Positions 1 to 54,197 of a DNA stretch of 54,197 bases are shown here, piece by piece. Below the pieces are notes generated by a model. The model was not told the DNA's origin. It ran no database searches and saw only the letters and a list, made by a program, of their open reading frames with translations. Where the stretch lies: positions 1 to 54,197 of the forward strand of contig JAFYXI010000002.1 in assembly GCA_017546245.1 (NCBI GenBank), in the 5' to 3' direction. This DNA is from Clostridia bacterium (GTDB lineage: Bacteria > Bacillota > Clostridia > UBA1381 > UBA9506). Each line of letters opens with the position of its first letter. The stretch's first letter is position 1. Both the position numbers and the translations under genes were made by a program.

Positions 1-47
1 ACGGAAAACCTTTTTGCTGATGCTCTATGTGTCTTAATCTTAGGCAT
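1..47 (-). CDS. rpmI: 50S ribosomal protein L35, N-terminal fragment
   Basis: Only the first 15 codons and part of the 16th are in the window; the gene runs off its left edge. The translated start, MPKIKTHRASAKRF, is the nearly invariant N-terminus of L35, a small basic protein of the large ribosomal subunit. A strong AAGGAG site lies just upstream of the ATG. It follows infC by 46 nt on the same strand, the usual infC-rpmI-rplT order, so rplT is expected next outside the window. Confidence 0.9.
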   Translation of the reverse strand, partial: MPKIKTHRASAKRFS

Positions 48-93
48 AACTCTGCTCCTTCCAAATGTATAATAATATTTTTTAAAAACTTAC

Positions 94-603
94 TTATTTA
101 GGCGATACAACCATGCTCATATTTTTACCTTCGAGCTTTGGCGGTTTTTCTGCTACACCGTATTCGCTTACTGCATCGCGGAAACGCTCTAATAGCTGAA
201 GTCCTAAATTACTATGATGAACTTCACGACCGCGGAAACGAACGGTAATTTTAACCTTGTCGCCACCTTTTAAAAACTTGTTGGTTTGATTTACCTTAGT
301 ATCAAAATCGTGATTGTCAATAGACGGTGAAACACGAATTTCTTTAAGACTTACTGTCTTTTGGTTTTTGCGTGCCTCTTTGTCGCGCTTTGCCAGTTCA
401 AATTTATACTTGCCGTAGTCCATGGTTTTGCACACCGGCGGTTCTGCCTTTGGCGAAATCATAACGAGGTCAAGATTTTTGTTATAGGCAACCTCGAGCG
501 CCTCTTTTGAAGACATTATTCCGAGCTGTTCACCGGTATCGCTAACAAGACGAACCGAAGCTGCGCGGATTTCTTCATTAATCAACAATTCCTGCTTACT
601 GAT
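94..603 (-). CDS. infC: Translation initiation factor IF-3, probable AUC start
   Basis: IF-3 binds the 30S subunit, prevents premature 50S joining and proofreads the start codon and initiator tRNA. The reading frame encodes about 169 aa with the IF-3 N-domain (INEEIR, GEQLG, NLDLVMISP, PPVCKTMDYGK) and C-domain (VSLKEIRVSP, KFLKGGDKVKITVRFRGRE). An ATG further upstream at 648 would add 15 residues unlike the family. The GGAGG at 613-617 instead points to an ATC (Ile) codon at 601-603, nine bases away, giving ISKQELLINEEIR. IF-3 genes are known to use rare AUU/AUC/AUA starts for autoregulation, so I place the start there. The start choice is inference; the product is certain. Confidence 0.93.
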   Translation of the reverse strand: MSKQELLINEEIRAASVRLVSDTGEQLGIMSSKEALEVAYNKNLDLVMISPKAEPPVCKTMDYGKYKFELAKRDKEARKNQKTVSLKEIRVSPSIDNHDFDTKVNQTNKFLKGGDKVKITVRFRGREVHHSNLGLQLLERFRDAVSEYGVAEKPPKLEGKNMSMVVSPK

Positions 604-648
604 GGAAAAGCACCTCCAACTTTTTATTGTAATAAGCTCTAGCCGCAC

Positions 649-677
649 AAAAAAAGCGGATAGAGAATCCTATCCGC
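649..677 (-). terminator. Leader terminator (attenuator) of infC operon
   Basis: On the minus strand an 8-bp stem (GCGGATAG/CTATCCGC) is followed by seven Ts, between the promoter at 769-797 and infC. The upstream leader segment CCTATTCG (740-747) can pair with CGGATAGG, the 5' arm of this stem, with one G-U pair, so an antiterminator is possible. Firmicutes infC-rpmI-rplT operons are controlled by an L20-binding leader that works through premature termination; this has the right position and shape. Confidence 0.75.
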
Positions 678-762
678 AAAAATACACAAACAAAAACTGC
701 TGTATATTGACCACGTTGGCTTTGCCTGGTGGTGAGAAACGAATAGGTTTCTGCTTACTGAC
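678..762 (-). promoter_or_regulatory. infC mRNA leader, probable L20-leader type
   Basis: The stretch between the promoter and the terminator stem is gene-free and structured on the minus strand: GAAAC/GTTTC can close one small hairpin and CCAC...GTGG with GGC/GCC another. Its place ahead of infC-rpmI fits the ribosomal-protein L20 leader of Firmicutes. I cannot confirm the family's conserved pseudoknot by eye. Confidence 0.5.
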
Positions 763-768
763 TAAATA

Positions 769-797
769 ATATTACCATACAAAACTAACAATGTCAA
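769..797 (-). promoter_or_regulatory. Sigma-A promoter of infC operon
   Basis: Consensus TTGACA (792-797) and TAATAT (769-774), spacer exactly 17 nt. It gives a leader of about 160 nt containing the attenuator before infC. Confidence 0.85.
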
Positions 798-815
798 TAG
801 TTTTTTAAAAAAATT

Positions 816-977
816 TTAAAGGTTTAAAACAATTTCTTCAATTTCAATTTCGTTGTAATCTGCATCTGAATCGATACATTTTCCGCAGTTGTCACAAATT
901 TTTTCGGGATTTAAATCACATTTTTCACATTCACCGCAATTTGTGCAAACTTTATCTTCTAATATGCATTCTTTCAA
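816..977 (-). CDS. 53-aa cysteine-rich small protein
   Basis: A TTG start (AGGTGA five bases upstream) opens a 53-aa frame ending in TAA. It has seven regularly spaced cysteines after Cys4: a C-x2-C-x2-C-x2-C block at residues 11-20 and a C-x2-C-x2-C block at 28-34, then an acidic, Ile-rich tail (about 36-53). The spacing suggests an Fe-S or Zn site, but no histidines are present and no function is known to me. I recall similar short Cys-rich proteins in other Clostridia near lexA, from memory only. It has its own consensus-like promoter at 999-1027, which supports it as a gene. The product is cytosolic (no signal peptide or membrane segment). Confidence 0.75.
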   Translation of the reverse strand: MKECILEDKVCTNCGECEKCDLNPEKICDNCGKCIDSDADYNEIEIEEIVLNL

Positions 978-998
978 TATTATCACCTGCCCAGACTA

Positions 999-1027
999 AT
1001 TGTATCACAAAAAAATATATTTTGCAA
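999..1027 (-). promoter_or_regulatory. Promoter of the 53-aa Cys-rich gene
   Basis: TTGCAA (1022-1027), 17-nt spacer, TACAAT (999-1004) on the minus strand; predicted start about 15 nt ahead of the TTG codon. Confidence 0.7.
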
Positions 1028-1069
1028 GCGGCGGCAAGGAGGATTTTGGGTGCTTTATCATGCCGCCGC
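1028..1069 (-). terminator. GC-rich hairpin, possible yneA terminator
   Basis: Inverted arms GCGGCGGCA/TGCCGCCGC (9 bp) enclose a 24-nt loop in an otherwise AT-rich gap. On the minus strand it follows the yneA-like gene and runs into a T-rich tract, which doubles as the promoter of the next gene. The large loop makes it an untypical terminator; it could instead be a small GC-rich insertion. Confidence 0.4.
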
Positions 1070-1106
1070 CTGATGCGGCAGGGTAGTTTAAAATGTATTT
1101 ATTGCG

Positions 1107-1409
1107 TTACCTTACAGGAATCATCAGTTCCTGCCCCATAAATATTTCGGAAGATTCCATATTATTTTCATATTTTACTTTTTCTATAAAATCACGCAAG
1201 TCCATACGTTCGGGTTTGTACGGAGCGCACAGATTCCAGAGAGTATCACCGCTTGCAACGGTTACGGTAACAAAATCAATACCGTCATCGGCTACTGCAA
1301 AAACCCCGAGACCGAATGCCATAATCATTGCCATAACCATAATTAAAAGTGTTCTGCGCTGACGGCGAGCCTTTTCGCGATAGCTTGTTCTTTTATATGT
1401 TCTTTTCAT
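1107..1409 (-). CDS. yneA: LysM-domain membrane protein, YneA-like division inhibitor
   Basis: 100 aa: a basic N-terminus (1-20), one transmembrane segment (about 21-40), then an extracellular LysM-like domain (about 47-99; VTVASGDTLWNLC and the closing MGQELMIPV). This is the architecture of YneA, the SOS-induced cell division inhibitor of Bacillus, which is also divergent from lexA. Its promoter (1465-1493) carries a LexA box between -35 and -10 and a second just downstream, so SOS control is directly supported. It probably delays septation while DNA is repaired. The symbol is by position and architecture; sequence identity in this family is low. Confidence 0.8.
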   Translation of the reverse strand: MKRTYKRTSYREKARRQRRTLLIMVMAMIMAFGLGVFAVADDGIDFVTVTVASGDTLWNLCAPYKPERMDLRDFIEKVKYENNMESSEIFMGQELMIPVR

Positions 1410-1438
1410 TTAAATCAATCCTTTCTTAATACAAATAC

Positions 1439-1452
1439 AAAACGTTTGTTCG
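1439..1452 (-). promoter_or_regulatory. LexA (SOS) box 1, yneA side
   Basis: Read on the minus strand, CGAACAAACGTTTT matches the Gram-positive box CGAAC-N4-GTTCG at all but two positions. It lies just downstream of the yneA start site. Confidence 0.75.
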
Positions 1453-1464
1453 GTTTGTGAGTTT

Positions 1465-1493
1465 ATTTTAACAGAACATTTGTACGTTGTCAA
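1465..1493 (-). promoter_or_regulatory. yneA promoter with internal LexA box 2
   Basis: TTGACA (1488-1493), 17-nt spacer, TAAAAT (1465-1470). A degenerate LexA box, AGAACATTTGTACG (1473-1486), fills the spacer, so LexA binding would block RNA polymerase. Confidence 0.75.
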
Positions 1494-1512
1494 TACTTTT
1501 TTTAATTTTTTT

Positions 1513-1552
1513 CGAACAAATGTTTGATTTTTTTGAAAAACTGTGTTACAAT
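1513..1552 (+). promoter_or_regulatory. lexA promoter overlapped by LexA box 3
   Basis: TTGATT (1524-1529), 17-nt spacer, TACAAT (1547-1552). The box CGAACAAATGTTTG (1513-1526) overlaps the -35, as expected for lexA autorepression. Confidence 0.8.
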
Positions 1553-1607
1553 ATGGTTAAAGAAAGAAAAAAGTTGTATTTAAATAAAGAATTTTTGGAG
1601 GTTCGTT

Positions 1608-2225
1608 ATGGCAAAGAGGGAGAACAGAGAACAACAGATACTTGATTTTATCAACCGACAGATTGACGATAAGGGGTATCCGCCGTCAATTCGTGAAATA
1701 TGTGCTGCGGTTGGACTTGCATCGCCTTCTACCGTTCATACCTATTTAAAAAAGCTTGAAGAAAAAGGTCTTTTGGTTAAAGATGGTTCTAAAACACGCG
1801 CAATCCGTGTGGTAGGTCCTGATGCTGAAGAGCTTGCAGAGCCGGTTGAAGAATTTTTATCTGTTCCGGTTATAGGAACTGTTGCGGCAGGTGCACCTAT
1901 TTTGGCTGAAGAAAATGTTTTAAGAACGTTTCCGCTTCCTATGGACTTTGCTAAAAATGCTGGTGTATTTATGTTAAAGGTTAAGGGCGAAAGTATGATA
2001 AATGCCGGAATTTTAGACGGTGATTTTGTTATAGTAAGTCAGCAGGCAACCGCCCGTAACGGCGATATGGTTGTAGCCTTGGTTGATGATTCGGCAACGG
2101 TTAAAACATTTTATAAAGAGAACGGATATTTTCGTCTGCAGCCTGAAAATGACACGATGGAGCCGATTATAGTTGACGAGGTAAGCATACTCGGAATAGT
2201 TGCCGGCGTGATTCGTATATATTAA
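1608..2225 (+). CDS. lexA: LexA SOS repressor
   Basis: 205 aa, normal family length. The N-terminal winged helix-turn-helix (about 1-65; PPSIREICAAVGLASPSTVHTYL) binds the SOS boxes. The C-terminal S24 latent protease carries the Ala94-Gly95 self-cleavage bond, Ser129 (GESM) and Lys166 (ATVKTF). On DNA damage RecA filaments trigger self-cleavage and derepress yneA, lexA and other SOS genes. GGAGG lies eight bases ahead of the ATG. It is divergent from yneA and only 16 nt ahead of an amidohydrolase that may be co-transcribed. Confidence 0.97.
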   Translation: MAKRENREQQILDFINRQIDDKGYPPSIREICAAVGLASPSTVHTYLKKLEEKGLLVKDGSKTRAIRVVGPDAEELAEPVEEFLSVPVIGTVAAGAPILAEENVLRTFPLPMDFAKNAGVFMLKVKGESMINAGILDGDFVIVSQQATARNGDMVVALVDDSATVKTFYKENGYFRLQPENDTMEPIIVDEVSILGIVAGVIRIY

Positions 2226-2241
2226 GGAGGAAACTGCATCT

Positions 2242-3429
2242 ATGTGTGTTGAAAATGAGATGCTGTTAAGAGCGGTTAATGATATTTCGGCAAAGCTTAA
2301 GGATATGCGCAGAGAACTGCATCAGATTCCTGAACTTGCGTTTTGCGAAGAAAAAACTTCTGATTATATATGTAAAAAATTCGACGAGACAGGTATTACA
2401 TATAAACGCGGTGTTGCAAAAACAGGAGTAGTGGCATCAATTGAGGGCAAAAATGCAACAAAAACTCTGCTTTTGCGTGCAGATATTGATGCACTTCCTA
2501 TGCAGGAGGATAAATCGCGACCTGACTGTTCTTTGCATGATGGGGTGATGCACGCTTGCGGTCACGATGCACATACGGCTGTTTTGCTGGGCGTTGCCGA
2601 GGTTCTGTGGTCTGTGCGTGACAGTCTTTCGTGCAATGTAAAGCTGGTGTTTCAGCCGGGTGAAGAGGATACGGGCGGAGCAGAGCCTATGATTTCAGAG
2701 GGAGTTTTAGAAAATCCTAAGGTAGACGCCGCATTGGCTCTTCACGTTATGAATGAGGTTGAAACCGGTAAAATAAGAGTTAAACCGGGCGCAGTTATGG
2801 CTTGCCCCGATGAGTTCGATTTAAAAATTATCGGTAAAGGCGGTCACGGGGGTTATCCTAAAGAGTGCATAAATCCTATAGAGATTGCAAGCCGCATTAT
2901 AACCGATTTTTATGCGTTGTTAGATGAGGTAAACAAACCCGACAGACCTGTTGTTATATCGGTTTGCTCAATAGATGGCGGAACTTTTTATAACATAATT
3001 CCGAACGAGGTATCAATAAGGGGAACAGTCCGTCTTTATGACAGCGAGCTGCGTAAAAAACTGCCAAATATGCTTGAAAAGATAATAAAAGATAATACCG
3101 AACGCTATGGGGCAGAGTACGAATGGGATTACAGATTTATGTTCCCACCGCTTATTAATGATGAAAAAATGTGTGATGAGTTTTCTGCTGTATGCGCAGA
3201 AATATTGGGCGAAGATAATGTGATTAAAAACGGAACACCATCTATGGCAGGCGATGATTTTGCATACTTTGCAGAAAGAGTGCCGTCGGTTTATTTTAAT
3301 CTTGGCTCGGGAAATAAAGAAAAGGGCATAACAATGCCGCTTCACGCACCTGATTTTGACATTGATGACGATTGTCTTAAAACAGGAGTTTTGGCAATGT
3401 GCGGTTATGCGTTAGGGTTTGGTAAATAA
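2242..3429 (+). CDS. M20-family amidohydrolase (N-acyl amino acid/hippurate hydrolase type)
   Basis: 395 aa. A metal-dependent hydrolase that releases amino acids from N-acyl derivatives. Metal-binding motifs of the M20D family are visible: RADIDALPM, HACGHDAHTA, QPGEED and, near the C-terminus, MAGDDFAYF with the final metal-ligand His in MPLHAPDFD. The dimerisation domain interrupts the catalytic domain around 180-290. It starts at an ATG with AAGGAGG upstream, 16 nt after lexA, and ends at a strong terminator. The exact acyl or amino acid substrate cannot be read from sequence. Control through the lexA promoter is possible but unproven. Confidence 0.9.
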   Translation: MCVENEMLLRAVNDISAKLKDMRRELHQIPELAFCEEKTSDYICKKFDETGITYKRGVAKTGVVASIEGKNATKTLLLRADIDALPMQEDKSRPDCSLHDGVMHACGHDAHTAVLLGVAEVLWSVRDSLSCNVKLVFQPGEEDTGGAEPMISEGVLENPKVDAALALHVMNEVETGKIRVKPGAVMACPDEFDLKIIGKGGHGGYPKECINPIEIASRIITDFYALLDEVNKPDRPVVISVCSIDGGTFYNIIPNEVSIRGTVRLYDSELRKKLPNMLEKIIKDNTERYGAEYEWDYRFMFPPLINDEKMCDEFSAVCAEILGEDNVIKNGTPSMAGDDFAYFAERVPSVYFNLGSGNKEKGITMPLHAPDFDIDDDCLKTGVLAMCGYALGFGK

Positions 3430-3461
3430 TATAAGTAGTTTGATTTAATATTGATAACTTT

Positions 3462-3488
3462 AAAAGGTGCGGACAATCCGCACCTTTT
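3462..3488 (+). terminator. Rho-independent terminator after the amidohydrolase
   Basis: A perfect 12-bp stem (arms 3462-3473 and 3477-3488) with a CAA loop and T-rich sequence after it. It closes the lexA-amidohydrolase unit. Confidence 0.85.
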
Positions 3489-3609
3489 GTGTTTTTGTTT
3501 GCGTTTAATTTTATATTCGCAGGGGCGGCATCCCCGACGACCTGATTGCATAAATTTTAGACTGAACGGACAGATGTGTGCATATGTCCCTGCAATTTAA
3601 ATTTTGTTT

Positions 3610-3634
3610 TGTAGGGAATGCATTTATGCATTCC
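3610..3634. repeat. Half copy of TGTAGGG two-hairpin element
   Basis: TGTAGGG followed by a 9-bp palindromic hairpin (GGAATGCAT/ATGCATTCC). The second hairpin and the CCCTACA end are missing. Confidence 0.65.
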
Positions 3635-3666
3635 GAAATATTTAAACTAGCACAAATGCTGAATAA

Positions 3667-3727
3667 TGTAGGGCACAGCGTTTACGATGTGCCGAAAAAC
3701 GGAACGTCGGAAACCGCCGTTCCCTAC
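3667..3727. repeat. TGTAGGG two-hairpin element, copy 2 (61 nt)
   Basis: Ends TGTAGGG and CCCTAC. Inside are hairpin 1 (GGCACA...TGTGCC) and hairpin 2 (GGAACG...CCGTTCC), separated by a short linker bounded by CCG and CGG. Stem sequences differ from the other copies although the plan is the same. Confidence 0.7.
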
Positions 3728-3802
3728 GATTTTATTATGTGTTTAATGTTTACAATGCCGCAGACGATACGTACGATGTAATTTATATTACGGATGGAGC
3801 AA

Positions 3803-3871
3803 GTAGGGGCAGGGCTCTGCTCTGCCCGTTTGTATCATATTATTTTTCGGGCGGATAATATCCGCCCCTAC
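3803..3871. repeat. TGTAGGG-family element, copy 3, overlapping the hsdS stop (69 nt)
   Basis: Ends GTAGGG and CCCTAC. Hairpin 1 is GGGCAGGG...CTCTGCCC, hairpin 2 is GGGCGGAT...ATCCGCCC, and the linker between is bounded by CCG and CGG. Its right end provides the TAG stop codon of hsdS (3868-3870), which suggests insertion at the gene's 3' end. Confidence 0.7.
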
Positions 3872-5012
3872 TCAAAATATTTTTGCATTAGTGCTTTTTT
3901 AAGAAGTTCTAATTTTTCAAGGCTTTTTTGTACTTCCAATTTTGATTTGTCGGTCTGTTCGACAAAAGCAATATAGTCCTTTTGTAATTCAATTGGCGGA
4001 ATAATCTGCATATATGCTTTCATAATTGCAGTATTCAAATTAGGTTGCGTTCCAGCTGGTGCTATTGCTCTAAAATGCTCTGTCATTTGATTCAACGCTT
4101 GCAATAAAAATACTTTATCTAATCTATTATCTATATTTTCCATCGCAAGCCAACCATCGTGAATACATCCATCAAAAGTAATTATTCTTGCAAATCCAAG
4201 AGAAACTCCACAATTAGCAAAGATTAAACTACCTTTTTTACTAAACGACTCTTTCTTACACCTTCTTGGATAATATGTTCTTTCGTAGCGTGCAGATAGA
4301 TATTATCACCTTTTGTTGCATCCCCAATCTTAATCCAAGGAATCGTTCCACCCAAATACTGCTCAATAGGTCTTGGAGAACCACCTCTCGAAATATCACA
4401 CAGATTGCCAAGAGGTTCAATATCCCACCCTCTATCATTTATATTTATGTCACCAAACAGTTCGACAAATCGTGCTTTGACAAGCTCGTCCATTTTTGAA
4501 AGTTGTTCTTTTCGCTTGTTAATTAAATCTGTTATTTTATCTAACTTTTCAACTATTTTCTTCTGTGCTTCCATAGGAACAAAAGGTATTTTTACACTTT
4601 TAACTATTGAAGAAGTAACAGCAGGATAGCTTGCACCTGTAGCTTGTGAAACCATATCATCTATAAAGCTTTGTGACTGGCAAAAGTAAAATATATATTT
4701 GTTCAAAACCTCTTTTTTATATCTTAAAACACAAAAGCCTGTGGACGCTACAAGAGTTTCATCAGAATTTGTATTTACCATAGCAACAGCATTCAAATTA
4801 GGTCTTACAGTTGATACTAATATGTCGCCTTGCTTTACCAGTTGCTTTGCACGGCTGGGCGCACTGCTTGCATTCAGAAGCTGCGTTGATATGATTTTTT
4901 TGCTGATATTGTTTACTGAAGAAATATCTATATATTCTATATCAAACGCATCGTTTTTCTTTAAAACATCAACAGAATTTTCACATAAATCTTTTAAACA
5001 GACCAATTCCAC
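3868..5012 (-). pseudogene. hsdS: Type I restriction specificity subunit HsdS, single frameshift
   Basis: HsdS sets the DNA target of type I restriction-modification. From the GTG at 5012 (AAAGGGG seven bases upstream) the first target-recognition domain and central coiled coil are intact (PFVPMEAQKKIVEKL..., LSKMDELVKARFVELFG). The second domain begins at SRGGSPRPIEQYLGGTIPWIKIGD and then runs out of frame after LVKK. One base back, the frame continues as GSLIFANCGVSLGF... through IPPIELQKDYIAFVEQ to KALMQKYFE and a TAG. The break is a run of six As (4234-4239 on the plus strand) where seven would restore the frame; the local sequence A-AAA-AAG is also a classic -1 slippery heptamer. No hsdM or hsdR is in the window, so it is an orphan. 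Inactive gene, phase-variable gene, slippage or sequencing error cannot be told apart here. Confidence 0.85.
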
Positions 5013-5044
5013 AACTACACCCCTTTCTTCAACAATCTATAAAT

Positions 5045-5073
5045 ATTATACCAAAATATCCAATTAAATACAA
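5045..5073 (-). promoter_or_regulatory. hsdS promoter
   Basis: TTGTAT (5068-5073), 17-nt spacer, perfect TATAAT (5045-5050) on the minus strand, about 33 nt ahead of the GTG start. Confidence 0.7.
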
Positions 5074-5173
5074 GAATTATTTACACAGTTACCTATTGTC
5101 AATTTCCTTGACTATTTACTAACATTACACATTTTCCTTAAGCAGAATATATAAAGTTGCTTTAAATTATAGC

Positions 5174-5202
5174 TTGCTATATTGGCTATTAAATACTATA
5201 AT
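5174..5202 (+). promoter_or_regulatory. mnmM promoter, very short leader
   Basis: TTGCTA (5174-5179), 17-nt spacer, TATAAT (5197-5202). The predicted start falls at about 5209, on the ribosome binding site itself, giving a leader of only about 13 nt. Confidence 0.7.
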
Positions 5203-5221
5203 TGTAATGGGAGGGAAAGCT

Positions 5222-5776
5222 ATGAGCATACTTAAAAATTGTCTGGGTTTATCTCACGAATATATAAAAAAGGTTTTAGCCGAGGGTGATACAGCTATTG
5301 ATGCCACCTGCGGAAACGGTTACGACACAGAGCTGCTTTGCAAGCTGGTGGGTGACAGCGGTCACGTTTACGGCTTTGATGTTCAAAAACAGGCGATAGA
5401 TGTCACAAAGGAAAGGCTAAAGAAGTTTAATAATGTAACGCTTATTTTAGACGGACATGAGAATATGGAAAGCTATGTAAAAGACGAGGTCAGCGCAATT
5501 ATGTTTAATTTTGGTTATCTGCCCGGTGGTGACCACGCAAAAGCTACCAAAAAAGAAACCAGCATAAGTGCAGTTGATGCAGGGCTAAGGCTTTTAAAAA
5601 AGGGCGGACTGATGACCTTGTGTATTTATTCGGGTGGAGATACCGGTTTTGAAGAAAAAGACGCAATTTTAGAATTTTTAAAAGGAATAGACGCAAAAAG
5701 CTTTTCGGTGCTTATGCATAATTTTGTTAATCAGGTGAATAATCCACCGATATTGGTGTGTATAGAAAAGAAATAA
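5222..5776 (+). CDS. mnmM: tRNA 5-aminomethyl-2-thiouridine methyltransferase MnmM (YtqB)
   Basis: 184 aa SAM-dependent methyltransferase of the YtqB family, formerly called a putative rRNA methylase. These enzymes convert nm5s2U34 to mnm5s2U34 at the wobble position of tRNAs in bacteria lacking the MnmC methyltransferase. Visible motifs are the SAM loop DATCGNGYDTE, the acidic GFDVQ, FNFGYLPGGDHA and the terminal NNPPILVCIEKK, all typical of YtqB. The ATG at 5222 has GGGAGGG upstream; an earlier in-frame ATG at about 5174 lies inside the promoter and is rejected. It works downstream of MnmE, also in this window, and is a single-gene unit closed by a strong terminator. Confidence 0.9.
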   Translation: MSILKNCLGLSHEYIKKVLAEGDTAIDATCGNGYDTELLCKLVGDSGHVYGFDVQKQAIDVTKERLKKFNNVTLILDGHENMESYVKDEVSAIMFNFGYLPGGDHAKATKKETSISAVDAGLRLLKKGGLMTLCIYSGGDTGFEEKDAILEFLKGIDAKSFSVLMHNFVNQVNNPPILVCIEKK

Positions 5777-5812
5777 AGAGCATTGTCGCAATTGCGACAA
5801 TGCTCTTTATTT
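5771..5812. terminator. Terminator after mnmM, perfect palindrome
   Basis: A perfect 42-nt palindrome centred on GCAATTGC, ending in TTTATTT. It starts within the mnmM stop region and should terminate transcription in both directions. Confidence 0.85.
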
Positions 5813-5981
5813 GGGATGGACGGAAAATAGCGCAGTACTCTTTCGAGTATCATCGGGCACTAAGAGCAAAGCATCGTTACACTCGCTTTGTCAAAGTGCC
5901 CAGTGTTACTGGACAAACTGAACCCGAAGGCGTACGTTGGTACGTCGAGAGGTGAAGTTTGTTCAAAACACAAGGCATTAT
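5813..5981. other. Structured non-coding stretch between convergent terminators
   Basis: No gene. It holds several hairpins: TACTC-TTTC-GAGTA, a larger GGGCACT...AGTGCCC structure (about 5859-5911), CAGT-GTT-ACTG, and repeat A. The core CTCTTTCGAG recurs in the hairpin-rich gap near 52375. Confidence 0.6.
5911..5964 (+). repeat. GGACAAAC...GTTTGTTC repeat, copy A (54 nt)
   Basis: Imperfect terminal inverted repeats GGACAAAC and GTTTGTTC flank GAACCCGAAGG, a GTAC-based hairpin and GAGAGGTGA. A second copy (B), in opposite orientation, is at 35225-35292. Both copies lie between convergent genes next to terminators. Confidence 0.7.
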
Positions 5982-6013
5982 AAAAAAAGGAATTCGTTAT
6001 TTAACGAATTCCT
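5982..6013 (-). terminator. Terminator of the gerW operon
   Basis: On the minus strand a 12-bp stem (AGGAATTCGTTA/TAACGAATTCCT) with a 2-nt loop is followed by a run of Ts. It lies about 100 nt after the gerW stop. Confidence 0.8.
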
Positions 6014-6114
6014 ACATTAAGTTTTAAGTTATTTTAACTTAATCGATTGCATTAAATGGCGTAGCTGTGCGAGTTGTTTGCCTTGTGTGGTGTGCGCATT
6101 TTGCTACAGCCCTT

Positions 6115-6570
6115 TTAGTCTTCTACAGTTACAGTTTCTATAGTTTCAATAACTACATCATCTTCTGCGTCATCTTTTTTCTTTTTGCAGCATTTCTTTT
6201 TACAAAGGTCTGCCAGCTTATCGAGCAGGGTAGGTACTTTGTCAATTACATCTTCGATAGGAGAAGTGTTTTTATCCATAGGAAGAAGTTTAATCTGTCC
6301 CTGACCTACAACCATAAAAGCAACAGGGTCGATTGTTGCGCCGCCGCCTGAACCGCCGCCAAAGTTTGCGTTTGTATCGGGAGAGACACCGGTGCGAGTA
6401 CCAAACTCGCTTCCGCCTGCACCGAATCCGAAAGATACCTTAGAGATAGGAATAATAACCGTTCCGTCTTTCGATTCAACCGGTGAACCAACGATTGTGT
6501 TTACATCTACCATGTCTTTTATGCTTTTCATTGCTGTTTCCATTAAGCCTTTAATTGGATGCTCTGCCAT
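6115..6570 (-). CDS. gerW: GerW (YtfJ) family spore protein
   Basis: 151 aa with the YtfJ/GerW core: HPIKGLMETAMKSIKDMVDVNTIVG, then PISKVSFGFGAGG, a Gly-rich loop, and DPVAFMVVGQGQIKLLP. The C-terminus is charged and carries a CKKKCCKKKK stretch (near 122-131). In Bacillus this protein is needed for normal spore germination; its biochemistry is unclear. It is the last gene of the M50-scpA-scpB-DUF2953-gerW run and is followed by a terminator. The DUF2953-GerW pairing matches ytfI-ytfJ of Bacillus. Confidence 0.9.
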   Translation of the reverse strand: MAEHPIKGLMETAMKSIKDMVDVNTIVGSPVESKDGTVIIPISKVSFGFGAGGSEFGTRTGVSPDTNANFGGGSGGGATIDPVAFMVVGQGQIKLLPMDKNTSPIEDVIDKVPTLLDKLADLCKKKCCKKKKDDAEDDVVIETIETVTVED

Positions 6571-6601
6571 ATTGACACCGCCTTTTCTTAATTTTTCGTT
6601 T

Positions 6602-7225
6602 TTATTCTAAGTCCATCCTTTCGATGAACAGATTTACAATTTTTAAAGCCTTAAAGCCAATGCTAATAATATGCACAGGTCTTAAAATTAATATACTTTT
6701 TATATAAAGATTAAAGCATTCGCGGTTAAAGTCGGGTGTTACATTAAGGTCGATTTTTTTAATGCCGAACATCTGATTTATAACAGATACCAGGCAGGAT
6801 GACGAGGTCCAGGCTGCACCTGTCGCAATCCCCGTTTTTGCTGCATCAGAAAGACCGAAATGAACCTTAAAATCAACCGTTTTAAACTCAATTTTTTGCC
6901 TTAAGTCAGACAAAATTTCTTTAATATCATTTTTAGATTCAGAATATGCCGAGTATATTCCGCTGCATATTTTTTTAAAACGTGAAAACGTAAGTCTTTT
7001 TTTGCTTTGCTTTTTATTCTCGGCCTTTTTAAGTTCTTTTTTTGATTTTTTCTTCTTATTTAACGGAATACGAATTTTGATGGGAATGCCTAAAAGGCGC
7101 AAATGCACAATTAACTTTTGCTCTTTTCCCGAGTGCAGATATTCTATACCTGCCTGCATTTTAAAAAACAGCAGAGCAAAAATAATAAGGATTAATATTG
7201 ATGCTGTAACTGCAAAAATAATCAT
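6602..7225 (-). CDS. DUF2953 membrane protein (YtfI-like)
   Basis: 207 aa. One N-terminal transmembrane segment (about 3-22), a Lys-rich middle (about 55-80, including NKKKKSKKELKK), then the conserved block VHFGLSDAAKTGIATGAAWT of DUF2953. The block VTPDFNRE and a hydrophobic tail follow. The function of the family is unknown. It sits directly upstream of gerW, as ytfI does upstream of ytfJ in Bacillus, so a shared spore-related role is likely but inferred. A GGTGA ribosome site precedes the ATG. Confidence 0.85.
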   Translation of the reverse strand: MIIFAVTASILILIIFALLFFKMQAGIEYLHSGKEQKLIVHLRLLGIPIKIRIPLNKKKKSKKELKKAENKKQSKKRLTFSRFKKICSGIYSAYSESKNDIKEILSDLRQKIEFKTVDFKVHFGLSDAAKTGIATGAAWTSSSCLVSVINQMFGIKKIDLNVTPDFNRECFNLYIKSILILRPVHIISIGFKALKIVNLFIERMDLE

Positions 7226-7251
7226 TTGTTCACCCGATTCGTATGCGGATT

Positions 7252-7833
7252 TTATAAAGACGGCATATCTTCTGTTTCAATATCGTCAGTAATGCCAATA
7301 TTATCAACCGAAATCTGTGCACCGATACCTGTTTGAATATCAGGCAGCTCAGAAAGTGATGAAAGACCAAAGCTTCGTAAAAATTCCTGAGTGGTGACAT
7401 ATAAAATCGGTCTGCCGGGGGCATCTAAGCGACCGCCCTCTTCGATAAGACCGCGCTCTATAAGTCGGTTTACCGGACCGTCGGAATTTACGCCTCGTAT
7501 ATATTCAATACTGCCTCTGGTTACCGGCTGGTGATATGCAACGATTGACAGGGTTTCGAGTGCGGCAGGTGACAGAGTTTGCTTTTTGCGTGGTTCTGCC
7601 AACGCCTGAACGTAGCGATAATTTTGCTCAACCGTACACAGCTGATATTCATCTTCTAAGCAAATAATTTTAAGACCGCGTTCATTTTCACGATAGAAAT
7701 CAGACAGCTTGTCTACCGCTTTTATTATTTCTTCTTCGGTCATTTCTAAAATATCGGCAAGCTCTTTGCGTGAAACGCTTTCGCCGGCGGCAAAGAGTAT
7801 GCTTTCTATTATCGAATCTGTGTTAAAACTCAT
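7252..7833 (-). CDS. scpB: Segregation and condensation protein B
   Basis: 193 aa, winged-helix kleisin-associated subunit of the Smc-ScpA-ScpB condensin that compacts and segregates the chromosome. Typical blocks are SIIESILFAAGESVSRKELA, YQLCTV, LSPAALETLSIVAYHQPVTRGSIEYIRGVNSD and LIEEGGRLDAPGRPILYVTT. Its start overlaps the end of scpA by 11 nt, indicating translational coupling and a matched complex. The C-terminal 25 residues are acidic and variable. Confidence 0.96.
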   Translation of the reverse strand: MSFNTDSIIESILFAAGESVSRKELADILEMTEEEIIKAVDKLSDFYRENERGLKIICLEDEYQLCTVEQNYRYVQALAEPRKKQTLSPAALETLSIVAYHQPVTRGSIEYIRGVNSDGPVNRLIERGLIEEGGRLDAPGRPILYVTTQEFLRSFGLSSLSELPDIQTGIGAQISVDNIGITDDIETEDMPSL

Positions 7834-8569
7834 TAGTTATCTCACCATCTCTAAGTTTTGTTATAATAATTTCTTCGCCCGAGGTGTCAACGAATACAAT
7901 TTCTAATTTCATCATCTCGAGGAGTGCTAAAAATGTTGCAACCAACGCAGGACGGGTTTTAATATCAACAAATAAAGCTTCAAATGTAATCTTGCGCTCT
8001 TTGTTTAATCGGTCTTTTATGTATTCTGCTCTTGACGTAACCGAAACCTTTTCGTGACCGACAATGCCTGAAAACGATGTTTTTGGCGGCGGAGCTTTTC
8101 GCTCTGTTTTGTCTATTATTATGGCAAATGCCTCGAGCAGTCTTTCTAAATCAAAGCTCTGTGTACTGTAATCGGGAGCTTTTTTTTCGATTATATCAGG
8201 CTGTTTAAAAAAGTTATAGTGCGATGCGCCCTCGTGACCTTTTAAAAATTCAGCCGCCTGCTTTATTTTCTGATACTCTTCTAAGCGGGCAACCAAATCT
8301 TTTCTGGGGTCGTCTTCTTCCTCCTCTTCGTGGCGGGGCAGAAGCATTTTTGATTTAATCAACAAAAGCTCGGTTGCCATAAGCAAAAATTCGCTCGATA
8401 CTTCGATGTCAAACTCTTTATATGCATCAAGATATTCCATATACTGTGAAGTGATTTTTACTATGGGAATATCGTAAATACTAACCTTATTTTTTTTGAG
8501 CAAATGCAAAAGCAACTCTAAAGGACCTTCGAATACTTCTAACTTTACCGAAAGCTGATTTTCTTCCAA
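7823..8569 (-). CDS. scpA: Segregation and condensation protein A
   Basis: 248 aa kleisin that bridges the Smc heads and binds ScpB. The N-terminus (VKLEVFEGPLELLLHLLKKNKVSIYDIPI) is diagnostic, followed by the helix EFLLMATELLLIKSKMLLP, an acidic linker around 100-110, and the C-terminal winged helix (VATFLALLEMMKLEIVFV). It starts one base after the protease gene stops and overlaps scpB, so the three are one transcript. Confidence 0.96.
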   Translation of the reverse strand: MEENQLSVKLEVFEGPLELLLHLLKKNKVSIYDIPIVKITSQYMEYLDAYKEFDIEVSSEFLLMATELLLIKSKMLLPRHEEEEEDDPRKDLVARLEEYQKIKQAAEFLKGHEGASHYNFFKQPDIIEKKAPDYSTQSFDLERLLEAFAIIIDKTERKAPPPKTSFSGIVGHEKVSVTSRAEYIKDRLNKERKITFEALFVDIKTRPALVATFLALLEMMKLEIVFVDTSGEEIIITKLRDGEITNEF

Positions 8570-8570
8570 C

Positions 8571-9254
8571 TTATAGTCCTCCTACCAAAAAAGTGAGTAT
8601 GTTCAATATAAAGCTGTGAGCGGTGCTTATAATAGGTGTTAAAACATCGGTTGCTAAGGCAAACACCAAAATAAACCAACCTAAATGCTCATAGCGCATA
8701 ATGTCGTAATAAAGTCTGCCGGGGAGCAACGGCAAAAATATTTTAGAGCCGTCGAGCGGCGGAATGGGTATAAGGTTAAATACACCCAGACCGATATTAA
8801 GACTTATAAACGACGATAAAAATGTTGCTATAATATTGGTAAACCAATTTAGCGGAACTTCTGCAACGATTAAAATTTTAAATATTACAATTGCTAAAAA
8901 TGCAAGTATAAAGTTTGCCAAAGGACCGCCTAACGATACCAATGCAGTATCACGCTTAGGTTTTTTAAAGTAATACGGATTTATTATAACGGGCTTTGCC
9001 CATCCGAATCCGAACACCAGCATACAAATTGCACCCACTGGGTCTAAATGCTTTAAAGGATTTAAAGACAGCCTGCCCATAGATTTTGCAGTCGGGTCGC
9101 CTAATTTATATGCAACAAATCCGTGTGCCATTTCGTGCGCGGATATTGCCATTAAAACAACAACTGCACGAATTAAAAGCGAGATAATATTAAAACCACC
9201 CATTCTAAAGGGGCTTAAAAGTCCTAAAATATACAAAACGCCACATCCTAACAA
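8571..9254 (-). CDS. M50 site-2 protease family membrane metalloprotease
   Basis: About 227 aa with five or six membrane segments. The zinc motif HEMAH lies in the second segment, and the third metal ligand in IPIPPLDGSK corresponds to the family's NPxDG. The conserved stretch GRLSLNPLKHLDPVG is typical of the small YwhC/SpoIVFB-like branch found next to scpA in Clostridia. The substrate is unknown. The start is uncertain: the longest frame opens with TTG at 9254 lacking a good ribosome site; a TTG about 18 nt further in has AGGA nine bases upstream. It is first in the operon, behind promoter 9271-9299. Confidence 0.88.
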   Translation of the reverse strand: MLGCGVLYILGLLSPFRMGGFNIISLLIRAVVVLMAISAHEMAHGFVAYKLGDPTAKSMGRLSLNPLKHLDPVGAICMLVFGFGWAKPVIINPYYFKKPKRDTALVSLGGPLANFILAFLAIVIFKILIVAEVPLNWFTNIIATFLSSFISLNIGLGVFNLIPIPPLDGSKIFLPLLPGRLYYDIMRYEHLGWFILVFALATDVLTPIISTAHSFILNILTFLVGGL

Positions 9255-9270
9255 ATTCCATTATATCTTT

Positions 9271-9299
9271 ATTATAACGAAAATTTGTCTGAGTGTAAA
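9271..9299 (-). promoter_or_regulatory. Promoter of the M50-scpAB-gerW operon
   Basis: TTTACA (9294-9299), 17-nt spacer, TATAAT (9271-9276) on the minus strand. The leader is very short, about 10-30 nt depending on which TTG is used. Confidence 0.75.
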
Positions 9300-9325
9300 G
9301 TTAAATTTTATAATTTCATACTTAA

Positions 9326-9958
9326 TTAATATTTAATCTGATAATTCATTTTAAAAATTTCGGCAATTACGCTGTTTTCGCCTACTAATACCGCAATCAT
9401 AAGCGAAGAATCGGTGGAATTTTTAAATTTCATATCAAGCGTGCCGTAGTTTACGGCGGCATCTGTACCGGGGGCGGTATAGCCTACATCTTTTTGGTGG
9501 TTGTGCCGCTCGATTATTTCAAGACCGGCGTTCTCTGCCGCCTGATAAACCGTAGATGCAAGCTGACACACACCACCGCCAAAGTCATCTTTTTTTTCTC
9601 CTTCTATTATTGTGGCGGCAGGCAGATATCCGCGTTCCTCTGTGCGTTTGCCTACTATCTGATTAAACGAGAAAATCTCGCCCGGCTTTAGTATATATGC
9701 ATTAATACTTTTGGCGGCAAGACGAATGTTTTTTAAGCGGTTTTCGCTTTTGTCCAAAAGGGTAGTTGCGGCTTTAGATATTCTTGTTCTGCTCTCGGGG
9801 GTGGGAGTAGGCTCGGGTGTCGGTGGAGCAGCTGTTATATCAGCAGCAGGCGAGGGAGAAAAAGATTCTTTTGCAGAATTCGTCTGCTCAGGAGCATTGG
9901 GATTTCGTGAGCAGGAGCACAGTAAAAAACACATAGTAACTATTATAATTAATTTCAT
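9326..9958 (-). CDS. VanW-domain lipoprotein
   Basis: 210 aa from the ATG at 9958 (AAGGTGA five bases upstream; an in-frame GTG nine bases earlier overlaps that site). A lipoprotein signal peptide ends in LCSC near residue 16. A Pro/Thr/Ser-rich linker (about 25-60) follows, then a VanW domain: RISKAATTLLDKSENRLKN, LKPGEIFSFNQIVGKR, GGGVCQLASTVYQAA and ERHNH. VanW proteins are found on the surface of many Gram-positives and in some vancomycin resistance clusters, with unproven activity, possibly in peptidoglycan. No resistance genes are nearby. It appears to be a single gene, divergent from the thioesterase. Confidence 0.88.
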   Translation of the reverse strand: MKLIIIVTMCFLLCSCSRNPNAPEQTNSAKESFSPSPAADITAAPPTPEPTPTPESRTRISKAATTLLDKSENRLKNIRLAAKSINAYILKPGEIFSFNQIVGKRTEERGYLPAATIIEGEKKDDFGGGVCQLASTVYQAAENAGLEIIERHNHQKDVGYTAPGTDAAVNYGTLDMKFKNSTDSSLMIAVLVGENSVIAEIFKMNYQIKY

Positions 9959-10053
9959 TTTGTTCACCTTATTAAAAAATTTGTTATTTTTATTATGCTT
10001 TTTTTAATAAAAAACAAACTATGAAAAATATAGATAAAATTTTAATAAAAGTA

Positions 10054-10082
10054 TTTTCAAATACAAGAAAATTTGGTATAAT
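10054..10082 (+). promoter_or_regulatory. Thioesterase promoter
   Basis: TTTTCA (10054-10059), 17-nt spacer, TATAAT (10077-10082), about 30 nt ahead of the ATG. Confidence 0.65.
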
Positions 10083-10113
10083 ATAAAAAATTATAAAATT
10101 TGCGGAGGTAATT

Positions 10114-10512
10114 ATGGAAACAGAAAAGAAAATAAGCGATTCAGTTATAGATATGGTAGAGCTGGTGCTTCCGAATGATGTTAATCTTCTTAACAATTTA
10201 AAAGGCGGCACATTAATGCATTGGATAGATATTGCAGCAGCGCTTACAGCGTCTAAGCATTCTAATCATATAGTAGCAACGGTTGCGATGGACAGCCTTG
10301 ATTTTAAGCACCCAATAAAGCTTGGAGAAATGGTAAGATTGGTGGCAACAATGGTATCGGTAGGGAATACATCAATGAAAATTAAGGTAGAGGTATGGGC
10401 AGAAAATCTGCAAACCGGTTCTGTTATAATGACAAATGAGGCAAATCTTGTTTTTGTTGCTTTGGATGATAACGGAAGACCTGTTAGAGTTCCACGATTG
10501 ATTGAGGGGTAG
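10114..10512 (+). CDS. Acyl-CoA thioesterase, hot-dog fold (YkhA/YciA type)
   Basis: 132 aa single hot-dog domain. It carries the family block LNNLKGGTLMHWIDIAAALTASKHS, with the catalytic acid in WID, then VATVAMDSLDFKHPIKLGEMVRL and the closing strand NLVFVALDDNGRPVRVP. These enzymes hydrolyse acyl-CoA to free acid and CoA; chain-length preference cannot be read. GCGGAGG precedes the ATG. It is a single gene with its own promoter and a terminator shared with hup. Confidence 0.9.
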   Translation: METEKKISDSVIDMVELVLPNDVNLLNNLKGGTLMHWIDIAAALTASKHSNHIVATVAMDSLDFKHPIKLGEMVRLVATMVSVGNTSMKIKVEVWAENLQTGSVIMTNEANLVFVALDDNGRPVRVPRLIEG

Positions 10513-10564
10513 TAGGAAATGTAAAAATAATCCGGAACGCAAAAAGACAAAATAAACAAAGAAA

Positions 10565-10590
10565 AAAACGCCCACTTTCGTGGGCGTTTT
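10565..10590. terminator. Bidirectional terminator between thioesterase and hup
   Basis: 11-bp stem (AAAACGCCCAC/GTGGGCGTTTT) with loop TTTC. A-rich on one side and T-rich on the other, it serves both convergent genes. Confidence 0.85.
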
Positions 10591-10607
10591 GTGTTGCATA
10601 ATATTAA

Positions 10608-10886
10608 TTATTTACCAGCAACGATGTCTTTTAAAGCTTTACCAGCTTTAAATGCCGGAACAGTAGTAGCCGGGATTTTGATAACTGCGTTTGTCTGTGG
10701 GTTTTTACCGGTTCTTGCAGCACGTTTTCTAGCTTCGAAAGTACCGAAACCTACTAACTGGATTTTGTCACCTTTCTTAAGAGCGTCACCTACAACGTCA
10801 ACGAAAGAGCTAAGAACTTTTTCAGCGTCTTTCTTTGTTACATCAGCTTTTTCAGCTAACAGTGCAACTAATTCTGTCTTATTCAT
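10608..10886 (-). CDS. hup: DNA-binding protein HU
   Basis: 92 aa histone-like protein that bends DNA and organises the nucleoid. The sequence MNKTELVALLAEKADVTKKDAE, VGFGTFEARKRAARTGKNPQT and VPAFKAGKALKD matches HU throughout, including the DNA-inserting arm with NPQT. I start at the ATG at 10886 (GGAGG seven bases upstream) rather than the GTG one codon earlier. It follows mazG by about 60 nt; a small TATAGC/GCTATA hairpin lies between them. The spoVB-mazG-hup order is common in Clostridia. Confidence 0.96.
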   Translation of the reverse strand: MNKTELVALLAEKADVTKKDAEKVLSSFVDVVGDALKKGDKIQLVGFGTFEARKRAARTGKNPQTNAVIKIPATTVPAFKAGKALKDIVAGK

Positions 10887-10946
10887 CACAATTCCTCCTA
10901 TGTTTAAATTAAAATATTTCTTTATATAGCTGTTGCTATAAATAGA

Positions 10947-11735
10947 CTAAATCTTTTTTGCCTCATCCCACAAGGCTGTTTGTTCATCAAGCGGCATATC
11001 TGAAAGTTTTTTGCCCTGCCTATTGGCAATAGCTTCAACCTTTTCAAACCGGTCGATAAATTTTTCAGTTGCCTTTTTAAGTGCGGTTTCTGCTTTTATG
11101 TTTGCAAAACGTGCAACGCTTACTGCGGCAAACAACAAATCCCCAAGCTCTTCTTCAATATGCTCGGTGTTACCTGACTCAATAGCCTGCTTAAGCTCAG
11201 CTGTTTCTTCAGACACCTTTTGCATAACTCCGTTCATATCATCCCAGTCAAAACCTGCTTTGGCTGCCTTTGATGAAACCTTCTGAGCACGCATCAGAGC
11301 CGGCAGATAACTGCACACATCTTTCATGCCTTGTGTGATGCCTAAAATACCCTTTTCCTTGGTTTTGTTCTTTTCCCAGGTAGCCAACACCTCTTCGGGA
11401 GTGTCTGCCTTATCAGAGCCGAAAATGTGAGTGTGGCGCGTTATCATTTTATTGCAAACATGATTTAACACATCTGTAATGGTAAAGGTGTTTTCAGATT
11501 CGCCAATCTGCGAATGAAATACAACCTGCAATAAAACGTCGCCCAACTCATCGGCAAAAGCATCTTTATCTCCGCTGTCTAATGCTTCGATTGCTTCGTA
11601 TGCTTCTTCAACCAAATTCATTTTGACTGATTCGTGGGTCTGAACCTTGTCCCAGGGACAACCATTCTCTCCACGCAACACTTTTATTATACCAATTAAA
11701 TCGTCAAATGTATAGTCTTTTTTTCCTATGTTCAT
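10947..11735 (-). CDS. mazG: Nucleoside triphosphate pyrophosphohydrolase MazG
   Basis: 262 aa with two tandem MazG domains. The first has LRGENGCPWDKVQTHES and the metal-binding EEAYEAIEA...FADELGDVLLQVVFH; the second has EETAELKQAIESGNTEHIEEELGDLLFAA. The protein hydrolyses (d)NTPs to the monophosphate and pyrophosphate, a house-cleaning and stringent-response role. It is the full-length form, about 260 aa. The start is the ATG at 11735 with AGGTGA upstream; the longer frame from 11756 overlaps that site. It sits between spoVB and hup. Confidence 0.95.
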   Translation of the reverse strand: MNIGKKDYTFDDLIGIIKVLRGENGCPWDKVQTHESVKMNLVEEAYEAIEALDSGDKDAFADELGDVLLQVVFHSQIGESENTFTITDVLNHVCNKMITRHTHIFGSDKADTPEEVLATWEKNKTKEKGILGITQGMKDVCSYLPALMRAQKVSSKAAKAGFDWDDMNGVMQKVSEETAELKQAIESGNTEHIEEELGDLLFAAVSVARFANIKAETALKKATEKFIDRFEKVEAIANRQGKKLSDMPLDEQTALWDEAKKI

Positions 11736-11829
11736 AAATTTTTCACCTATTTCCAAAAAAAGTATATATTTTTTAGTAATTTTGCCGAAAAAAATGGCAC
11801 TTTTGCTCTTTTTTTACGGAAAAAACTTA

Positions 11830-13542
11830 CTATTCGTGTTTTGTAATTGTAGCAATATCGTCTTTTTTTACTGCTTTTAAGAGCCAGATTGATGCAAAAT
11901 AAACTATTGCGCCAACTAAAATTGCGGCAAAAAGTGAAATTGCAACCGTAAGTTGCGCATCAGATGCAAGAGGTGTTACCGGTGCTGTCTGCGGTAAAAA
12001 TGTAACTGTTTTATTTAATTCAGGTGCACCGAGCATCGAGCCGGTTATCTGATAAGTAAAGTATGCAGCTGCCATCATTAAAACAACAGCAATAACCGGT
12101 TTGATTATATTATTTAAAATACTGAACTCGGGCTTTATTATTTTAAATATCGCCCAAAGATTTAAAAGTGCAATTGTAAGGTAACACAGTACAGTTGAAA
12201 TTGGTGCTCCGCCTATGTTTATATTCGGTGCGGCAAGAAGGACAAAGCCCGATGCTATTTTAACAACTGCGCCGATTCCCATATTTATTACCGGAATCAT
12301 AACGTGGCCCGATGCCTGTAATATTGCTGTGGTTACAGATACCAGGCATACAAAAATTACTGCCCAGCCTAAAACTATGAGCATACTTTGCGCTCTTGCG
12401 TTGTTATAAACAACGGCTAAAACCGGCTCTGATAAAAGTGAAAGTCCGGCAGCGCAGGGCAGAGCAAACAGAGTGGTAAGTCTTATCGAAATTTCGGTAA
12501 AACGACGTACTTTGTTCATAGACTTAAGCGCAAATGCGCCCGAAATTGCAGGCACTAAGCACATTGAAAGAGCCGTAACTATCGTAAGCGGCAGATTAAA
12601 CATCGGTACAGCAAAGCCTGAGTATGCACCGTAAAGTATTTCGGTTGCTTTTGTGCTTAAAACCTCACCGATTACGCATTCGCTTGCTGAAAGTCCGAAA
12701 TATTCAAGCAGGGTATTATGCATTTGGGATGAAACTATAATACCTCCTAAGCGTTTGCGGATTATAAAAAGGTCAATTAAGTTAGTAAGCGATGATACAG
12801 CTGCACCGAAGGTTATGGGAATTGCAATAACTGCAAGCCTAAGCATAATTGTACGCATTGAGCGCACGGGTTGAGTTATGGGCAGACTTGCCGACTGAAT
12901 CTTCTTTTTGTCGATTATATATATAATAAAAATAGTAAGGCAGCCTAAAAACGAACCGGCTGTAACACCCAAAACTGCACCGGCTGCTGAGTTTATAAGT
13001 CCGGTCGGGAGCAATAGCGATGCAAGCATCAGACCGATTATAAGCTTGCCTAAGGCTTCTGCCACCTCGCTCATAGCGGTGGGGGTCATGTTAGAGCGAC
13101 CTTGAAAATATCCTCTGAAAGCAGACATAACTGCAACAAAAAATATTGCAGGTGCAATTGCCATAATACCCAAGGCAGAGTTTTCAGAGCCTACACTTTT
13201 TGCAAGTAAACCCGAGCAGAAGAAAAGAACACATCCGCCCAAAAGACCGATTACGGTTAAAAGTATTAATGAAGCTTTAAAGATTTTTCGTGCTTCCTGC
13301 TCATTATTTTTAGCCGTGCTTTCGGATACCATTTTCGAAACCGCAACAGGAAGGCCCGCCGTTGCTATTACAAAAAGTATGGCATAAAAGTTGTATGCAC
13401 TTGAAAAAAGTGCCATTCCTTCTTCTTCTAAAATATGAGCAAGCGGAATTTTAAATACTGCACCGATAAGTTTAACTAAAAAATTTGCTGCAACTAAAAT
13501 TGCCGTTCCTGTCAAAAAAGATTGCTTTTTTATTCCTGCCAA
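11830..13542 (-). CDS. spoVB: SpoVB/YtgP-type polysaccharide flippase (MOP superfamily)
   Basis: About 570 aa with roughly 14 membrane segments. The N-terminus (GTAILVAANFLVKLIGAVFKIPLAHILEEEGMALF), GLPVAVSKMVSE and FRGYFQGRSNMTPTAMSEVAEAL are typical of SpoVB/YtgP/MurJ-like lipid II or lipid-linked glycan flippases; SpoVB acts in spore cortex synthesis. Which of these roles applies is not decidable from one genome window. I prefer the TTG at 13542, eight bases after AAAGGG, over the GTG at 13551, which touches it. It precedes mazG, as yabM precedes yabN in Bacillus. Confidence 0.88.
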   Translation of the reverse strand: MAGIKKQSFLTGTAILVAANFLVKLIGAVFKIPLAHILEEEGMALFSSAYNFYAILFVIATAGLPVAVSKMVSESTAKNNEQEARKIFKASLILLTVIGLLGGCVLFFCSGLLAKSVGSENSALGIMAIAPAIFFVAVMSAFRGYFQGRSNMTPTAMSEVAEALGKLIIGLMLASLLLPTGLINSAAGAVLGVTAGSFLGCLTIFIIYIIDKKKIQSASLPITQPVRSMRTIMLRLAVIAIPITFGAAVSSLTNLIDLFIIRKRLGGIIVSSQMHNTLLEYFGLSASECVIGEVLSTKATEILYGAYSGFAVPMFNLPLTIVTALSMCLVPAISGAFALKSMNKVRRFTEISIRLTTLFALPCAAGLSLLSEPVLAVVYNNARAQSMLIVLGWAVIFVCLVSVTTAILQASGHVMIPVINMGIGAVVKIASGFVLLAAPNINIGGAPISTVLCYLTIALLNLWAIFKIIKPEFSILNNIIKPVIAVVLMMAAAYFTYQITGSMLGAPELNKTVTFLPQTAPVTPLASDAQLTVAISLFAAILVGAIVYFASIWLLKAVKKDDIATITKHE

Positions 13543-13632
13543 GCTGTTCACCCTTTCTTTTTTAGGTATTGGCTTTTTATATAATGTATTTTTAAAAAGC
13601 GGACATTATACTAAAAAGCATAAAACAAGCTA

Positions 13633-14997
13633 TTATTTTCCAAGACAAAAACGTGAGAAAATTCTGTCTACTATTTCTTCAGAAACTGTCTGACCGGTAA
13701 TTTCGCCAAAGGCGCTTATTGCATTTGTTACATCTATAGCAATTAAATCGGCAGGAACAACGCCTATTGCACCGATTGCGTTATTTAAGTATTCTGCCGC
13801 TTCTGATAATGCTTGCTTGTGGCGAAGATTTGTTATTGTAACATCGCCGTTTGCTGATATTTCGCCAAGCTTAAACATTTCTAAAATAGTTTCTGCAAGC
13901 TTGTCTATACCTGTTTTTTCTTTGGCAGAAAGAGCCACGCAAGGAAAACGACCGTTAAATTCCGATACATCTGAGTTTGGACAAAGGTCGGTTTTGTTTA
14001 TAATCAAAATTGCTTTTTTGCCGTCTAAAGAAGCTGCAATTTTTCTGTCTTCATCAGTTATACCGCAGGATGCATCAAGCATCATAAGCACAAGGTCGGC
14101 TTTTTTTAAATATTCCTCTGCCTTTATTATGCCTAAGGATTCCACAGGATTGTCGGTATCGCGTATTCCTGCGGTATCAAAAATATTAAGGCAGACGCCT
14201 GAAAGTACAACTCTTTCTTCAATAACATCGCGTGTTGTGCCTGCGATTTCGGTTACTATTGCGCGGTCGGTATCGGAAAGGGCATTTAAAAGCGAAGATT
14301 TGCCCACGTTGGGTCTGCCGCAAATAACTGTGTTAATTCCGTCGCGTATAAGAGTGCCGCGCTCAGATGTTTTTAAAAGAGCATTAACTTTATTTAAAAC
14401 ATCTTTTAAAATATCTTTAAGCTGTTGCTCTTTAAGCTCGTCAATTTCTTCTTCGGGATAATCGGCCGCTACGTTAATCTGCGCCGTTACATCAAGCAGA
14501 CGGTCACGAAGAACTGCGATTTCGCGCGAAATACTTCCTTCAAGCTGATGAGTAGCGGTATCCAGCGCAAGTGATGAGGTAGAGTTAATAACATCAATAA
14601 CAGCCTCGGCCTGAGATAAATCCATTTTGCCGTTTAAGAATGCACGTTTTGTAAATTCACCTGCCGATGCCAAAACTGCTCCGTGAGTCAAAATGGCAGA
14701 CAACACGGCATTTGTTACAGTTATGCCGCCGTGACAGCTTATTTCGACAGTATTTTCGCCGGTAAAGGTTCGCGGTGCGTGCATAACAGAAACTAAAACT
14801 TCGTCAATGGTTTTGTCGTTATCAACTATATGCCCATAAAGAATGGTATGGCTTTTTGCCTGCGAAACAGTCTTGCCCTTAGGATTTTTAAAAATACGGT
14901 CGCAGATGGTAAAAGCCTCGCTTCCGCTGACTCTTATGACCGAAATTCCGCCTGTTCCGTGCGGAGTTGCAACCGCGGCTATTGTGTCATTAATCAT
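13633..14997 (-). CDS. mnmE: tRNA modification GTPase MnmE
   Basis: 454 aa, family length. With MnmG it installs the 5-(carboxy)aminomethyl group on U34 of tRNAs. Domains: an N-terminal folate-binding part (MINDTIAAVATPHGTGGISVIRVSG), a helical domain, and an inserted G domain with GRPNVGKSS (227-235), DTAG (274-277) and NKTD. The catalytic C-terminal motif FCLGK is intact. Its start overlaps the preceding YkgJ-type gene by 8 nt. MnmG is not nearby; MnmM, which may complete the modification, is at 5222. Confidence 0.97.
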   Translation of the reverse strand: MINDTIAAVATPHGTGGISVIRVSGSEAFTICDRIFKNPKGKTVSQAKSHTILYGHIVDNDKTIDEVLVSVMHAPRTFTGENTVEISCHGGITVTNAVLSAILTHGAVLASAGEFTKRAFLNGKMDLSQAEAVIDVINSTSSLALDTATHQLEGSISREIAVLRDRLLDVTAQINVAADYPEEEIDELKEQQLKDILKDVLNKVNALLKTSERGTLIRDGINTVICGRPNVGKSSLLNALSDTDRAIVTEIAGTTRDVIEERVVLSGVCLNIFDTAGIRDTDNPVESLGIIKAEEYLKKADLVLMMLDASCGITDEDRKIAASLDGKKAILIINKTDLCPNSDVSEFNGRFPCVALSAKEKTGIDKLAETILEMFKLGEISANGDVTITNLRHKQALSEAAEYLNNAIGAIGVVPADLIAIDVTNAISAFGEITGQTVSEEIVDRIFSRFCLGK

Positions 14998-15511
14998 TGT
15001 TATTTCCCCTTAATGTGTTAAAATCGTCTAAAATATCGGTGAGCGCATCTAAAAAATCTGCAATTTCTGAAAACTGAGATAAAAGCCTGAATGCCTTTAA
15101 AACCTCGAGCTTAAATTCGCGGCTTATATAAGGCGATGCTTCGGGATGTGTAAGCGGACAGCTTACAGCTCTGGGGTCTAAAACTATACGAACCTGACTT
15201 CCTTTTCTAAAGTAAGGTACGAGTGGGAAAATACGGCACGAAAGTGGTCTTTCGCTACGCTCGCACGGGCGTGTGCAGCAAACAAGCTTCGCACATTTGC
15301 CGTTTTTGTATGTAAAATCGGAATCGGTTATTTTAAACCCGTCATTGTTTTTAAAAAGAGCTTCTTCGCCCGGAAAAAGATACATTCCTGTTTCGTCATC
15401 GTCATATGATGAACAGCAAAGCTTTCCGCACAACTCGCCGCAGTCAAGCGGCAGAGGAGTTAAATCATCTAAATGCCGGTAAATTGCTTTGTAAATTTCT
15501 TTTATATGCAT
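14990..15511 (-). CDS. YkgJ-type cysteine-cluster protein
   Basis: 173 aa, about 12 cysteines in clusters: CGELCGKLCC near the N-terminus, CAKLVCCTRPC and SCRIFPL in the middle, and SCPLTHP. This pattern resembles the YkgJ/CxxxCxxCC family, thought to bind zinc or iron. No enzymatic role is assigned. The ATG at 15511 has a strong GGAGGAGCT upstream; the longer frame from 15553 covers a hairpin and is rejected. It overlaps mnmE by 8 nt, so the pair is coupled. Confidence 0.82.
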   Translation of the reverse strand: MHIKEIYKAIYRHLDDLTPLPLDCGELCGKLCCSSYDDDETGMYLFPGEEALFKNNDGFKITDSDFTYKNGKCAKLVCCTRPCERSERPLSCRIFPLVPYFRKGSQVRIVLDPRAVSCPLTHPEASPYISREFKLEVLKAFRLLSQFSEIADFLDALTDILDDFNTLRGNNND

Positions 15512-15531
15512 AGCTCCTCCAACGATAAAAC

Positions 15532-15566
15532 GCGGTGCGGCTTTAGGCCGCAAGCCGCGCTTTTTA
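15532..15566 (-). terminator. Possible terminator after gatB
   Basis: On the minus strand a GC-rich hairpin (CGGCTT...AAGCCG nested in GCG...CGC) is followed by GTTTTATC. It lies between gatB and the YkgJ-type gene. The U-tract is short, so read-through is likely. Confidence 0.5.
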
Positions 15567-15573
15567 TTTAATA

Positions 15574-17007
15574 TTATGCTTTGTCGAGTGCTTCTTTTAA
15601 CAGCTTGTTAATCATCTGCGGATTAGCTTTACCCTTAGATACACGCATAACCTGTCCGACCAAGAAGCCCATAGCTCTGTCTTTGCCTGCTTTATAGTCA
15701 ACAATAGACTGAGGATTCTGCGCAAGAACATCATTAACCATCTGAAGAATTGCACCTTCATCAGAAACCTGAGCAAGACCCAGCTTTTCAACTAAAGCTT
15801 CAGGATCTGCAGGCTCAGCAAACATTGCATCCAAAACTTTTTTAGCTGCGCTGTTAGAGATAGTTCCTTTGTCAATTAAAGCAATCATTTTAGCCAGCTG
15901 TGCCGGAGTAAACGGAATATCAGCCGGTTCAAGCTCTTTGTCGTTTAAAATTTTGGATATATCGCCCATAAGCCAGTTACTTGCAGTTTTTGGCTTAGCA
16001 CCCTCAGATACGGTTGCATCAAAGAAATCTGCCATCTTTTTAGAAGAGGTTAAGATAAACGCATCGTATTCAGGCAGACCGTATTCGCCGATATAGCGTG
16101 CTTTGCGCTGTTCGGGCATTTCGGGGATAGTACCTTTAATTTCTTCAACCCATTCGTCAGAAACAACGATAGGAACTAAGTCAGGTTCGGGGAAGTAGCG
16201 GTAATCCTGAGCGTCTTCTTTGCTGCGCATAGGGATACTTTCGCCGCGAACATCATCCCAACGACGGGTTTCCTGAACAATAACGCCGCCGTTATCTAAG
16301 ATTTCTGCCTGGCGTTTTTGTTCATATTCCATAGCACGAACTGCTGCACGGAAGGAGTTAACGTTCTTCATTTCGCAACGTGTGCCGAATTCTTTTTGTC
16401 CGACAGGGCGAAGAGAAACGTTTACGTCACAACGGAGCGAACCCTCCTGCATTTTGCAGTCAGAAACTTCGGTATATTCTAAGATTGATTTTAAGGTTTC
16501 TAAGTATACTCTTGCTTCTTCGGGTGAGCGTAAATCAGGCTCTGATACGATTTCAATAAGCGGAACACCGCAACGGTTGTAGTCTGCCATAGACTCGTTG
16601 CTGTAATCGTCGTGAATGAGCTTACCTGCATCTTCTTCAATGTGAATGCGTGTAATACCAATGCGGCGTGTTTCGCCGTCTACGTTAATATCAATGTAAC
16701 CGTTCTGGCAAAGCGGCAGATCAAACTGAGAAATCTGATACGCTTTCGGAAGGTCGGGGTAGAAATAGTTTTTTCTGTCCTGCTTGCCGTATTTAGTGAT
16801 AGAGCAGTTTGTAGCAAGACCGGCTTTTATTGCATAGTCAACAACTGCTTTGTTGAGTACGGGAAGAGTTCCCGGCATACCTGTACAAACGGGGCAGCAG
16901 CGAGTGTTAGGCTCGCCGCCGAATTCGTTTTTACAGCTACAGAATATTTTTGTTTTAGTTGAAAGCTCTGCATGGACTTCAAGTCCGATGACTGTCTCGT
17001 AATTCAT
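15574..17007 (-). CDS. gatB: Asp/Glu-tRNA amidotransferase subunit B
   Basis: 477 aa. GatB binds Glu-tRNA(Gln) or Asp-tRNA(Asn), activates the side chain by phosphorylation and receives ammonia from GatA. Motifs: [23 protein letters not shown], the Zn-site cysteines in CKNEF...[42 protein letters not shown] and the C-terminal YqeY-like helical domain ending [18 protein letters not shown]. It follows gatA by 14 nt in the gatCAB operon. Confidence 0.97.
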
Positions 17008-17021
17008 TTTTTAGTCCTCCC

Positions 17022-18485
17022 TTACAGATTCGGTCTTACTTTAGTAATTGTTTTTTCAAGAGCATATGCGGCATTTAATACGGTTGCCTCGCCAAACGGC
17101 TTTCCTATAATCTGAATACCAATCGGAAGACCTGCTTTATCATAACCGCAGGGGATTACGATTGCCGGCAGACCGCCGATATTAACAGAAACTGTACAAA
17201 TATCGCCCATATACATTTTGAGAGGATCGGAGGTTTTTTCTCCGATTCCGAATGCGGTGGTAGGGGAGGTAGGAGTAACAAGCACGTCATATGTTTCGAA
17301 TGCCTTATTAAAGTCATTCATAACCATTGTGCGCACTTGCTGAGCCTTTTTATAATATGCATCATAATAACCTGATGAAAGTGCATATGTTCCAATCATT
17401 ATACGACGTTTAACCTCTGCACCGAAGCCTTCGCTTCTGGTCTGGCAGTAAAGGTCTAAAAGATCGCTGAATTTTTCAGCACGGTAGCCGTATTTAACAC
17501 CGTCAAAACGTGCCAGGTTTGAGCTTGCCTCGGCGGATGAAATCATATAGTATGCAGGGAGTGCATACTCGTTAAGCGGCAGACTCATATCTGCAGCTTC
17601 TGCACCGAGTGCTTTCATATTTTCAACTGCTTTGATAATTGCGGTTGTAATTTCGCTGTCGATACCTGCGCCAAAGTATTCTTTCGGCATGCCGATTTTA
17701 AGACCTTTTATATCTCCGGTCAATGCTTTTTCAAAGTCAGGATGCTCAATATTTACACTTGTTGAATCTTTAGCATCATAGCCTGCAATGTGGTTTAAAA
17801 CCATAGCGCAGTCTTTAACGTCTTTGGTCATAGGACCAATCTGGTCAAGTGATGATGCAAATGCAATAAGACCGTAACGTGAAACAGAGCCGTATGTCGG
17901 CTTTAAGCCAACGCATCCGCAAAAAGATGCAGGCTGACGGATAGAACCGCCTGTATCAGAGCCGAGTGTAAAATATGCTTCGTCAGCAGAAACGCAGGCA
18001 GCACTTCCGCCTGAGGAACCACCCGGAACTTTTGTAATATCGTATGGATTTTTTGTCTTTTTAAAATATGAGTTTTCGGTAGATGAACCCATTGCAAACT
18101 CGTCCATATTGAGCTTTCCGAGTAAAACTGTTCCTGCATTTTTAAGCTTTTCGGTAACGGTTGCATCATACGGCGGCTTAAAGTTATAAAGCATTTTAGA
18201 AGAACATGTGGTTAAAACATTTTTAGTACACATATTGTCCTTTAATGCCATAGGAACACCGGCTAAAGCACCAACATCTTCACCCTTTGCGATTTTGGCA
18301 TCAACTGCTTCTGCCTGTGCGACAGCTTCGTCAGCTAAAACTGTTACGTAGCTTTCCACCTTATCTTCAACCTGATTGATTCTGTTTATGGCAGCTTGTG
18401 TTGCCTCTTTTGAAGAAATTTTCTTTTCTTTAATCATATCACGAATTTCGTGAGCTGTTAATGTATATAAATCCAAGTTTGCCAC
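17022..18485 (-). CDS. gatA: Asp/Glu-tRNA amidotransferase subunit A
   Basis: 487 aa amidase-signature enzyme that releases ammonia from glutamine for GatB. The Ser-cisSer-Lys triad is visible: Lys in ALKDNMCTK, the cis-Ser in [10 protein letters not shown] and the nucleophile Ser in [16 protein letters not shown]. Normal length. Located between gatC and gatB on the same strand with gaps of about 20 and 14 nt. Presence of gatCAB suggests that Gln-tRNA, and perhaps Asn-tRNA, is made indirectly. Confidence 0.97.
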
Positions 18486-18506
18486 CTCTTTTAAATCGTA
18501 AATTAA

Positions 18507-18794
18507 TTATTCAACAACTTTAGGAATCAAGAAACCGTCGCCATCTGAATCAGGAGCGTTTTGTAAAATTTCTTCTCTCGGAAATGACTCTTTAACCTCG
18601 TCTGCACGAAACGCATTCTGCATAGGGATTGCGTGTGCAGTAGGAACAACACCGTCGGTGTTTAATTCGTTTAATTTATCGGCAAAGCCTATAATATTTC
18701 CCATATCGTTTATTAAGCTTTCGGTCTCCGCTTCGGTAAGGTTTAATCGTGCAAGCTTAGCAACGTGCAAAACCTCTTCTTTGGTTATTTTCAT
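18507..18794 (-). CDS. gatC: Asp/Glu-tRNA amidotransferase subunit C
   Basis: 95 aa. GatC wraps around and stabilises the GatA-GatB interface. Family features are ITKEEVLHVAKLARLNLTEAE, the helix up to FADKLNELNTDGVVPTAH and the C-terminal FRADEVKESFPREEILQNAPDSDGDGFLIPKVVE. It is first of the gat genes and follows the DUF1015 gene by 12 nt. Confidence 0.95.
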   Translation of the reverse strand: MKITKEEVLHVAKLARLNLTEAETESLINDMGNIIGFADKLNELNTDGVVPTAHAIPMQNAFRADEVKESFPREEILQNAPDSDGDGFLIPKVVE

Positions 18795-18806
18795 ATCGGA
18801 TTCCTC

Positions 18807-20114
18807 CTAGAATTTATTCATAACAAGACCTGTTATAAGTTTCGGATAGAAATAAGTTGATTTTTGAGGCATTTTTTCGTTAGCTAACGATACATCTTTA
18901 ATTTCGTGTACCTTTGTTGCGTTTAAAAGGAAGGAACACTGATATTCGCCGCTCTTTACGCTGTCAGCCGCTTCGCTTGCATAACGTGTGTATACAAGGT
19001 TTTTCTGATTTGCCATATTTTCCATATCAATTCCGAAAATATCACCCAAAATAAGAGTGTGAAGTATTGCAACATCAAGACCGAGCCAAGCATCCGATTT
19101 GTCGGCAATATGCTTTTTCATAGCTGTTTTATCGGTTAATGTTAAAAGATAGAAATAGTCCTTGCCGGTATAAAAAGCAAATGCCTTTTCGGTATCTTTT
19201 AATGCATCAATAGCCGCTTCCATTTCTTTAGCGGCATCGGCTTTTACAGCAATCTTTTCAGATGCAAACACTCCGTCAAGTTTTTCGATTACTTCGTTTT
19301 CGTCGAAGTGCTCAAGATTTTTAACCATACGGTGAGTAGGAAGAACAACCAAACCGGGGTCGTCCATTTCAACCAGCATCATCATGACGTAGTTAAACAG
19401 GTCATCCTGAGTATAGTCCGGGTTTTCTTCGCGCATTTTATTGCGGAAGTTTAAGGCTGTTTCGTAGCGGTGGTGACCGTCTGCAATAAACAGCTGCTTG
19501 TCGGCAAAGCCTGCCTGAACATCGGCGATTGTTTTCTCATCGGTAACTACCCAAAGATTCTGAATAATTCCGTCTTTTGCAGTAAAGCTTACATCAGCAG
19601 GACGTGAAGATATTTCTGCAATTTTTTTAGTAAGTGTTTTTTCAGAATCCATATAAAGACAATAAATCTGCGAGAAGTTTGCATGAGTTGTGCTCATTAA
19701 ATTAAAACGGTCTGTTTTTGCTTTTGAAAGTGTTTCTTCGTGCGGAAGAACAATTTTCTTTGAAAACTCAGCAAGCTCAACTAAGGTAATAAATCCTTTA
19801 AATGATTTTGTTTCGCCACCGGGCAGAGTAAAGATTTCTTCATAAAGATAAACAGCCGGCTTTTCTTCAAAGCACAAAATCTGCTCGTCAATCCATGTTT
19901 TTAAATCTTGGGCTGTACGTGTATAGCGGTTGTTGCTTTCGTTATCGTCAGCAAATTCTTTTCCTAACTCCAAACGGATTACGCTGTGAGGGTCAAGATT
20001 GTAAAATTCCTCCTGCTCTTTAGGAGAAATAATGTCATAAGGTGGTGTTGTAACTGCGGAAAGGTCTTTGTTTTCGTTGTAACGCAGTCCGCGAAATGGA
20101 ATAATTTTTGCCAT
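18807..20114 (-). CDS. DUF1015 family protein
   Basis: 435 aa. Members share PFRGLRYN, TTPPYDIISP, the conserved LFIADGHHRYETAL and VLPTHRMV, all seen here. The ADGHHRYE motif suggests a catalytic or metal-binding role, but the reaction is not established to my knowledge. The protein is cytosolic with no signal peptide. It sits 12 nt upstream of gatC on the same strand, so co-expression with the amidotransferase is likely; any functional link is inference. Confidence 0.88.
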   Translation of the reverse strand: MAKIIPFRGLRYNENKDLSAVTTPPYDIISPKEQEEFYNLDPHSVIRLELGKEFADDNESNNRYTRTAQDLKTWIDEQILCFEEKPAVYLYEEIFTLPGGETKSFKGFITLVELAEFSKKIVLPHEETLSKAKTDRFNLMSTTHANFSQIYCLYMDSEKTLTKKIAEISSRPADVSFTAKDGIIQNLWVVTDEKTIADVQAGFADKQLFIADGHHRYETALNFRNKMREENPDYTQDDLFNYVMMMLVEMDDPGLVVLPTHRMVKNLEHFDENEVIEKLDGVFASEKIAVKADAAKEMEAAIDALKDTEKAFAFYTGKDYFYLLTLTDKTAMKKHIADKSDAWLGLDVAILHTLILGDIFGIDMENMANQKNLVYTRYASEAADSVKSGEYQCSFLLNATKVHEIKDVSLANEKMPQKSTYFYPKLITGLVMNKF

Positions 20115-20149
20115 GTTTGTCGTCCTTTCTTTTACTGAATTTATGTATA

Positions 20150-20815
20150 TTATTTATTATTTTCTAAAAATGGTATTAAATCAATCGGTTTTTCAAAAAG
20201 CATATCTGCACCTGCGCGAAGCAAGGTTTTTTCATCGCGAAAGCCCCACAGAGCACCTGCGGCGAACATACCTGCATTTTTGGCTGTTATAATATCCTGA
20301 GCTGAGTCGCCCAAAAACAGTATTTCTGACGGATTGACACCTAAATCCTTTGCAATAGTCAAAGAAGAGGTTGGGTCGGGTTTTATAGGAACTCCCGGCT
20401 TTTCACCGCAGATGGCGGCAAAACTAAAGTCAGAAAAATAGTGATTTACTATTATATTTGCAGGCTTGTCTGCTTTGTTTGATAAAACACATAACGGAAT
20501 GTTGTTTTGATTCAGAAAACTGAATAATTCATTTATTCCGTCATACGGTCTGGTTTTTACGTTCCAATTTAAAAGATAATATTCTTTAAGCTCTGCGGTG
20601 CACGCATCAACCATATTATCATCAGATTTATACTCAGCAGGCAGACTGTCGCGTATAAGATTACGCATACCGTTTCCGATTGTCATGCGTATAAAATCCA
20701 ATGTATGTGTTTTAAAATTATGGTTTTTCAAAACATAATTTACAGAATCGCATAAATCCTCTAAAGAATTTATAATTGTTCCGTCTAAGTCAAATATTAC
20801 AGCTTTAAATTGCAT
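20150..20815 (-). CDS. HAD phosphatase, phosphoglycolate phosphatase-like
   Basis: 221 aa. HAD motifs I-IV are complete: FDLDGTIINS (nucleophile Asp), LSNKADKPA, a Lys in PIKPDP, and FLGDSAQDIITAKNAG. The alpha-helical C1 cap between motifs I and II is of the Gph/PpaX type, so 2-phosphoglycolate or pyrophosphate are candidate substrates, not decidable here. It lies 10 nt after the YesL-like gene and 35 nt before DUF1015 in a same-strand run. Confidence 0.88.
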   Translation of the reverse strand: MQFKAVIFDLDGTIINSLEDLCDSVNYVLKNHNFKTHTLDFIRMTIGNGMRNLIRDSLPAEYKSDDNMVDACTAELKEYYLLNWNVKTRPYDGINELFSFLNQNNIPLCVLSNKADKPANIIVNHYFSDFSFAAICGEKPGVPIKPDPTSSLTIAKDLGVNPSEILFLGDSAQDIITAKNAGMFAAGALWGFRDEKTLLRAGADMLFEKPIDLIPFLENNK

Positions 20816-20825
20816 TTTTTACCTC

Positions 20826-21668
20826 TTATTTATCCAAAAGAGAGTCATCGAATACATTTTCGGTATCATCTTCCGGCTTTTCTATCTGTGACATCATATA
20901 TTTATCCATTACATTCCATACATAATAGTTCATTGTGTATGAGCTCCAAACAATTAAGAATAATGGCATTAAAATTAACCATACGAGCGGATAGTTCCAT
21001 ACAAGCACACCGTGAACTACACCTAAAATGATAAGAATGAATAAGTTTTGAGGTAACTTTGATATTGCAAATATCCACGAATTTTTAAGAATATGAATAA
21101 GCTTCATATCAAATGTAACCATAATGGGATACACATAAAAGCTCATAGACAGCATAAAAATGGTAACAACAATGGCAATTCCGAAAAGAATACCTGTGTT
21201 TAATCCGTGTGTAACAAAGAAATTAAGATAGAAGAAGAATGCTGTCGCAAGCAAGTAAGTAACTACAACCTGAAGAACACTCATTAAAAGCCCCTGCTTA
21301 ATGTTCTTTTTGGAATGTTCAAAAAAGTCAGATGCCATAAATGCGTGCTCCTGACGTGAATAGTTACGGATAACATAGGTAAGACCTGCTGTAAAAGGTC
21401 CCGTCAGCATAAGCGGAATGAACGGAAGCGGTGGCAGAAGAGTAAGCTGACCTTTAATTAAAGCACTTAAAATCTCCACCCAGTCATATCCGATAGCTAA
21501 AAACAAGCTTGCTCCTATAAAAAGTATATTGCATACGGCATAAAGTAAATTGAGCTGCACCAGTTTCCAGAATTTTCTTGATAAAATATCAAAATAATTT
21601 CGTTTTAAAGCCTCTTCTTTTGAAATGCCTTTTCCCGGCTTTGCATAGCCGCCGCCAAAAATACCCAT
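20826..21668 (-). CDS. DUF624 (YesL-like) membrane protein
   Basis: 280 aa with about five membrane helices. The cytosolic N-terminus has the short Gly-rich start MGIFGGGYAKPGKGI, followed by NYFDILSRKFWKLVQLNLLY, the typical opening of the YesL/DUF624 family. GPFTAGLTYVIRNYSRQEHAFMASDFFEHSKKN and a hydrophobic second half follow. The function is unknown; relatives often sit near sugar-transport genes, but this one sits among housekeeping genes. The C-terminal 20 residues are acidic. Confidence 0.82.
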   Translation of the reverse strand: MGIFGGGYAKPGKGISKEEALKRNYFDILSRKFWKLVQLNLLYAVCNILFIGASLFLAIGYDWVEILSALIKGQLTLLPPLPFIPLMLTGPFTAGLTYVIRNYSRQEHAFMASDFFEHSKKNIKQGLLMSVLQVVVTYLLATAFFFYLNFFVTHGLNTGILFGIAIVVTIFMLSMSFYVYPIMVTFDMKLIHILKNSWIFAISKLPQNLFILIILGVVHGVLVWNYPLVWLILMPLFLIVWSSYTMNYYVWNVMDKYMMSQIEKPEDDTENVFDDSLLDK

Positions 21669-21680
21669 AATTAAATCCTC

Positions 21681-22913
21681 CTAATTATCGTTACGTGTTT
21701 TTCTTAACATTGTGCGCTCGGGAAACCGTCCCGGCAGGCGCATTTTTATTATCTGCTGAGCGTGAGGAGCAGAGGTTATCTCTTCGTTATCCTCATTTGT
21801 CATTTTATTAACCGTGTATGGTATGAAATCACCGACGGGCGGAACTATTTCAAGCTCATCGCCGGCGAAAAAACGGTTTCTCTGAGAAAGAATTGTTTCT
21901 CCGGTGCTTTCGTCATATCCATCTACCATTGCGACGATTTCGTATGTTCTTATATAGCTTGACGAGCCGTAAACCTGAGCATCGCTATCCGGCTTGCCAA
22001 GGTAAAATCCTGTGGTGTAGTGACGGTTACTTACCTTTGAAAGCTCGTCAGTCCATTTTGGATTAAAAGTGTATTTTTCAGGATTTGCAAGATACGAGTC
22101 GATTGCCTCGCGGTATGCCTTAACAACTGTTGCTACATAATATTCGGTTTTAACACGTCCTTCAAGCTTAAAGCTTGTAATTCCGCTTTTTATAAGCTCA
22201 GGGATGTGCTCAATCATACACAAATCGCGTGAGTTGAAAATAAATGTACCGCGTTCGTTTTCAAAAACATCTAAATATTCACCGGGGCGCTGTTGTTCAA
22301 CCAAGGAATAGTTCCAACGGCAGGGATGAGCACATTCTCCCTGATTTGCATCGCGGCTTGTCATATAGTTTGACAAAAGGCAACGGCCTGAATATGAAAT
22401 ACACATAGCGCCGTGAACAAAAGCCTCGAGTTCAAGCTGGGGTGATACTTTCTGACGTATTTCGCTTATTTCGTCAAGTGATAATTCGCGTGCTAAAACC
22501 ACACGTTTTGCGCCTAAATCATTCCACGCCTGAACAGAACGATAGTTTACGTTGTTTGCCTGGGTGCTTATGTGAACCGGAATGTTTGGTGCGTATTGTT
22601 TAGCGAGCATAAATGCTCCTAAATCTGCAATTATAAGCGCATCCGGCCCTAATTCGTTTATCTCTTCCAAAAACTTAGGAAAGGCATCAATGTCTTTGTT
22701 GTGTGGAATTATGTTTGCGGTAATATACATTTTCTTGCCGTGTGCGTGTGCAAACTCTATACCGCGAGCCAAATCATCACGTGAAAAGTTTTTTGCCGCC
22801 GCACGAAGAGAAAATGCTTCTCCGCCTGCATAAACGGCATCTGCACCATATGTAATTGCCATTTTAAGTCTGTCAAGATTTCCGGCAGGAGCCAAAAGTT
22901 CTATTGGATTCAT
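21681..22913 (-). CDS. U32 family protein, probable tRNA hydroxylation enzyme (TrhP-like)
   Basis: 410 aa. It carries the U32 signature EAFVHGAMCISYSGRC followed by LLSNYMTSRDANQGECAHPCRWNY, and starts with IELLAPAGNLDRLKMAITYGADAVYAGG. Annotated historically as peptidases, the closest experimentally studied relatives (TrhP/YrrN-YrrO, RlhA) hydroxylate RNA: TrhP makes 5-hydroxyuridine at tRNA wobble position 34. The conserved cysteines fit Fe-S ligands. The ATG at 22913 has AGAGGA upstream; an earlier in-frame ATG lies inside dxs and is rejected. It follows dxs closely. Confidence 0.88.
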   Translation of the reverse strand: MNPIELLAPAGNLDRLKMAITYGADAVYAGGEAFSLRAAAKNFSRDDLARGIEFAHAHGKKMYITANIIPHNKDIDAFPKFLEEINELGPDALIIADLGAFMLAKQYAPNIPVHISTQANNVNYRSVQAWNDLGAKRVVLARELSLDEISEIRQKVSPQLELEAFVHGAMCISYSGRCLLSNYMTSRDANQGECAHPCRWNYSLVEQQRPGEYLDVFENERGTFIFNSRDLCMIEHIPELIKSGITSFKLEGRVKTEYYVATVVKAYREAIDSYLANPEKYTFNPKWTDELSKVSNRHYTTGFYLGKPDSDAQVYGSSSYIRTYEIVAMVDGYDESTGETILSQRNRFFAGDELEIVPPVGDFIPYTVNKMTNEDNEEITSAPHAQQIIKMRLPGRFPERTMLRKTRNDN

Positions 22914-22918
22914 ATTTT

Positions 22919-24787
22919 TTATCCTCTCAATTTTTTGATAATATCCTGAGCAATGGTGTTTTCGTCTAATCCGCAATGCTTGTACAAAATTTCAGGATTT
23001 CCGTGCGGAACAACCGGATTTTCATGAGCTTTGATTAAAAGCTTTGTATTAAGCTCGCTATCTGCTAAAGTCGATGCAACCGACTCTCCGAAACCTCCAC
23101 GGCGGATTCCGTCTTCTAAAGTTACCAAAAGCGGATATTCTTTGGCTAAATCCGTAACAAAGGCTTTATTAACCGGGAAAATCGTGCGCATATTAACAAC
23201 AGTTGCGCCGATGTTTTGCTCTTTTAAAAGTTCGCAGGCAGATACAGCCTTTGAGAGCATATTGCCCACCGCTAAAATACACACATCTTTACCCTGGGTA
23301 AGCAAATCAGATTTGCCGTATGTAAACGGTGTTTTGTTTTCGTAAACACATTGACTGTTACCTCTGGGATAGCGGATTGCTATCGGTCCGTTATGCTCAA
23401 GTACGGCATAGTCAAGCATTTCGCCCAGCTCGTCAAGGTTTGACGGAGCAAGTATAGTCATATTCGGCATAGCCGATAAAAAGCTTAAATCATAAACTCC
23501 CTGATGCGTTTCTCCATCTTCGCCAACTATTCCTGCACGGTCGATGCAGAAAACTATATGAAGATTCTGAAGACACACATCGTGCAGAAGCTGATCGTAT
23601 GCGCGCTGCAAAAACGATGAATAAACAGCAAATACAGGGGTAAATCCGCCTTTTGCAAGACCTGCGGCAAAGGTTACGGCATGCTGCTCAGCTATTCCTG
23701 CATCGAAAAACCTGTCAGGATATTTTTCGGCAAACCCAACAAGTCCTGTACCTACCGGCATTGCTGCGGTAATTGCACAAAGTTTTGGTGTTTTATCGGC
23801 AAGCGATAAAAGATGTCTGCCGAATGCAGAAGAATAATCTTCTGATTTTCCTTTTTTTTGCGCCTCGCCGGTATCTACCGCAAAACGGCTTATTCCGTGA
23901 AACAGTACCGGAGCTTCTTCTGCAAATTTATATCCTTTACCTTTTTTGGTAAGAATATGCAATAAAACAGGATTATTTATACTTTTTGCACTTTCTAAAA
24001 CATAGCTTAAAAGCTCTGTATCGTGACCGTCAATCGGACCTAAATAAGTGAATCCTAAATCTTCAAATATAGTTGAGCTTGTCAAAAAATGACGAAAGCT
24101 GTCTTTTAAGCGTTTTGAAATTTTAAGCAATGGCTCACCGACAAGGGGCAAGCGTCTGAAAAACCGTTCTACCAAAGCTTTGAACTTAAAATATGCAGGC
24201 TTAGAACGTATTTTGGTTAAATATGTTGATATTCCGCCCACGTTTTTAGATATTGACATATTGTTATCATTTAAAATAACAATAAAGTTTTTCTTCATTG
24301 GTCCTGCATCGTTTAATGCTTCAAAAGCCATACCGCCGGTCAGTGCGCCGTCTCCTATAACTGCGGCAACGTAGTTGTCATCGTCTTTTAAGTTTCGGGC
24401 TTCGGCAAGACCAAGTGCGGCAGAAACCGATGTGCTTGAGTGTCCTGTGTTAAAAGAGTCATACTCACTTTCTTCGCATTTAGGAAAGCCGGAAAGTCCG
24501 CCAAACTGGCGCAGAGTATCAAAGCGCTCGCGTCTGCCCGTTAACAGCTTGTGAACGTATGTCTGATGCCCTACATCCCACACGATTTTATCCTTGGGCA
24601 AATCAAATACTTTAAACAGAGCTAAAGTAAGCTCTACAACGCCAAGATTAGATGCTAAATGACCGCCGGTTTTTGACACGCTGTCAACCAAAAATGCTCT
24701 TATTTCGTCAGCTAACAGCGTAAGTTCACGGTCGTTTAACTTTTTAACATCGTCAGGACAGTTTATTTTTTCTAAAATCTCATACAT
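22919..24787 (-). CDS. dxs: 1-deoxy-D-xylulose-5-phosphate synthase
   Basis: 622 aa thiamine diphosphate enzyme that condenses pyruvate and glyceraldehyde-3-phosphate, the first step of the MEP isoprenoid pathway (also feeding thiamine and pyridoxal). Motifs: HLASNLGVVELTLAL, the ThDP loop GDGALTGGMAFEALNDAG, the transketolase-type DGHD and the C-terminal domain with GEDGETHQGVYDLSF and IRYPRG. It starts four bases downstream of the yqeG stop. In many Clostridia dxs neighbours xseB/ispA/TlyA, which are absent here. Confidence 0.97.
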   Translation of the reverse strand: MYEILEKINCPDDVKKLNDRELTLLADEIRAFLVDSVSKTGGHLASNLGVVELTLALFKVFDLPKDKIVWDVGHQTYVHKLLTGRRERFDTLRQFGGLSGFPKCEESEYDSFNTGHSSTSVSAALGLAEARNLKDDDNYVAAVIGDGALTGGMAFEALNDAGPMKKNFIVILNDNNMSISKNVGGISTYLTKIRSKPAYFKFKALVERFFRRLPLVGEPLLKISKRLKDSFRHFLTSSTIFEDLGFTYLGPIDGHDTELLSYVLESAKSINNPVLLHILTKKGKGYKFAEEAPVLFHGISRFAVDTGEAQKKGKSEDYSSAFGRHLLSLADKTPKLCAITAAMPVGTGLVGFAEKYPDRFFDAGIAEQHAVTFAAGLAKGGFTPVFAVYSSFLQRAYDQLLHDVCLQNLHIVFCIDRAGIVGEDGETHQGVYDLSFLSAMPNMTILAPSNLDELGEMLDYAVLEHNGPIAIRYPRGNSQCVYENKTPFTYGKSDLLTQGKDVCILAVGNMLSKAVSACELLKEQNIGATVVNMRTIFPVNKAFVTDLAKEYPLLVTLEDGIRRGGFGESVASTLADSELNTKLLIKAHENPVVPHGNPEILYKHCGLDENTIAQDIIKKLRG

Positions 24788-24791
24788 AATA

Positions 24792-25280
24792 TCACTCTTT
24801 TATCTTTTTTAGTATGATGCGTTCAAAATAACGCTTAATATAAAAGAATTTATTTTCTATCTGTTCTATCGGATCAACCAAAACAGTATAAAAACCCATG
24901 CGGTTGCCGCCGTAAACATCGGTAAATATCTGGTCTCCGACCAATGCTGTTTCTTTTGCGGCTGTGCCTAAAAGCTGCATTGCACGTTTTAAGTTTTTCT
25001 TTGCAGGTTTTTTTGCATCTCCTATGGCATCGAGCTTTAGAGTTCTGTTAAAAAGCTCGACACGCGGAATTTTGCCGTTTGATATAAGGCAGATGCCAAA
25101 TCCTTCTTTTTTCACATTATCAATTAAAGAGAGCACCTTTTCGCCCGGTTCGGCAACTCTGTGGCTTTCTAAAGTATTGTCGATATCAAAAATAATCCCT
25201 CGTATACCTGATTCTTTAAGCTTTTTTAAATCTAAAGAATGAACCGAGTCAATTTTCTGTTTCGGGATAAAACATTGCAT
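24792..25280 (-). CDS. yqeG: YqeG family HAD-IIIA phosphatase
   Basis: 162 aa. HAD motifs IFDIDNTL (nucleophile Asp), LISNGK, and KPAKKNLKRA with ALVGDQIFTDVYGGNRMG, matching YqeG of Firmicutes, a predicted phosphatase with unknown substrate. In Bacillus yqeG precedes yqeH-aroE; here it precedes dxs. It is the first gene of the run and has a plausible promoter about 100 nt upstream. GGAAGGAGC is the ribosome site. Confidence 0.9.
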   Translation of the reverse strand: MQCFIPKQKIDSVHSLDLKKLKESGIRGIIFDIDNTLESHRVAEPGEKVLSLIDNVKKEGFGICLISNGKIPRVELFNRTLKLDAIGDAKKPAKKNLKRAMQLLGTAAKETALVGDQIFTDVYGGNRMGFYTVLVDPIEQIENKFFYIKRYFERIILKKIKE

Positions 25281-25376
25281 TGTGCCGCTCCTTCCGAATA
25301 AGTGTCATACTGTGATGCAAGTATTAAAAAGTCTTATATGCAAATAAAAAACGGACATTTTTATACCTATTTTATT

Positions 25377-25405
25377 ATTCTATCATATTATTGGTTTTTG
25401 GTAAA
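25377..25405 (-). promoter_or_regulatory. Promoter of yqeG-dxs run
   Basis: TTTACC (25400-25405), 17-nt spacer, TAGAAT (25377-25382) on the minus strand, just after the TSUP gene stop; leader of about 90 nt. Confidence 0.6.
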
Positions 25406-25416
25406 GGGGAAAATCG

Positions 25417-25791
25417 TTATTTTTTTCGTTTTTCTTTATCTTTTTTGCATATTTCATATATTCCCATAAAAAAAAGAAATCCGCCGAACAGTTTTTTTAA
25501 TAATTTGGCATGTATAACCAGAGCTAAATACGAACCGCCGACAGCGCCTGCTATGCCTGATATAATAATCGGAATTGCAATTTTATAGTCTATTGCTTTA
25601 TTTTTTATGTGTACAAAAAGTGCAACAACGGCAGTAGGTATAAAATACAAAAGATTTACGCCCTGTGCGGTGTGCTGGTCAATTGAAAGAAAAATAGAAA
25701 GTGCAGGAATTAAAATTGTTCCTCCGCCTATGCCCATTCCGCTTATAATTCCTGCGGCAAAGCCCGAAATAACCGGTAAAAAAATATTCAT
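25417..25791 (-). CDS. TSUP (TauE/SafE) transporter, half-size, second subunit
   Basis: 124 aa with about four membrane helices. The family signature GMGIGGGTILIPALSIFLSIDQHTAQGVNLLYFIP is at the N-terminus. TSUP proteins export or import sulfonates, sulfite or small organic acids; the substrate is unknown. At 124 aa it is half of a standard 250-aa member. It overlaps its partner upstream by 4 nt (ATGA), so the two halves probably assemble as one transporter. Confidence 0.85.
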   Translation of the reverse strand: MNIFLPVISGFAAGIISGMGIGGGTILIPALSIFLSIDQHTAQGVNLLYFIPTAVVALFVHIKNKAIDYKIAIPIIISGIAGAVGGSYLALVIHAKLLKKLFGGFLFFMGIYEICKKDKEKRKK

Positions 25792-26171
25792 TTTGAAAAC
25801 ACCATCCTAACCGCTGCAATCAGCATAAATATCCCAAAAATTTTACGTATCATACCGCCCGTAAGCTTTTTTAAAAGACGTGCACCTAAAAATCCGCCAA
25901 TAACTCCGCCTGCCGATACAGTTAATGCCAGTCGCCAGTCAAGAACATGACCGAAACCGTAGAAAATCAGGCTGACTATGGTAAAGCCTAAAATAATTAG
26001 AATAGCTGTTGCGTGTGATGTGTGCTCGTCACGGTCTAAAAATTCTTCTAAAAACGGAACGATTACTGTCCCGCCGCCGCTGCCGAAAAGTCCGTTTAAA
26101 AATCCTGCGATAAGTCCGCCTGATGCATATAATAAGAATTTATGTTTTTTTAGTTTTTCAAGCTTTTTCAT
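25788..26171 (-). CDS. TSUP (TauE/SafE) transporter, half-size, first subunit
   Basis: 127 aa, about four membrane helices, with the parallel signature GFLNGLFGSGGGTVIVPFLEEFLDRDEHTSHATAIL. It starts with ATG after CAGGAGG and overlaps the next half-size gene by 4 nt. Both halves have their own Gly-rich motif, so this looks like a genuine two-gene form rather than a broken fusion. Substrate unknown. Confidence 0.85.
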   Translation of the reverse strand: MKKLEKLKKHKFLLYASGGLIAGFLNGLFGSGGGTVIVPFLEEFLDRDEHTSHATAILIILGFTIVSLIFYGFGHVLDWRLALTVSAGGVIGGFLGARLLKKLTGGMIRKIFGIFMLIAAVRMVFSK

Positions 26172-26278
26172 TTAAGCCTCCTGTGCAGTTTTTTCTTAGT
26201 TTTCCTCGTTTTGCAAAAAATATAAGAAAAAGCAGGAAGGATTTACAGCTTGATACGATATTAAACCCTATGTTAAAA

Positions 26279-26309
26279 TAAAAACACCGCAATTTTAAAA
26301 ATTGCGGTG
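26279..26309 (-). terminator. Terminator after the EamA gene
   Basis: On the minus strand a 12-bp stem (CACCGCAATTTT type, arms 26285-26296 and 26298-26309) is followed by TTTTTATTTT. Confidence 0.8.
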
Positions 26310-26315
26310 CTAAAC

Positions 26316-27185
26316 TTAATTATTTTTTCTGTATGCTGAAAAATACGATGCCAAAACAATGAGCGCAACGGCAATAAAAACCTTTACATCAGGAACAATG
26401 TTGTTAATAATCAGCGTTACAAACGGTGTTAAAATCGGTTTTATAAAAAATGCAAGTGATGCCATTATTGCACCGCCTTTTTCAATCGCCTTAAAGTACA
26501 GGGCGTATCCCGTGCCTGTTACCAGTAATCCCAGATAAAGCATAATCGAAAGGTCGTACATTTTAACGGGAAGCGAAATATCAACCTTAAATATCAGAAG
26601 AATAATCAGCAAAACAATACTTCCCGAAAGAAAAACACCGCTCGATTGAATCAAGCCGCCTAAGCGTTTCATATATTTTTGGCTGAGTGCGGTATACAAG
26701 CTGAATGACAGAGCGGCAAGTATTGCAAGCACAACAGATTCTGTATTTGTTCCTGAAGAAAAATCAGCGCAGATTATTACACCTGAAATTCCCAGAATAA
26801 GTGCAATCAGCTTGTTTTTGTTTAAATGTTCTTCTTTTACCAACAAGACTGCAAAAATAATGGTAAACACAGAGTTTGATGAAAAAATTATTGCTATAAG
26901 CGATGGAGAATCTGCCTTTTTTACGGCTAATTGTAACAGAATCATACTTACGCATATAAAAAGCGTTCCCAAACCGGTCATAAGGCCTATATCTTTTGCG
27001 GAGATATGTATTTTTTCTCTTTTAATTTTTGCTGTTGCAGGCGGCACAAGTATGAGTGAACCTATTAAAAATCGCCAGAATGTAATGGCGTATGGCGATA
27101 CGTCGTTTGCAACCAACTTGCTTACCGGCTCTAAGGTCACAAACAATATTGCTGTAATCAGTGCATAAATTATTCCCTTTTTCAT
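26316..27185 (-). CDS. EamA/DMT-family transporter
   Basis: 289 aa with ten predicted membrane helices in two EamA repeats. Blocks typical of the drug/metabolite transporter superfamily: LEPVSKLVANDVSPYAITFWRFLIGSLILVP, FSSNSVFTIIFAVLLVKEEHLNKNK, LGISGVIIC and LVTGTGYALYFKAIEKGGA. Such carriers usually export amino acids or metabolites; the substrate is unknown. It is divergent from a LysR regulator with a shared 140-bp control region, so it is the likely regulated target. Confidence 0.88.
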   Translation of the reverse strand: MKKGIIYALITAILFVTLEPVSKLVANDVSPYAITFWRFLIGSLILVPPATAKIKREKIHISAKDIGLMTGLGTLFICVSMILLQLAVKKADSPSLIAIIFSSNSVFTIIFAVLLVKEEHLNKNKLIALILGISGVIICADFSSGTNTESVVLAILAALSFSLYTALSQKYMKRLGGLIQSSGVFLSGSIVLLIILLIFKVDISLPVKMYDLSIMLYLGLLVTGTGYALYFKAIEKGGAIMASLAFFIKPILTPFVTLIINNIVPDVKVFIAVALIVLASYFSAYRKNN

Positions 27186-27218
27186 TTTAATTGCTCCTTT
27201 GTTTTTTTATCAGATATA

Positions 27219-27247
27219 AGTATATCACTCATTGGGTATTTTGTAAA
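27219..27247 (-). promoter_or_regulatory. EamA gene promoter
   Basis: TTTACA (27242-27247), 17-nt spacer, TATACT (27219-27224) on the minus strand. It lies 13 nt from the palindrome that probably binds the LysR protein. Confidence 0.65.
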
Positions 27248-27259
27248 ATATACAATAAC

Positions 27260-27274
27260 ATACAGAAACTGTAT
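27260..27274. promoter_or_regulatory. Probable LysR operator
   Basis: A perfect inverted repeat ATACAG-AAA-CTGTAT that contains the T-N11-A pattern of LysR sites. It lies between the two divergent promoters, next to the lysR -35 box. Confidence 0.65.
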
Positions 27275-27275
27275 A

Positions 27276-27304
27276 TTGAAATATATAGCAAACTGTGATA
27301 TATT
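27276..27304 (+). promoter_or_regulatory. LysR gene promoter
   Basis: TTGAAA (27276-27281), 17-nt spacer, TATATT (27299-27304); immediately adjacent to the operator palindrome, consistent with autorepression. Confidence 0.65.
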
Positions 27305-27328
27305 ATTAAAAAGAGGAGGGGGAACAGT

Positions 27329-28198
27329 ATGGAGATTCTGCAATTAAAATATTTTCAGCATGCGGCAAAAAGTGAAAATATTTCACATACTGCGCATTCG
27401 TTTATGGTGCCGCCTTCGAGTGTTTCGGCATCAATTAAAAAACTGGAAAATGAGCTTGGCGTTAAGCTGTTTGAAAGAACAGCTAACAGCCTTAAGCTTA
27501 ATGAAAGCGGAAAAATATTTTTAAGGGCAATAGATGCGGCAGAAAAAGAAATAAAAAAAGCAAAAATAAAAATGCTTGATATGTCATCTGTGCCGGCTGG
27601 TGAGATTAAGCTTTTGATTTTAACAAATCGCGGACAGGTTACAAAGAGCATAGCAGAGTTTAAAATGAATTATCCGCGTGTCATGTTCAGCATTACGCAT
27701 GAAGATTATATTGATTATGAAAATTACGGCAAATTTGACATTGTTATAACCGACAGAAAAATTGGTTCGGATTTATTTACTATGCATAATTTTATACGTG
27801 AAGAAATTTTGCTGGCGGTTCATAAAAACAGCATACTGAGCGAGAAAAAAAGTATAGGCTTAGAGGAGCTTAAAAATGAAAAATTTATCAGTATGCAAAA
27901 GGGAAGCAGTATAAGAGAATATTTAGAAAAAATGTTCAAAAAAACGAATTTTGAACCCAATATTGCAATTGAGTGTGATGACCCGTATTTTGTACGGGAG
28001 TATCTTAAAATGGGGCTGGGGGTTGCTCTCTTTCCGTCGGTTTCGTGGAAAGAACAGCTTGATGAAAACATTAAGCTGATACGTATAAATGACGGAATGT
28101 ATCGTGATTCGCATTTGTATATAAACAAGACATCATCGGCTGTCTGCGAAATGTTTGTACACACTCTGGAGTTAAGACTGATTGATTTAATTAAATAA
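27329..28198 (+). CDS. LysR-family transcriptional regulator
   Basis: 289 aa. N-terminal winged helix-turn-helix (EILQLKYFQHAAKSENISHTAHSFMVPPSSVSASIKKLENELGVKLFERT) and a C-terminal substrate-binding-like domain that would sense a small ligand. GAGGAGGGGG precedes the ATG. Divergent from the EamA transporter with an intervening palindromic T-N11-A site, so it most likely controls that exporter and itself. The inducer is unknown. Confidence 0.93.
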   Translation: MEILQLKYFQHAAKSENISHTAHSFMVPPSSVSASIKKLENELGVKLFERTANSLKLNESGKIFLRAIDAAEKEIKKAKIKMLDMSSVPAGEIKLLILTNRGQVTKSIAEFKMNYPRVMFSITHEDYIDYENYGKFDIVITDRKIGSDLFTMHNFIREEILLAVHKNSILSEKKSIGLEELKNEKFISMQKGSSIREYLEKMFKKTNFEPNIAIECDDPYFVREYLKMGLGVALFPSVSWKEQLDENIKLIRINDGMYRDSHLYINKTSSAVCEMFVHTLELRLIDLIK

Positions 28199-28214
28199 TA
28201 ACGGGGGTAAAAAC

Positions 28215-28445
28215 GTGAGGCAAAAACTGTTAAAACCGTTTTTAAATATCCATTGGTCTGCTAAAGCGATAATTAAATTCGGGGTAATGGCTGCTGACAT
28301 ACTTTTAATTTCTGCCTGCTTGTGCGCTGACAAAACACGTTCTTATATGATGGCAGAAACATCAGGCTATTTATTTTCAGAAGCAGTTATAGGAGGATTA
28401 ATATTAGACGTTATAGCAAAAAGAATGGATATAGAAGAAAAATAA
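28215..28445 (+). CDS. Small membrane protein of unknown function
   Basis: 76 aa from a GTG with GGGGGT six bases upstream, 16 nt after the LysR gene. A basic N-terminus (to about residue 21) precedes one or two hydrophobic segments (about 22-37 and 53-66), and the C-terminus is charged. It resembles no family I can name. It ends about 65 nt before the dacB ribosome site and could be co-transcribed with either neighbour. The ribosome site and clean composition argue for a real gene. Confidence 0.6.
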   Translation: MRQKLLKPFLNIHWSAKAIIKFGVMAADILLISACLCADKTRSYMMAETSGYLFSEAVIGGLILDVIAKRMDIEEK

Positions 28446-28512
28446 AAAATGTAATACTGAAAAACCGCACGCATACAATAGTTAATATCTGATTTGTTCA
28501 GGAGGTATGAGG

Positions 28513-29667
28513 ATGAAAAAACTATTATGCGCGGCGGTTTGTTTTATTGTACTTATTACGACAAGTTTTCCGTCGATGGCAGAAGAAACGGTGTTAGAGC
28601 TTTCTGCGCCGTCGGCAATATTAATTGAGGCATCGACAGGACAGGTGCTTTATGAAAAAAACAGTCACGACCGACGTCCGCCTGCAAGCGTGACAAAGAT
28701 TATGACTATGCTTTTGGTTATGGAGGCTATAGACAGCGGAAAAATAAGTATGGATGATATGGTAAGATGCTCAGAAAAAGCGGCATCGATGGGCGGCTCG
28801 CAGGTATATTTAGAGCCGAATGAAGAAATGAGTGTACACGATATGTTAAAGGCGGTTGCGGTTGCATCAGGTAACGATGCTGCGGCAGCCTTGGGTGAGT
28901 TTGTTGCAGGCAGCTTAGAGGGCTTTGTTTCGATGATGAACGAGCGTGCAAAAGAACTGGGAATGAACGATACCACGTTTATTAATTGCAACGGGCTTGA
29001 TGCAGAAGGTCATTTGACATCGGCTTTTGATATTGCGCTTATGTCAAAAGAACTTATTTCGCATCAGACTATTTTTGATTTTACAACCATATGGATGGAC
29101 AGCTTGCGTGACGGAAAATTCGGCTTGGTAAACACCAACAAGCTTATCCGTTTTTACGAGGGCGCAACCGGATTAAAAACAGGCTCTACCGGCGAGGCAA
29201 AATACTGTCTTTCGGCATCTGCTAAACGTAACGGTATGGATTTAATTGCCGTTATTTTAGGAGCACCGAGTTCGAAAGAAAGATTTGCCGATGCATCAAA
29301 GCTGCTTGACTATGGCTTTGCAAATTATGCTATTGCTAACAGCCTGATAAGCGAAGATGATTTAGGAAAAATTAAACTGTTAAAGGGTGTTAAATCAGAG
29401 CTTGAGCTGACAACTCCGGGCGGATATAACGTGTTGGTAAGCAAAAGTAAAGTAAACGATATTGAAAAAAGAGTAACTTTGCCCGATGCGATACAAGCTC
29501 CGATAGCAAGCGGAGAAAAGGTGGGCGAAATTTCGTTTTACATAGACGGTCAGCAGATAGGCGGAACAGATATAATAGCAAAAGAAAATGCGCCAAGAGC
29601 AAATCCGCTTCATATGCTTGCAAAGCTGGCAAAACAGTTATGCTACGGCAGCATTGAGGTAAATTGA
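28513..29667 (+). CDS. dacB: D-alanyl-D-alanine carboxypeptidase (DacB/PBP5*-type)
   Basis: 384 aa. Signal peptide (about 1-23), then a penicillin-binding serine peptidase with SxxK in PASVTKIMT, SxN in ASGNDAA and KTG in GLKTGST, followed by the beta-rich PBP5 C-terminal domain (about 290-360). It trims D-Ala from peptidoglycan stem peptides outside the membrane. The downstream spmA-spmB pair identifies it as the sporulation form that controls cortex cross-linking. Start is the ATG at 28513, seven bases after AGGAGG; the ATG two codons earlier touches that site. Confidence 0.92.
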   Translation: MKKLLCAAVCFIVLITTSFPSMAEETVLELSAPSAILIEASTGQVLYEKNSHDRRPPASVTKIMTMLLVMEAIDSGKISMDDMVRCSEKAASMGGSQVYLEPNEEMSVHDMLKAVAVASGNDAAAALGEFVAGSLEGFVSMMNERAKELGMNDTTFINCNGLDAEGHLTSAFDIALMSKELISHQTIFDFTTIWMDSLRDGKFGLVNTNKLIRFYEGATGLKTGSTGEAKYCLSASAKRNGMDLIAVILGAPSSKERFADASKLLDYGFANYAIANSLISEDDLGKIKLLKGVKSELELTTPGGYNVLVSKSKVNDIEKRVTLPDAIQAPIASGEKVGEISFYIDGQQIGGTDIIAKENAPRANPLHMLAKLAKQLCYGSIEVN

Positions 29668-29671
29668 ATCT

Positions 29672-30277
29672 ATGATGAATTACGTTTGGGCAGGAATGAT
29701 TATTTTAGCATATGTTTTTGCTGTATCGGGCGGAAGAACAGAAGCAGTAACCCAAAGCGCATTAGATGGCGCAAAGGGTGCAGTCGATATGGTCATTTCT
29801 CTTTTAGGAATGATGTGCTTCTGGACGGGATTGTTAGAGATTGCAAAACGGTCGGGACTTACAGAAAAGCTGGCAAAGCTTGCAAGTCCGCTTATGCGCA
29901 TACTTTTTCCAAAACTAAAAAAAGAAAAAGAGGCTCAAAGCGCAATTATAATGAATATGATTGCAAATTTTTTAGGCTTATCAAATGCGGCAACTCCTTT
30001 GGGTATAAAAGCAATGGAGGAATTAGACCGCATAAACGGCAAAAAGCAGATTGCATCTAGCGAAATGTGTATGTTTGTGGTTATAAATACGGCATCTATT
30101 ACACTAATGCCTACTACTTTAATAACTTTGCGTTCAGCCGCAGGAAGCACAGAGCCGTTTTCTGTTATCGTTCCTGTATGGATATGCTCGGTGCTTTCTG
30201 TTACGGCAGGCATTGTTGCAGCTAAACTCTTTGACAGACGGGAGGATGAAAGAGGCTTATGCAGGCGATTAAGGTAA
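29672..30277 (+). CDS. spmA: Spore maturation protein A
   Basis: 201 aa integral membrane protein of the nucleoside-recognition/Gate family. Typical blocks: GAKGAVDMVISLLGMMCFWTGLLEIAKRSGL, ASPLMRILFP, NMIANFLGLSNAATPLGIKAMEEL and INTASITLMPTTLITLR. In Bacillus, SpmA and SpmB are required for spore core dehydration and mature heat resistance. It starts 4 nt after dacB and overlaps spmB by 19 nt, the same dacB-spmA-spmB order as in Bacillus. Confidence 0.95.
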   Translation: MMNYVWAGMIILAYVFAVSGGRTEAVTQSALDGAKGAVDMVISLLGMMCFWTGLLEIAKRSGLTEKLAKLASPLMRILFPKLKKEKEAQSAIIMNMIANFLGLSNAATPLGIKAMEELDRINGKKQIASSEMCMFVVINTASITLMPTTLITLRSAAGSTEPFSVIVPVWICSVLSVTAGIVAAKLFDRREDERGLCRRLR

Positions 30278-30786
30278 TATCAGGCGGAGTTATGCCGGCT
30301 ATGCTGATCTCTATTATCGGATACGGATTGATAAAGGGCATTAATGTATTTGACGCATTTTTAAATGGTGCTAAAGACGGAATGAAAACGGCTGTGAAAA
30401 TTCTTCCTGCCCTTGTGGGATTAATTGCGGCAATAACGATGCTCAGAACATCGGGTGCATTAGAGTTTATAACACGCATGCTTGCGCCTGTTACGTCGGT
30501 TTTTAAAATGCCGCCCGAGGTATTGCCGCTCGCACTTTTACGTCCTGTATCGGGCAGCGGTGCTTTAGCAGTTGTAAATGATATTTTTAAAGCGCACGGT
30601 GCTGATTCTTTAGTCGGATATACAGCATCTGTTATGATGGGTTCAACTGAAACTACTTTTTACACACTTGCGGTATATTACGGAGCAGTCGGCATAAAAG
30701 ATTCACGATATGCGTTAAAAGCTGCGCTTATAGCTGATTTTGTCGGAATGGTGTCAAGCTGCTTGGTTTGTCGTATGTTTTTTTGA
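30259..30786 (+). CDS. spmB: Spore maturation protein B
   Basis: 175 aa membrane protein paired with SpmA. Conserved blocks: KDGMKTAVKILPALVGLIAAITMLRTSGAL, PEVLPLALLRPVSGSGALAVV and VGYTASVMMGSTETTFYTLAVYYGAVGIKDSRYAL. The transport or structural role of the SpmAB pair is not fully known. Overlap with spmA implies coupled translation; a new promoter follows for acpS. Confidence 0.95.
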   Translation: MQAIKVISGGVMPAMLISIIGYGLIKGINVFDAFLNGAKDGMKTAVKILPALVGLIAAITMLRTSGALEFITRMLAPVTSVFKMPPEVLPLALLRPVSGSGALAVVNDIFKAHGADSLVGYTASVMMGSTETTFYTLAVYYGAVGIKDSRYALKAALIADFVGMVSSCLVCRMFF

Positions 30787-30807
30787 CGATAAAATTTTTG
30801 TTGGCTA

Positions 30808-30836
30808 TTGATAAATTTTTTTGTTTGCGGTACAAT
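30808..30836 (+). promoter_or_regulatory. acpS-nnr-gerS promoter
   Basis: TTGATA (30808-30813), 17-nt spacer, TACAAT (30831-30836), about 32 nt ahead of acpS. Confidence 0.75.
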
Positions 30837-30868
30837 AAATACAACAAACAAAAAAAGGCGGTTTTGTT

Positions 30869-31237
30869 ATGATTTACGGAATCGGGATTGATATTACAGA
30901 GATAGAAAGAATAGAAAAAGCATTAAAAACAGAGCGTTTTTTAGAGCGATTTTTTTCTGAAGAAGAAATAAAATATTTTAAATCAAAAAAGCAAATGGCT
31001 CAGTCTGTTGCGGCGAATTTTGCCGCCAAAGAGGCATTTTCTAAGGCGATTGGCACAGGCGTTCGCGGATTTTCTCTTGCAGAGGTTGAAATTTTGCGTG
31101 ATGATTTGGGAAAACCGCATATATCACTTTCCGGAGATGCCAAAAGAATTACAGACGAGTTGGGTATATCAGGTTTGCTTGTAAGTATATCACATTCTGA
31201 AAAATATGCCGTAGCTCAGGTTTTGGCAGAAAAATAA
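30869..31237 (+). CDS. acpS: Holo-[acyl-carrier-protein] synthase
   Basis: 122 aa trimeric phosphopantetheinyl transferase that moves 4'-phosphopantetheine from CoA to ACP for fatty acid synthesis. Motifs: GIGIDITEIERIEKAL (metal-binding Asp), FAAKEAFSKAIGTGVRGF and VSISHSEKYAVAQVL. AAGGCGG lies upstream of the ATG. acpS-nnr is a common pair in Firmicutes. Confidence 0.96.
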   Translation: MIYGIGIDITEIERIEKALKTERFLERFFSEEEIKYFKSKKQMAQSVAANFAAKEAFSKAIGTGVRGFSLAEVEILRDDLGKPHISLSGDAKRITDELGISGLLVSISHSEKYAVAQVLAEK

Positions 31238-31270
31238 TTTGCACAAAAGATTAAATCGGAGGAAGTTAAA

Positions 31271-32791
31271 ATGAAACTTGTAACCGCAGATATGATGCGC
31301 GAGCTTGAAGAAATATCCTTTTCGGAATATGGAGTATCAAGCTTGGTTATGATGGAAAATGCCGCTCAGGGATTTTGCGAAAAGTTAGAAAGCGAAACCG
31401 GAAGCGTGTGCGGCAAAAAAATAAATATATTTTGCGGACGCGGCAACAACGGCGGTGACGGCTTTGCAATTGCAAGGCTTTTATCGGTGCGCGGTGCAAA
31501 TGTTACGGTTTTTATTGCTTTTAATCCTGATGAACTTAAAAAAGATGCCCGAACAAATTATGAATTGGCGGTTAAATTTGGTATTTCGATAAGTGAATTT
31601 ACCGGCTTAACAGGTGATTGCGACATAGTAATTGATGCGCTTTACGGCATTGGCTTTCACGGAGATATTGAGGGCGAAGAGCTTGAAATGGTAAACAAAA
31701 TTAATTCGAGCGGTGCGTTTGTTGCATCGGTCGATATGCCAAGCGGTGCATCGGCAAATGACGGCTCGGTGGCAAAAACTTGCGTTAAAGCTGACCTTAC
31801 CGTTACTTTCGGTGCGGCTAAAATCGGACAGTTTTTATATCCTGCTAAAAAACGGGTTGGTAAACTCGTAGTTTCAGAAATTTCTATACCGAACGATGTA
31901 TTAAATTCATACGACAGCAAGCTGTTTGTTTTAGATGAATCAATCGAAGCATTTCTGCCTGAAAGAGAAGAAAATTCGCATAAAGGAAGCTTTGGCAAGG
32001 TGCTGGCTTTTTGCGGCTCGAAAGGTATGTGCGGAGCCGCAGTTATGGCATCTGAAGCAATATTAAAAAGCGGAGCAGGGATGGCGACTTTGGCAACACC
32101 AAAATGCATATCTGACATAGCGGCTCAAAAGCTTACAGAGGTTATGACATTATCTCTTCCGTCAGATGACGGAGAATCGGTATCAAAAACTGCATTTGCC
32201 ATTTTAAAAGAAAAACTGTCAAAGCAGGATATTTTACTTTGCGGCTGTGGCTTGGGAACAGGCGACGGAGTTAAAGAGACCGTGACGAAGCTGGTATCAG
32301 AATCGAAAAAACCAATGATAATTGATGCCGATGCAATAAATGCTTTGGCAACTAATATAAATGTCTTAAAAAAGAAAAATGCACCTGCCATACTTACTCC
32401 GCATATGGTAGAGTTTTCAAGAATATCGGGGCGCTCTGTTGAAGATATTTGCAAAAACAGAATAGGAACAGCTCGTGATTTTGCAAGAAAATTTGATGTG
32501 ACCGTAGTTTTAAAAAATGCCGATACAATTATTGCCTGCCCTGACGGACGTGTATTTATAAATGCTGTATCAAATTCGGGTATGGCAACGGCAGGCAGCG
32601 GCGATGTTTTAAGCGGTATTATTGCAGGTCTTGCAGCTCAAGGTTTAGATGCAAGTATGAGTGCGTGCCTTGGTGTTTACATCCATTCTTTAGCAGGTCA
32701 GATTGCACGTCAAAAGCTGGTCGAATATTCTATGACAGCGCTTGACATTTTAAATGCCGTTCCGTTTGCTTTTATGAAAATCAAAAAATAA
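31271..32791 (+). CDS. nnr: Bifunctional NAD(P)HX epimerase/dehydratase
   Basis: 506 aa fusion. The N-terminal YjeF_N epimerase (about 1-215; GRGNNGGDGFAIARLL, VDMPSGASANDGSV) interconverts R and S NAD(P)HX. The C-terminal ribokinase-like ADP-dependent dehydratase (about 225-500; GSKGMCGAAVMASEA, GCGLGTGDG, IIDADAINAL, ILTPHMVEFSR, GMATAGSGDVLSGIIAGL) restores NAD(P)H. It repairs hydrated nicotinamide cofactors. Length is normal for the fusion. GGAGG precedes the ATG. Confidence 0.95.
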   Translation: MKLVTADMMRELEEISFSEYGVSSLVMMENAAQGFCEKLESETGSVCGKKINIFCGRGNNGGDGFAIARLLSVRGANVTVFIAFNPDELKKDARTNYELAVKFGISISEFTGLTGDCDIVIDALYGIGFHGDIEGEELEMVNKINSSGAFVASVDMPSGASANDGSVAKTCVKADLTVTFGAAKIGQFLYPAKKRVGKLVVSEISIPNDVLNSYDSKLFVLDESIEAFLPEREENSHKGSFGKVLAFCGSKGMCGAAVMASEAILKSGAGMATLATPKCISDIAAQKLTEVMTLSLPSDDGESVSKTAFAILKEKLSKQDILLCGCGLGTGDGVKETVTKLVSESKKPMIIDADAINALATNINVLKKKNAPAILTPHMVEFSRISGRSVEDICKNRIGTARDFARKFDVTVVLKNADTIIACPDGRVFINAVSNSGMATAGSGDVLSGIIAGLAAQGLDASMSACLGVYIHSLAGQIARQKLVEYSMTALDILNAVPFAFMKIKK

Positions 32792-32805
32792 GGAGTGAAT
32801 TTTAA

Positions 32806-33438
32806 TTGAAGTGTAGGCTTTTGTTGCTTGCACTAATGATAATATTAATTTTTGGCGGTTGTAATGCCAATAAAAAGTTTTCTGAGGATGAATCGGGAAT
32901 TTATGAAAAAATTCATCGTTATTATAACAAGATGGAATCATATTCGGCTAAGGTTGTACTCACAGTTAAGGGAAATCGTGGCGAGAATGTATATGAGCTT
33001 GAGCAAAAGGTTGCAAAAAACGATAAAATGCTGTCGAGCGTTTTATCCCCTGATAACGTAAAGGGTATTCAGACTGTTAAAAACGGAGAAAGGGTTAAGG
33101 TAATTTATAACGGAAAAGAAAAGCGTGAGCTTGAATCAGAAGCATCGGCTGACCTTGATTTAAGCTATGTAAACAACTTTTTCAGCCTTTACTATCGCTC
33201 AGAAGAAACAGCTGTAAGCGTAAGCGCAAACGATAAAAAGGGCGGAACAACTCTTCTTGAAACAGATTTAACAGATAAAAGTGCGCGCAGACAAAAGGCA
33301 TCAATGCTTGTTGATAATCAAACACTTGCGCCTAAAAACATAACGGTTTACGATATGGGAGGCAATGTGGTTTTTATTGCTGAATTTGTCGAATTTAGGT
33401 ATAATGATAAAATAGATAACGAAATTTTTGAAATTTAA
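32806..33438 (+). CDS. gerS: GerS-like lipoprotein (LolA fold)
   Basis: 210 aa from a TTG start with AAGGAG ten bases upstream. A lipoprotein signal ends in FGGC (Cys19). The rest has an outer-membrane-lipoprotein-sorting/LolA-like pattern (YYNKMESYSAKVVLTVKGN..., KNGERVKVIYNGK, TLAPKNITVYDMGG). In Clostridioides, GerS at this place (after nnr, before alanine racemase) is needed for cortex modification and spore germination. The symbol rests on synteny and architecture. The alanine racemase gene expected next is missing here. Confidence 0.75.
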   Translation: MKCRLLLLALMIILIFGGCNANKKFSEDESGIYEKIHRYYNKMESYSAKVVLTVKGNRGENVYELEQKVAKNDKMLSSVLSPDNVKGIQTVKNGERVKVIYNGKEKRELESEASADLDLSYVNNFFSLYYRSEETAVSVSANDKKGGTTLLETDLTDKSARRQKASMLVDNQTLAPKNITVYDMGGNVVFIAEFVEFRYNDKIDNEIFEI

Positions 33439-33630
33439 AAACATAAATATATTTTCTGTTTTTAAAAGATGTATGACTGTATTTTTATTTGTCAATAATA
33501 CTCTTGTCGGCGACAACAGTATATTTTAGTGAAGAACAGTCAGAACATCTTTGCGGACATTTTAACGTACTTAAAACAGAAAAATTAACACGTACTTAAT
33601 CAATTCAATAGTATTGGCAGTATTTGTACA
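33439..33630. other. Gene-free stretch where alanine racemase is expected
   Basis: No gene is visible in either strand. It holds one hairpin and two copies of ACGTACTTAA (33565-33574 and 33590-33599), 25 nt apart, upstream of the antitoxin promoter; the direct repeat could be an operator. Confidence 0.5.
33498..33522 (+). terminator. Possible terminator after gerS
   Basis: Hairpin ATACT-C-TTGTCG/CGACAA-C-AGTAT followed by ATATTTTAG. The stem is strong, the T-tract short. Confidence 0.5.
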
Positions 33631-33659
33631 TTGACGTTTGCGTTTAAAAAATGTATAAT
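33631..33659 (+). promoter_or_regulatory. Antitoxin-toxin promoter with long leader
   Basis: TTGACG (33631-33636), 17-nt spacer, perfect TATAAT (33654-33659). The start codon I prefer is 190 nt downstream, unusually far for a toxin-antitoxin pair. Confidence 0.75.
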
Positions 33660-33854
33660 AATATTGTAGCTTTTGTATATAATAAAGCATATAATGATTT
33701 AGGCGCATACACAGGGGAGTGTATTAGCCTAATTAAGTTAAATATGTGTATATACAAATCAGTTACGCCAAGACGTTTAATTTTTCACAATGAAGCATTT
33801 CGCAGGGATACCGACAGACAGGTCGGAAATTCAACGAATGGGGGCTTGACTGTT
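33660..33854 (+). promoter_or_regulatory. Structured 5' leader of the antitoxin gene
   Basis: The leader contains hairpin 33699-33732 (TTAGGC/GCCTAA outer and ATACAC/GTGTAT inner stems, loop AGGGGA). A second GTGTAT lies near 33745 that could compete for ATACAC, and a CCGAC/GTCGG hairpin lies near 33812-33827. This could be a regulatory RNA. A long upstream open frame from 33651 also runs through it but has none of the family's residues. Confidence 0.45.
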
Positions 33855-34130
33855 TTGTCACAACTCAAGAAAGTGCTGATAACCGTTCCCGATACGTTGT
33901 TAGAGCAGGTTGATGCCTTGGTGGGTCTTGAAAAAACAAATCGCAGTGAATTTGTGCGCGAGGCTATGCGAAGGTATATCGAGGAAAAGAAAAAGACTGC
34001 ACTAAAAGCGCAAATGGAAAAAGGCTATCAGGAGATGGCGGAAATTAATCTTAATCTCGCCAAAATGTGTTTTGAAGCAGAAGACGAGCAGTTTTCTGCC
34101 TATGAGGAAAAACTGGCGGAGTGTGAATAA
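33855..34130 (+). CDS. Ribbon-helix-helix (CopG) antitoxin
   Basis: 91 aa from the TTG at 33855, ten bases after GGGGG; a second TTG at 33846 is the alternative. The N-terminal RHH fold ([19 protein letters not shown]) and [19 protein letters not shown] give a DNA-binding dimer like EndoAI/NdoAI. The C-terminal acidic helix (about 50-91) should wrap the toxin. It starts two bases ahead of the mazF-type gene in the usual antitoxin-first order. Confidence 0.88.
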
Positions 34131-34132
34131 GT

Positions 34133-34483
34133 GTGGTTGTTAAAAGAGGAGATATATTTTATGCAGATTTAAGTCCTGTGGTTGGCTCAGAGCAGGGCGG
34201 TGTGCGGCCTGTTTTGGTAGTGCAAAATGACGTGGGCAACAAATTTTCGCCTACGGTTATAATTGCTGCCATAACATCGCAGATAAACAAGGCAAAAATG
34301 CCCACTCATATCGAAATCGGAGCCGAAGATTACGGACTGGCAAAGGATTCTGTTATTTTAACAGAGCAAATCAGAACGATTGATAAAAAAAGGCTGAGAG
34401 AACGAATCGGACGCTTGGATGACGAGCTGATAGAAAGGGTAAACGGTGCAATAGCCGTCAGCTTAGGACTTTTAGAACTGTAA
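34133..34483 (+). CDS. ndoA: MazF/EndoA-type mRNA interferase toxin
   Basis: 116 aa, PemK/MazF fold, very close to EndoA of Firmicutes: [70 protein letters not shown]. The conserved Arg (GVRPV) and Thr (AITS) of the active site are present. It cleaves single-stranded mRNA, in Bacillus at UACAU. It uses a GTG start two bases after the antitoxin stop. The nnr-gerS-(alr)-antitoxin-ndoA order is widespread in Firmicutes, so this is a chromosomal rather than mobile pair. Confidence 0.95.
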
Positions 34484-34601
34484 ATGTGATATGTTATTTG
34501 GTTGGCTTTTTATTTAAAAAGCTTGCGTTTTTGCGCAATAAATATTTTACGACAAAATCTGCCAATGGCAGAGTGTGACAAAAGATAAAGGGGAGTTTAA
34601 A

Positions 34602-35093
34602 ATGAAGAAAAAAATGATTATGTGGCTTGCCGCAGCATTATCGGCGTTATTGGTATGCACTATGGCAGTTTCGGCTTTGCCGGGTGATAACAGCGACCCT
34701 GTTGTTACAAAAAGCTACATAGATAAGGTAGTAGAAGAAATAAAAGCATATGTAGCAGATGCCGTTGGCAGTAAAGTTGATAATGGCGAAAACAATGAAA
34801 AAAATGAGTCTGTTGTATCATCTGAAAGTGCTAAGTACGAGATAGTAAATGTTAAAAAAGGTAAAAAGATAACCTTTGGCGAAAGCACCGAGATAATTCT
34901 GCGTGCAGGTAACGGCACAGTATTTACGACGGAGCAAGGCGGTATTGCAGATGTAACCGGCGGAAACGATTTAACGGCAGGAGCAAGAGTTCCGCTTAAT
35001 CATCTGCTTATTGTTCCGCGAGATGACGGACGTGGTTTTACAACAGAATCGGACGCAGTAATAATGGTAAGAGGAAGTTATAATATTGAATAA
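34602..35093 (+). CDS. Secreted protein of unknown function
   Basis: 163 aa from the ATG at 34602 (AAGGGGAG upstream; an earlier in-frame ATG is rejected). Signal peptide (about 1-26, cleavage near VSA-LP). A coiled-coil-like segment follows (DPVVTKSYIDKVVEEIKAYVADAV), then a C-terminal beta domain with KYEIVNVKKGKKITFGESTEIILRAGNGT, GGIADVTGGNDLTAGARVPLNHLLIVPRDDGRG and ending MVRGSYNIE. I recall this domain from many Firmicutes secreted or S-layer-associated proteins, without an assigned function. Single gene with a terminator. Confidence 0.8.
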   Translation: MKKKMIMWLAAALSALLVCTMAVSALPGDNSDPVVTKSYIDKVVEEIKAYVADAVGSKVDNGENNEKNESVVSSESAKYEIVNVKKGKKITFGESTEIILRAGNGTVFTTEQGGIADVTGGNDLTAGARVPLNHLLIVPRDDGRGFTTESDAVIMVRGSYNIE

Positions 35094-35178
35094 GGGATGT
35101 AAAAAAAGCCCAGAGCATTCAAAGACAAGTATGGCATAAATATAATTTGCAATTAAATTAAAAATTTAAATAATAAGT

Positions 35179-35208
35179 AGAACTTCGCAAAATTGCGAAG
35201 TTCTTTTT
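35179..35208 (+). terminator. Terminator after the secreted protein gene
   Basis: A 12-bp stem (AGAACTTCGCAA/TTGCGAAGTTCT) with loop AA, followed by TTTTT. Confidence 0.85.
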
Positions 35209-35224
35209 TATGTCTTTGAACTAC

Positions 35225-35292
35225 GAACAAACGTCACCTCTCAGCGTACAAAAGTACGCTTTAGGGTAACCCCCTTCGGGTTCCGTTTGTCC
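35225..35292 (-). repeat. GGACAAAC...GTTTGTTC repeat, copy B (68 nt)
   Basis: Read on the minus strand it starts GGACAAACGGAACCCGAAGG, has a GCGTAC...GTACGC hairpin and ends GAGAGGTGACGTTTGTTC, matching copy A at 5911-5964. It carries an extra 14 nt around a GGGTTACCC palindrome. It lies between a terminator and the end of the AraC gene. Confidence 0.7.
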
Positions 35293-35325
35293 ATTCTGTA
35301 TCTTTTTTTCCTATCCCTTATAGAG

Positions 35326-36168
35326 CTATAATTTGGTCGCAGTGCTAATTTTACGATACTCAACAGGCGATTTTCCGTAAAGCTTTTTAAATACATCACC
35401 AAAGTAGTTGCTGCCTGAAAAACCGCAGTTTTCTGCTATTTTGCTTATTGATTGCGAGGTGTCAGCGAGCATCTGAGCTGCCGCTTTTACACGAACCTGA
35501 GTTAAATACTCAACAAAACCAAAGCCTGTCAGCTTTTTAAACTGCCTTGAGAAATAAGAATCGTCCATAAATGCCATTTGTGCGGCATCGTGCAGAGTGA
35601 TGGTTTCAGAAAAATTTTCGCTTACATATTGCGCAACTTTCTGTATTCTGCTCGAGGTTTTTTCTGCCTCGTGAAGCTTATGCGTTCCGTGACGTATTGC
35701 GCAGACGATTATTTCATTTAATTTTCCTGCAACCAAAAGCGGAGTATATGGTTCGTTTAATGCAAGCTCTCGTTGCATTTCGCCAAAAAGTGATTTTATT
35801 TTTTCACTCTGCGCAGAAGAAAACTGCATACATCCGCTTTTAAATACTTTTTCAAAGGCGGCTCTGCCTATTGTTTCGCGTATGTTTTTTATATATTCAT
35901 CAGGAAAATATAAAACATAGCGTTCATATCTTGAAGAATGGTAATTAATTGTGCGGTGCAGCTCGTTCTTTGGTATAATAACAAGCTCGCCCGGTGATAC
36001 ATTATAAATGCTGTGTCCTATAAAATACTGTCTTGAGCCGGACAGTAAAAAATATAATTCGTGATAGTTATGCGAATGAATATGCGGCATATCTTTGGCT
36101 GCTTTTGTTTTGCCGCGCTCTAAATAAATACCGTCATAAAAGTTTTCCACTTTGTGTATGTATTCCAC
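35326..36168 (-). CDS. AraC-family regulator with cupin sensor domain
   Basis: 280 aa from the GTG at 36168 (GGAGG seven bases upstream). An ATG 48 nt earlier lies upstream of the predicted transcription start and is rejected. The N-terminal cupin (PHIHSHNYHELYFLLSGSRQYFIG...SPGELVIIPKNELHR) should bind a sugar. Two C-terminal helix-turn-helix motifs (about 185-280; ITLHDAAQMAFMDDSYFSRQFKKLTG and ISKIAENCGFSGSNYFGDVFKKLYGKSPVEYRK) bind DNA. Divergent from the GH4 gene, whose promoter has a poor -35, so it is the likely activator. Confidence 0.92.
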   Translation of the reverse strand: MEYIHKVENFYDGIYLERGKTKAAKDMPHIHSHNYHELYFLLSGSRQYFIGHSIYNVSPGELVIIPKNELHRTINYHSSRYERYVLYFPDEYIKNIRETIGRAAFEKVFKSGCMQFSSAQSEKIKSLFGEMQRELALNEPYTPLLVAGKLNEIIVCAIRHGTHKLHEAEKTSSRIQKVAQYVSENFSETITLHDAAQMAFMDDSYFSRQFKKLTGFGFVEYLTQVRVKAAAQMLADTSQSISKIAENCGFSGSNYFGDVFKKLYGKSPVEYRKISTATKL

Positions 36169-36187
36169 AAAATCGCCTCCTGTATAT

Positions 36188-36216
36188 ATTCTATCAATCG
36201 CATTTGAAAATGTCAA
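36188..36216 (-). promoter_or_regulatory. AraC gene promoter
   Basis: TTGACA (36211-36216), 17-nt spacer, TAGAAT (36188-36193) on the minus strand; the start falls near 36181, just ahead of the ribosome site. Confidence 0.75.
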
Positions 36217-36257
36217 TATTTCTGTAATATTATTTGATTTTATCCAAAATTTTGGTG

Positions 36258-36287
36258 GAAGATACTGTGTTTTTGTGCTAAGATAAT
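36258..36287 (+). promoter_or_regulatory. Weak GH4 gene promoter
   Basis: A TAAGAT -10-like box with only TGGAAG 17 nt upstream. A weak -35 fits an activator-dependent promoter under the divergent AraC protein. Inferred. Confidence 0.4.
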
Positions 36288-36329
36288 GTCGAAAAGTTCA
36301 TAAGAACAAAAAGAATGGAGGATATTATT

Positions 36330-37700
36330 ATGGCACTTAAGGCAAGTGATTTAAAGATTGCTTATATCGGCGGCGGCTCTCGCGGCTGGGCGTGGGGACT
36401 TATGTCTGACTTGGCTCAGGCTGAAGATATGGGCGGTAAGGTATATTTATATGATATTGATTTCGAGGCAGCTAAAAATAACGAAATCATTGGTAACGGA
36501 ATCGAAAAAGGTGAATGGGAGTATAAAGCAGTAGAAAAAATCGGTGAGGCATTAGAGGGTGCGGATTTTGTAGTTATATCAATTCTTCCCGGAACATTTG
36601 ACGAGATGGAATCTGATGTACATACACCCGAAGAATACGGCATATATCAGTCAGTAGGCGATACAGTGGGACCCGGTGGAATAATCCGTGCACTAAGAAC
36701 TGTTCCTATGATGGAAGAAATTGCGCTTGCGGTTCGTGATTACTGCCCGGATGCATGGGTTATCAACTACACAAATCCTATGAGCCTTTGTGTAGCAGGA
36801 CTTTACAGCGCATTTCCGCAGATTAAGGCTTTCGGCTGCTGTCACGAGGTTTTTGCGGTACAGAACATTTTAAGAAAAGCCTTAAAAGATGTAAGAGGTA
36901 TTGATTCGGACAAACGTGACGATGTAAAAATTGAGGTTACGGGCATCAACCACTTTACCTGGATTACCAAAGCACAGTATAAGGGTATGGACCTTTTCCC
37001 TGTTTATAAAGACTTTGCAGAAAAATACTATGAAACAGGCTACAACTTTAAGCTTGAAGAAAACCATATAAACAACTATTGGAGACATTTAGAGCAGGTT
37101 AAATTTGATTTGTTCTTAAAATACGGATATATTGCAGCTGCAGGTGACAGACATTTAGCAGAGTTCTGCCCGGGCGACTGGTACTTAAAAGACCCCGAAA
37201 CTGTACAGCGTTGGGGATTTGGTTTAACTCCTGTAAGCTGGAGAAAGGATGACCTTAAAAACCGTCTGGCTAAAAGCGCACGCTTAATCAGCGGAGAAGA
37301 AAAGGTTGACCTTGCCCCTACAGGCGAAGAAGGCGTAAAACAGATGAGAGCAATACTTGGTCTTGAGGATTTGATTACTAACGTAAACCTTCCTAACCGT
37401 GGTCAAATTTCGAATCTGCCGCTTGGTGCAGTTGTAGAAACAAACTCAATCTTTACATCAGACTCTGTTACACCTGTTGTAGCAGGAGATTTACCTAAAG
37501 AAATTTATCCGTTAATCAGCCGTGTATGCGGAAATCAGCAGCTTTTAATCGAGGCAATCAAAGAGCGTAACTTAGACAAGGCATTCTTAGCGTTTGTAAA
37601 CGATCCGCTCGTTCGACTGCCGCGTGAAAAAGCTCGTGAACTGTTTGATAAAATGATTAAAAATACTGCACATTATCTTACAATGTATAATGTTAAATAA
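36330..37700 (+). CDS. GH4 family glycosidase, probable alpha-galacturonidase (CHEV type)
   Basis: 456 aa NAD- and metal-dependent glycoside hydrolase. Visible are the Rossmann loop IAYIGGGSRGWAWGL, the NYTNP motif of GH4, and C-H-E-V at residues 171-174 (GCCHEVF). The CHEV signature marks the LplD-type alpha-galacturonidases, which act on galacturonic acid oligomers from pectin; other GH4 branches have different residues there. I start at the ATG at 36330; an ATG 15 nt earlier overlaps the GGAGG site. Control is probably by the divergent AraC protein. No transporter is adjacent. Confidence 0.88.
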   Translation: MALKASDLKIAYIGGGSRGWAWGLMSDLAQAEDMGGKVYLYDIDFEAAKNNEIIGNGIEKGEWEYKAVEKIGEALEGADFVVISILPGTFDEMESDVHTPEEYGIYQSVGDTVGPGGIIRALRTVPMMEEIALAVRDYCPDAWVINYTNPMSLCVAGLYSAFPQIKAFGCCHEVFAVQNILRKALKDVRGIDSDKRDDVKIEVTGINHFTWITKAQYKGMDLFPVYKDFAEKYYETGYNFKLEENHINNYWRHLEQVKFDLFLKYGYIAAAGDRHLAEFCPGDWYLKDPETVQRWGFGLTPVSWRKDDLKNRLAKSARLISGEEKVDLAPTGEEGVKQMRAILGLEDLITNVNLPNRGQISNLPLGAVVETNSIFTSDSVTPVVAGDLPKEIYPLISRVCGNQQLLIEAIKERNLDKAFLAFVNDPLVRLPREKARELFDKMIKNTAHYLTMYNVK

Positions 37701-37723
37701 TAAAAAACATTTTATTATGTTTT

Positions 37724-37749
37724 AAGGGGTGGCATTTGCCACCCCTTTT
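37724..37749. terminator. Terminator between GH4 and glycyl radical enzyme genes
   Basis: Stem AAGGGGTGGCA/TGCCACCCCTT with a 2-nt loop, then TTT. It lies between two convergent genes. Confidence 0.85.
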
Positions 37750-37788
37750 AAGCTATGCAAGGAACGTTAATAATAAAAACTTTTATAT

Positions 37789-39909
37789 TTATATATCGCC
37801 ATGTTCCATACGCTTCATAATTTCTTGTTGTATGTTAAGCGGTAAATTAATAAAATAGTCGCTGTATCCTGCAACACGAACCATAAGAGTTCTGTATTTT
37901 TCAGGATGCCTTTGTGCATCGATAAGGGTATCCTGGTCGATAACATTAAACTGTATTTCAAAATTACCTTTGCGCATAAATTCTTTAACAAAAGCTTTAA
38001 CTTCTTTTATGTTATCTTTCATTAATTTTTTTCCGAATCTGATATTTGTGGCAATGCCCCCAATGCCATAATGCTGAGGAATTTTAGAGACGGAATGCAT
38101 CAGCGCAACAGGTCCGTTTTTATCCATACCCTGTACTGCACCCAGACATTCTGAAAGTGCCTCGCCTTTTTTTCGTCCGTCAGGAGTTGCTGCACATTCT
38201 GCGCCCAGTATGCCGTGGTGCAGATATGAAAAATAGCTTGGATGAAAAGTTGCATTAGGGATACAGTTTCCGAATTTTGCCAATTCTTCCTTTAGAAAAT
38301 TAAAAATATCTTTTGCGTATAAATCAACTTCGTCGTTGTCGTTGCCGAATTTAGGACATTTATTGACAAGATATGCAAGCAGTCTTTCTTCGGCGTCAAA
38401 ATTATTTTTAAGAGCCTCTGCAAGCTCTTTAAGTGTTAAAAGCTTTTCTTCATATACTGCTTTTTTTACGGCTAAAACCGAATCTGCAAAATTTATGAAT
38501 CCCGGAAAGCACGGATAAACAAAATTATATTTTGAACCACCTGATGCGCAATCCTTTCCTTTTGCAAGACAATCATTAACAAAACACGATGCTAAAGGAA
38601 GCGAACCGTATCTTTTAATTTTTAAAAGCAAATCCTGCAGAACTGAAATTTCTGTCTTTAAGATGTCCTTTATTATACTTTTTAAAGCACAGTAAAATTT
38701 ATCAAAGGTGTCAATGCTTTCAATGTCGGCATTAAACAGCTGCTCAAAACTCTTATTTATATTAATATATGGTGATGCAACCCTTATGTTTGAATTGCCG
38801 ATGGGAGTTATTTCTACACAGGTGCTGTGTATGTAATAGTTTGCATCTTCTTTTTCTACACCTGCATCTGTCAGACCTTTTATAATAATATCGTCATTGA
38901 ATATAGAGGGTTTAGTATAGCCCTTACCTATAATATCAAGACATAACTCTAAAAGGTCATCAGGCATAAATTCGTTGTATGCAACTGCAACTGACGGATT
39001 TATTAAACCGGTAGTTTCTATTGCCCGAACAAACATATACGAAAGCTCATTCCATACGGGCTTACCTTCTTTGTTTCTTCCGCCGACCATAAGCGAGGTT
39101 ACGGCGCGTCTTTTAATGCCATAAAAATTGTCAAGACGAAAATACCAGTCTTCAATAAGTGAAAATACCTCTTCGTCTGTTATAATTCCTTTTTCGATGT
39201 CGTTTTTATAATAAGGATACAAATAATTATCAGGCCGTCCCGGCTGAATTGCTTCTTCGATATCAAAAAGCATAACCTGTAAAAGCCAGACAGACTGAAT
39301 AGCCTCTCTGAAGGTTGTGGCAGGATTTGCCGGTACAACCTTTAAGGCATTTGCCATATCATAAAGTTCTTTTTTTCTTAAAGGATTTGTTTCGGATTCG
39401 TAGAGCCGAGTTGCTTCGTCGTAATAGCGCTTTTGAAAACGAAGAGCCGCCTTTAAATCATCAACGCAAGCTTTATAAAAAACTCTTTTTTCTGCACAAT
39501 CGGGATCTTTAAAATCTATTTCTTCCTGATATTTATATATTTCTTCTAAAATTCCGTTTATGCCTTTTTTCAGTAGTTTTTCATAATCTAATGCACGATG
39601 AGTAGTCGCATGCGTTCTTGTTCCGCTTATGCCCATACCGCTGCATTTTTTAATGAGTTCTTCTGCTTCGGCGTCGTCTTTGGGAGTAAAATCCAGTCTT
39701 CCGGCAATGAGGTCATCATCGTCTATAATCGCAGGTGTGCCGTCTAATATTGCCACGTCGACTCCTGAGCGAATCAGCTCGTGGAATCCGCGGTCTTTGC
39801 ATTCAAGATAAGAAGAAAAAAACAGTTTTCTGTTGTCCGGCCACAAATATACTCTTTCTGATTCTAAATTTTTATTTCTGATTCTTGCCTTTCTTTCTTC
39901 AGACAGCAT
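37789..39909 (-). CDS. Glycyl radical enzyme of unassigned type
   Basis: 706 aa, somewhat shorter than classic pyruvate formate-lyase (about 760). The thiyl-radical Cys364 sits in HSTCVEITP with Glu366, the Cys-x-Glu pair of dehydratase-like members. The glycyl radical site is RVAGYSDYF with Gly681, 25 residues from the C-terminus. The region corresponding to the substrate pocket (SGTRTHATTHRALDYEKLL, about 95-113) is unlike the classes I know by heart. A single Cys instead of PFL's Cys-Cys argues against pyruvate formate-lyase; hydratase, dehydratase or lyase activity is possible. It must be anaerobic and is activated by the adjacent radical-SAM protein. Confidence 0.9.
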   Translation of the reverse strand: MLSEERKARIRNKNLESERVYLWPDNRKLFFSSYLECKDRGFHELIRSGVDVAILDGTPAIIDDDDLIAGRLDFTPKDDAEAEELIKKCSGMGISGTRTHATTHRALDYEKLLKKGINGILEEIYKYQEEIDFKDPDCAEKRVFYKACVDDLKAALRFQKRYYDEATRLYESETNPLRKKELYDMANALKVVPANPATTFREAIQSVWLLQVMLFDIEEAIQPGRPDNYLYPYYKNDIEKGIITDEEVFSLIEDWYFRLDNFYGIKRRAVTSLMVGGRNKEGKPVWNELSYMFVRAIETTGLINPSVAVAYNEFMPDDLLELCLDIIGKGYTKPSIFNDDIIIKGLTDAGVEKEDANYYIHSTCVEITPIGNSNIRVASPYININKSFEQLFNADIESIDTFDKFYCALKSIIKDILKTEISVLQDLLLKIKRYGSLPLASCFVNDCLAKGKDCASGGSKYNFVYPCFPGFINFADSVLAVKKAVYEEKLLTLKELAEALKNNFDAEERLLAYLVNKCPKFGNDNDEVDLYAKDIFNFLKEELAKFGNCIPNATFHPSYFSYLHHGILGAECAATPDGRKKGEALSECLGAVQGMDKNGPVALMHSVSKIPQHYGIGGIATNIRFGKKLMKDNIKEVKAFVKEFMRKGNFEIQFNVIDQDTLIDAQRHPEKYRTLMVRVAGYSDYFINLPLNIQQEIMKRMEHGDI

Positions 39910-39917
39910 AAAATCAC

Positions 39918-40778
39918 CTACTTTAATAAATTGTTAAGCTCAGCCATTTTTTCTTTAGACGGCTCTTTGATACCGGTGGCTAAAAATTTGCGTCCCTGAC
40001 TTTTGTACTTACTCTCGCAAATACTGCAAAATGGTAAAAGAGAATATTTTATATTTTTCTCTAACGATTTTACAATATTCCAAATCGCAAGTATATCCTC
40101 GTCGGTATCGTTAAATCCAGGGATTACGGGGGTGCGCACTTCTTTTAGTTTTCCGGTCTTGGCGAGCTTTTTAAGATTTTCTATAATCAACCCATTTTCT
40201 GCTCCGGTTGCTTCCGAGTGTTTTTGGTTATCTGCTGTTTTAAAGTCGCATATAAAATGATCGCAAACGGGCACTAGCTTTTCTATTTTATCCCAAGAAG
40301 CAAAAAGTGCTGTTTCTATCGCCGTATGTATTCCGTATTTATTGCATTTTGACATAATGTCATATAAAAATTCTGTCTGTAAAAGAGGTTCGCCTCCTGA
40401 AAAGGTAACTCCGCCGTTTGATTCTTCGTACAGTTGCTTATCTTTAAGTAATATTTTTATAATTTCATCAGAGGTAACTTCTTTGCCTATCTTTTCGATA
40501 GCCTCGGCAAAGCATACCTCGCTGCATTTGCCGCATACCGTACATTCAGGGGTGAAAAGGGCAGTTTTTTCGTTTTGTGAATTGGGACAGACATTGATAC
40601 ATTCTCCGCAAGAAATGCACTTTTGCGCGTATTTAGCCATGACAGGAGTTTTACTTTGTGTTTCGGGATTATGACACCAAAAACAGCGCAAAGAACAGCC
40701 CTTTAAAAAAACAACAGAACGTATGCCCGGACCGTCGTAAACAGAAAACGGTTGTATTTTGCTTATACAGCCTGTCAT
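39918..40778 (-). CDS. Glycyl radical enzyme activase (radical SAM)
   Basis: 286 aa from the ATG at 40778 (GAGGG five bases upstream; a TTG seven codons earlier is the alternative). Radical-SAM cluster motif CSLRCFWC (C-x3-C-x2-C), then an inserted two-cluster ferredoxin segment (CISCGECINVCPNS and CTVCGKCSEVC, about 50-95) that marks activases of the non-PFL branch. TFSGGEPLLQ and the C-terminal SAM-binding blocks follow. It generates the Gly radical on the enzyme encoded 8 nt downstream. Confidence 0.93.
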   Translation of the reverse strand: MTGCISKIQPFSVYDGPGIRSVVFLKGCSLRCFWCHNPETQSKTPVMAKYAQKCISCGECINVCPNSQNEKTALFTPECTVCGKCSEVCFAEAIEKIGKEVTSDEIIKILLKDKQLYEESNGGVTFSGGEPLLQTEFLYDIMSKCNKYGIHTAIETALFASWDKIEKLVPVCDHFICDFKTADNQKHSEATGAENGLIIENLKKLAKTGKLKEVRTPVIPGFNDTDEDILAIWNIVKSLEKNIKYSLLPFCSICESKYKSQGRKFLATGIKEPSKEKMAELNNLLK

Positions 40779-40899
40779 AGCAACCCTCTTTTCGCACAAA
40801 AAATTATATATAAAATTATAAACATTCTATCTTATATTGTATATTTTAAATTTTATTTTGCTTTACATTTATTTTTAAAATCTTTGCATATTTTACTTT

Positions 40900-40913
40900 T
40901 TGATGCATATCAA
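40900..40913. promoter_or_regulatory. FNR/CRP-type palindrome upstream of the radical enzyme operon
   Basis: TTGAT-GCAT-ATCAA, an exact match to the FNR-family pattern TTGAT-N4-ATCAA, 122 nt ahead of the activase start in a very AT-rich gap. An oxygen- or redox-responsive regulator would suit an oxygen-sensitive enzyme. A chance match is possible. Confidence 0.45.
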
Positions 40914-40933
40914 CAAAAAATGAGTGATGTTTA

Positions 40934-42391
40934 TTACATTAAAGGTGATAATAGTCTGAAAATAGACTCTTTAAACTTAAGCCACAGACTTCGTTTTTTA
41001 AAGCTTTCAAGCTCAAATTCGCTGCAGGATTTTATATCATTTAAAAACATTTCTTCGCACGCTTTTGAAAAATCAGAATCATAAATGAATGCGTTTATTT
41101 CAAAGGCGAGGTTAAACCCACGCAAGTCCATATTTGTCGTGCCCAAAGTGCAGGCTGTGCCGTCGCTTACGAGCATTTTGCTGTGCAAAAATCCGTCGTA
41201 GCGGTAAACCTTTACACCTGATAAAAGCAGCTCTTCTACATACGACAAGGTGGCATAATAAACAAACTTTTTGTCGGGTACGCCGGGAATCATAATACGA
41301 ACATCGACACCTGAATTAACTGCAATTTTTAAACCGTCGATTATTGTATCATCGGGTATAAGGTACGGAGTTTGCACATACAATGTTTTTTCAGCTTTGC
41401 TTATCAGCTTGACAAAGCTGTATTTTATCTGCTGTGACGGACTGTCAGGACCGCTTGATACAATTTGTACAGGTGAATCGCCGCAGAATTTGCGCACCGA
41501 AAAGAACTTTGCAATTGCCTCCTGCTCGTCCATTTTTTCGTCTATTAAATACTGCCAGTCCATTAAAAACTGCAGCTGGAGTGATGAGATTGCACTTCCG
41601 ACAATTTTAAGATGTGTATCTCGCCAGGGCGATTTCGTTTTATCAAGTCCCAAATACTCATCGCCTATATTAATGCCGCCGATGTAGCCGATTTCTCCGT
41701 CTATAACAACAATTTTGCGATGGTTGCGGTAATTTACTCTAAGTATATTTAAAAATCCCTGAGGCAAAAAACGTATTACCTGACCGCCTGCCTCTTTAAG
41801 TCTGTTAAAGGTTTTTGCAGGAGTTTTTAAATTTCCAAAGCTGTCATAAATCAGGCGAACTTCTACGCCCTCTTTGGCTTTTTCGGTCAGCAGGTCAATA
41901 AGCTTATTACCTGTATTATCATTTCTGAAAATGTAATACATAACATTTATTGTCTTTTTTGCGTTCTTTATGTCCTTAAACATTTCATCATATTTTTCCT
42001 GTGCCGATTTTAGCAGAGTGAGCGAATTGTCATCGGTATAAAGACTGTCGCCTGTTTTAATGTTCATTTTAATCATATCTAAATAATTTGCTGATGCGCC
42101 TGAGCAAAAATCCTCGCTGCTATGCTCAATGTTTTCGAGCTGGCTTTGTATTATCTGGCGAAGTGCATCGTCATACAGCTTTTTTTTGCTGAATTTGCGC
42201 TTGATGTTTATATATCTTGCGGTGCTTAAAAATATATATAAAAGCACACCCAAAACTGGCAAAACCGTAAGCGTTAATACCCACGAGATTGTGCTTACGG
42301 GGCGTTTGCGTTCCTTGAAAATAACAAAAATCAAGCTTATAATATGCAAAATGATAAAAAACACAGGAATGTGTTGCCAAATGTCAATCAT
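40934..42391 (-). CDS. cls: Cardiolipin synthase
   Basis: 485 aa phospholipase-D-family enzyme that joins two phosphatidylglycerols into cardiolipin and glycerol. Two N-terminal membrane helices (about 8-26 and 38-55) and two HKD motifs: NHRKIVVIDGEIGYIGGINIGDEY and LHSKMLVSDGTACTLGTTNMDLRG. The family's hallmark SPWRDTHLKI and the C-terminal ending LLSPLM are present. It is a single gene with its own promoter and AAAGGAGC ribosome site. Confidence 0.95.
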   Translation of the reverse strand: MIDIWQHIPVFFIILHIISLIFVIFKERKRPVSTISWVLTLTVLPVLGVLLYIFLSTARYINIKRKFSKKKLYDDALRQIIQSQLENIEHSSEDFCSGASANYLDMIKMNIKTGDSLYTDDNSLTLLKSAQEKYDEMFKDIKNAKKTINVMYYIFRNDNTGNKLIDLLTEKAKEGVEVRLIYDSFGNLKTPAKTFNRLKEAGGQVIRFLPQGFLNILRVNYRNHRKIVVIDGEIGYIGGINIGDEYLGLDKTKSPWRDTHLKIVGSAISSLQLQFLMDWQYLIDEKMDEQEAIAKFFSVRKFCGDSPVQIVSSGPDSPSQQIKYSFVKLISKAEKTLYVQTPYLIPDDTIIDGLKIAVNSGVDVRIMIPGVPDKKFVYYATLSYVEELLLSGVKVYRYDGFLHSKMLVSDGTACTLGTTNMDLRGFNLAFEINAFIYDSDFSKACEEMFLNDIKSCSEFELESFKKRSLWLKFKESIFRLLSPLM

Positions 42392-42424
42392 AGCGAAGCT
42401 CCTTTCGTGGATTTTTGCAGTATT

Positions 42425-42453
42425 ATTTTATCACATAGCTAAATTTTAAACAA
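42425..42453 (-). promoter_or_regulatory. cls promoter
   Basis: TTGTTT (42448-42453), 17-nt spacer, TAAAAT (42425-42430) on the minus strand. Confidence 0.6.
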
Positions 42454-42491
42454 CAAAACTAACAAAAAAGTTACAAATTATATGATTTTAG

Positions 42492-42520
42492 TTTATTTTT
42501 ATTTAATTTTATGCTACAAT
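42492..42520 (+). promoter_or_regulatory. Possible addA promoter
   Basis: TACAAT (42515-42520) with a weak TTTATT (42492-42497), 17-nt spacer, about 30 nt ahead of addA. Confidence 0.5.
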
Positions 42521-42550
42521 TAAATTATAAATTCTAAGGGTGTGAGATGT

Positions 42551-45500
42551 ATGGGTAATAAGTGGAACGAAGCGCAAAAAGCGGCGATATATACGCGCGA
42601 TATTAATCTTTTAGTGTCGGCAGCGGCAGGTAGCGGTAAAACTGCGGTTTTGGTTGAAAGAATTATAGAAAAAATAACCGACGAAAAAAATCCTGTGGAT
42701 ATTGACCGTCTGCTTGTAGTTACCTTTACCAATGCAGCAGCGGCAGAAATGCGCGAAAGAATTGTTGCGGCAATTTCTGCAAAGCTTGAGCAGAATCCGT
42801 CGTCAGAGCTTTTGGCAAGACAGATGACCTTAGCTGCCAAAGCAAACATTACTACCATACACTCATTTTGCTTAAATACATTGCGCACCAATTTTAATTT
42901 GGCAGATATTGACCCTAATTTTCGCCTGGCAGATGAAACAGAAAGCGACCTTTTGTGGCTTGATGCGTTAGATGAGGTTGTTGACGAAATGTATGAAGAT
43001 GAAGAATATGCTGAGCATTTTTATATGCTTTTAGAAAATTATTCAAGTGTTAAAACCCGTGACGGCTTTGATGAAATGATTGGTCAGATATATAATTTTG
43101 CCATGAGTCTTCCCAATCCTAAAAAGTGGCTTTATAACTCGGCAGAAAAGTTTAAATGCAGCAGAGGTGAGTTTTTAAAGTCAGAAATGGCTGAAAACAT
43201 CCTTCGTATTGCGCAAGATAAAGTGCGCGAAACAATATGCCAATATGATGACCTGTTAAAAAAGGCAAAGGACGATGATGGCGGAGACAATCTGTTTTTG
43301 TTTTTAGCTCAGGAGCAAGAGTGCTTTAAACATTTGTTAGTTGCAAAAAGCTACGACGAGGCGCAAAAATGGGCTGATTCTTTGGTGTTTGCGCGTTTCC
43401 CCAATGCACCTAAGGGCAGCGAGCCTGTATATCGTGAATATATTAAAAATGCACGTGCTAAAGCCAAAAAAGATTTTGAAAACAATATTTTAAAAGGATT
43501 ATTGCTGTTAACTGCCGAAGAACAGGAAAAGGTTTTGATTGCGCAGTATCCGCAAATGCAGTGTTTGTCAGTGCTGATAATAAGGTTAATTGACCGATTT
43601 GATGAGAAAAAAGCAGAAAAAAATATACTTAATTTTAATGACTTAGAGCATGGATGCTATAAGCTTTTGATGGACGAAGATGGAAAACCGACACCGCTTG
43701 CACGCACGATGGCTGAAAGCTTTGACGAAATTTTGATTGACGAATATCAGGATACAAACCGTTTGCAAGAGGCGATATTTGCCGCAATTAAAAAAGAAAA
43801 TAATCTTTTTATGGTTGGTGATATAAAGCAGAGTATATACCGTTTCAGAAATACAGACCCGACTCTGTTTTGCGAAAAACGTGACAGCTTTTCTGCAGAG
43901 GGAAATGAGAACGGACAAAAGATTATTCTTGCTAAAAACTATCGAAGCAGAGCAGAAATTTTAGCCGGAATAAACGATATTTTTGAAAAAATAATGTCAC
44001 GCAAGGTCGGCGAGGTAGAATATAACGAAGAAGAACGATTAAACCCTGGCGCAAAGTACGATGATACACCTCATCCAATAGTTTCTGATTTGCAGCTGCA
44101 TATAATTAATACCGAAAGTGATGGAGAAGAGATGCTGTCAGATGCTGATGAACCGCCGCGTGAAGAAATAGAACTTGAGGCAGAGCTTGCGGCAAAACAA
44201 ATTGCCGAGCTGATTTCCGGGGGATATCAGATTCTTACAAAAAGCGGATACAGAGCTATATCCTATAAAGATATATGCATTTTATTGCGCAAGACAAAAG
44301 ACTGGGCAAATGTATTTCGTCTTACTTTAAGCGAATACGGCATTCCGTGTTATTCAGAAGCCGGCGGCGGATTTTTAGAAAGTGCCGAAGTCGAGATAAT
44401 GATGTCACTTTTAAAAATAATTGACAATCCGTATCAGGACTTGCCGCTTTTATCTGTTTTAAGGTCTCAGATGTTTAATTTTACAACAAACGACCTTGCA
44501 AAAATCCGCGTTGCAGATAAAAAAGGAAGCTTTTATGATGCGCTTTTAAAGATGGCAGAAGATGAGTCTCAAACAGCAAGCCGGGTACGTATGTTTTTAG
44601 AAAAACTTGAGTTGTTTCGCGAACAGTCAAAATATATGCAGCTTGACGAGCTTATATGGGCACTTTACAGCCGGACCGGATTTTATGATGCGCAGGGTGC
44701 GCAACCGAATGGTGCAATTCGTCAGAGCAATTTGCGTTTGCTTGCAACCAGAGCGCAGGAGTATGAAAAAACAGGCTTTAAAGGTCTTTACAGCTTTGTA
44801 AGATTTATTGATAAATATCGCTCTGCCGGCGGAGATTATGACATAGCCCGTTCGGTGGGAGAAGAGCAGGATGTAGTGCGGATTATGAGTATCCATAAAA
44901 GTAAAGGTCTTGAGTTTCCGGTTGTCATTTTGTGCGGCGCGGGCAAAAAAATGAACCGCAGAGATTTGTCTAAAAACATTCTTATTCATTCTGAGCTTGG
45001 ATATGGTCCTAAATTTGTTGACTCGGATTTGCGAATAACTTATCCTACAGCTGTGCGCTCAATAGTTAAAGAACGGATAGAAAAGGAAACTGTTTCAGAA
45101 GAAATGCGAATTTTGTATGTGGCACTTACACGCGCACGTGAAAAACTGATTGTAATCGGCGCGGCAAAGGATATTCATACGCGGGCATATAGTCTTGGAA
45201 CAAGTATTGACGACAGAGGTCAGATACAAACGGGCAGCGTGCTTTCGGCAACATCTTATCTTGACTGGTTTGTTATGGCACTGCTTATGCATCCTGCATG
45301 CAAAGAGCTTCGTGACAGTATTGAGTATAATATTAAGCTGACAGAGAGCGAAAGTCCCTGGTCTGTTACTATTCACAGCGTGGACGAAAAAACAAAGATA
45401 AATGCAGATGATGAGATAAAAAAGGACAGTAAAACATATGATATTAAAAATCTGTCAGAGCTTATCAGATATGAATATCCGTATCGGAAAGACGAAACCA

Positions 45501-46126
45501 TGCCGACTAAAATAACGGTTACTGAGTTAAAAAACAAGAGCTTGCGCGAAGAAAGTCAGGATAGTGTGTATTTATATCCAAGACCTAAGTTTTTGCAGGA
45601 AACAGCATCGAAAAGATTAAGCGGTGCAGCTCGCGGAACGGCTTTTCATACCGTTATGCAAAGGTTGGATTTTTCGAAAATCTCAGAAGAGGATATTAAC
45701 ACTCAAATTGAAGAGATGGTTAAAAAGAACTATATTGCGCAAGATGCGGCAGGTTGCGTTGAGGCAGATAAAATAATAAGGTTTTTAAATTCTGATGTGG
45801 GAAGGCTTATCATATCAGCACAAAAGGTTGACCGAGAGGTTATGTTTGGAATTAATATTCCGGCAAAAGAGGCAGAACCTGACTATGTAGGCGATGAAAC
45901 CATAATGCTTCAGGGTGTAATTGACTGTGTGATTATAAATGATGGAAAAATAACCGTGCTTGACTATAAAACAGAGCACATAACCTCGAAAGAAGAGGTA
46001 GCAGAAAAATATAAAATTCAGCTTTTATATTATGCACGAGCGGCAGAATTAATTTATGGTTTGCCGGTTAGAAAATGTTATTTGTATCTGTTTGAAACAG
46101 AAGAGGTAATAGAGGTAGAAAAATAA
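42551..46126 (+). CDS. addA: ATP-dependent helicase/nuclease subunit A (AddA)
   Basis: 1191 aa UvrD-like helicase with a C-terminal RecB-family nuclease; with AddB it resects double-strand breaks for recombination. Motifs: Walker A SAAAGSGKTAVLVERI (near 24-40), VVTFTNAAAAEMRERI, the DEYQDTN of motif II, MVGDIKQSIYRFR, LEFPVVIL, YVALTRAREKL, and the nuclease LDYKTEH with QLLYYARA. The start is the ATG at 42551; a GTG nine bases earlier overlaps the AAGGG site. addB normally precedes addA but is not here: the upstream neighbour is cls on the other strand. Confidence 0.96.
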   Translation: MGNKWNEAQKAAIYTRDINLLVSAAAGSGKTAVLVERIIEKITDEKNPVDIDRLLVVTFTNAAAAEMRERIVAAISAKLEQNPSSELLARQMTLAAKANITTIHSFCLNTLRTNFNLADIDPNFRLADETESDLLWLDALDEVVDEMYEDEEYAEHFYMLLENYSSVKTRDGFDEMIGQIYNFAMSLPNPKKWLYNSAEKFKCSRGEFLKSEMAENILRIAQDKVRETICQYDDLLKKAKDDDGGDNLFLFLAQEQECFKHLLVAKSYDEAQKWADSLVFARFPNAPKGSEPVYREYIKNARAKAKKDFENNILKGLLLLTAEEQEKVLIAQYPQMQCLSVLIIRLIDRFDEKKAEKNILNFNDLEHGCYKLLMDEDGKPTPLARTMAESFDEILIDEYQDTNRLQEAIFAAIKKENNLFMVGDIKQSIYRFRNTDPTLFCEKRDSFSAEGNENGQKIILAKNYRSRAEILAGINDIFEKIMSRKVGEVEYNEEERLNPGAKYDDTPHPIVSDLQLHIINTESDGEEMLSDADEPPREEIELEAELAAKQIAELISGGYQILTKSGYRAISYKDICILLRKTKDWANVFRLTLSEYGIPCYSEAGGGFLESAEVEIMMSLLKIIDNPYQDLPLLSVLRSQMFNFTTNDLAKIRVADKKGSFYDALLKMAEDESQTASRVRMFLEKLELFREQSKYMQLDELIWALYSRTGFYDAQGAQPNGAIRQSNLRLLATRAQEYEKTGFKGLYSFVRFIDKYRSAGGDYDIARSVGEEQDVVRIMSIHKSKGLEFPVVILCGAGKKMNRRDLSKNILIHSELGYGPKFVDSDLRITYPTAVRSIVKERIEKETVSEEMRILYVALTRAREKLIVIGAAKDIHTRAYSLGTSIDDRGQIQTGSVLSATSYLDWFVMALLMHPACKELRDSIEYNIKLTESESPWSVTIHSVDEKTKINADDEIKKDSKTYDIKNLSELIRYEYPYRKDETMPTKITVTELKNKSLREESQDSVYLYPRPKFLQETASKRLSGAARGTAFHTVMQRLDFSKISEEDINTQIEEMVKKNYIAQDAAGCVEADKIIRFLNSDVGRLIISAQKVDREVMFGINIPAKEAEPDYVGDETIMLQGVIDCVIINDGKITVLDYKTEHITSKEEVAEKYKIQLLYYARAAELIYGLPVRKCYLYLFETEEVIEVEK

Positions 46127-46154
46127 AAATGTGTGGCATGTGCCACACATTTTT
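46125..46154. terminator. Terminator after addA, shared with spoVAD
   Basis: A 14-bp stem (AAAAATGTGTGGCA/TGCCACACATTTTT) with a 2-nt loop. It overlaps the addA stop and reaches the spoVAD stop from the other side. Confidence 0.85.
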
Positions 46155-47169
46155 TATTTATTCACGATGCTTACTGCGTGCGCAATCCCGGGGATGCTTT
46201 CGCCTTGCTGTACGGTGGTTGTGCTCATTAATGCACCTGTTGCCATAAATAAAATGCGGTTATATTTTTTTCTTTTAAAAGCTTATATAAATATCCGCAA
46301 AAGGTAAGAGCAGAGCAACCGCAGCCGCTTCCGCCTGAATGAACATCCTGTGTTTCGCAGTCAAACAAAATAAGACCGCAGTCGTTATAATTTTTAGAAA
46401 GATCATATCCTTCTTTTTTCATTAAATCTATAACTATTGATTTTCCAACCTTGCCTAAATCGCCGCTTACGATTAAGTCATAGTCTTCGGGACTTCTTTT
46501 AGTATCTTTAAAATGAGTTAAAAGAGTATCGACAGCGGCAGGTGCCATTGCCGCACCCATATTATTGGCATCTTTAATTCCCATATCTACAATTTTTCCC
46601 GTTGTTATAAGGTCAATTGCAGGAGCTGAGCCGGTTGCGGATAAGATTGCACAGCCAGAACCGGTTGCGGTCCATTGCGCTCCCGGTGGGCGTTGACCGC
46701 CGTATTCAAGCGGAAAGCGAAACTGTCGCTCGGCAGAACAGAAGTGACTTGAAGTAACGGCGGCGCAGGTATCGGCATATCCGCCATCTATGGTCATTGC
46801 TGCCATACTCATTGAAAGAGCCATGGTAGAGCATGCTCCGTAAAGACCTATAAACGGAATTTCTAAAGAACGGATGCCGTAGTTTGTGCTTGTGCATTGG
46901 TTTAAAAGATCACCGCCAAAAATATAATCTATCTGTTCGGGGGTGCGATTACACTTATCTAAGGCTGTGCGAACTGCCTGCTCCATAAATTTGCTTTCTG
47001 CCTTTTCCCAGCTTTCTTCGCCCCACATAGTGTCTTTAACTATGGTGTCAAAAAATTGTCCTATCGGGCCTTCGCCTTCTTTTGAACCTGATATAGCTGC
47101 TGTGGATATTATAACGGGTGGATTGTCAAAACATACTGTTTGCGATCCTGATTTTTTTGTTTTTGCCAT
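46154..47169 (-). pseudogene. spoVAD: Stage V sporulation protein AD, one-base frameshift
   Basis: SpoVAD is a thiolase-fold protein that binds dipicolinic acid and is needed to load it into the spore. From the ATG at 47169 the frame is typical: STAAISGSKEGEGPIGQFFDTIVKD, IFGGDLLNQCTSTNYGIRSLEIPFIGLYGACSTM, LEYGGQRPPGAQWTATGSG and VHSGGSGCGCSALTFCGYL. After LLKEK the frame runs into a stop at 46228. Reading one base back gives NRILFMATGALMSTTTVQQGESIPGIAHAVSIVNK, the normal C-terminus, ending at 46154. The break is a run of seven As (46265-46271 on the plus strand) where eight would restore it. The usual neighbours spoVAC and spoVAE are absent. A real mutation, slippage or sequencing error are all possible. 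Confidence 0.88.
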
Positions 47170-47200
47170 ATTTATCATGCCCCTTAACTTGTAAATAAAA

Positions 47201-47230
47201 AGTGCCTTCGCGCTATAGCACAAAGGCACT
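47201..47230 (-). terminator. Terminator after rsmG
   Basis: On the minus strand AGTGCCTT...AAGGCACT with an inner GTGC-TATA-GCGC stem, followed by TTTTATTT. Confidence 0.8.
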
Positions 47231-47263
47231 CAGCTATATTTAGTATGTAATAAAAACAGCGAT

Positions 47264-47968
47264 TTATACAAGCGGATTTTTTGAAATATGCCCCGGGTTT
47301 CGTGGATATTTTTTTGGTGTGCTTGCGTTTTTCTGCACGGTAACCAAAGTATGTGTAATGTCGGAATCAACAAGAGTATAGGTATCGGTTTTGATATTAG
47401 CACCGCCTAACTTTTTGATTGCGCCTTCAGCTTTAGCAACTTCTTCGAGACCTGCACTGCCTTTATATGCCAAGAAAATTCCACCAATTTTTACATAGGG
47501 CATACAGTACTCTGAAAGCACGTTTAAGTTTGCAACAGCACGCGCGGTTGCAACGTCAAAGCTTTCTCGTAATTCTGCTTTTGCTCCGTCTTCTGCACGG
47601 CTGTGAGCTGCTTTGATTCCGTCAAGCTTTAGGGCGGAGATAAGCTCGTTTAAAAATAAAATACGCTTGTTTAATGAATCTAAAAGCAAAACCGAAATAT
47701 CGGGACGCATTATTTTAAGCGGCACACCCGGGAATCCTGCGCCCGAGCCAACGTCAATTACGCTTGCTCCCCACGGAATTTTATCTATACCGTAAATGCA
47801 GTCGGCAAAGTGCTTTAGTGCAACCTCGTCGGGTTCGGTTATTGCCGTTAAGTTAATTTTTTCATTCCACTCAGAAAGCATCAGGTGATAAAGCTCAAAC
47901 TGATTTAGCTGTGTCTGGCTGTATTCTACACCCATCTTTTGCAGATATTTTTCTAAATATTGTTTCAT
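47264..47968 (-). CDS. rsmG: 16S rRNA (guanine-527-N7)-methyltransferase
   Basis: 234 aa SAM-dependent methyltransferase for G527 of 16S rRNA; loss in other bacteria gives low-level streptomycin resistance. Motifs: LYHLMLSEWNEKINLTAI, HFADCIYG, VIDVGSGAGFPGVPLKI, HSRAEDGA and TARAVANLNVLSEYCMPYVKIGG. The C-terminus (TPKKYPRNPGHISKNPL) is typical. It overlaps the upstream AI-2E family gene by 4 nt. It is not next to mnmG as in many Firmicutes. Confidence 0.95.
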   Translation of the reverse strand: MKQYLEKYLQKMGVEYSQTQLNQFELYHLMLSEWNEKINLTAITEPDEVALKHFADCIYGIDKIPWGASVIDVGSGAGFPGVPLKIMRPDISVLLLDSLNKRILFLNELISALKLDGIKAAHSRAEDGAKAELRESFDVATARAVANLNVLSEYCMPYVKIGGIFLAYKGSAGLEEVAKAEGAIKKLGGANIKTDTYTLVDSDITHTLVTVQKNASTPKKYPRNPGHISKNPLV

Positions 47969-49116
47969 TTTGTTTCATCCTTTGTTGCGACAGTTTTAGG
48001 TTGTGGCTCTTTGTCGTCTAAATAATCTAAAAGCAGCATTCTTATTGCGGCGATTGCAGGAACACCAATAATCATACCCGTAACACCGAATAAACCGCCG
48101 AATACTAAAATTGCAAATATTACCCAGAACGGACTGACTCCTACCGAGTCACCTAAAATTTTAGGACCTATTATGTTAGAATCTGCCTGCTGAAGAACAA
48201 TTATAAATAATAAAGTCCATATAGCTGAATAAACGTTGTTTACCAAAAGTGTTACAACAACAACGGGAATGGCACCGATTATCGGGCCGAAATACGGAAT
48301 CATATTAAACAGCAAAGTAATAACTGCCATTAAAAGTGCATACGGCACATCTATTATCATAAAGCCTATAAGAGCAATTATACCTATTATTATAGAATCT
48401 ATTGCTTTTCCAAAGAAAAATTTATAAAAAATTGTACTTATTTCGCTGACGTAATGGCCAATTTTATCAATGGTATCTTTTTTGATTACAGCACCTGCCA
48501 GCTTGCGCCCCATATAAAACAACGAATCTCGCTCGTTTAATATATATGCGCATATGATAATTCCCATAAACCACGATGCAACTGTTGAAGTAACGCCTTT
48601 AACGCCCTCCATATACACGTTCCAGTTACCTCTGAAAAATACATTATAAAGATTTTCAAAAGACAAAAATTGTGTGATTTGGTTTATATCTACAAAATCA
48701 AAAAAACTGGCTTTTTCGGCTTGAGAAATGACGAAAGCATTTATTTCGTCTATATATCCGGGCAGACGCTTGACAAATTCTGCAACACTCACCGAAAGAC
48801 GCGGCATTAAAAGGCTTATCAAAAGAACTATAACCAGTATAAATGCGGCATAGACAACTAAAACAGAAAGCCCTTTTTTAGATTCTGCAATTTTTTTGTG
48901 TTTAGAGCGCGCAAAAAATTCCTCGGTCTTTTTACAGGCAGGATAAAGAAAAAATGCTAAAATTGCACCGATAATAAATGGCATAAGCAGATTAATAAAA
49001 GAGCCTATTGCACTAAAAACGTTTGCCAGGTTATCAAAGGTTTTGTATACGGTTATTACGGCAACTGCAAATATAAAAGCGAGCAGCCATTTAGACCAGG
49101 TGTGTTTTTTATCCAT
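47965..49116 (-). CDS. AI-2E family (UPF0118) membrane transporter
   Basis: 383 aa with about eight membrane helices. Typical blocks: LMPFIIGAILAFFLYPACKKTEEF, SWFMGIIICAYILNERDSL, GKAIDSIIIGIIALIGFMIIDVPYALLMAVITLLFNMIPYFGPIIGAIP and FGVTGMIIGVPAIAAIRMLLL. Family members move autoinducer-2, ions or compatible solutes; the substrate is unknown. CAGGAGG precedes the ATG, a good promoter lies 40 nt upstream, and the gene overlaps rsmG. Confidence 0.9.
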   Translation of the reverse strand: MDKKHTWSKWLLAFIFAVAVITVYKTFDNLANVFSAIGSFINLLMPFIIGAILAFFLYPACKKTEEFFARSKHKKIAESKKGLSVLVVYAAFILVIVLLISLLMPRLSVSVAEFVKRLPGYIDEINAFVISQAEKASFFDFVDINQITQFLSFENLYNVFFRGNWNVYMEGVKGVTSTVASWFMGIIICAYILNERDSLFYMGRKLAGAVIKKDTIDKIGHYVSEISTIFYKFFFGKAIDSIIIGIIALIGFMIIDVPYALLMAVITLLFNMIPYFGPIIGAIPVVVVTLLVNNVYSAIWTLLFIIVLQQADSNIIGPKILGDSVGVSPFWVIFAILVFGGLFGVTGMIIGVPAIAAIRMLLLDYLDDKEPQPKTVATKDETK

Positions 49117-49156
49117 CTTATGCCTCCTGATATTTTGCGTTTAGTTAACGTAATTT

Positions 49157-49185
49157 ATTATACAGCAAAAAATATATAAAAACAA
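49157..49185 (-). promoter_or_regulatory. Promoter of the AI-2E family gene-rsmG operon
   Basis: TTGTTT (49180-49185), 17-nt spacer, perfect TATAAT (49157-49162) on the minus strand. Confidence 0.7.
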
Positions 49186-49197
49186 GGGTTTGTACAG

Positions 49198-49950
49198 TTA
49201 AATAATTGTGACAGAGGAAAAGCGTGCCGCAAATTCCTTTGCTTTATCGCTTTCGCATACAAGATAATCAATGTCTTCAAGTGATGCCTGCTTAAATGAG
49301 GATTGTGTGCCTATTTTTTCGCCGTCGCAAAGAAATGCTTTCTTTTGTGCGTTTTTAAGCATAGAGTTGCGCACTAAAACTTCTTGACGTGTGCAGTCGG
49401 ATATTACTCCGCCGTCGGAAAGGGATTTGGTAGAAAAAAAGACAATATCTGCATATGTGTTTTCGAATATATAGTGCGCATCAGGTCCTATAAGGCAGCT
49501 GCGGTTTTCGGTGCTGAGCATTCCGCCCGATGAAATAACTTTTATTGCCGAATTTGCCAAAAGCACAAGAATTTCTATATTGTTGGTTATAACGGTAAGT
49601 GTGCTGTTATTCATAATTTCTGCCGCCAGATAAAAAGCTGTTGATGACTGGTCTAAAAAAATAATATTCCCGTCTTTTATTAAAGTTTTTGCCTTTTTGG
49701 CTATAAGCTTTTTTTCATTTATATTATGATGCGACCGTTTGTTAAAAGATATTACATTTGAAAAATTTTTGACTAATTCTGCGCCACCATAGGTTCTTGC
49801 GATAATTCCACGGTTTTCTAGGATTGTTAAATCTCTTCTTATGCTTGATTCACTTGCGTAAAGCCTTTCGCACAGCTCTTTAACCGTAATAAATCCGTCT
49901 TCGTTTTTAAGAATATTAATTATTTCTCTTTCTCGTTCGTTTTTTAGCAT
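49198..49950 (-). CDS. DeoR/GlpR-family transcriptional repressor
   Basis: 250 aa from the ATG at 49950, five bases after AGGAGG; the longer frame from 50004 covers the control region and is rejected. The N-terminal DeoR helix-turn-helix (REREIINILKNEDGFITVKELCERLYASESSIRRDLTILENRGIIARTYGGAEL) is followed by an ISOCOT sugar-phosphate sensor domain (about 75-235; GNIIFLDQSSTAFYLA, SSGGMLS, LCDGEKIG). It is divergent from the egsA-HAD pair and probably represses it; the inducer would be a phosphorylated metabolite. Confidence 0.92.
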   Translation of the reverse strand: MLKNEREREIINILKNEDGFITVKELCERLYASESSIRRDLTILENRGIIARTYGGAELVKNFSNVISFNKRSHHNINEKKLIAKKAKTLIKDGNIIFLDQSSTAFYLAAEIMNNSTLTVITNNIEILVLLANSAIKVISSGGMLSTENRSCLIGPDAHYIFENTYADIVFFSTKSLSDGGVISDCTRQEVLVRNSMLKNAQKKAFLCDGEKIGTQSSFKQASLEDIDYLVCESDKAKEFAARFSSVTII

Positions 49951-49970
49951 AGTAACCTCCTGAAAATGAT

Positions 49971-50052
49971 TGATTTTTGAACGTTTTTCAAAAAAATATA
50001 TCAAACTGTCGATTTTTTGACTGATTTACATTAAATTGTTGATTTGTTTTGA
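49971..50052. promoter_or_regulatory. Repeated GATTTTTGA-like sites, possible DeoR operators
   Basis: Three related motifs, TGATTTTTGA (49971-49980), CGATTTTTTGA (50010-50020) and TGATTTGTTTTGA (50040-50052), lie between the divergent genes. The last overlaps the egsA promoter. DeoR proteins often bind spaced direct repeats. Confidence 0.45.
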
Positions 50053-50067
50053 TGATGATATTATAAT
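50039..50067 (+). promoter_or_regulatory. egsA promoter
   Basis: TTGATT (50039-50044), 17-nt spacer, TATAAT (50062-50067), about 42 nt ahead of the gene. Confidence 0.7.
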
Positions 50068-50115
50068 ATATTTTGTGATAAAAGTAAATCTATAAATATA
50101 AAAAGGATGAATCTT

Positions 50116-51378
50116 ATGAATATTAATGATATTTTAAAAGGTGTAAACTGCGATTGCGGAAAAATACACAGCTGCAACATCGAGTATGTGTACATAGAAA
50201 ACAATGCTATAAGCCGTTTGACCGAGATTTGCAAAAATAACAAAAATATTCTTTTAGTAGCCGATGAAAATACGTTTTCGGCAGCAGGTGCAAAGGTAGA
50301 GATGGCTCTTGGCAGAAAAAATATTAAAAAAGTAATATTTGACGGCAAAACGGTTCTTATACCGAACGAAGATGCAATAGAAAAAGTAAATGCTGATATT
50401 TGCGATACAGATTTAATTATAGGCATCGGCTCGGGAGTTATTCAGGATTTGTGTAAGTATGTGTCGTTTTTTTCCAAGATTCCTTATATGGTGGTTGCAA
50501 CTGCACCGTCAATGGACGGTTATGCATCAGACGGTGCGGCTATGATTTTAAACGGAATGAAAGAGACAGTAAAAGCAGGTCTTCCGAGAGCAATTATCGC
50601 CGATACCGAGGTTTTAAAGGATGCCCCTATGGAGATGATAAAGGCCGGCTACGGAGATATTATAGGAAAATACTCAGCCCTGTGTGACTGGAAGCTTAGC
50701 AGGGCAGTAAACGGCGAATATTTTTGTCAGTATATTTATGATACAACATTTAAAATGATAGAAAATACTCTCTGCACAGCAAAGGGACTTTTAAACAGAG
50801 ATGAAAACAGCGTAAAAGCACTTATGGAAGCTCTTACGGTTGTAGGAATAATGATGAGCTTTGCAGGTTCTTCTCGTCCGGCGTCGGGCAGTGAACACCA
50901 TCTTTCACACTTTTTCGAAATCGTTGGTATCGTAAACTCAGAGCCTTATTTTCCGCACGGAATTGATGTTGTATATTCAACAGTTATTACGGCAGAAATA
51001 AGAGAAAAAATATTAAAAGAAGAATTTTCTGACAGTATTTATCGTCTTTCGGATGATGAATACCGCAAAAAAATGTCCGAGGTGTATAAAGATGTAGCAG
51101 AGGGCTGTATTGCTCTTCAGGATAAAGTGGGGAATTATAAAGCCGACAGACTGGGTGTTTATAAGCAGAAAGAGGCAGAAATTAAAGAGATTTTATCCGA
51201 AATGCCGGGTTCTGACGAAATTGACGATATGCTAAAGCTTGCAGAAATTGATATGGCAGAGTTTTATAAGCTTTATAGCGATGAAAAAATAAAGAATGCC
51301 ATACTTTATGCAAAGGATTTAAAAGACAGATATACAGTTTTATGGCTGTATTATGACTTGTTCGGAGGTAAAATGTAA
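50116..51378 (+). CDS. egsA: sn-Glycerol-1-phosphate dehydrogenase-like protein
   Basis: 420 aa member of the iron/zinc alcohol dehydrogenase superfamily, AraM/EgsA branch. Visible: LLVADENTFSAAG, the nucleotide loop GIGSGVIQDLCKY, ATAPSMDGYASDGAAM, KAGYGDIIGKYSALCDWKL, and metal-binding His in SGSEHHLSHFFE and YFPHGIDVVY. The enzyme reduces dihydroxyacetone phosphate to glycerol-1-phosphate, the archaeal lipid backbone enantiomer; in Bacillus it feeds PcrB. I start at the ATG at 50116, eight bases after AAGGA. The stop and the next gene's start overlap (TAATG). Confidence 0.88.
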   Translation: MNINDILKGVNCDCGKIHSCNIEYVYIENNAISRLTEICKNNKNILLVADENTFSAAGAKVEMALGRKNIKKVIFDGKTVLIPNEDAIEKVNADICDTDLIIGIGSGVIQDLCKYVSFFSKIPYMVVATAPSMDGYASDGAAMILNGMKETVKAGLPRAIIADTEVLKDAPMEMIKAGYGDIIGKYSALCDWKLSRAVNGEYFCQYIYDTTFKMIENTLCTAKGLLNRDENSVKALMEALTVVGIMMSFAGSSRPASGSEHHLSHFFEIVGIVNSEPYFPHGIDVVYSTVITAEIREKILKEEFSDSIYRLSDDEYRKKMSEVYKDVAEGCIALQDKVGNYKADRLGVYKQKEAEIKEILSEMPGSDEIDDMLKLAEIDMAEFYKLYSDEKIKNAILYAKDLKDRYTVLWLYYDLFGGKM

Positions 51379-52103
51379 TGGATAAAAACAAAATAAAAGT
51401 TGTTGCAATGGATTTAGACGGAACATTAACTCAACATAAACAACTGTTGGACGATGAACATAAAAAATCACTTGACGAACTTTCAAAAAGATATAAGCTG
51501 TTAATGGTTGGCGCAGGTCAGGTTATGAGAATTTTTAATCAGCTTGGGCAATATCCTATTGATATAATAGGAAATTACGGCTTGCAATATGGAATATATA
51601 ACGAAACTACAAAGGGGATTGATATTGTTCGTGATTTGCAGTTCGCTGTCGATAAGGAGTCTGCTGAAAAACGAGTTACTTATTTAAGAGAAAAGTACGG
51701 ATATACAGAGTTTGCAGGTGATAATGTAGAGTTTCATCCGTCTGGATGTGTAACATTTCCGATACTTGGAACAAAGGCAAAGCAAGAGGATAAGCTAGCT
51801 TTTGACCCCGACAGATTGAAAAGAAGAAAAATTTATGATGATGTAAAAGAAGTCTTTTCAGATTATACAGTTTTTGTTGGCGGTTCATCATCTTTTGATA
51901 TGGCGCCTATGCCGTACAACAAATATTATGCATTAGACCTTTATTGCAAAGAGAATAATTTAAGTCACGAAAATATAGTTTACATAGGCGATGACTACGG
52001 CTTGGGCGGAAATGATGAATCTGTATATAAGTCAGATTTTCCGTACCTTACAATAGACGATTACCGGGATTTTCCGTCTGTAATAAGTGATTTATTAAAA
52101 TAA
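51378..52103 (+). CDS. HAD phosphatase resembling the phosphomannomutase/Cof group
   Basis: 241 aa. HAD motif I VAMDLDGTLTQ, motif II-like LLMVGAGQ, and motif IV IGDDYGLGGNDESVY, with a C2-type cap in between (VEFHPSGCVTFPILGTKAKQEDKLAFDPDRLKRRK) that recalls eukaryotic phosphomannomutases. Motif II Ser/Thr is replaced by Gly-Ala, which is unusual. Overlapping the egsA stop implies tight coupling; it may dephosphorylate G1P or a derived sugar or polyol phosphate. That role is inference. Confidence 0.82.
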   Translation: MDKNKIKVVAMDLDGTLTQHKQLLDDEHKKSLDELSKRYKLLMVGAGQVMRIFNQLGQYPIDIIGNYGLQYGIYNETTKGIDIVRDLQFAVDKESAEKRVTYLREKYGYTEFAGDNVEFHPSGCVTFPILGTKAKQEDKLAFDPDRLKRRKIYDDVKEVFSDYTVFVGGSSSFDMAPMPYNKYYALDLYCKENNLSHENIVYIGDDYGLGGNDESVYKSDFPYLTIDDYRDFPSVISDLLK

Positions 52104-52283
52104 GATAAAAACAAAACAGCAATAACGGCAACCAAGCTTGCCATTGGTGCATTTATTGTGCTGTATGTCTTTGCTTTAAAAACTGCAATGCTGCGTGTCG
52201 ATGATGTTGTGCTTATCGTTATTACATCGCTTATAGGCAGAAAAATCAATTGCATAAAAATAAAAATGACAACTTCTTTATAG
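52104..52283 (+). pseudogene. Possible remnant of a membrane protein, no start codon
   Basis: Directly after the HAD stop codon and in the same frame, 59 codons run to a TAG with no early start codon. They encode two hydrophobic stretches (LAIGAFIVLYVFAL and VVLIVITSLIG). It looks like the tail of a membrane protein left after a deletion; chance is not excluded. The opposite-strand frame has no better features. Confidence 0.35.
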
Positions 52284-52296
52284 AGGTTGTCATTTT
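52263..52296 (+). terminator. Terminator of the egsA-HAD operon
   Basis: Stem AAAATGACAAC/GTTGTCATTTT (11 bp) with a 12-nt loop, then TGCTTTT. It should also act on the opposite strand. Confidence 0.75.
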
Positions 52297-52314
52297 GCTT
52301 TTGCTGTGTTATAA

Positions 52315-52345
52315 TTGACACATACATAATTTTATTTCATAAAAT
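52315..52345 (+). promoter_or_regulatory. Possible promoter driving the hairpin region
   Basis: Perfect TTGACA (52315-52320), with CATAAA 17 nt downstream or TAAAAT 19 nt downstream. It directly precedes the hairpin-rich stretch, so that region may be transcribed. Confidence 0.4.
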
Positions 52346-52349
52346 TCTT

Positions 52350-52460
52350 AAGAGCTAACGCTCTTTTGTGCTCTTTCGAGCACTGTGTCAATTGACGGCG
52401 TCGCAAAAATGCCCTTGCAAGCAAGCATTTTTACTCCTGGTAAAATGATTTTGCGGCATC
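52350..52460. repeat. Run of strong hairpins
   Basis: In order: AAGAGC-TAAC-GCTCTT (52350-52365), GTGCTC-TTTC-GAGCAC (52368-52383), GTCAATTGAC, then AAAAATGC-CC-TTGC-AA-GCAA-GCATTTTT (52405-52432), which lies inside CGCAAAA...TTTTGCG. No coding potential. Confidence 0.7.
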
Positions 52461-52483
52461 TAAATTGTTCACTGATTCTATAA

Positions 52484-52580
52484 TGAATTCAACGAAGTTG
52501 AATTCAGCTAAATTCGCTAACGCGAGCTAAATTGAGTAAACTCAACTAAATTGCATGCGGCAGCTAAATGTGCTCTGCAC
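52484..52580. repeat. Array of different hairpins separated by a CTAAAT spacer
   Basis: A 10-bp hairpin (TGAATTCAAC-GAA-GTTGAATTCA, 52484-52506) is followed by [G/A]CTAAAT units at 52507, 52526, 52545 and 52563 (period 19, 19, 18 nt). Between and after them are unrelated small palindromes: TCGC-TAAC-GCGA, TGAG-TAAA-CTCA, TGC-ATGCG-GCA and GTGC-TCT-GCAC. The spacer is constant and each insert is self-complementary but different. Confidence 0.75.
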
Positions 52581-52598
52581 GCTTATGGCGAATTTAAT

Positions 52599-52670
52599 TG
52601 TAGGGCAGGGGCTTGCTCCTGCCGTTGCAAGAGGATAGGTTGAGCGGTTGGAGCAAGCCCCAACCCTACA
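52599..52670. repeat. TGTAGGG two-hairpin element, copy 4 (72 nt)
   Basis: Perfect ends TGTAGGG and CCCTACA. Inside, GGCAGGGGC..GCTCCTGCC forms hairpin 1 and TTGGAGCAAGCCCCAA hairpin 2. It separates the CTAAAT array from two inverted ATTTAGC copies, so it appears to have inserted into the array. Confidence 0.75.
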
Positions 52671-52686
52671 GGAGCAAAGCGGAATA

Positions 52687-52718
52687 ATTTAGCTTTGCAA
52701 CTTGTTGCAAAATTTAGC
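52687..52718. repeat. Right-hand, inverted part of the hairpin array
   Basis: ATTTAGC (52687-52693), hairpin TTTGCAAC-TT-GTTGCAAA, ATTTAGC (52712-52718). ATTTAGC is the reverse complement of the spacer in the left part. Confidence 0.7.
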
Positions 52719-52795
52719 TAAAATGTTGGTATCTGAACCATATGCCCAATATAAATTGGTTAATGTCGAGTTAAATTCAAAAGAGGTATAGCATT

Positions 52796-53551
52796 ATGGA
52801 TATTATACAGACTTTTTATGATAATTTAGCGTCGCAATACGATAAGCTTTTTCTTGACTGGCGCGCTGCGACAAAAGAGCAGGCTTTAATCTTAGACAAG
52901 CTGTTTAAAGCTAACGGATATGACGAAAAAGCAGAAATTCTTGATTGCGCGTGCGGTATAGGCACGCAGGCAATAGGGCTTGCCGGTCTTGGATACAACG
53001 TAACCGCATCTGATATAAGCGAAGAAGAACTAAAAGAGGCAAGAAAAAGAGCTTTAGAAAATAATGTAAGCATCAGTTTTGAAAATGCTGATTTTCGTGC
53101 TTTGTCTGAAAGCTTTTCGCAGAAGTTTGATATTATTATTGCTATGGATAATGCCCTACCTCATATGCTTACAGAAAATGACTTAAATGCTGCAATTAAA
53201 AGCATTACAAATCGAGTTGCTTCGGGAGGTATGTTTGTTGCAAGCATAAGAGATTATGATGCTCTGATTGCGGATAAACCGCCATACTCTCCGCCGTACA
53301 TACATAAAACAGAAAACGGACAAAGAGTATCTTTCCAAACATGGAACTGGAACGGCGATAATTATAAACTTATACAGTATATTGTAGAAGATGATAAAAC
53401 CTTGGAAATCAGCAAATTCGAATGCGAATACAGAGCTGTGTCAAGAGAAGAACTTACCAAGCTGCTTACTTTAAACGGATGCAGCAGCGTAGAGTGGAAA
53501 TTCCCGGAAGATACAGGATTTTATCAACCGATTGTTATAGCTAAAAAATAG
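52796..53551 (+). CDS. Class I SAM-dependent methyltransferase
   Basis: 251 aa. An N-terminal FYDNLASQYDKLF precedes the Rossmann core: motif I ILDCACGIGTQAIGLAGLGYNVTASDIS, ENADFRAL, FDIIIAMDNALPHM and GGMFVASIRDYD. The order resembles glycine/sarcosine-type small-molecule N-methyltransferases, but the substrate cannot be read. AGAGGT precedes the ATG. It is followed after about 45 nt by a MaoC-like gene on the same strand; no clear functional link. Confidence 0.88.
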   Translation: MDIIQTFYDNLASQYDKLFLDWRAATKEQALILDKLFKANGYDEKAEILDCACGIGTQAIGLAGLGYNVTASDISEEELKEARKRALENNVSISFENADFRALSESFSQKFDIIIAMDNALPHMLTENDLNAAIKSITNRVASGGMFVASIRDYDALIADKPPYSPPYIHKTENGQRVSFQTWNWNGDNYKLIQYIVEDDKTLEISKFECEYRAVSREELTKLLTLNGCSSVEWKFPEDTGFYQPIVIAKK

Positions 53552-53596
53552 CTTTATATAATAACTTACTAAATGATAATGAAATGGAGCAGAAAA

Positions 53597-54034
53597 ATGT
53601 ATTTTGAAGAAATAAAATTAAATACCGAAATAGAAATAGCGCCCGTAATTATAGACAAACAAAAAATGATTGCTTTTGCAAGAGATTATGATAATATTCC
53701 CTTGCATACCGATGAAGAATATGCGAAGAAAACACCGTTTGGCAAGCTGATTGCCCCCGGTGTAATGTCGTTTATGTCGGTGTGGTCAAAGTATTTAGAA
53801 GCAGATGTTTTCGGCGAAGAGCTTATAGCAGGCAAGTCAACAAAAATTGAGTGGATAAAACCGGTGTATGCTGAAGATGTTTTGTCTGCTAAAGCAAAAA
53901 TAACAGCTAAAACCGAGCGTAACGAAAAGAACGGAATAGTAGAGTTAACAATCGAGGCATATAACCAGCACGGAGAGTTGGTATTGACGGATGTAACAGA
54001 AAGTGTTGTAAAGAAGAAAGGCTTTAAAAAGTGA
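53597..54034 (+). CDS. MaoC-like hot-dog hydratase/dehydratase
   Basis: 145 aa from the ATG at 53597, seven bases after GGAG; an earlier in-frame ATG is rejected. Single hot-dog domain with the MaoC active-site pattern: FARDYDNIPLHTDEEYAKKTPFGKLIAPGVMSFM (Asp and His of the hydratase-2 motif), then IEWIKPVYAEDVL. The family hydrates enoyl-CoA or related thioesters; the substrate here is unknown. It is followed 16 nt later by a MITE-like element. Confidence 0.88.
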   Translation: MYFEEIKLNTEIEIAPVIIDKQKMIAFARDYDNIPLHTDEEYAKKTPFGKLIAPGVMSFMSVWSKYLEADVFGEELIAGKSTKIEWIKPVYAEDVLSAKAKITAKTERNEKNGIVELTIEAYNQHGELVLTDVTESVVKKKGFKK

Positions 54035-54050
54035 TATACAATAAAACAAG

Positions 54051-54197
54051 GGGCTGTCTTGATAATCATTTTTTATAAATATTTATGCACGAAATATTGT
54101 AGGGAACGCATTAATGCGTTCCGCGGAATGGATAAATCCATTCCCTACAACCAAACATTGCATAATTATTCGCTATATATGATTATTGAGACAGCCC
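54051..54197. mobile_element. MITE-like element with GGGCTGTCT inverted ends, reaching the window edge
   Basis: Left end GGGCTGTCTTGATAATCAT (54051-54069) and right end (reverse complement) GGGCTGTCTCAATAATCAT (54179-54197) match at 17 of 19 positions. It is 147 nt long with no coding capacity. The parent transposon is not in the window. The right end coincides with the window edge, so it could extend further. Confidence 0.7.
54098..54149. repeat. TGTAGGG two-hairpin element, copy 5, nested (52 nt)
   Basis: Ends TGTAGGG/CCCTACA. Hairpin 1 is GGAACGCATTAATGCGTTCC, hairpin 2 GGAATGGATAAATCCATTCC, joined by GCG. It lies in the middle of the GGGCTGTCT element. Confidence 0.75.

Follow-up and report, generated by a model that had tools for sequence, protein, structure and literature searches.

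The hsdS gene on the minus strand of the 54,197-nucleotide contig analysed here (the window, a stretch of Clostridia bacterium DNA) is likely a horizontally acquired orphan that lost its function recently through a one-base indel at A-rich codons, and not a gene expressed by programmed frameshifting. Its coding sequence lies in two frames that meet at A_AAA_AAG, the heptamer of the E. coli dnaX cassette in the same phase (excerpts of PMC5009743), while the closest relatives are one base longer at this site and continue in an open frame. The features on which the argument relies are as follows:

4224 to 5012, minus strand: 5′ part of hsdS with the first recognition domain, the central conserved region and the beginning of the second recognition domain (initiation codon GTG at 5012, TAA at 4226–4224, 262 aa; Methylase_S)
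3868 to 4302, minus strand: 3′ part of hsdS in the −1 frame with the remaining second recognition domain and the C-terminal conserved region (stop at 3870–3868; Methylase_S)
4233 to 4239, minus strand: A_AAA_AAG in zero-frame slippery phase, where intact relatives differ by one base (from sequence and alignment)
5020 to 5026, minus strand: Shine-Dalgarno-like AAAGGGG, 7 nt ahead of the GTG start (read by eye)
3944 to 3975, no strand assigned: inverted-repeat arm with 72% complementarity to 4440–4471, situated within the C-terminal conserved region (repeat comparison)
4440 to 4471, no strand assigned: partner arm of 3944–3975, between the two recognition domains (repeat comparison)

No single continuous frame runs through hsdS; the frame changes at 4239–4233, where the minus strand reads GTA AAA AAG GTA GTT TAA, with the six As at 4239–4234 and the G at 4233. 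In profile searches the zero-frame product of 262 aa matches PF01420 (Methylase_S) over residues 2–171 (E 1.5e-20), and the −1 frame segment 3868–4263 matches profile positions 53–163 of the same family (E 4.7e-6), so that both halves pass the family cut-off in two different frames and represent two target-recognition domains. The two frames overlap by 79 nt. The sequence-only reading had located the frame change at A-AAA-AAG in 4233–4239, and its place, coordinates and description agree with the sequence and with both Methylase_S halves; likewise, its statement that a −1 shift would restore the second recognition domain in full was borne out, since the second domain read through in this way is 76–77% identical to that of Ructibacterium over 189–190 residues. 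The read-through protein also matches the solved HsdS structures 5ybb, 3okg and 1yf2. The possibility that the second half is produced on its own as a complete domain was ruled out, because the earliest ATG, GTG or TTG in the −1 frame is the ATG at 4143, which lies inside that domain.

The three closest relatives found, with amino acid identities given for the second recognition domain, come from Pseudobutyrivibrio sp. SIG315 (L096; 86%; two relatives among 21 pattern hits), Ructibacterium gallinarum DSM 107454 (L097; 77%, the top match in 391 genomes of the class, 84 of which matched) and an IMG/VR contig (L098; 71%, one relative among 52 pattern hits). In all three the frame is open through the site, which is one base longer and without the heptamer. 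The DNA alignments to L096 and L097 contain a lone one-base gap exactly at the A run, and the alignment to L098 has gaps at the site with a net difference of one base. The residues there are V-K-A-G-S in L096, V-K-S-G-S in L097 and V-K-S-E-S in L098, to be compared with V-K-K-G-S for the window read through; the A run itself is not retained in any of the three, and an ancestral run of seven As in the window remains putative, as the relatives carry Ala or Ser codons at this place. At the DNA level the similarity to L096 and L097 ends at the central region and does not extend to the first recognition domain. The HsdS of L096 and L097 resemble that of the window in the second recognition domain, and differ from it in being open at the site and in having hsdM in the locus.

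The protein query matched its own genome alone among the four genomes of the genus (two of the others being 77% and 86% complete), two of 20 genomes in the family (its own and G014, at 21% identity), and 23 of 95 genomes in the order, its own included, the strongest others reaching 31–48% identity over parts of the query. A draw of 398 genomes from the phylum gave ten matching genomes at E<=1e-15, again with its own among them and the others at 29–35% identity. In tblastn against 7 phage and 459 plasmid records all matches stayed under 60% identity; nothing was found with the hsdS DNA in plasmids, nor with single-sequence pattern scans of genomes and viral contigs.

The idea that programmed −1 frameshifting at A_AAA_AAG yields some full-length HsdS was raised by the sequence-only reading, and the part of it that stands is the heptamer itself, which is that of dnaX and lies in the correct phase at the frame junction. 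According to excerpts of PMC5009743, A_AAA_AAG is far more shift-prone in E. coli than similar heptamers, a property tied there to a sole tRNA-Lys that reads both AAA and AAG. The window's genome differs in this respect, with a tRNA-Lys(CUU) gene (anticodon CTT) being one of the 26 tRNA genes found in it; tRNA-Lys(TTT) is absent among these 26 and is presumably missing from the assembly. Conservation of the motif and flanking stimulators, which serve as criteria in one study of such motifs (excerpts of PMC4066793), provide little that speaks for recoding. The heptamer is in phase in none of the 40 homologous loci in which the site could be aligned (one row per locus; 65 loci were given, 25 did not align across the site, and the duplicate loci L067, L080, L092 and L144 were left out; two of the 40 alignments cross a stop, namely L083 and L098, whose gene ends early and whose ORF is open across the site). 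Other in-phase heptamers occur at the site in two of the 40 (AAAGGGC in L040, AAAAAAA in L134), and in a separate homologue alignment the string AAAAAAG appears in one of 35 rows (31 loci), in L074, out of slippery phase.

Stimulatory elements were sought on both sides of the heptamer. A dnaX-type Shine-Dalgarno-like stimulator is spaced about 10–14 nt upstream. No such site stands at that spacing in hsdS, where, of the 30 nt upstream, AAGAAGGUG at −28 to −20 matches the anti-SD best; the upstream element that the sequence-only reading proposed to look for is hence missing at the usual distance. For a downstream stem, the 73 nt after the heptamer fold with −11.5 kcal/mol (z −0.39 against dinucleotide shuffles), and 66 of 200 such shuffles fold equally well or better. 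Against mononucleotide shuffles the z values are 0.26 for 40 nt, −1.66 for the 60 nt directly after the heptamer and 0.0 for 80 nt; the 60-nt stretch is somewhat better than random, and a weak structure may be present. The missing stimulator is not decisive, since excerpts of PMC4066793 name a proven −1 frameshift case in which no stimulator has been established. The constraint seen in both halves of hsdS (given below) would also suit recoding. Within the literature collection consulted, a text search for programmed ribosomal frameshifting in restriction-modification hsdS returned nothing. Taking conservation, structure, SD spacing, tRNA content and the background count described next together, programmed frameshifting was rejected as the leading view and is judged extremely improbable.

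The background count concerns how readily such a heptamer arises. In-phase A_AAA_AAG was encountered 17 times in the 15,971 codons of 53 mechanically chosen window ORFs, 16 of them outside hsdS, and about 0.03 would be expected by chance in the 26-codon overlap of the two frames. The coincidence of heptamer and frame break nevertheless carries little weight, because indels favour homopolymers and the loss of an A makes the heptamer by necessity: NNA AAA AAA GGN minus one A becomes NNA AAA AAG GN, that is A_AAA_AAG in phase, automatically. Twelve in-frame A-AAA-AAA-G strings are present in the window ORFs, and the homologue L134 (33% identity) has an intact V-K-K-G string of this type at the very same site in an open frame. 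From the sequence it is plausible that A_AAA_AAG in hsdS is a by-product of base loss. Unless conservation or stimulators accompany it, this heptamer says little for recoding when it is found where a frame breaks, since base loss creates it automatically, and the A7 Lys-Lys-Gly string is a trap for scans, as the loss of one base turns it into the dnaX heptamer in phase.

In the course of events that we favour, hsdS, now an orphan with neither hsdM nor hsdR beside it, would have arrived by horizontal transfer, and a one-base indel at the A-rich codon string would have broken it recently. The ribosome would read 262 aa and then stop, and, with no start before ATG 4143 in the remaining second domain, a complete second domain would not be made. 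The A_AAA_AAG heptamer would then be what the codon string becomes on base loss and not a recoding signal. Among the three alternatives of the sequence-only reading, whose interpretation is partly supported overall, the third, a one-base loss by mutation or by sequencing or assembly error, fits best, and hsdS is probably an ordinary broken gene, one in which the loss would be real in the organism and the state null. Orphan hsdS genes and hsdS pseudogenes are reported from other genomes, and the window gene is alike in being partnerless or broken, which implies no claim of relatedness.

The age of the break was approached with pN/pS (Nei-Gojobori-type counts), which before and after the break is 0.131 and 0.108 to L096, 0.213 and 0.305 to L097, and 0.241 and 0.199 between L096 and L097, several of these comparisons being close to saturation at synonymous sites. 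Both halves of hsdS are under similar constraint, and the values fit a break that is probably recent as well as a 3′ half that is still expressed. Alike constraint would be expected of a still-translated 3′ half too, and to this extent it counts against the broken-gene explanation. The AAAGGGG site ahead of the GTG suggests that hsdS may be expressed, which likewise counts against regarding the gene as dead.

The same constraint bears on the view that the assembly is in error, the true run being one base longer and hsdS intact. The gene has only one lesion, the lesion sits at a homopolymer, and the assembly is made of 73 contigs. Inside open window ORFs there are, however, 169 other A/T runs of at least six and up to eight, a count that is biased because an ORF interrupted by an error would appear shortened, and an in-frame A7 is preserved within hsdS at 4901–4895. 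Because of these runs and the intact A7, homopolymer errors are not general, which leaves room for a single one, and an assembly error at this place is considered unlikely. Phase variation of the homopolymer, with tract length toggling between truncated and full-length HsdS, was the second proposal of the sequence-only reading, and has a precedent in NgoAV of Neisseria gonorrhoeae, where excerpts of PMC9577141 and PMC6789123 describe a polyG tract in hsdS which switches between truncated and full-length forms of different specificities. The NgoAV hsdS1/hsdS2 pair and the window gene are alike in being an hsdS split by a homopolymer frameshift, and the break in the window does fall at an A run. 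NgoAV differs in having polyG, known length variants, hsdM in the locus and a product of 208 of 410 residues, as far as the same excerpts tell, whereas the product in the window ends within the second recognition domain. The window tract is only six As long, with no adjoining hsdM. Six As are short for a phase-variable tract. Moreover, the three closest relatives are without a run at the site, and no second allele was seen, a gapped exact pattern of the site giving 0 matches in viral contigs, the only collection to which it was applied; phase variation is thus regarded as distinctly unlikely.

Two further views concern what a truncated or switched product could do. It is very unlikely that hsdS acts as a switchable donor, in which slippage at the A6 (ribosomal, transcriptional or replicative) would give a minor full-length HsdS, the partner would lie outside the assembly and two specificities would result. 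Slippage-driven switching of hsdS would, if real, offer a compact means of altering DNA methylation specificity. Highly improbable, in turn, is a role of the 262-aa HsdS as a dimerising half-subunit, which would confer a new specificity together with an HsdM acting in trans. The first recognition domain and the central region are intact, and truncated HsdS is active in NgoAV (excerpts of PMC6789123 and PMC9577141), but the product carries a fragment of the second domain of about 70 residues, no stand-alone HsdM of the type found in the sister loci was detected in the genome, and the strong N6_Mtase match there is fused to an S domain of its own.

The orphan state of hsdS, which the sequence-only reading missed, is seen in the absence of an adjoining hsdM or hsdR. 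Two HsdM, two recombinase and one HsdR query from the loci of the relatives gave no window match at E<=1, and hsdS has no companion between its neighbours, which are an M20 peptidase gene and a divergent rRNA methylase gene. Elsewhere in the genome PF01420 occurs solely in the fused M-S gene on contig C52 (L035 3351–8821), a type I-like locus in which N6_Mtase and Methylase_S are joined in a protein of 1026 aa and an HsdR-like protein of 802 aa comes next. Apart from it, N6_Mtase has two weak matches (C36 and C61), one of them above the family cut-off. A whole-genome search did not detect a stand-alone HsdM of the sister type, the search with the sister-type HsdR led to the HsdR on C52, and the best-scoring match to the sister-type recombinase has 27% identity. 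The assembly is 96.7% complete, and a partner gene in the missing part is possible.

The GC content of hsdS is 33.9% (window 38.8%) and its GC3 is 0.259/0.235, compared with 0.325–0.378 in three neighbour genes, values which are in line with a foreign origin. The nearest relative, G002, is 90% identical in nucleotides over 1–3434 and 83% over 5148–5835, and synteny with it is lost at 3434 and 5148, to either side of the hsdS island. In G002 the flanks of the window hsdS sit on separate contigs with different neighbours, and G002, starting about 450 nt downstream of the M20 gene, continues with sequence that corresponds to contig C46 in the window's genome. As the G002 flanks are split and its continuation is found on C46, hsdS lies at a rearrangement junction. 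Positions 3454–3740 of the window consist of interspersed repeats, of which copies with 89–97% identity are located at the termini of contigs C2, C52 and C6 or close to them; they probably account for the breaks of these contigs.

As to where the gene may have come from, L096 and L097 both carry their hsdS in loci with hsdM. L096 1900–6700 is a type I locus in which a XerA-type tyrosine recombinase separates two hsdS genes of the same orientation; the second of these genes, which ends early, is the relative. Its direct-repeat pairs of 78, 53 and 38 nt (78%, 83% and 92% identity) are placed at the gene start and the domain edges and share, by eye, a GATTTGT core. From its sequence the locus resembles a system for shuffling domains. 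In both the window and L096 the second domain is flanked by an inverted repeat carrying the motif GATTTGTCG, whose arms are 70–72% complementary, and this may be due solely to conservation of the coding sequence. Recombinase-linked multi-hsdS type I loci (excerpts of PMC7394358; named examples are SpnIII and tvr) are connected to the window gene through L096 by the second domain and the inverted-repeat motif, and differ in gene content, since the window locus has neither several hsdS copies nor a recombinase and the genome offers one lone hsdS, its best-scoring match to the L096 recombinase having 27% identity. The recombinases of L096 and L098 and the direct repeats of L096, together with the shared inverted repeat, point to a recombinase-shuffled type I locus, from which the window hsdS probably derives. 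In L098 1–5488 no hsdM is among the ORFs listed, and a XerA-type recombinase stands directly ahead of an hsdS that ends early, followed by a 1105-aa ORF. By eye, this ORF resembles the HsdR of L096.
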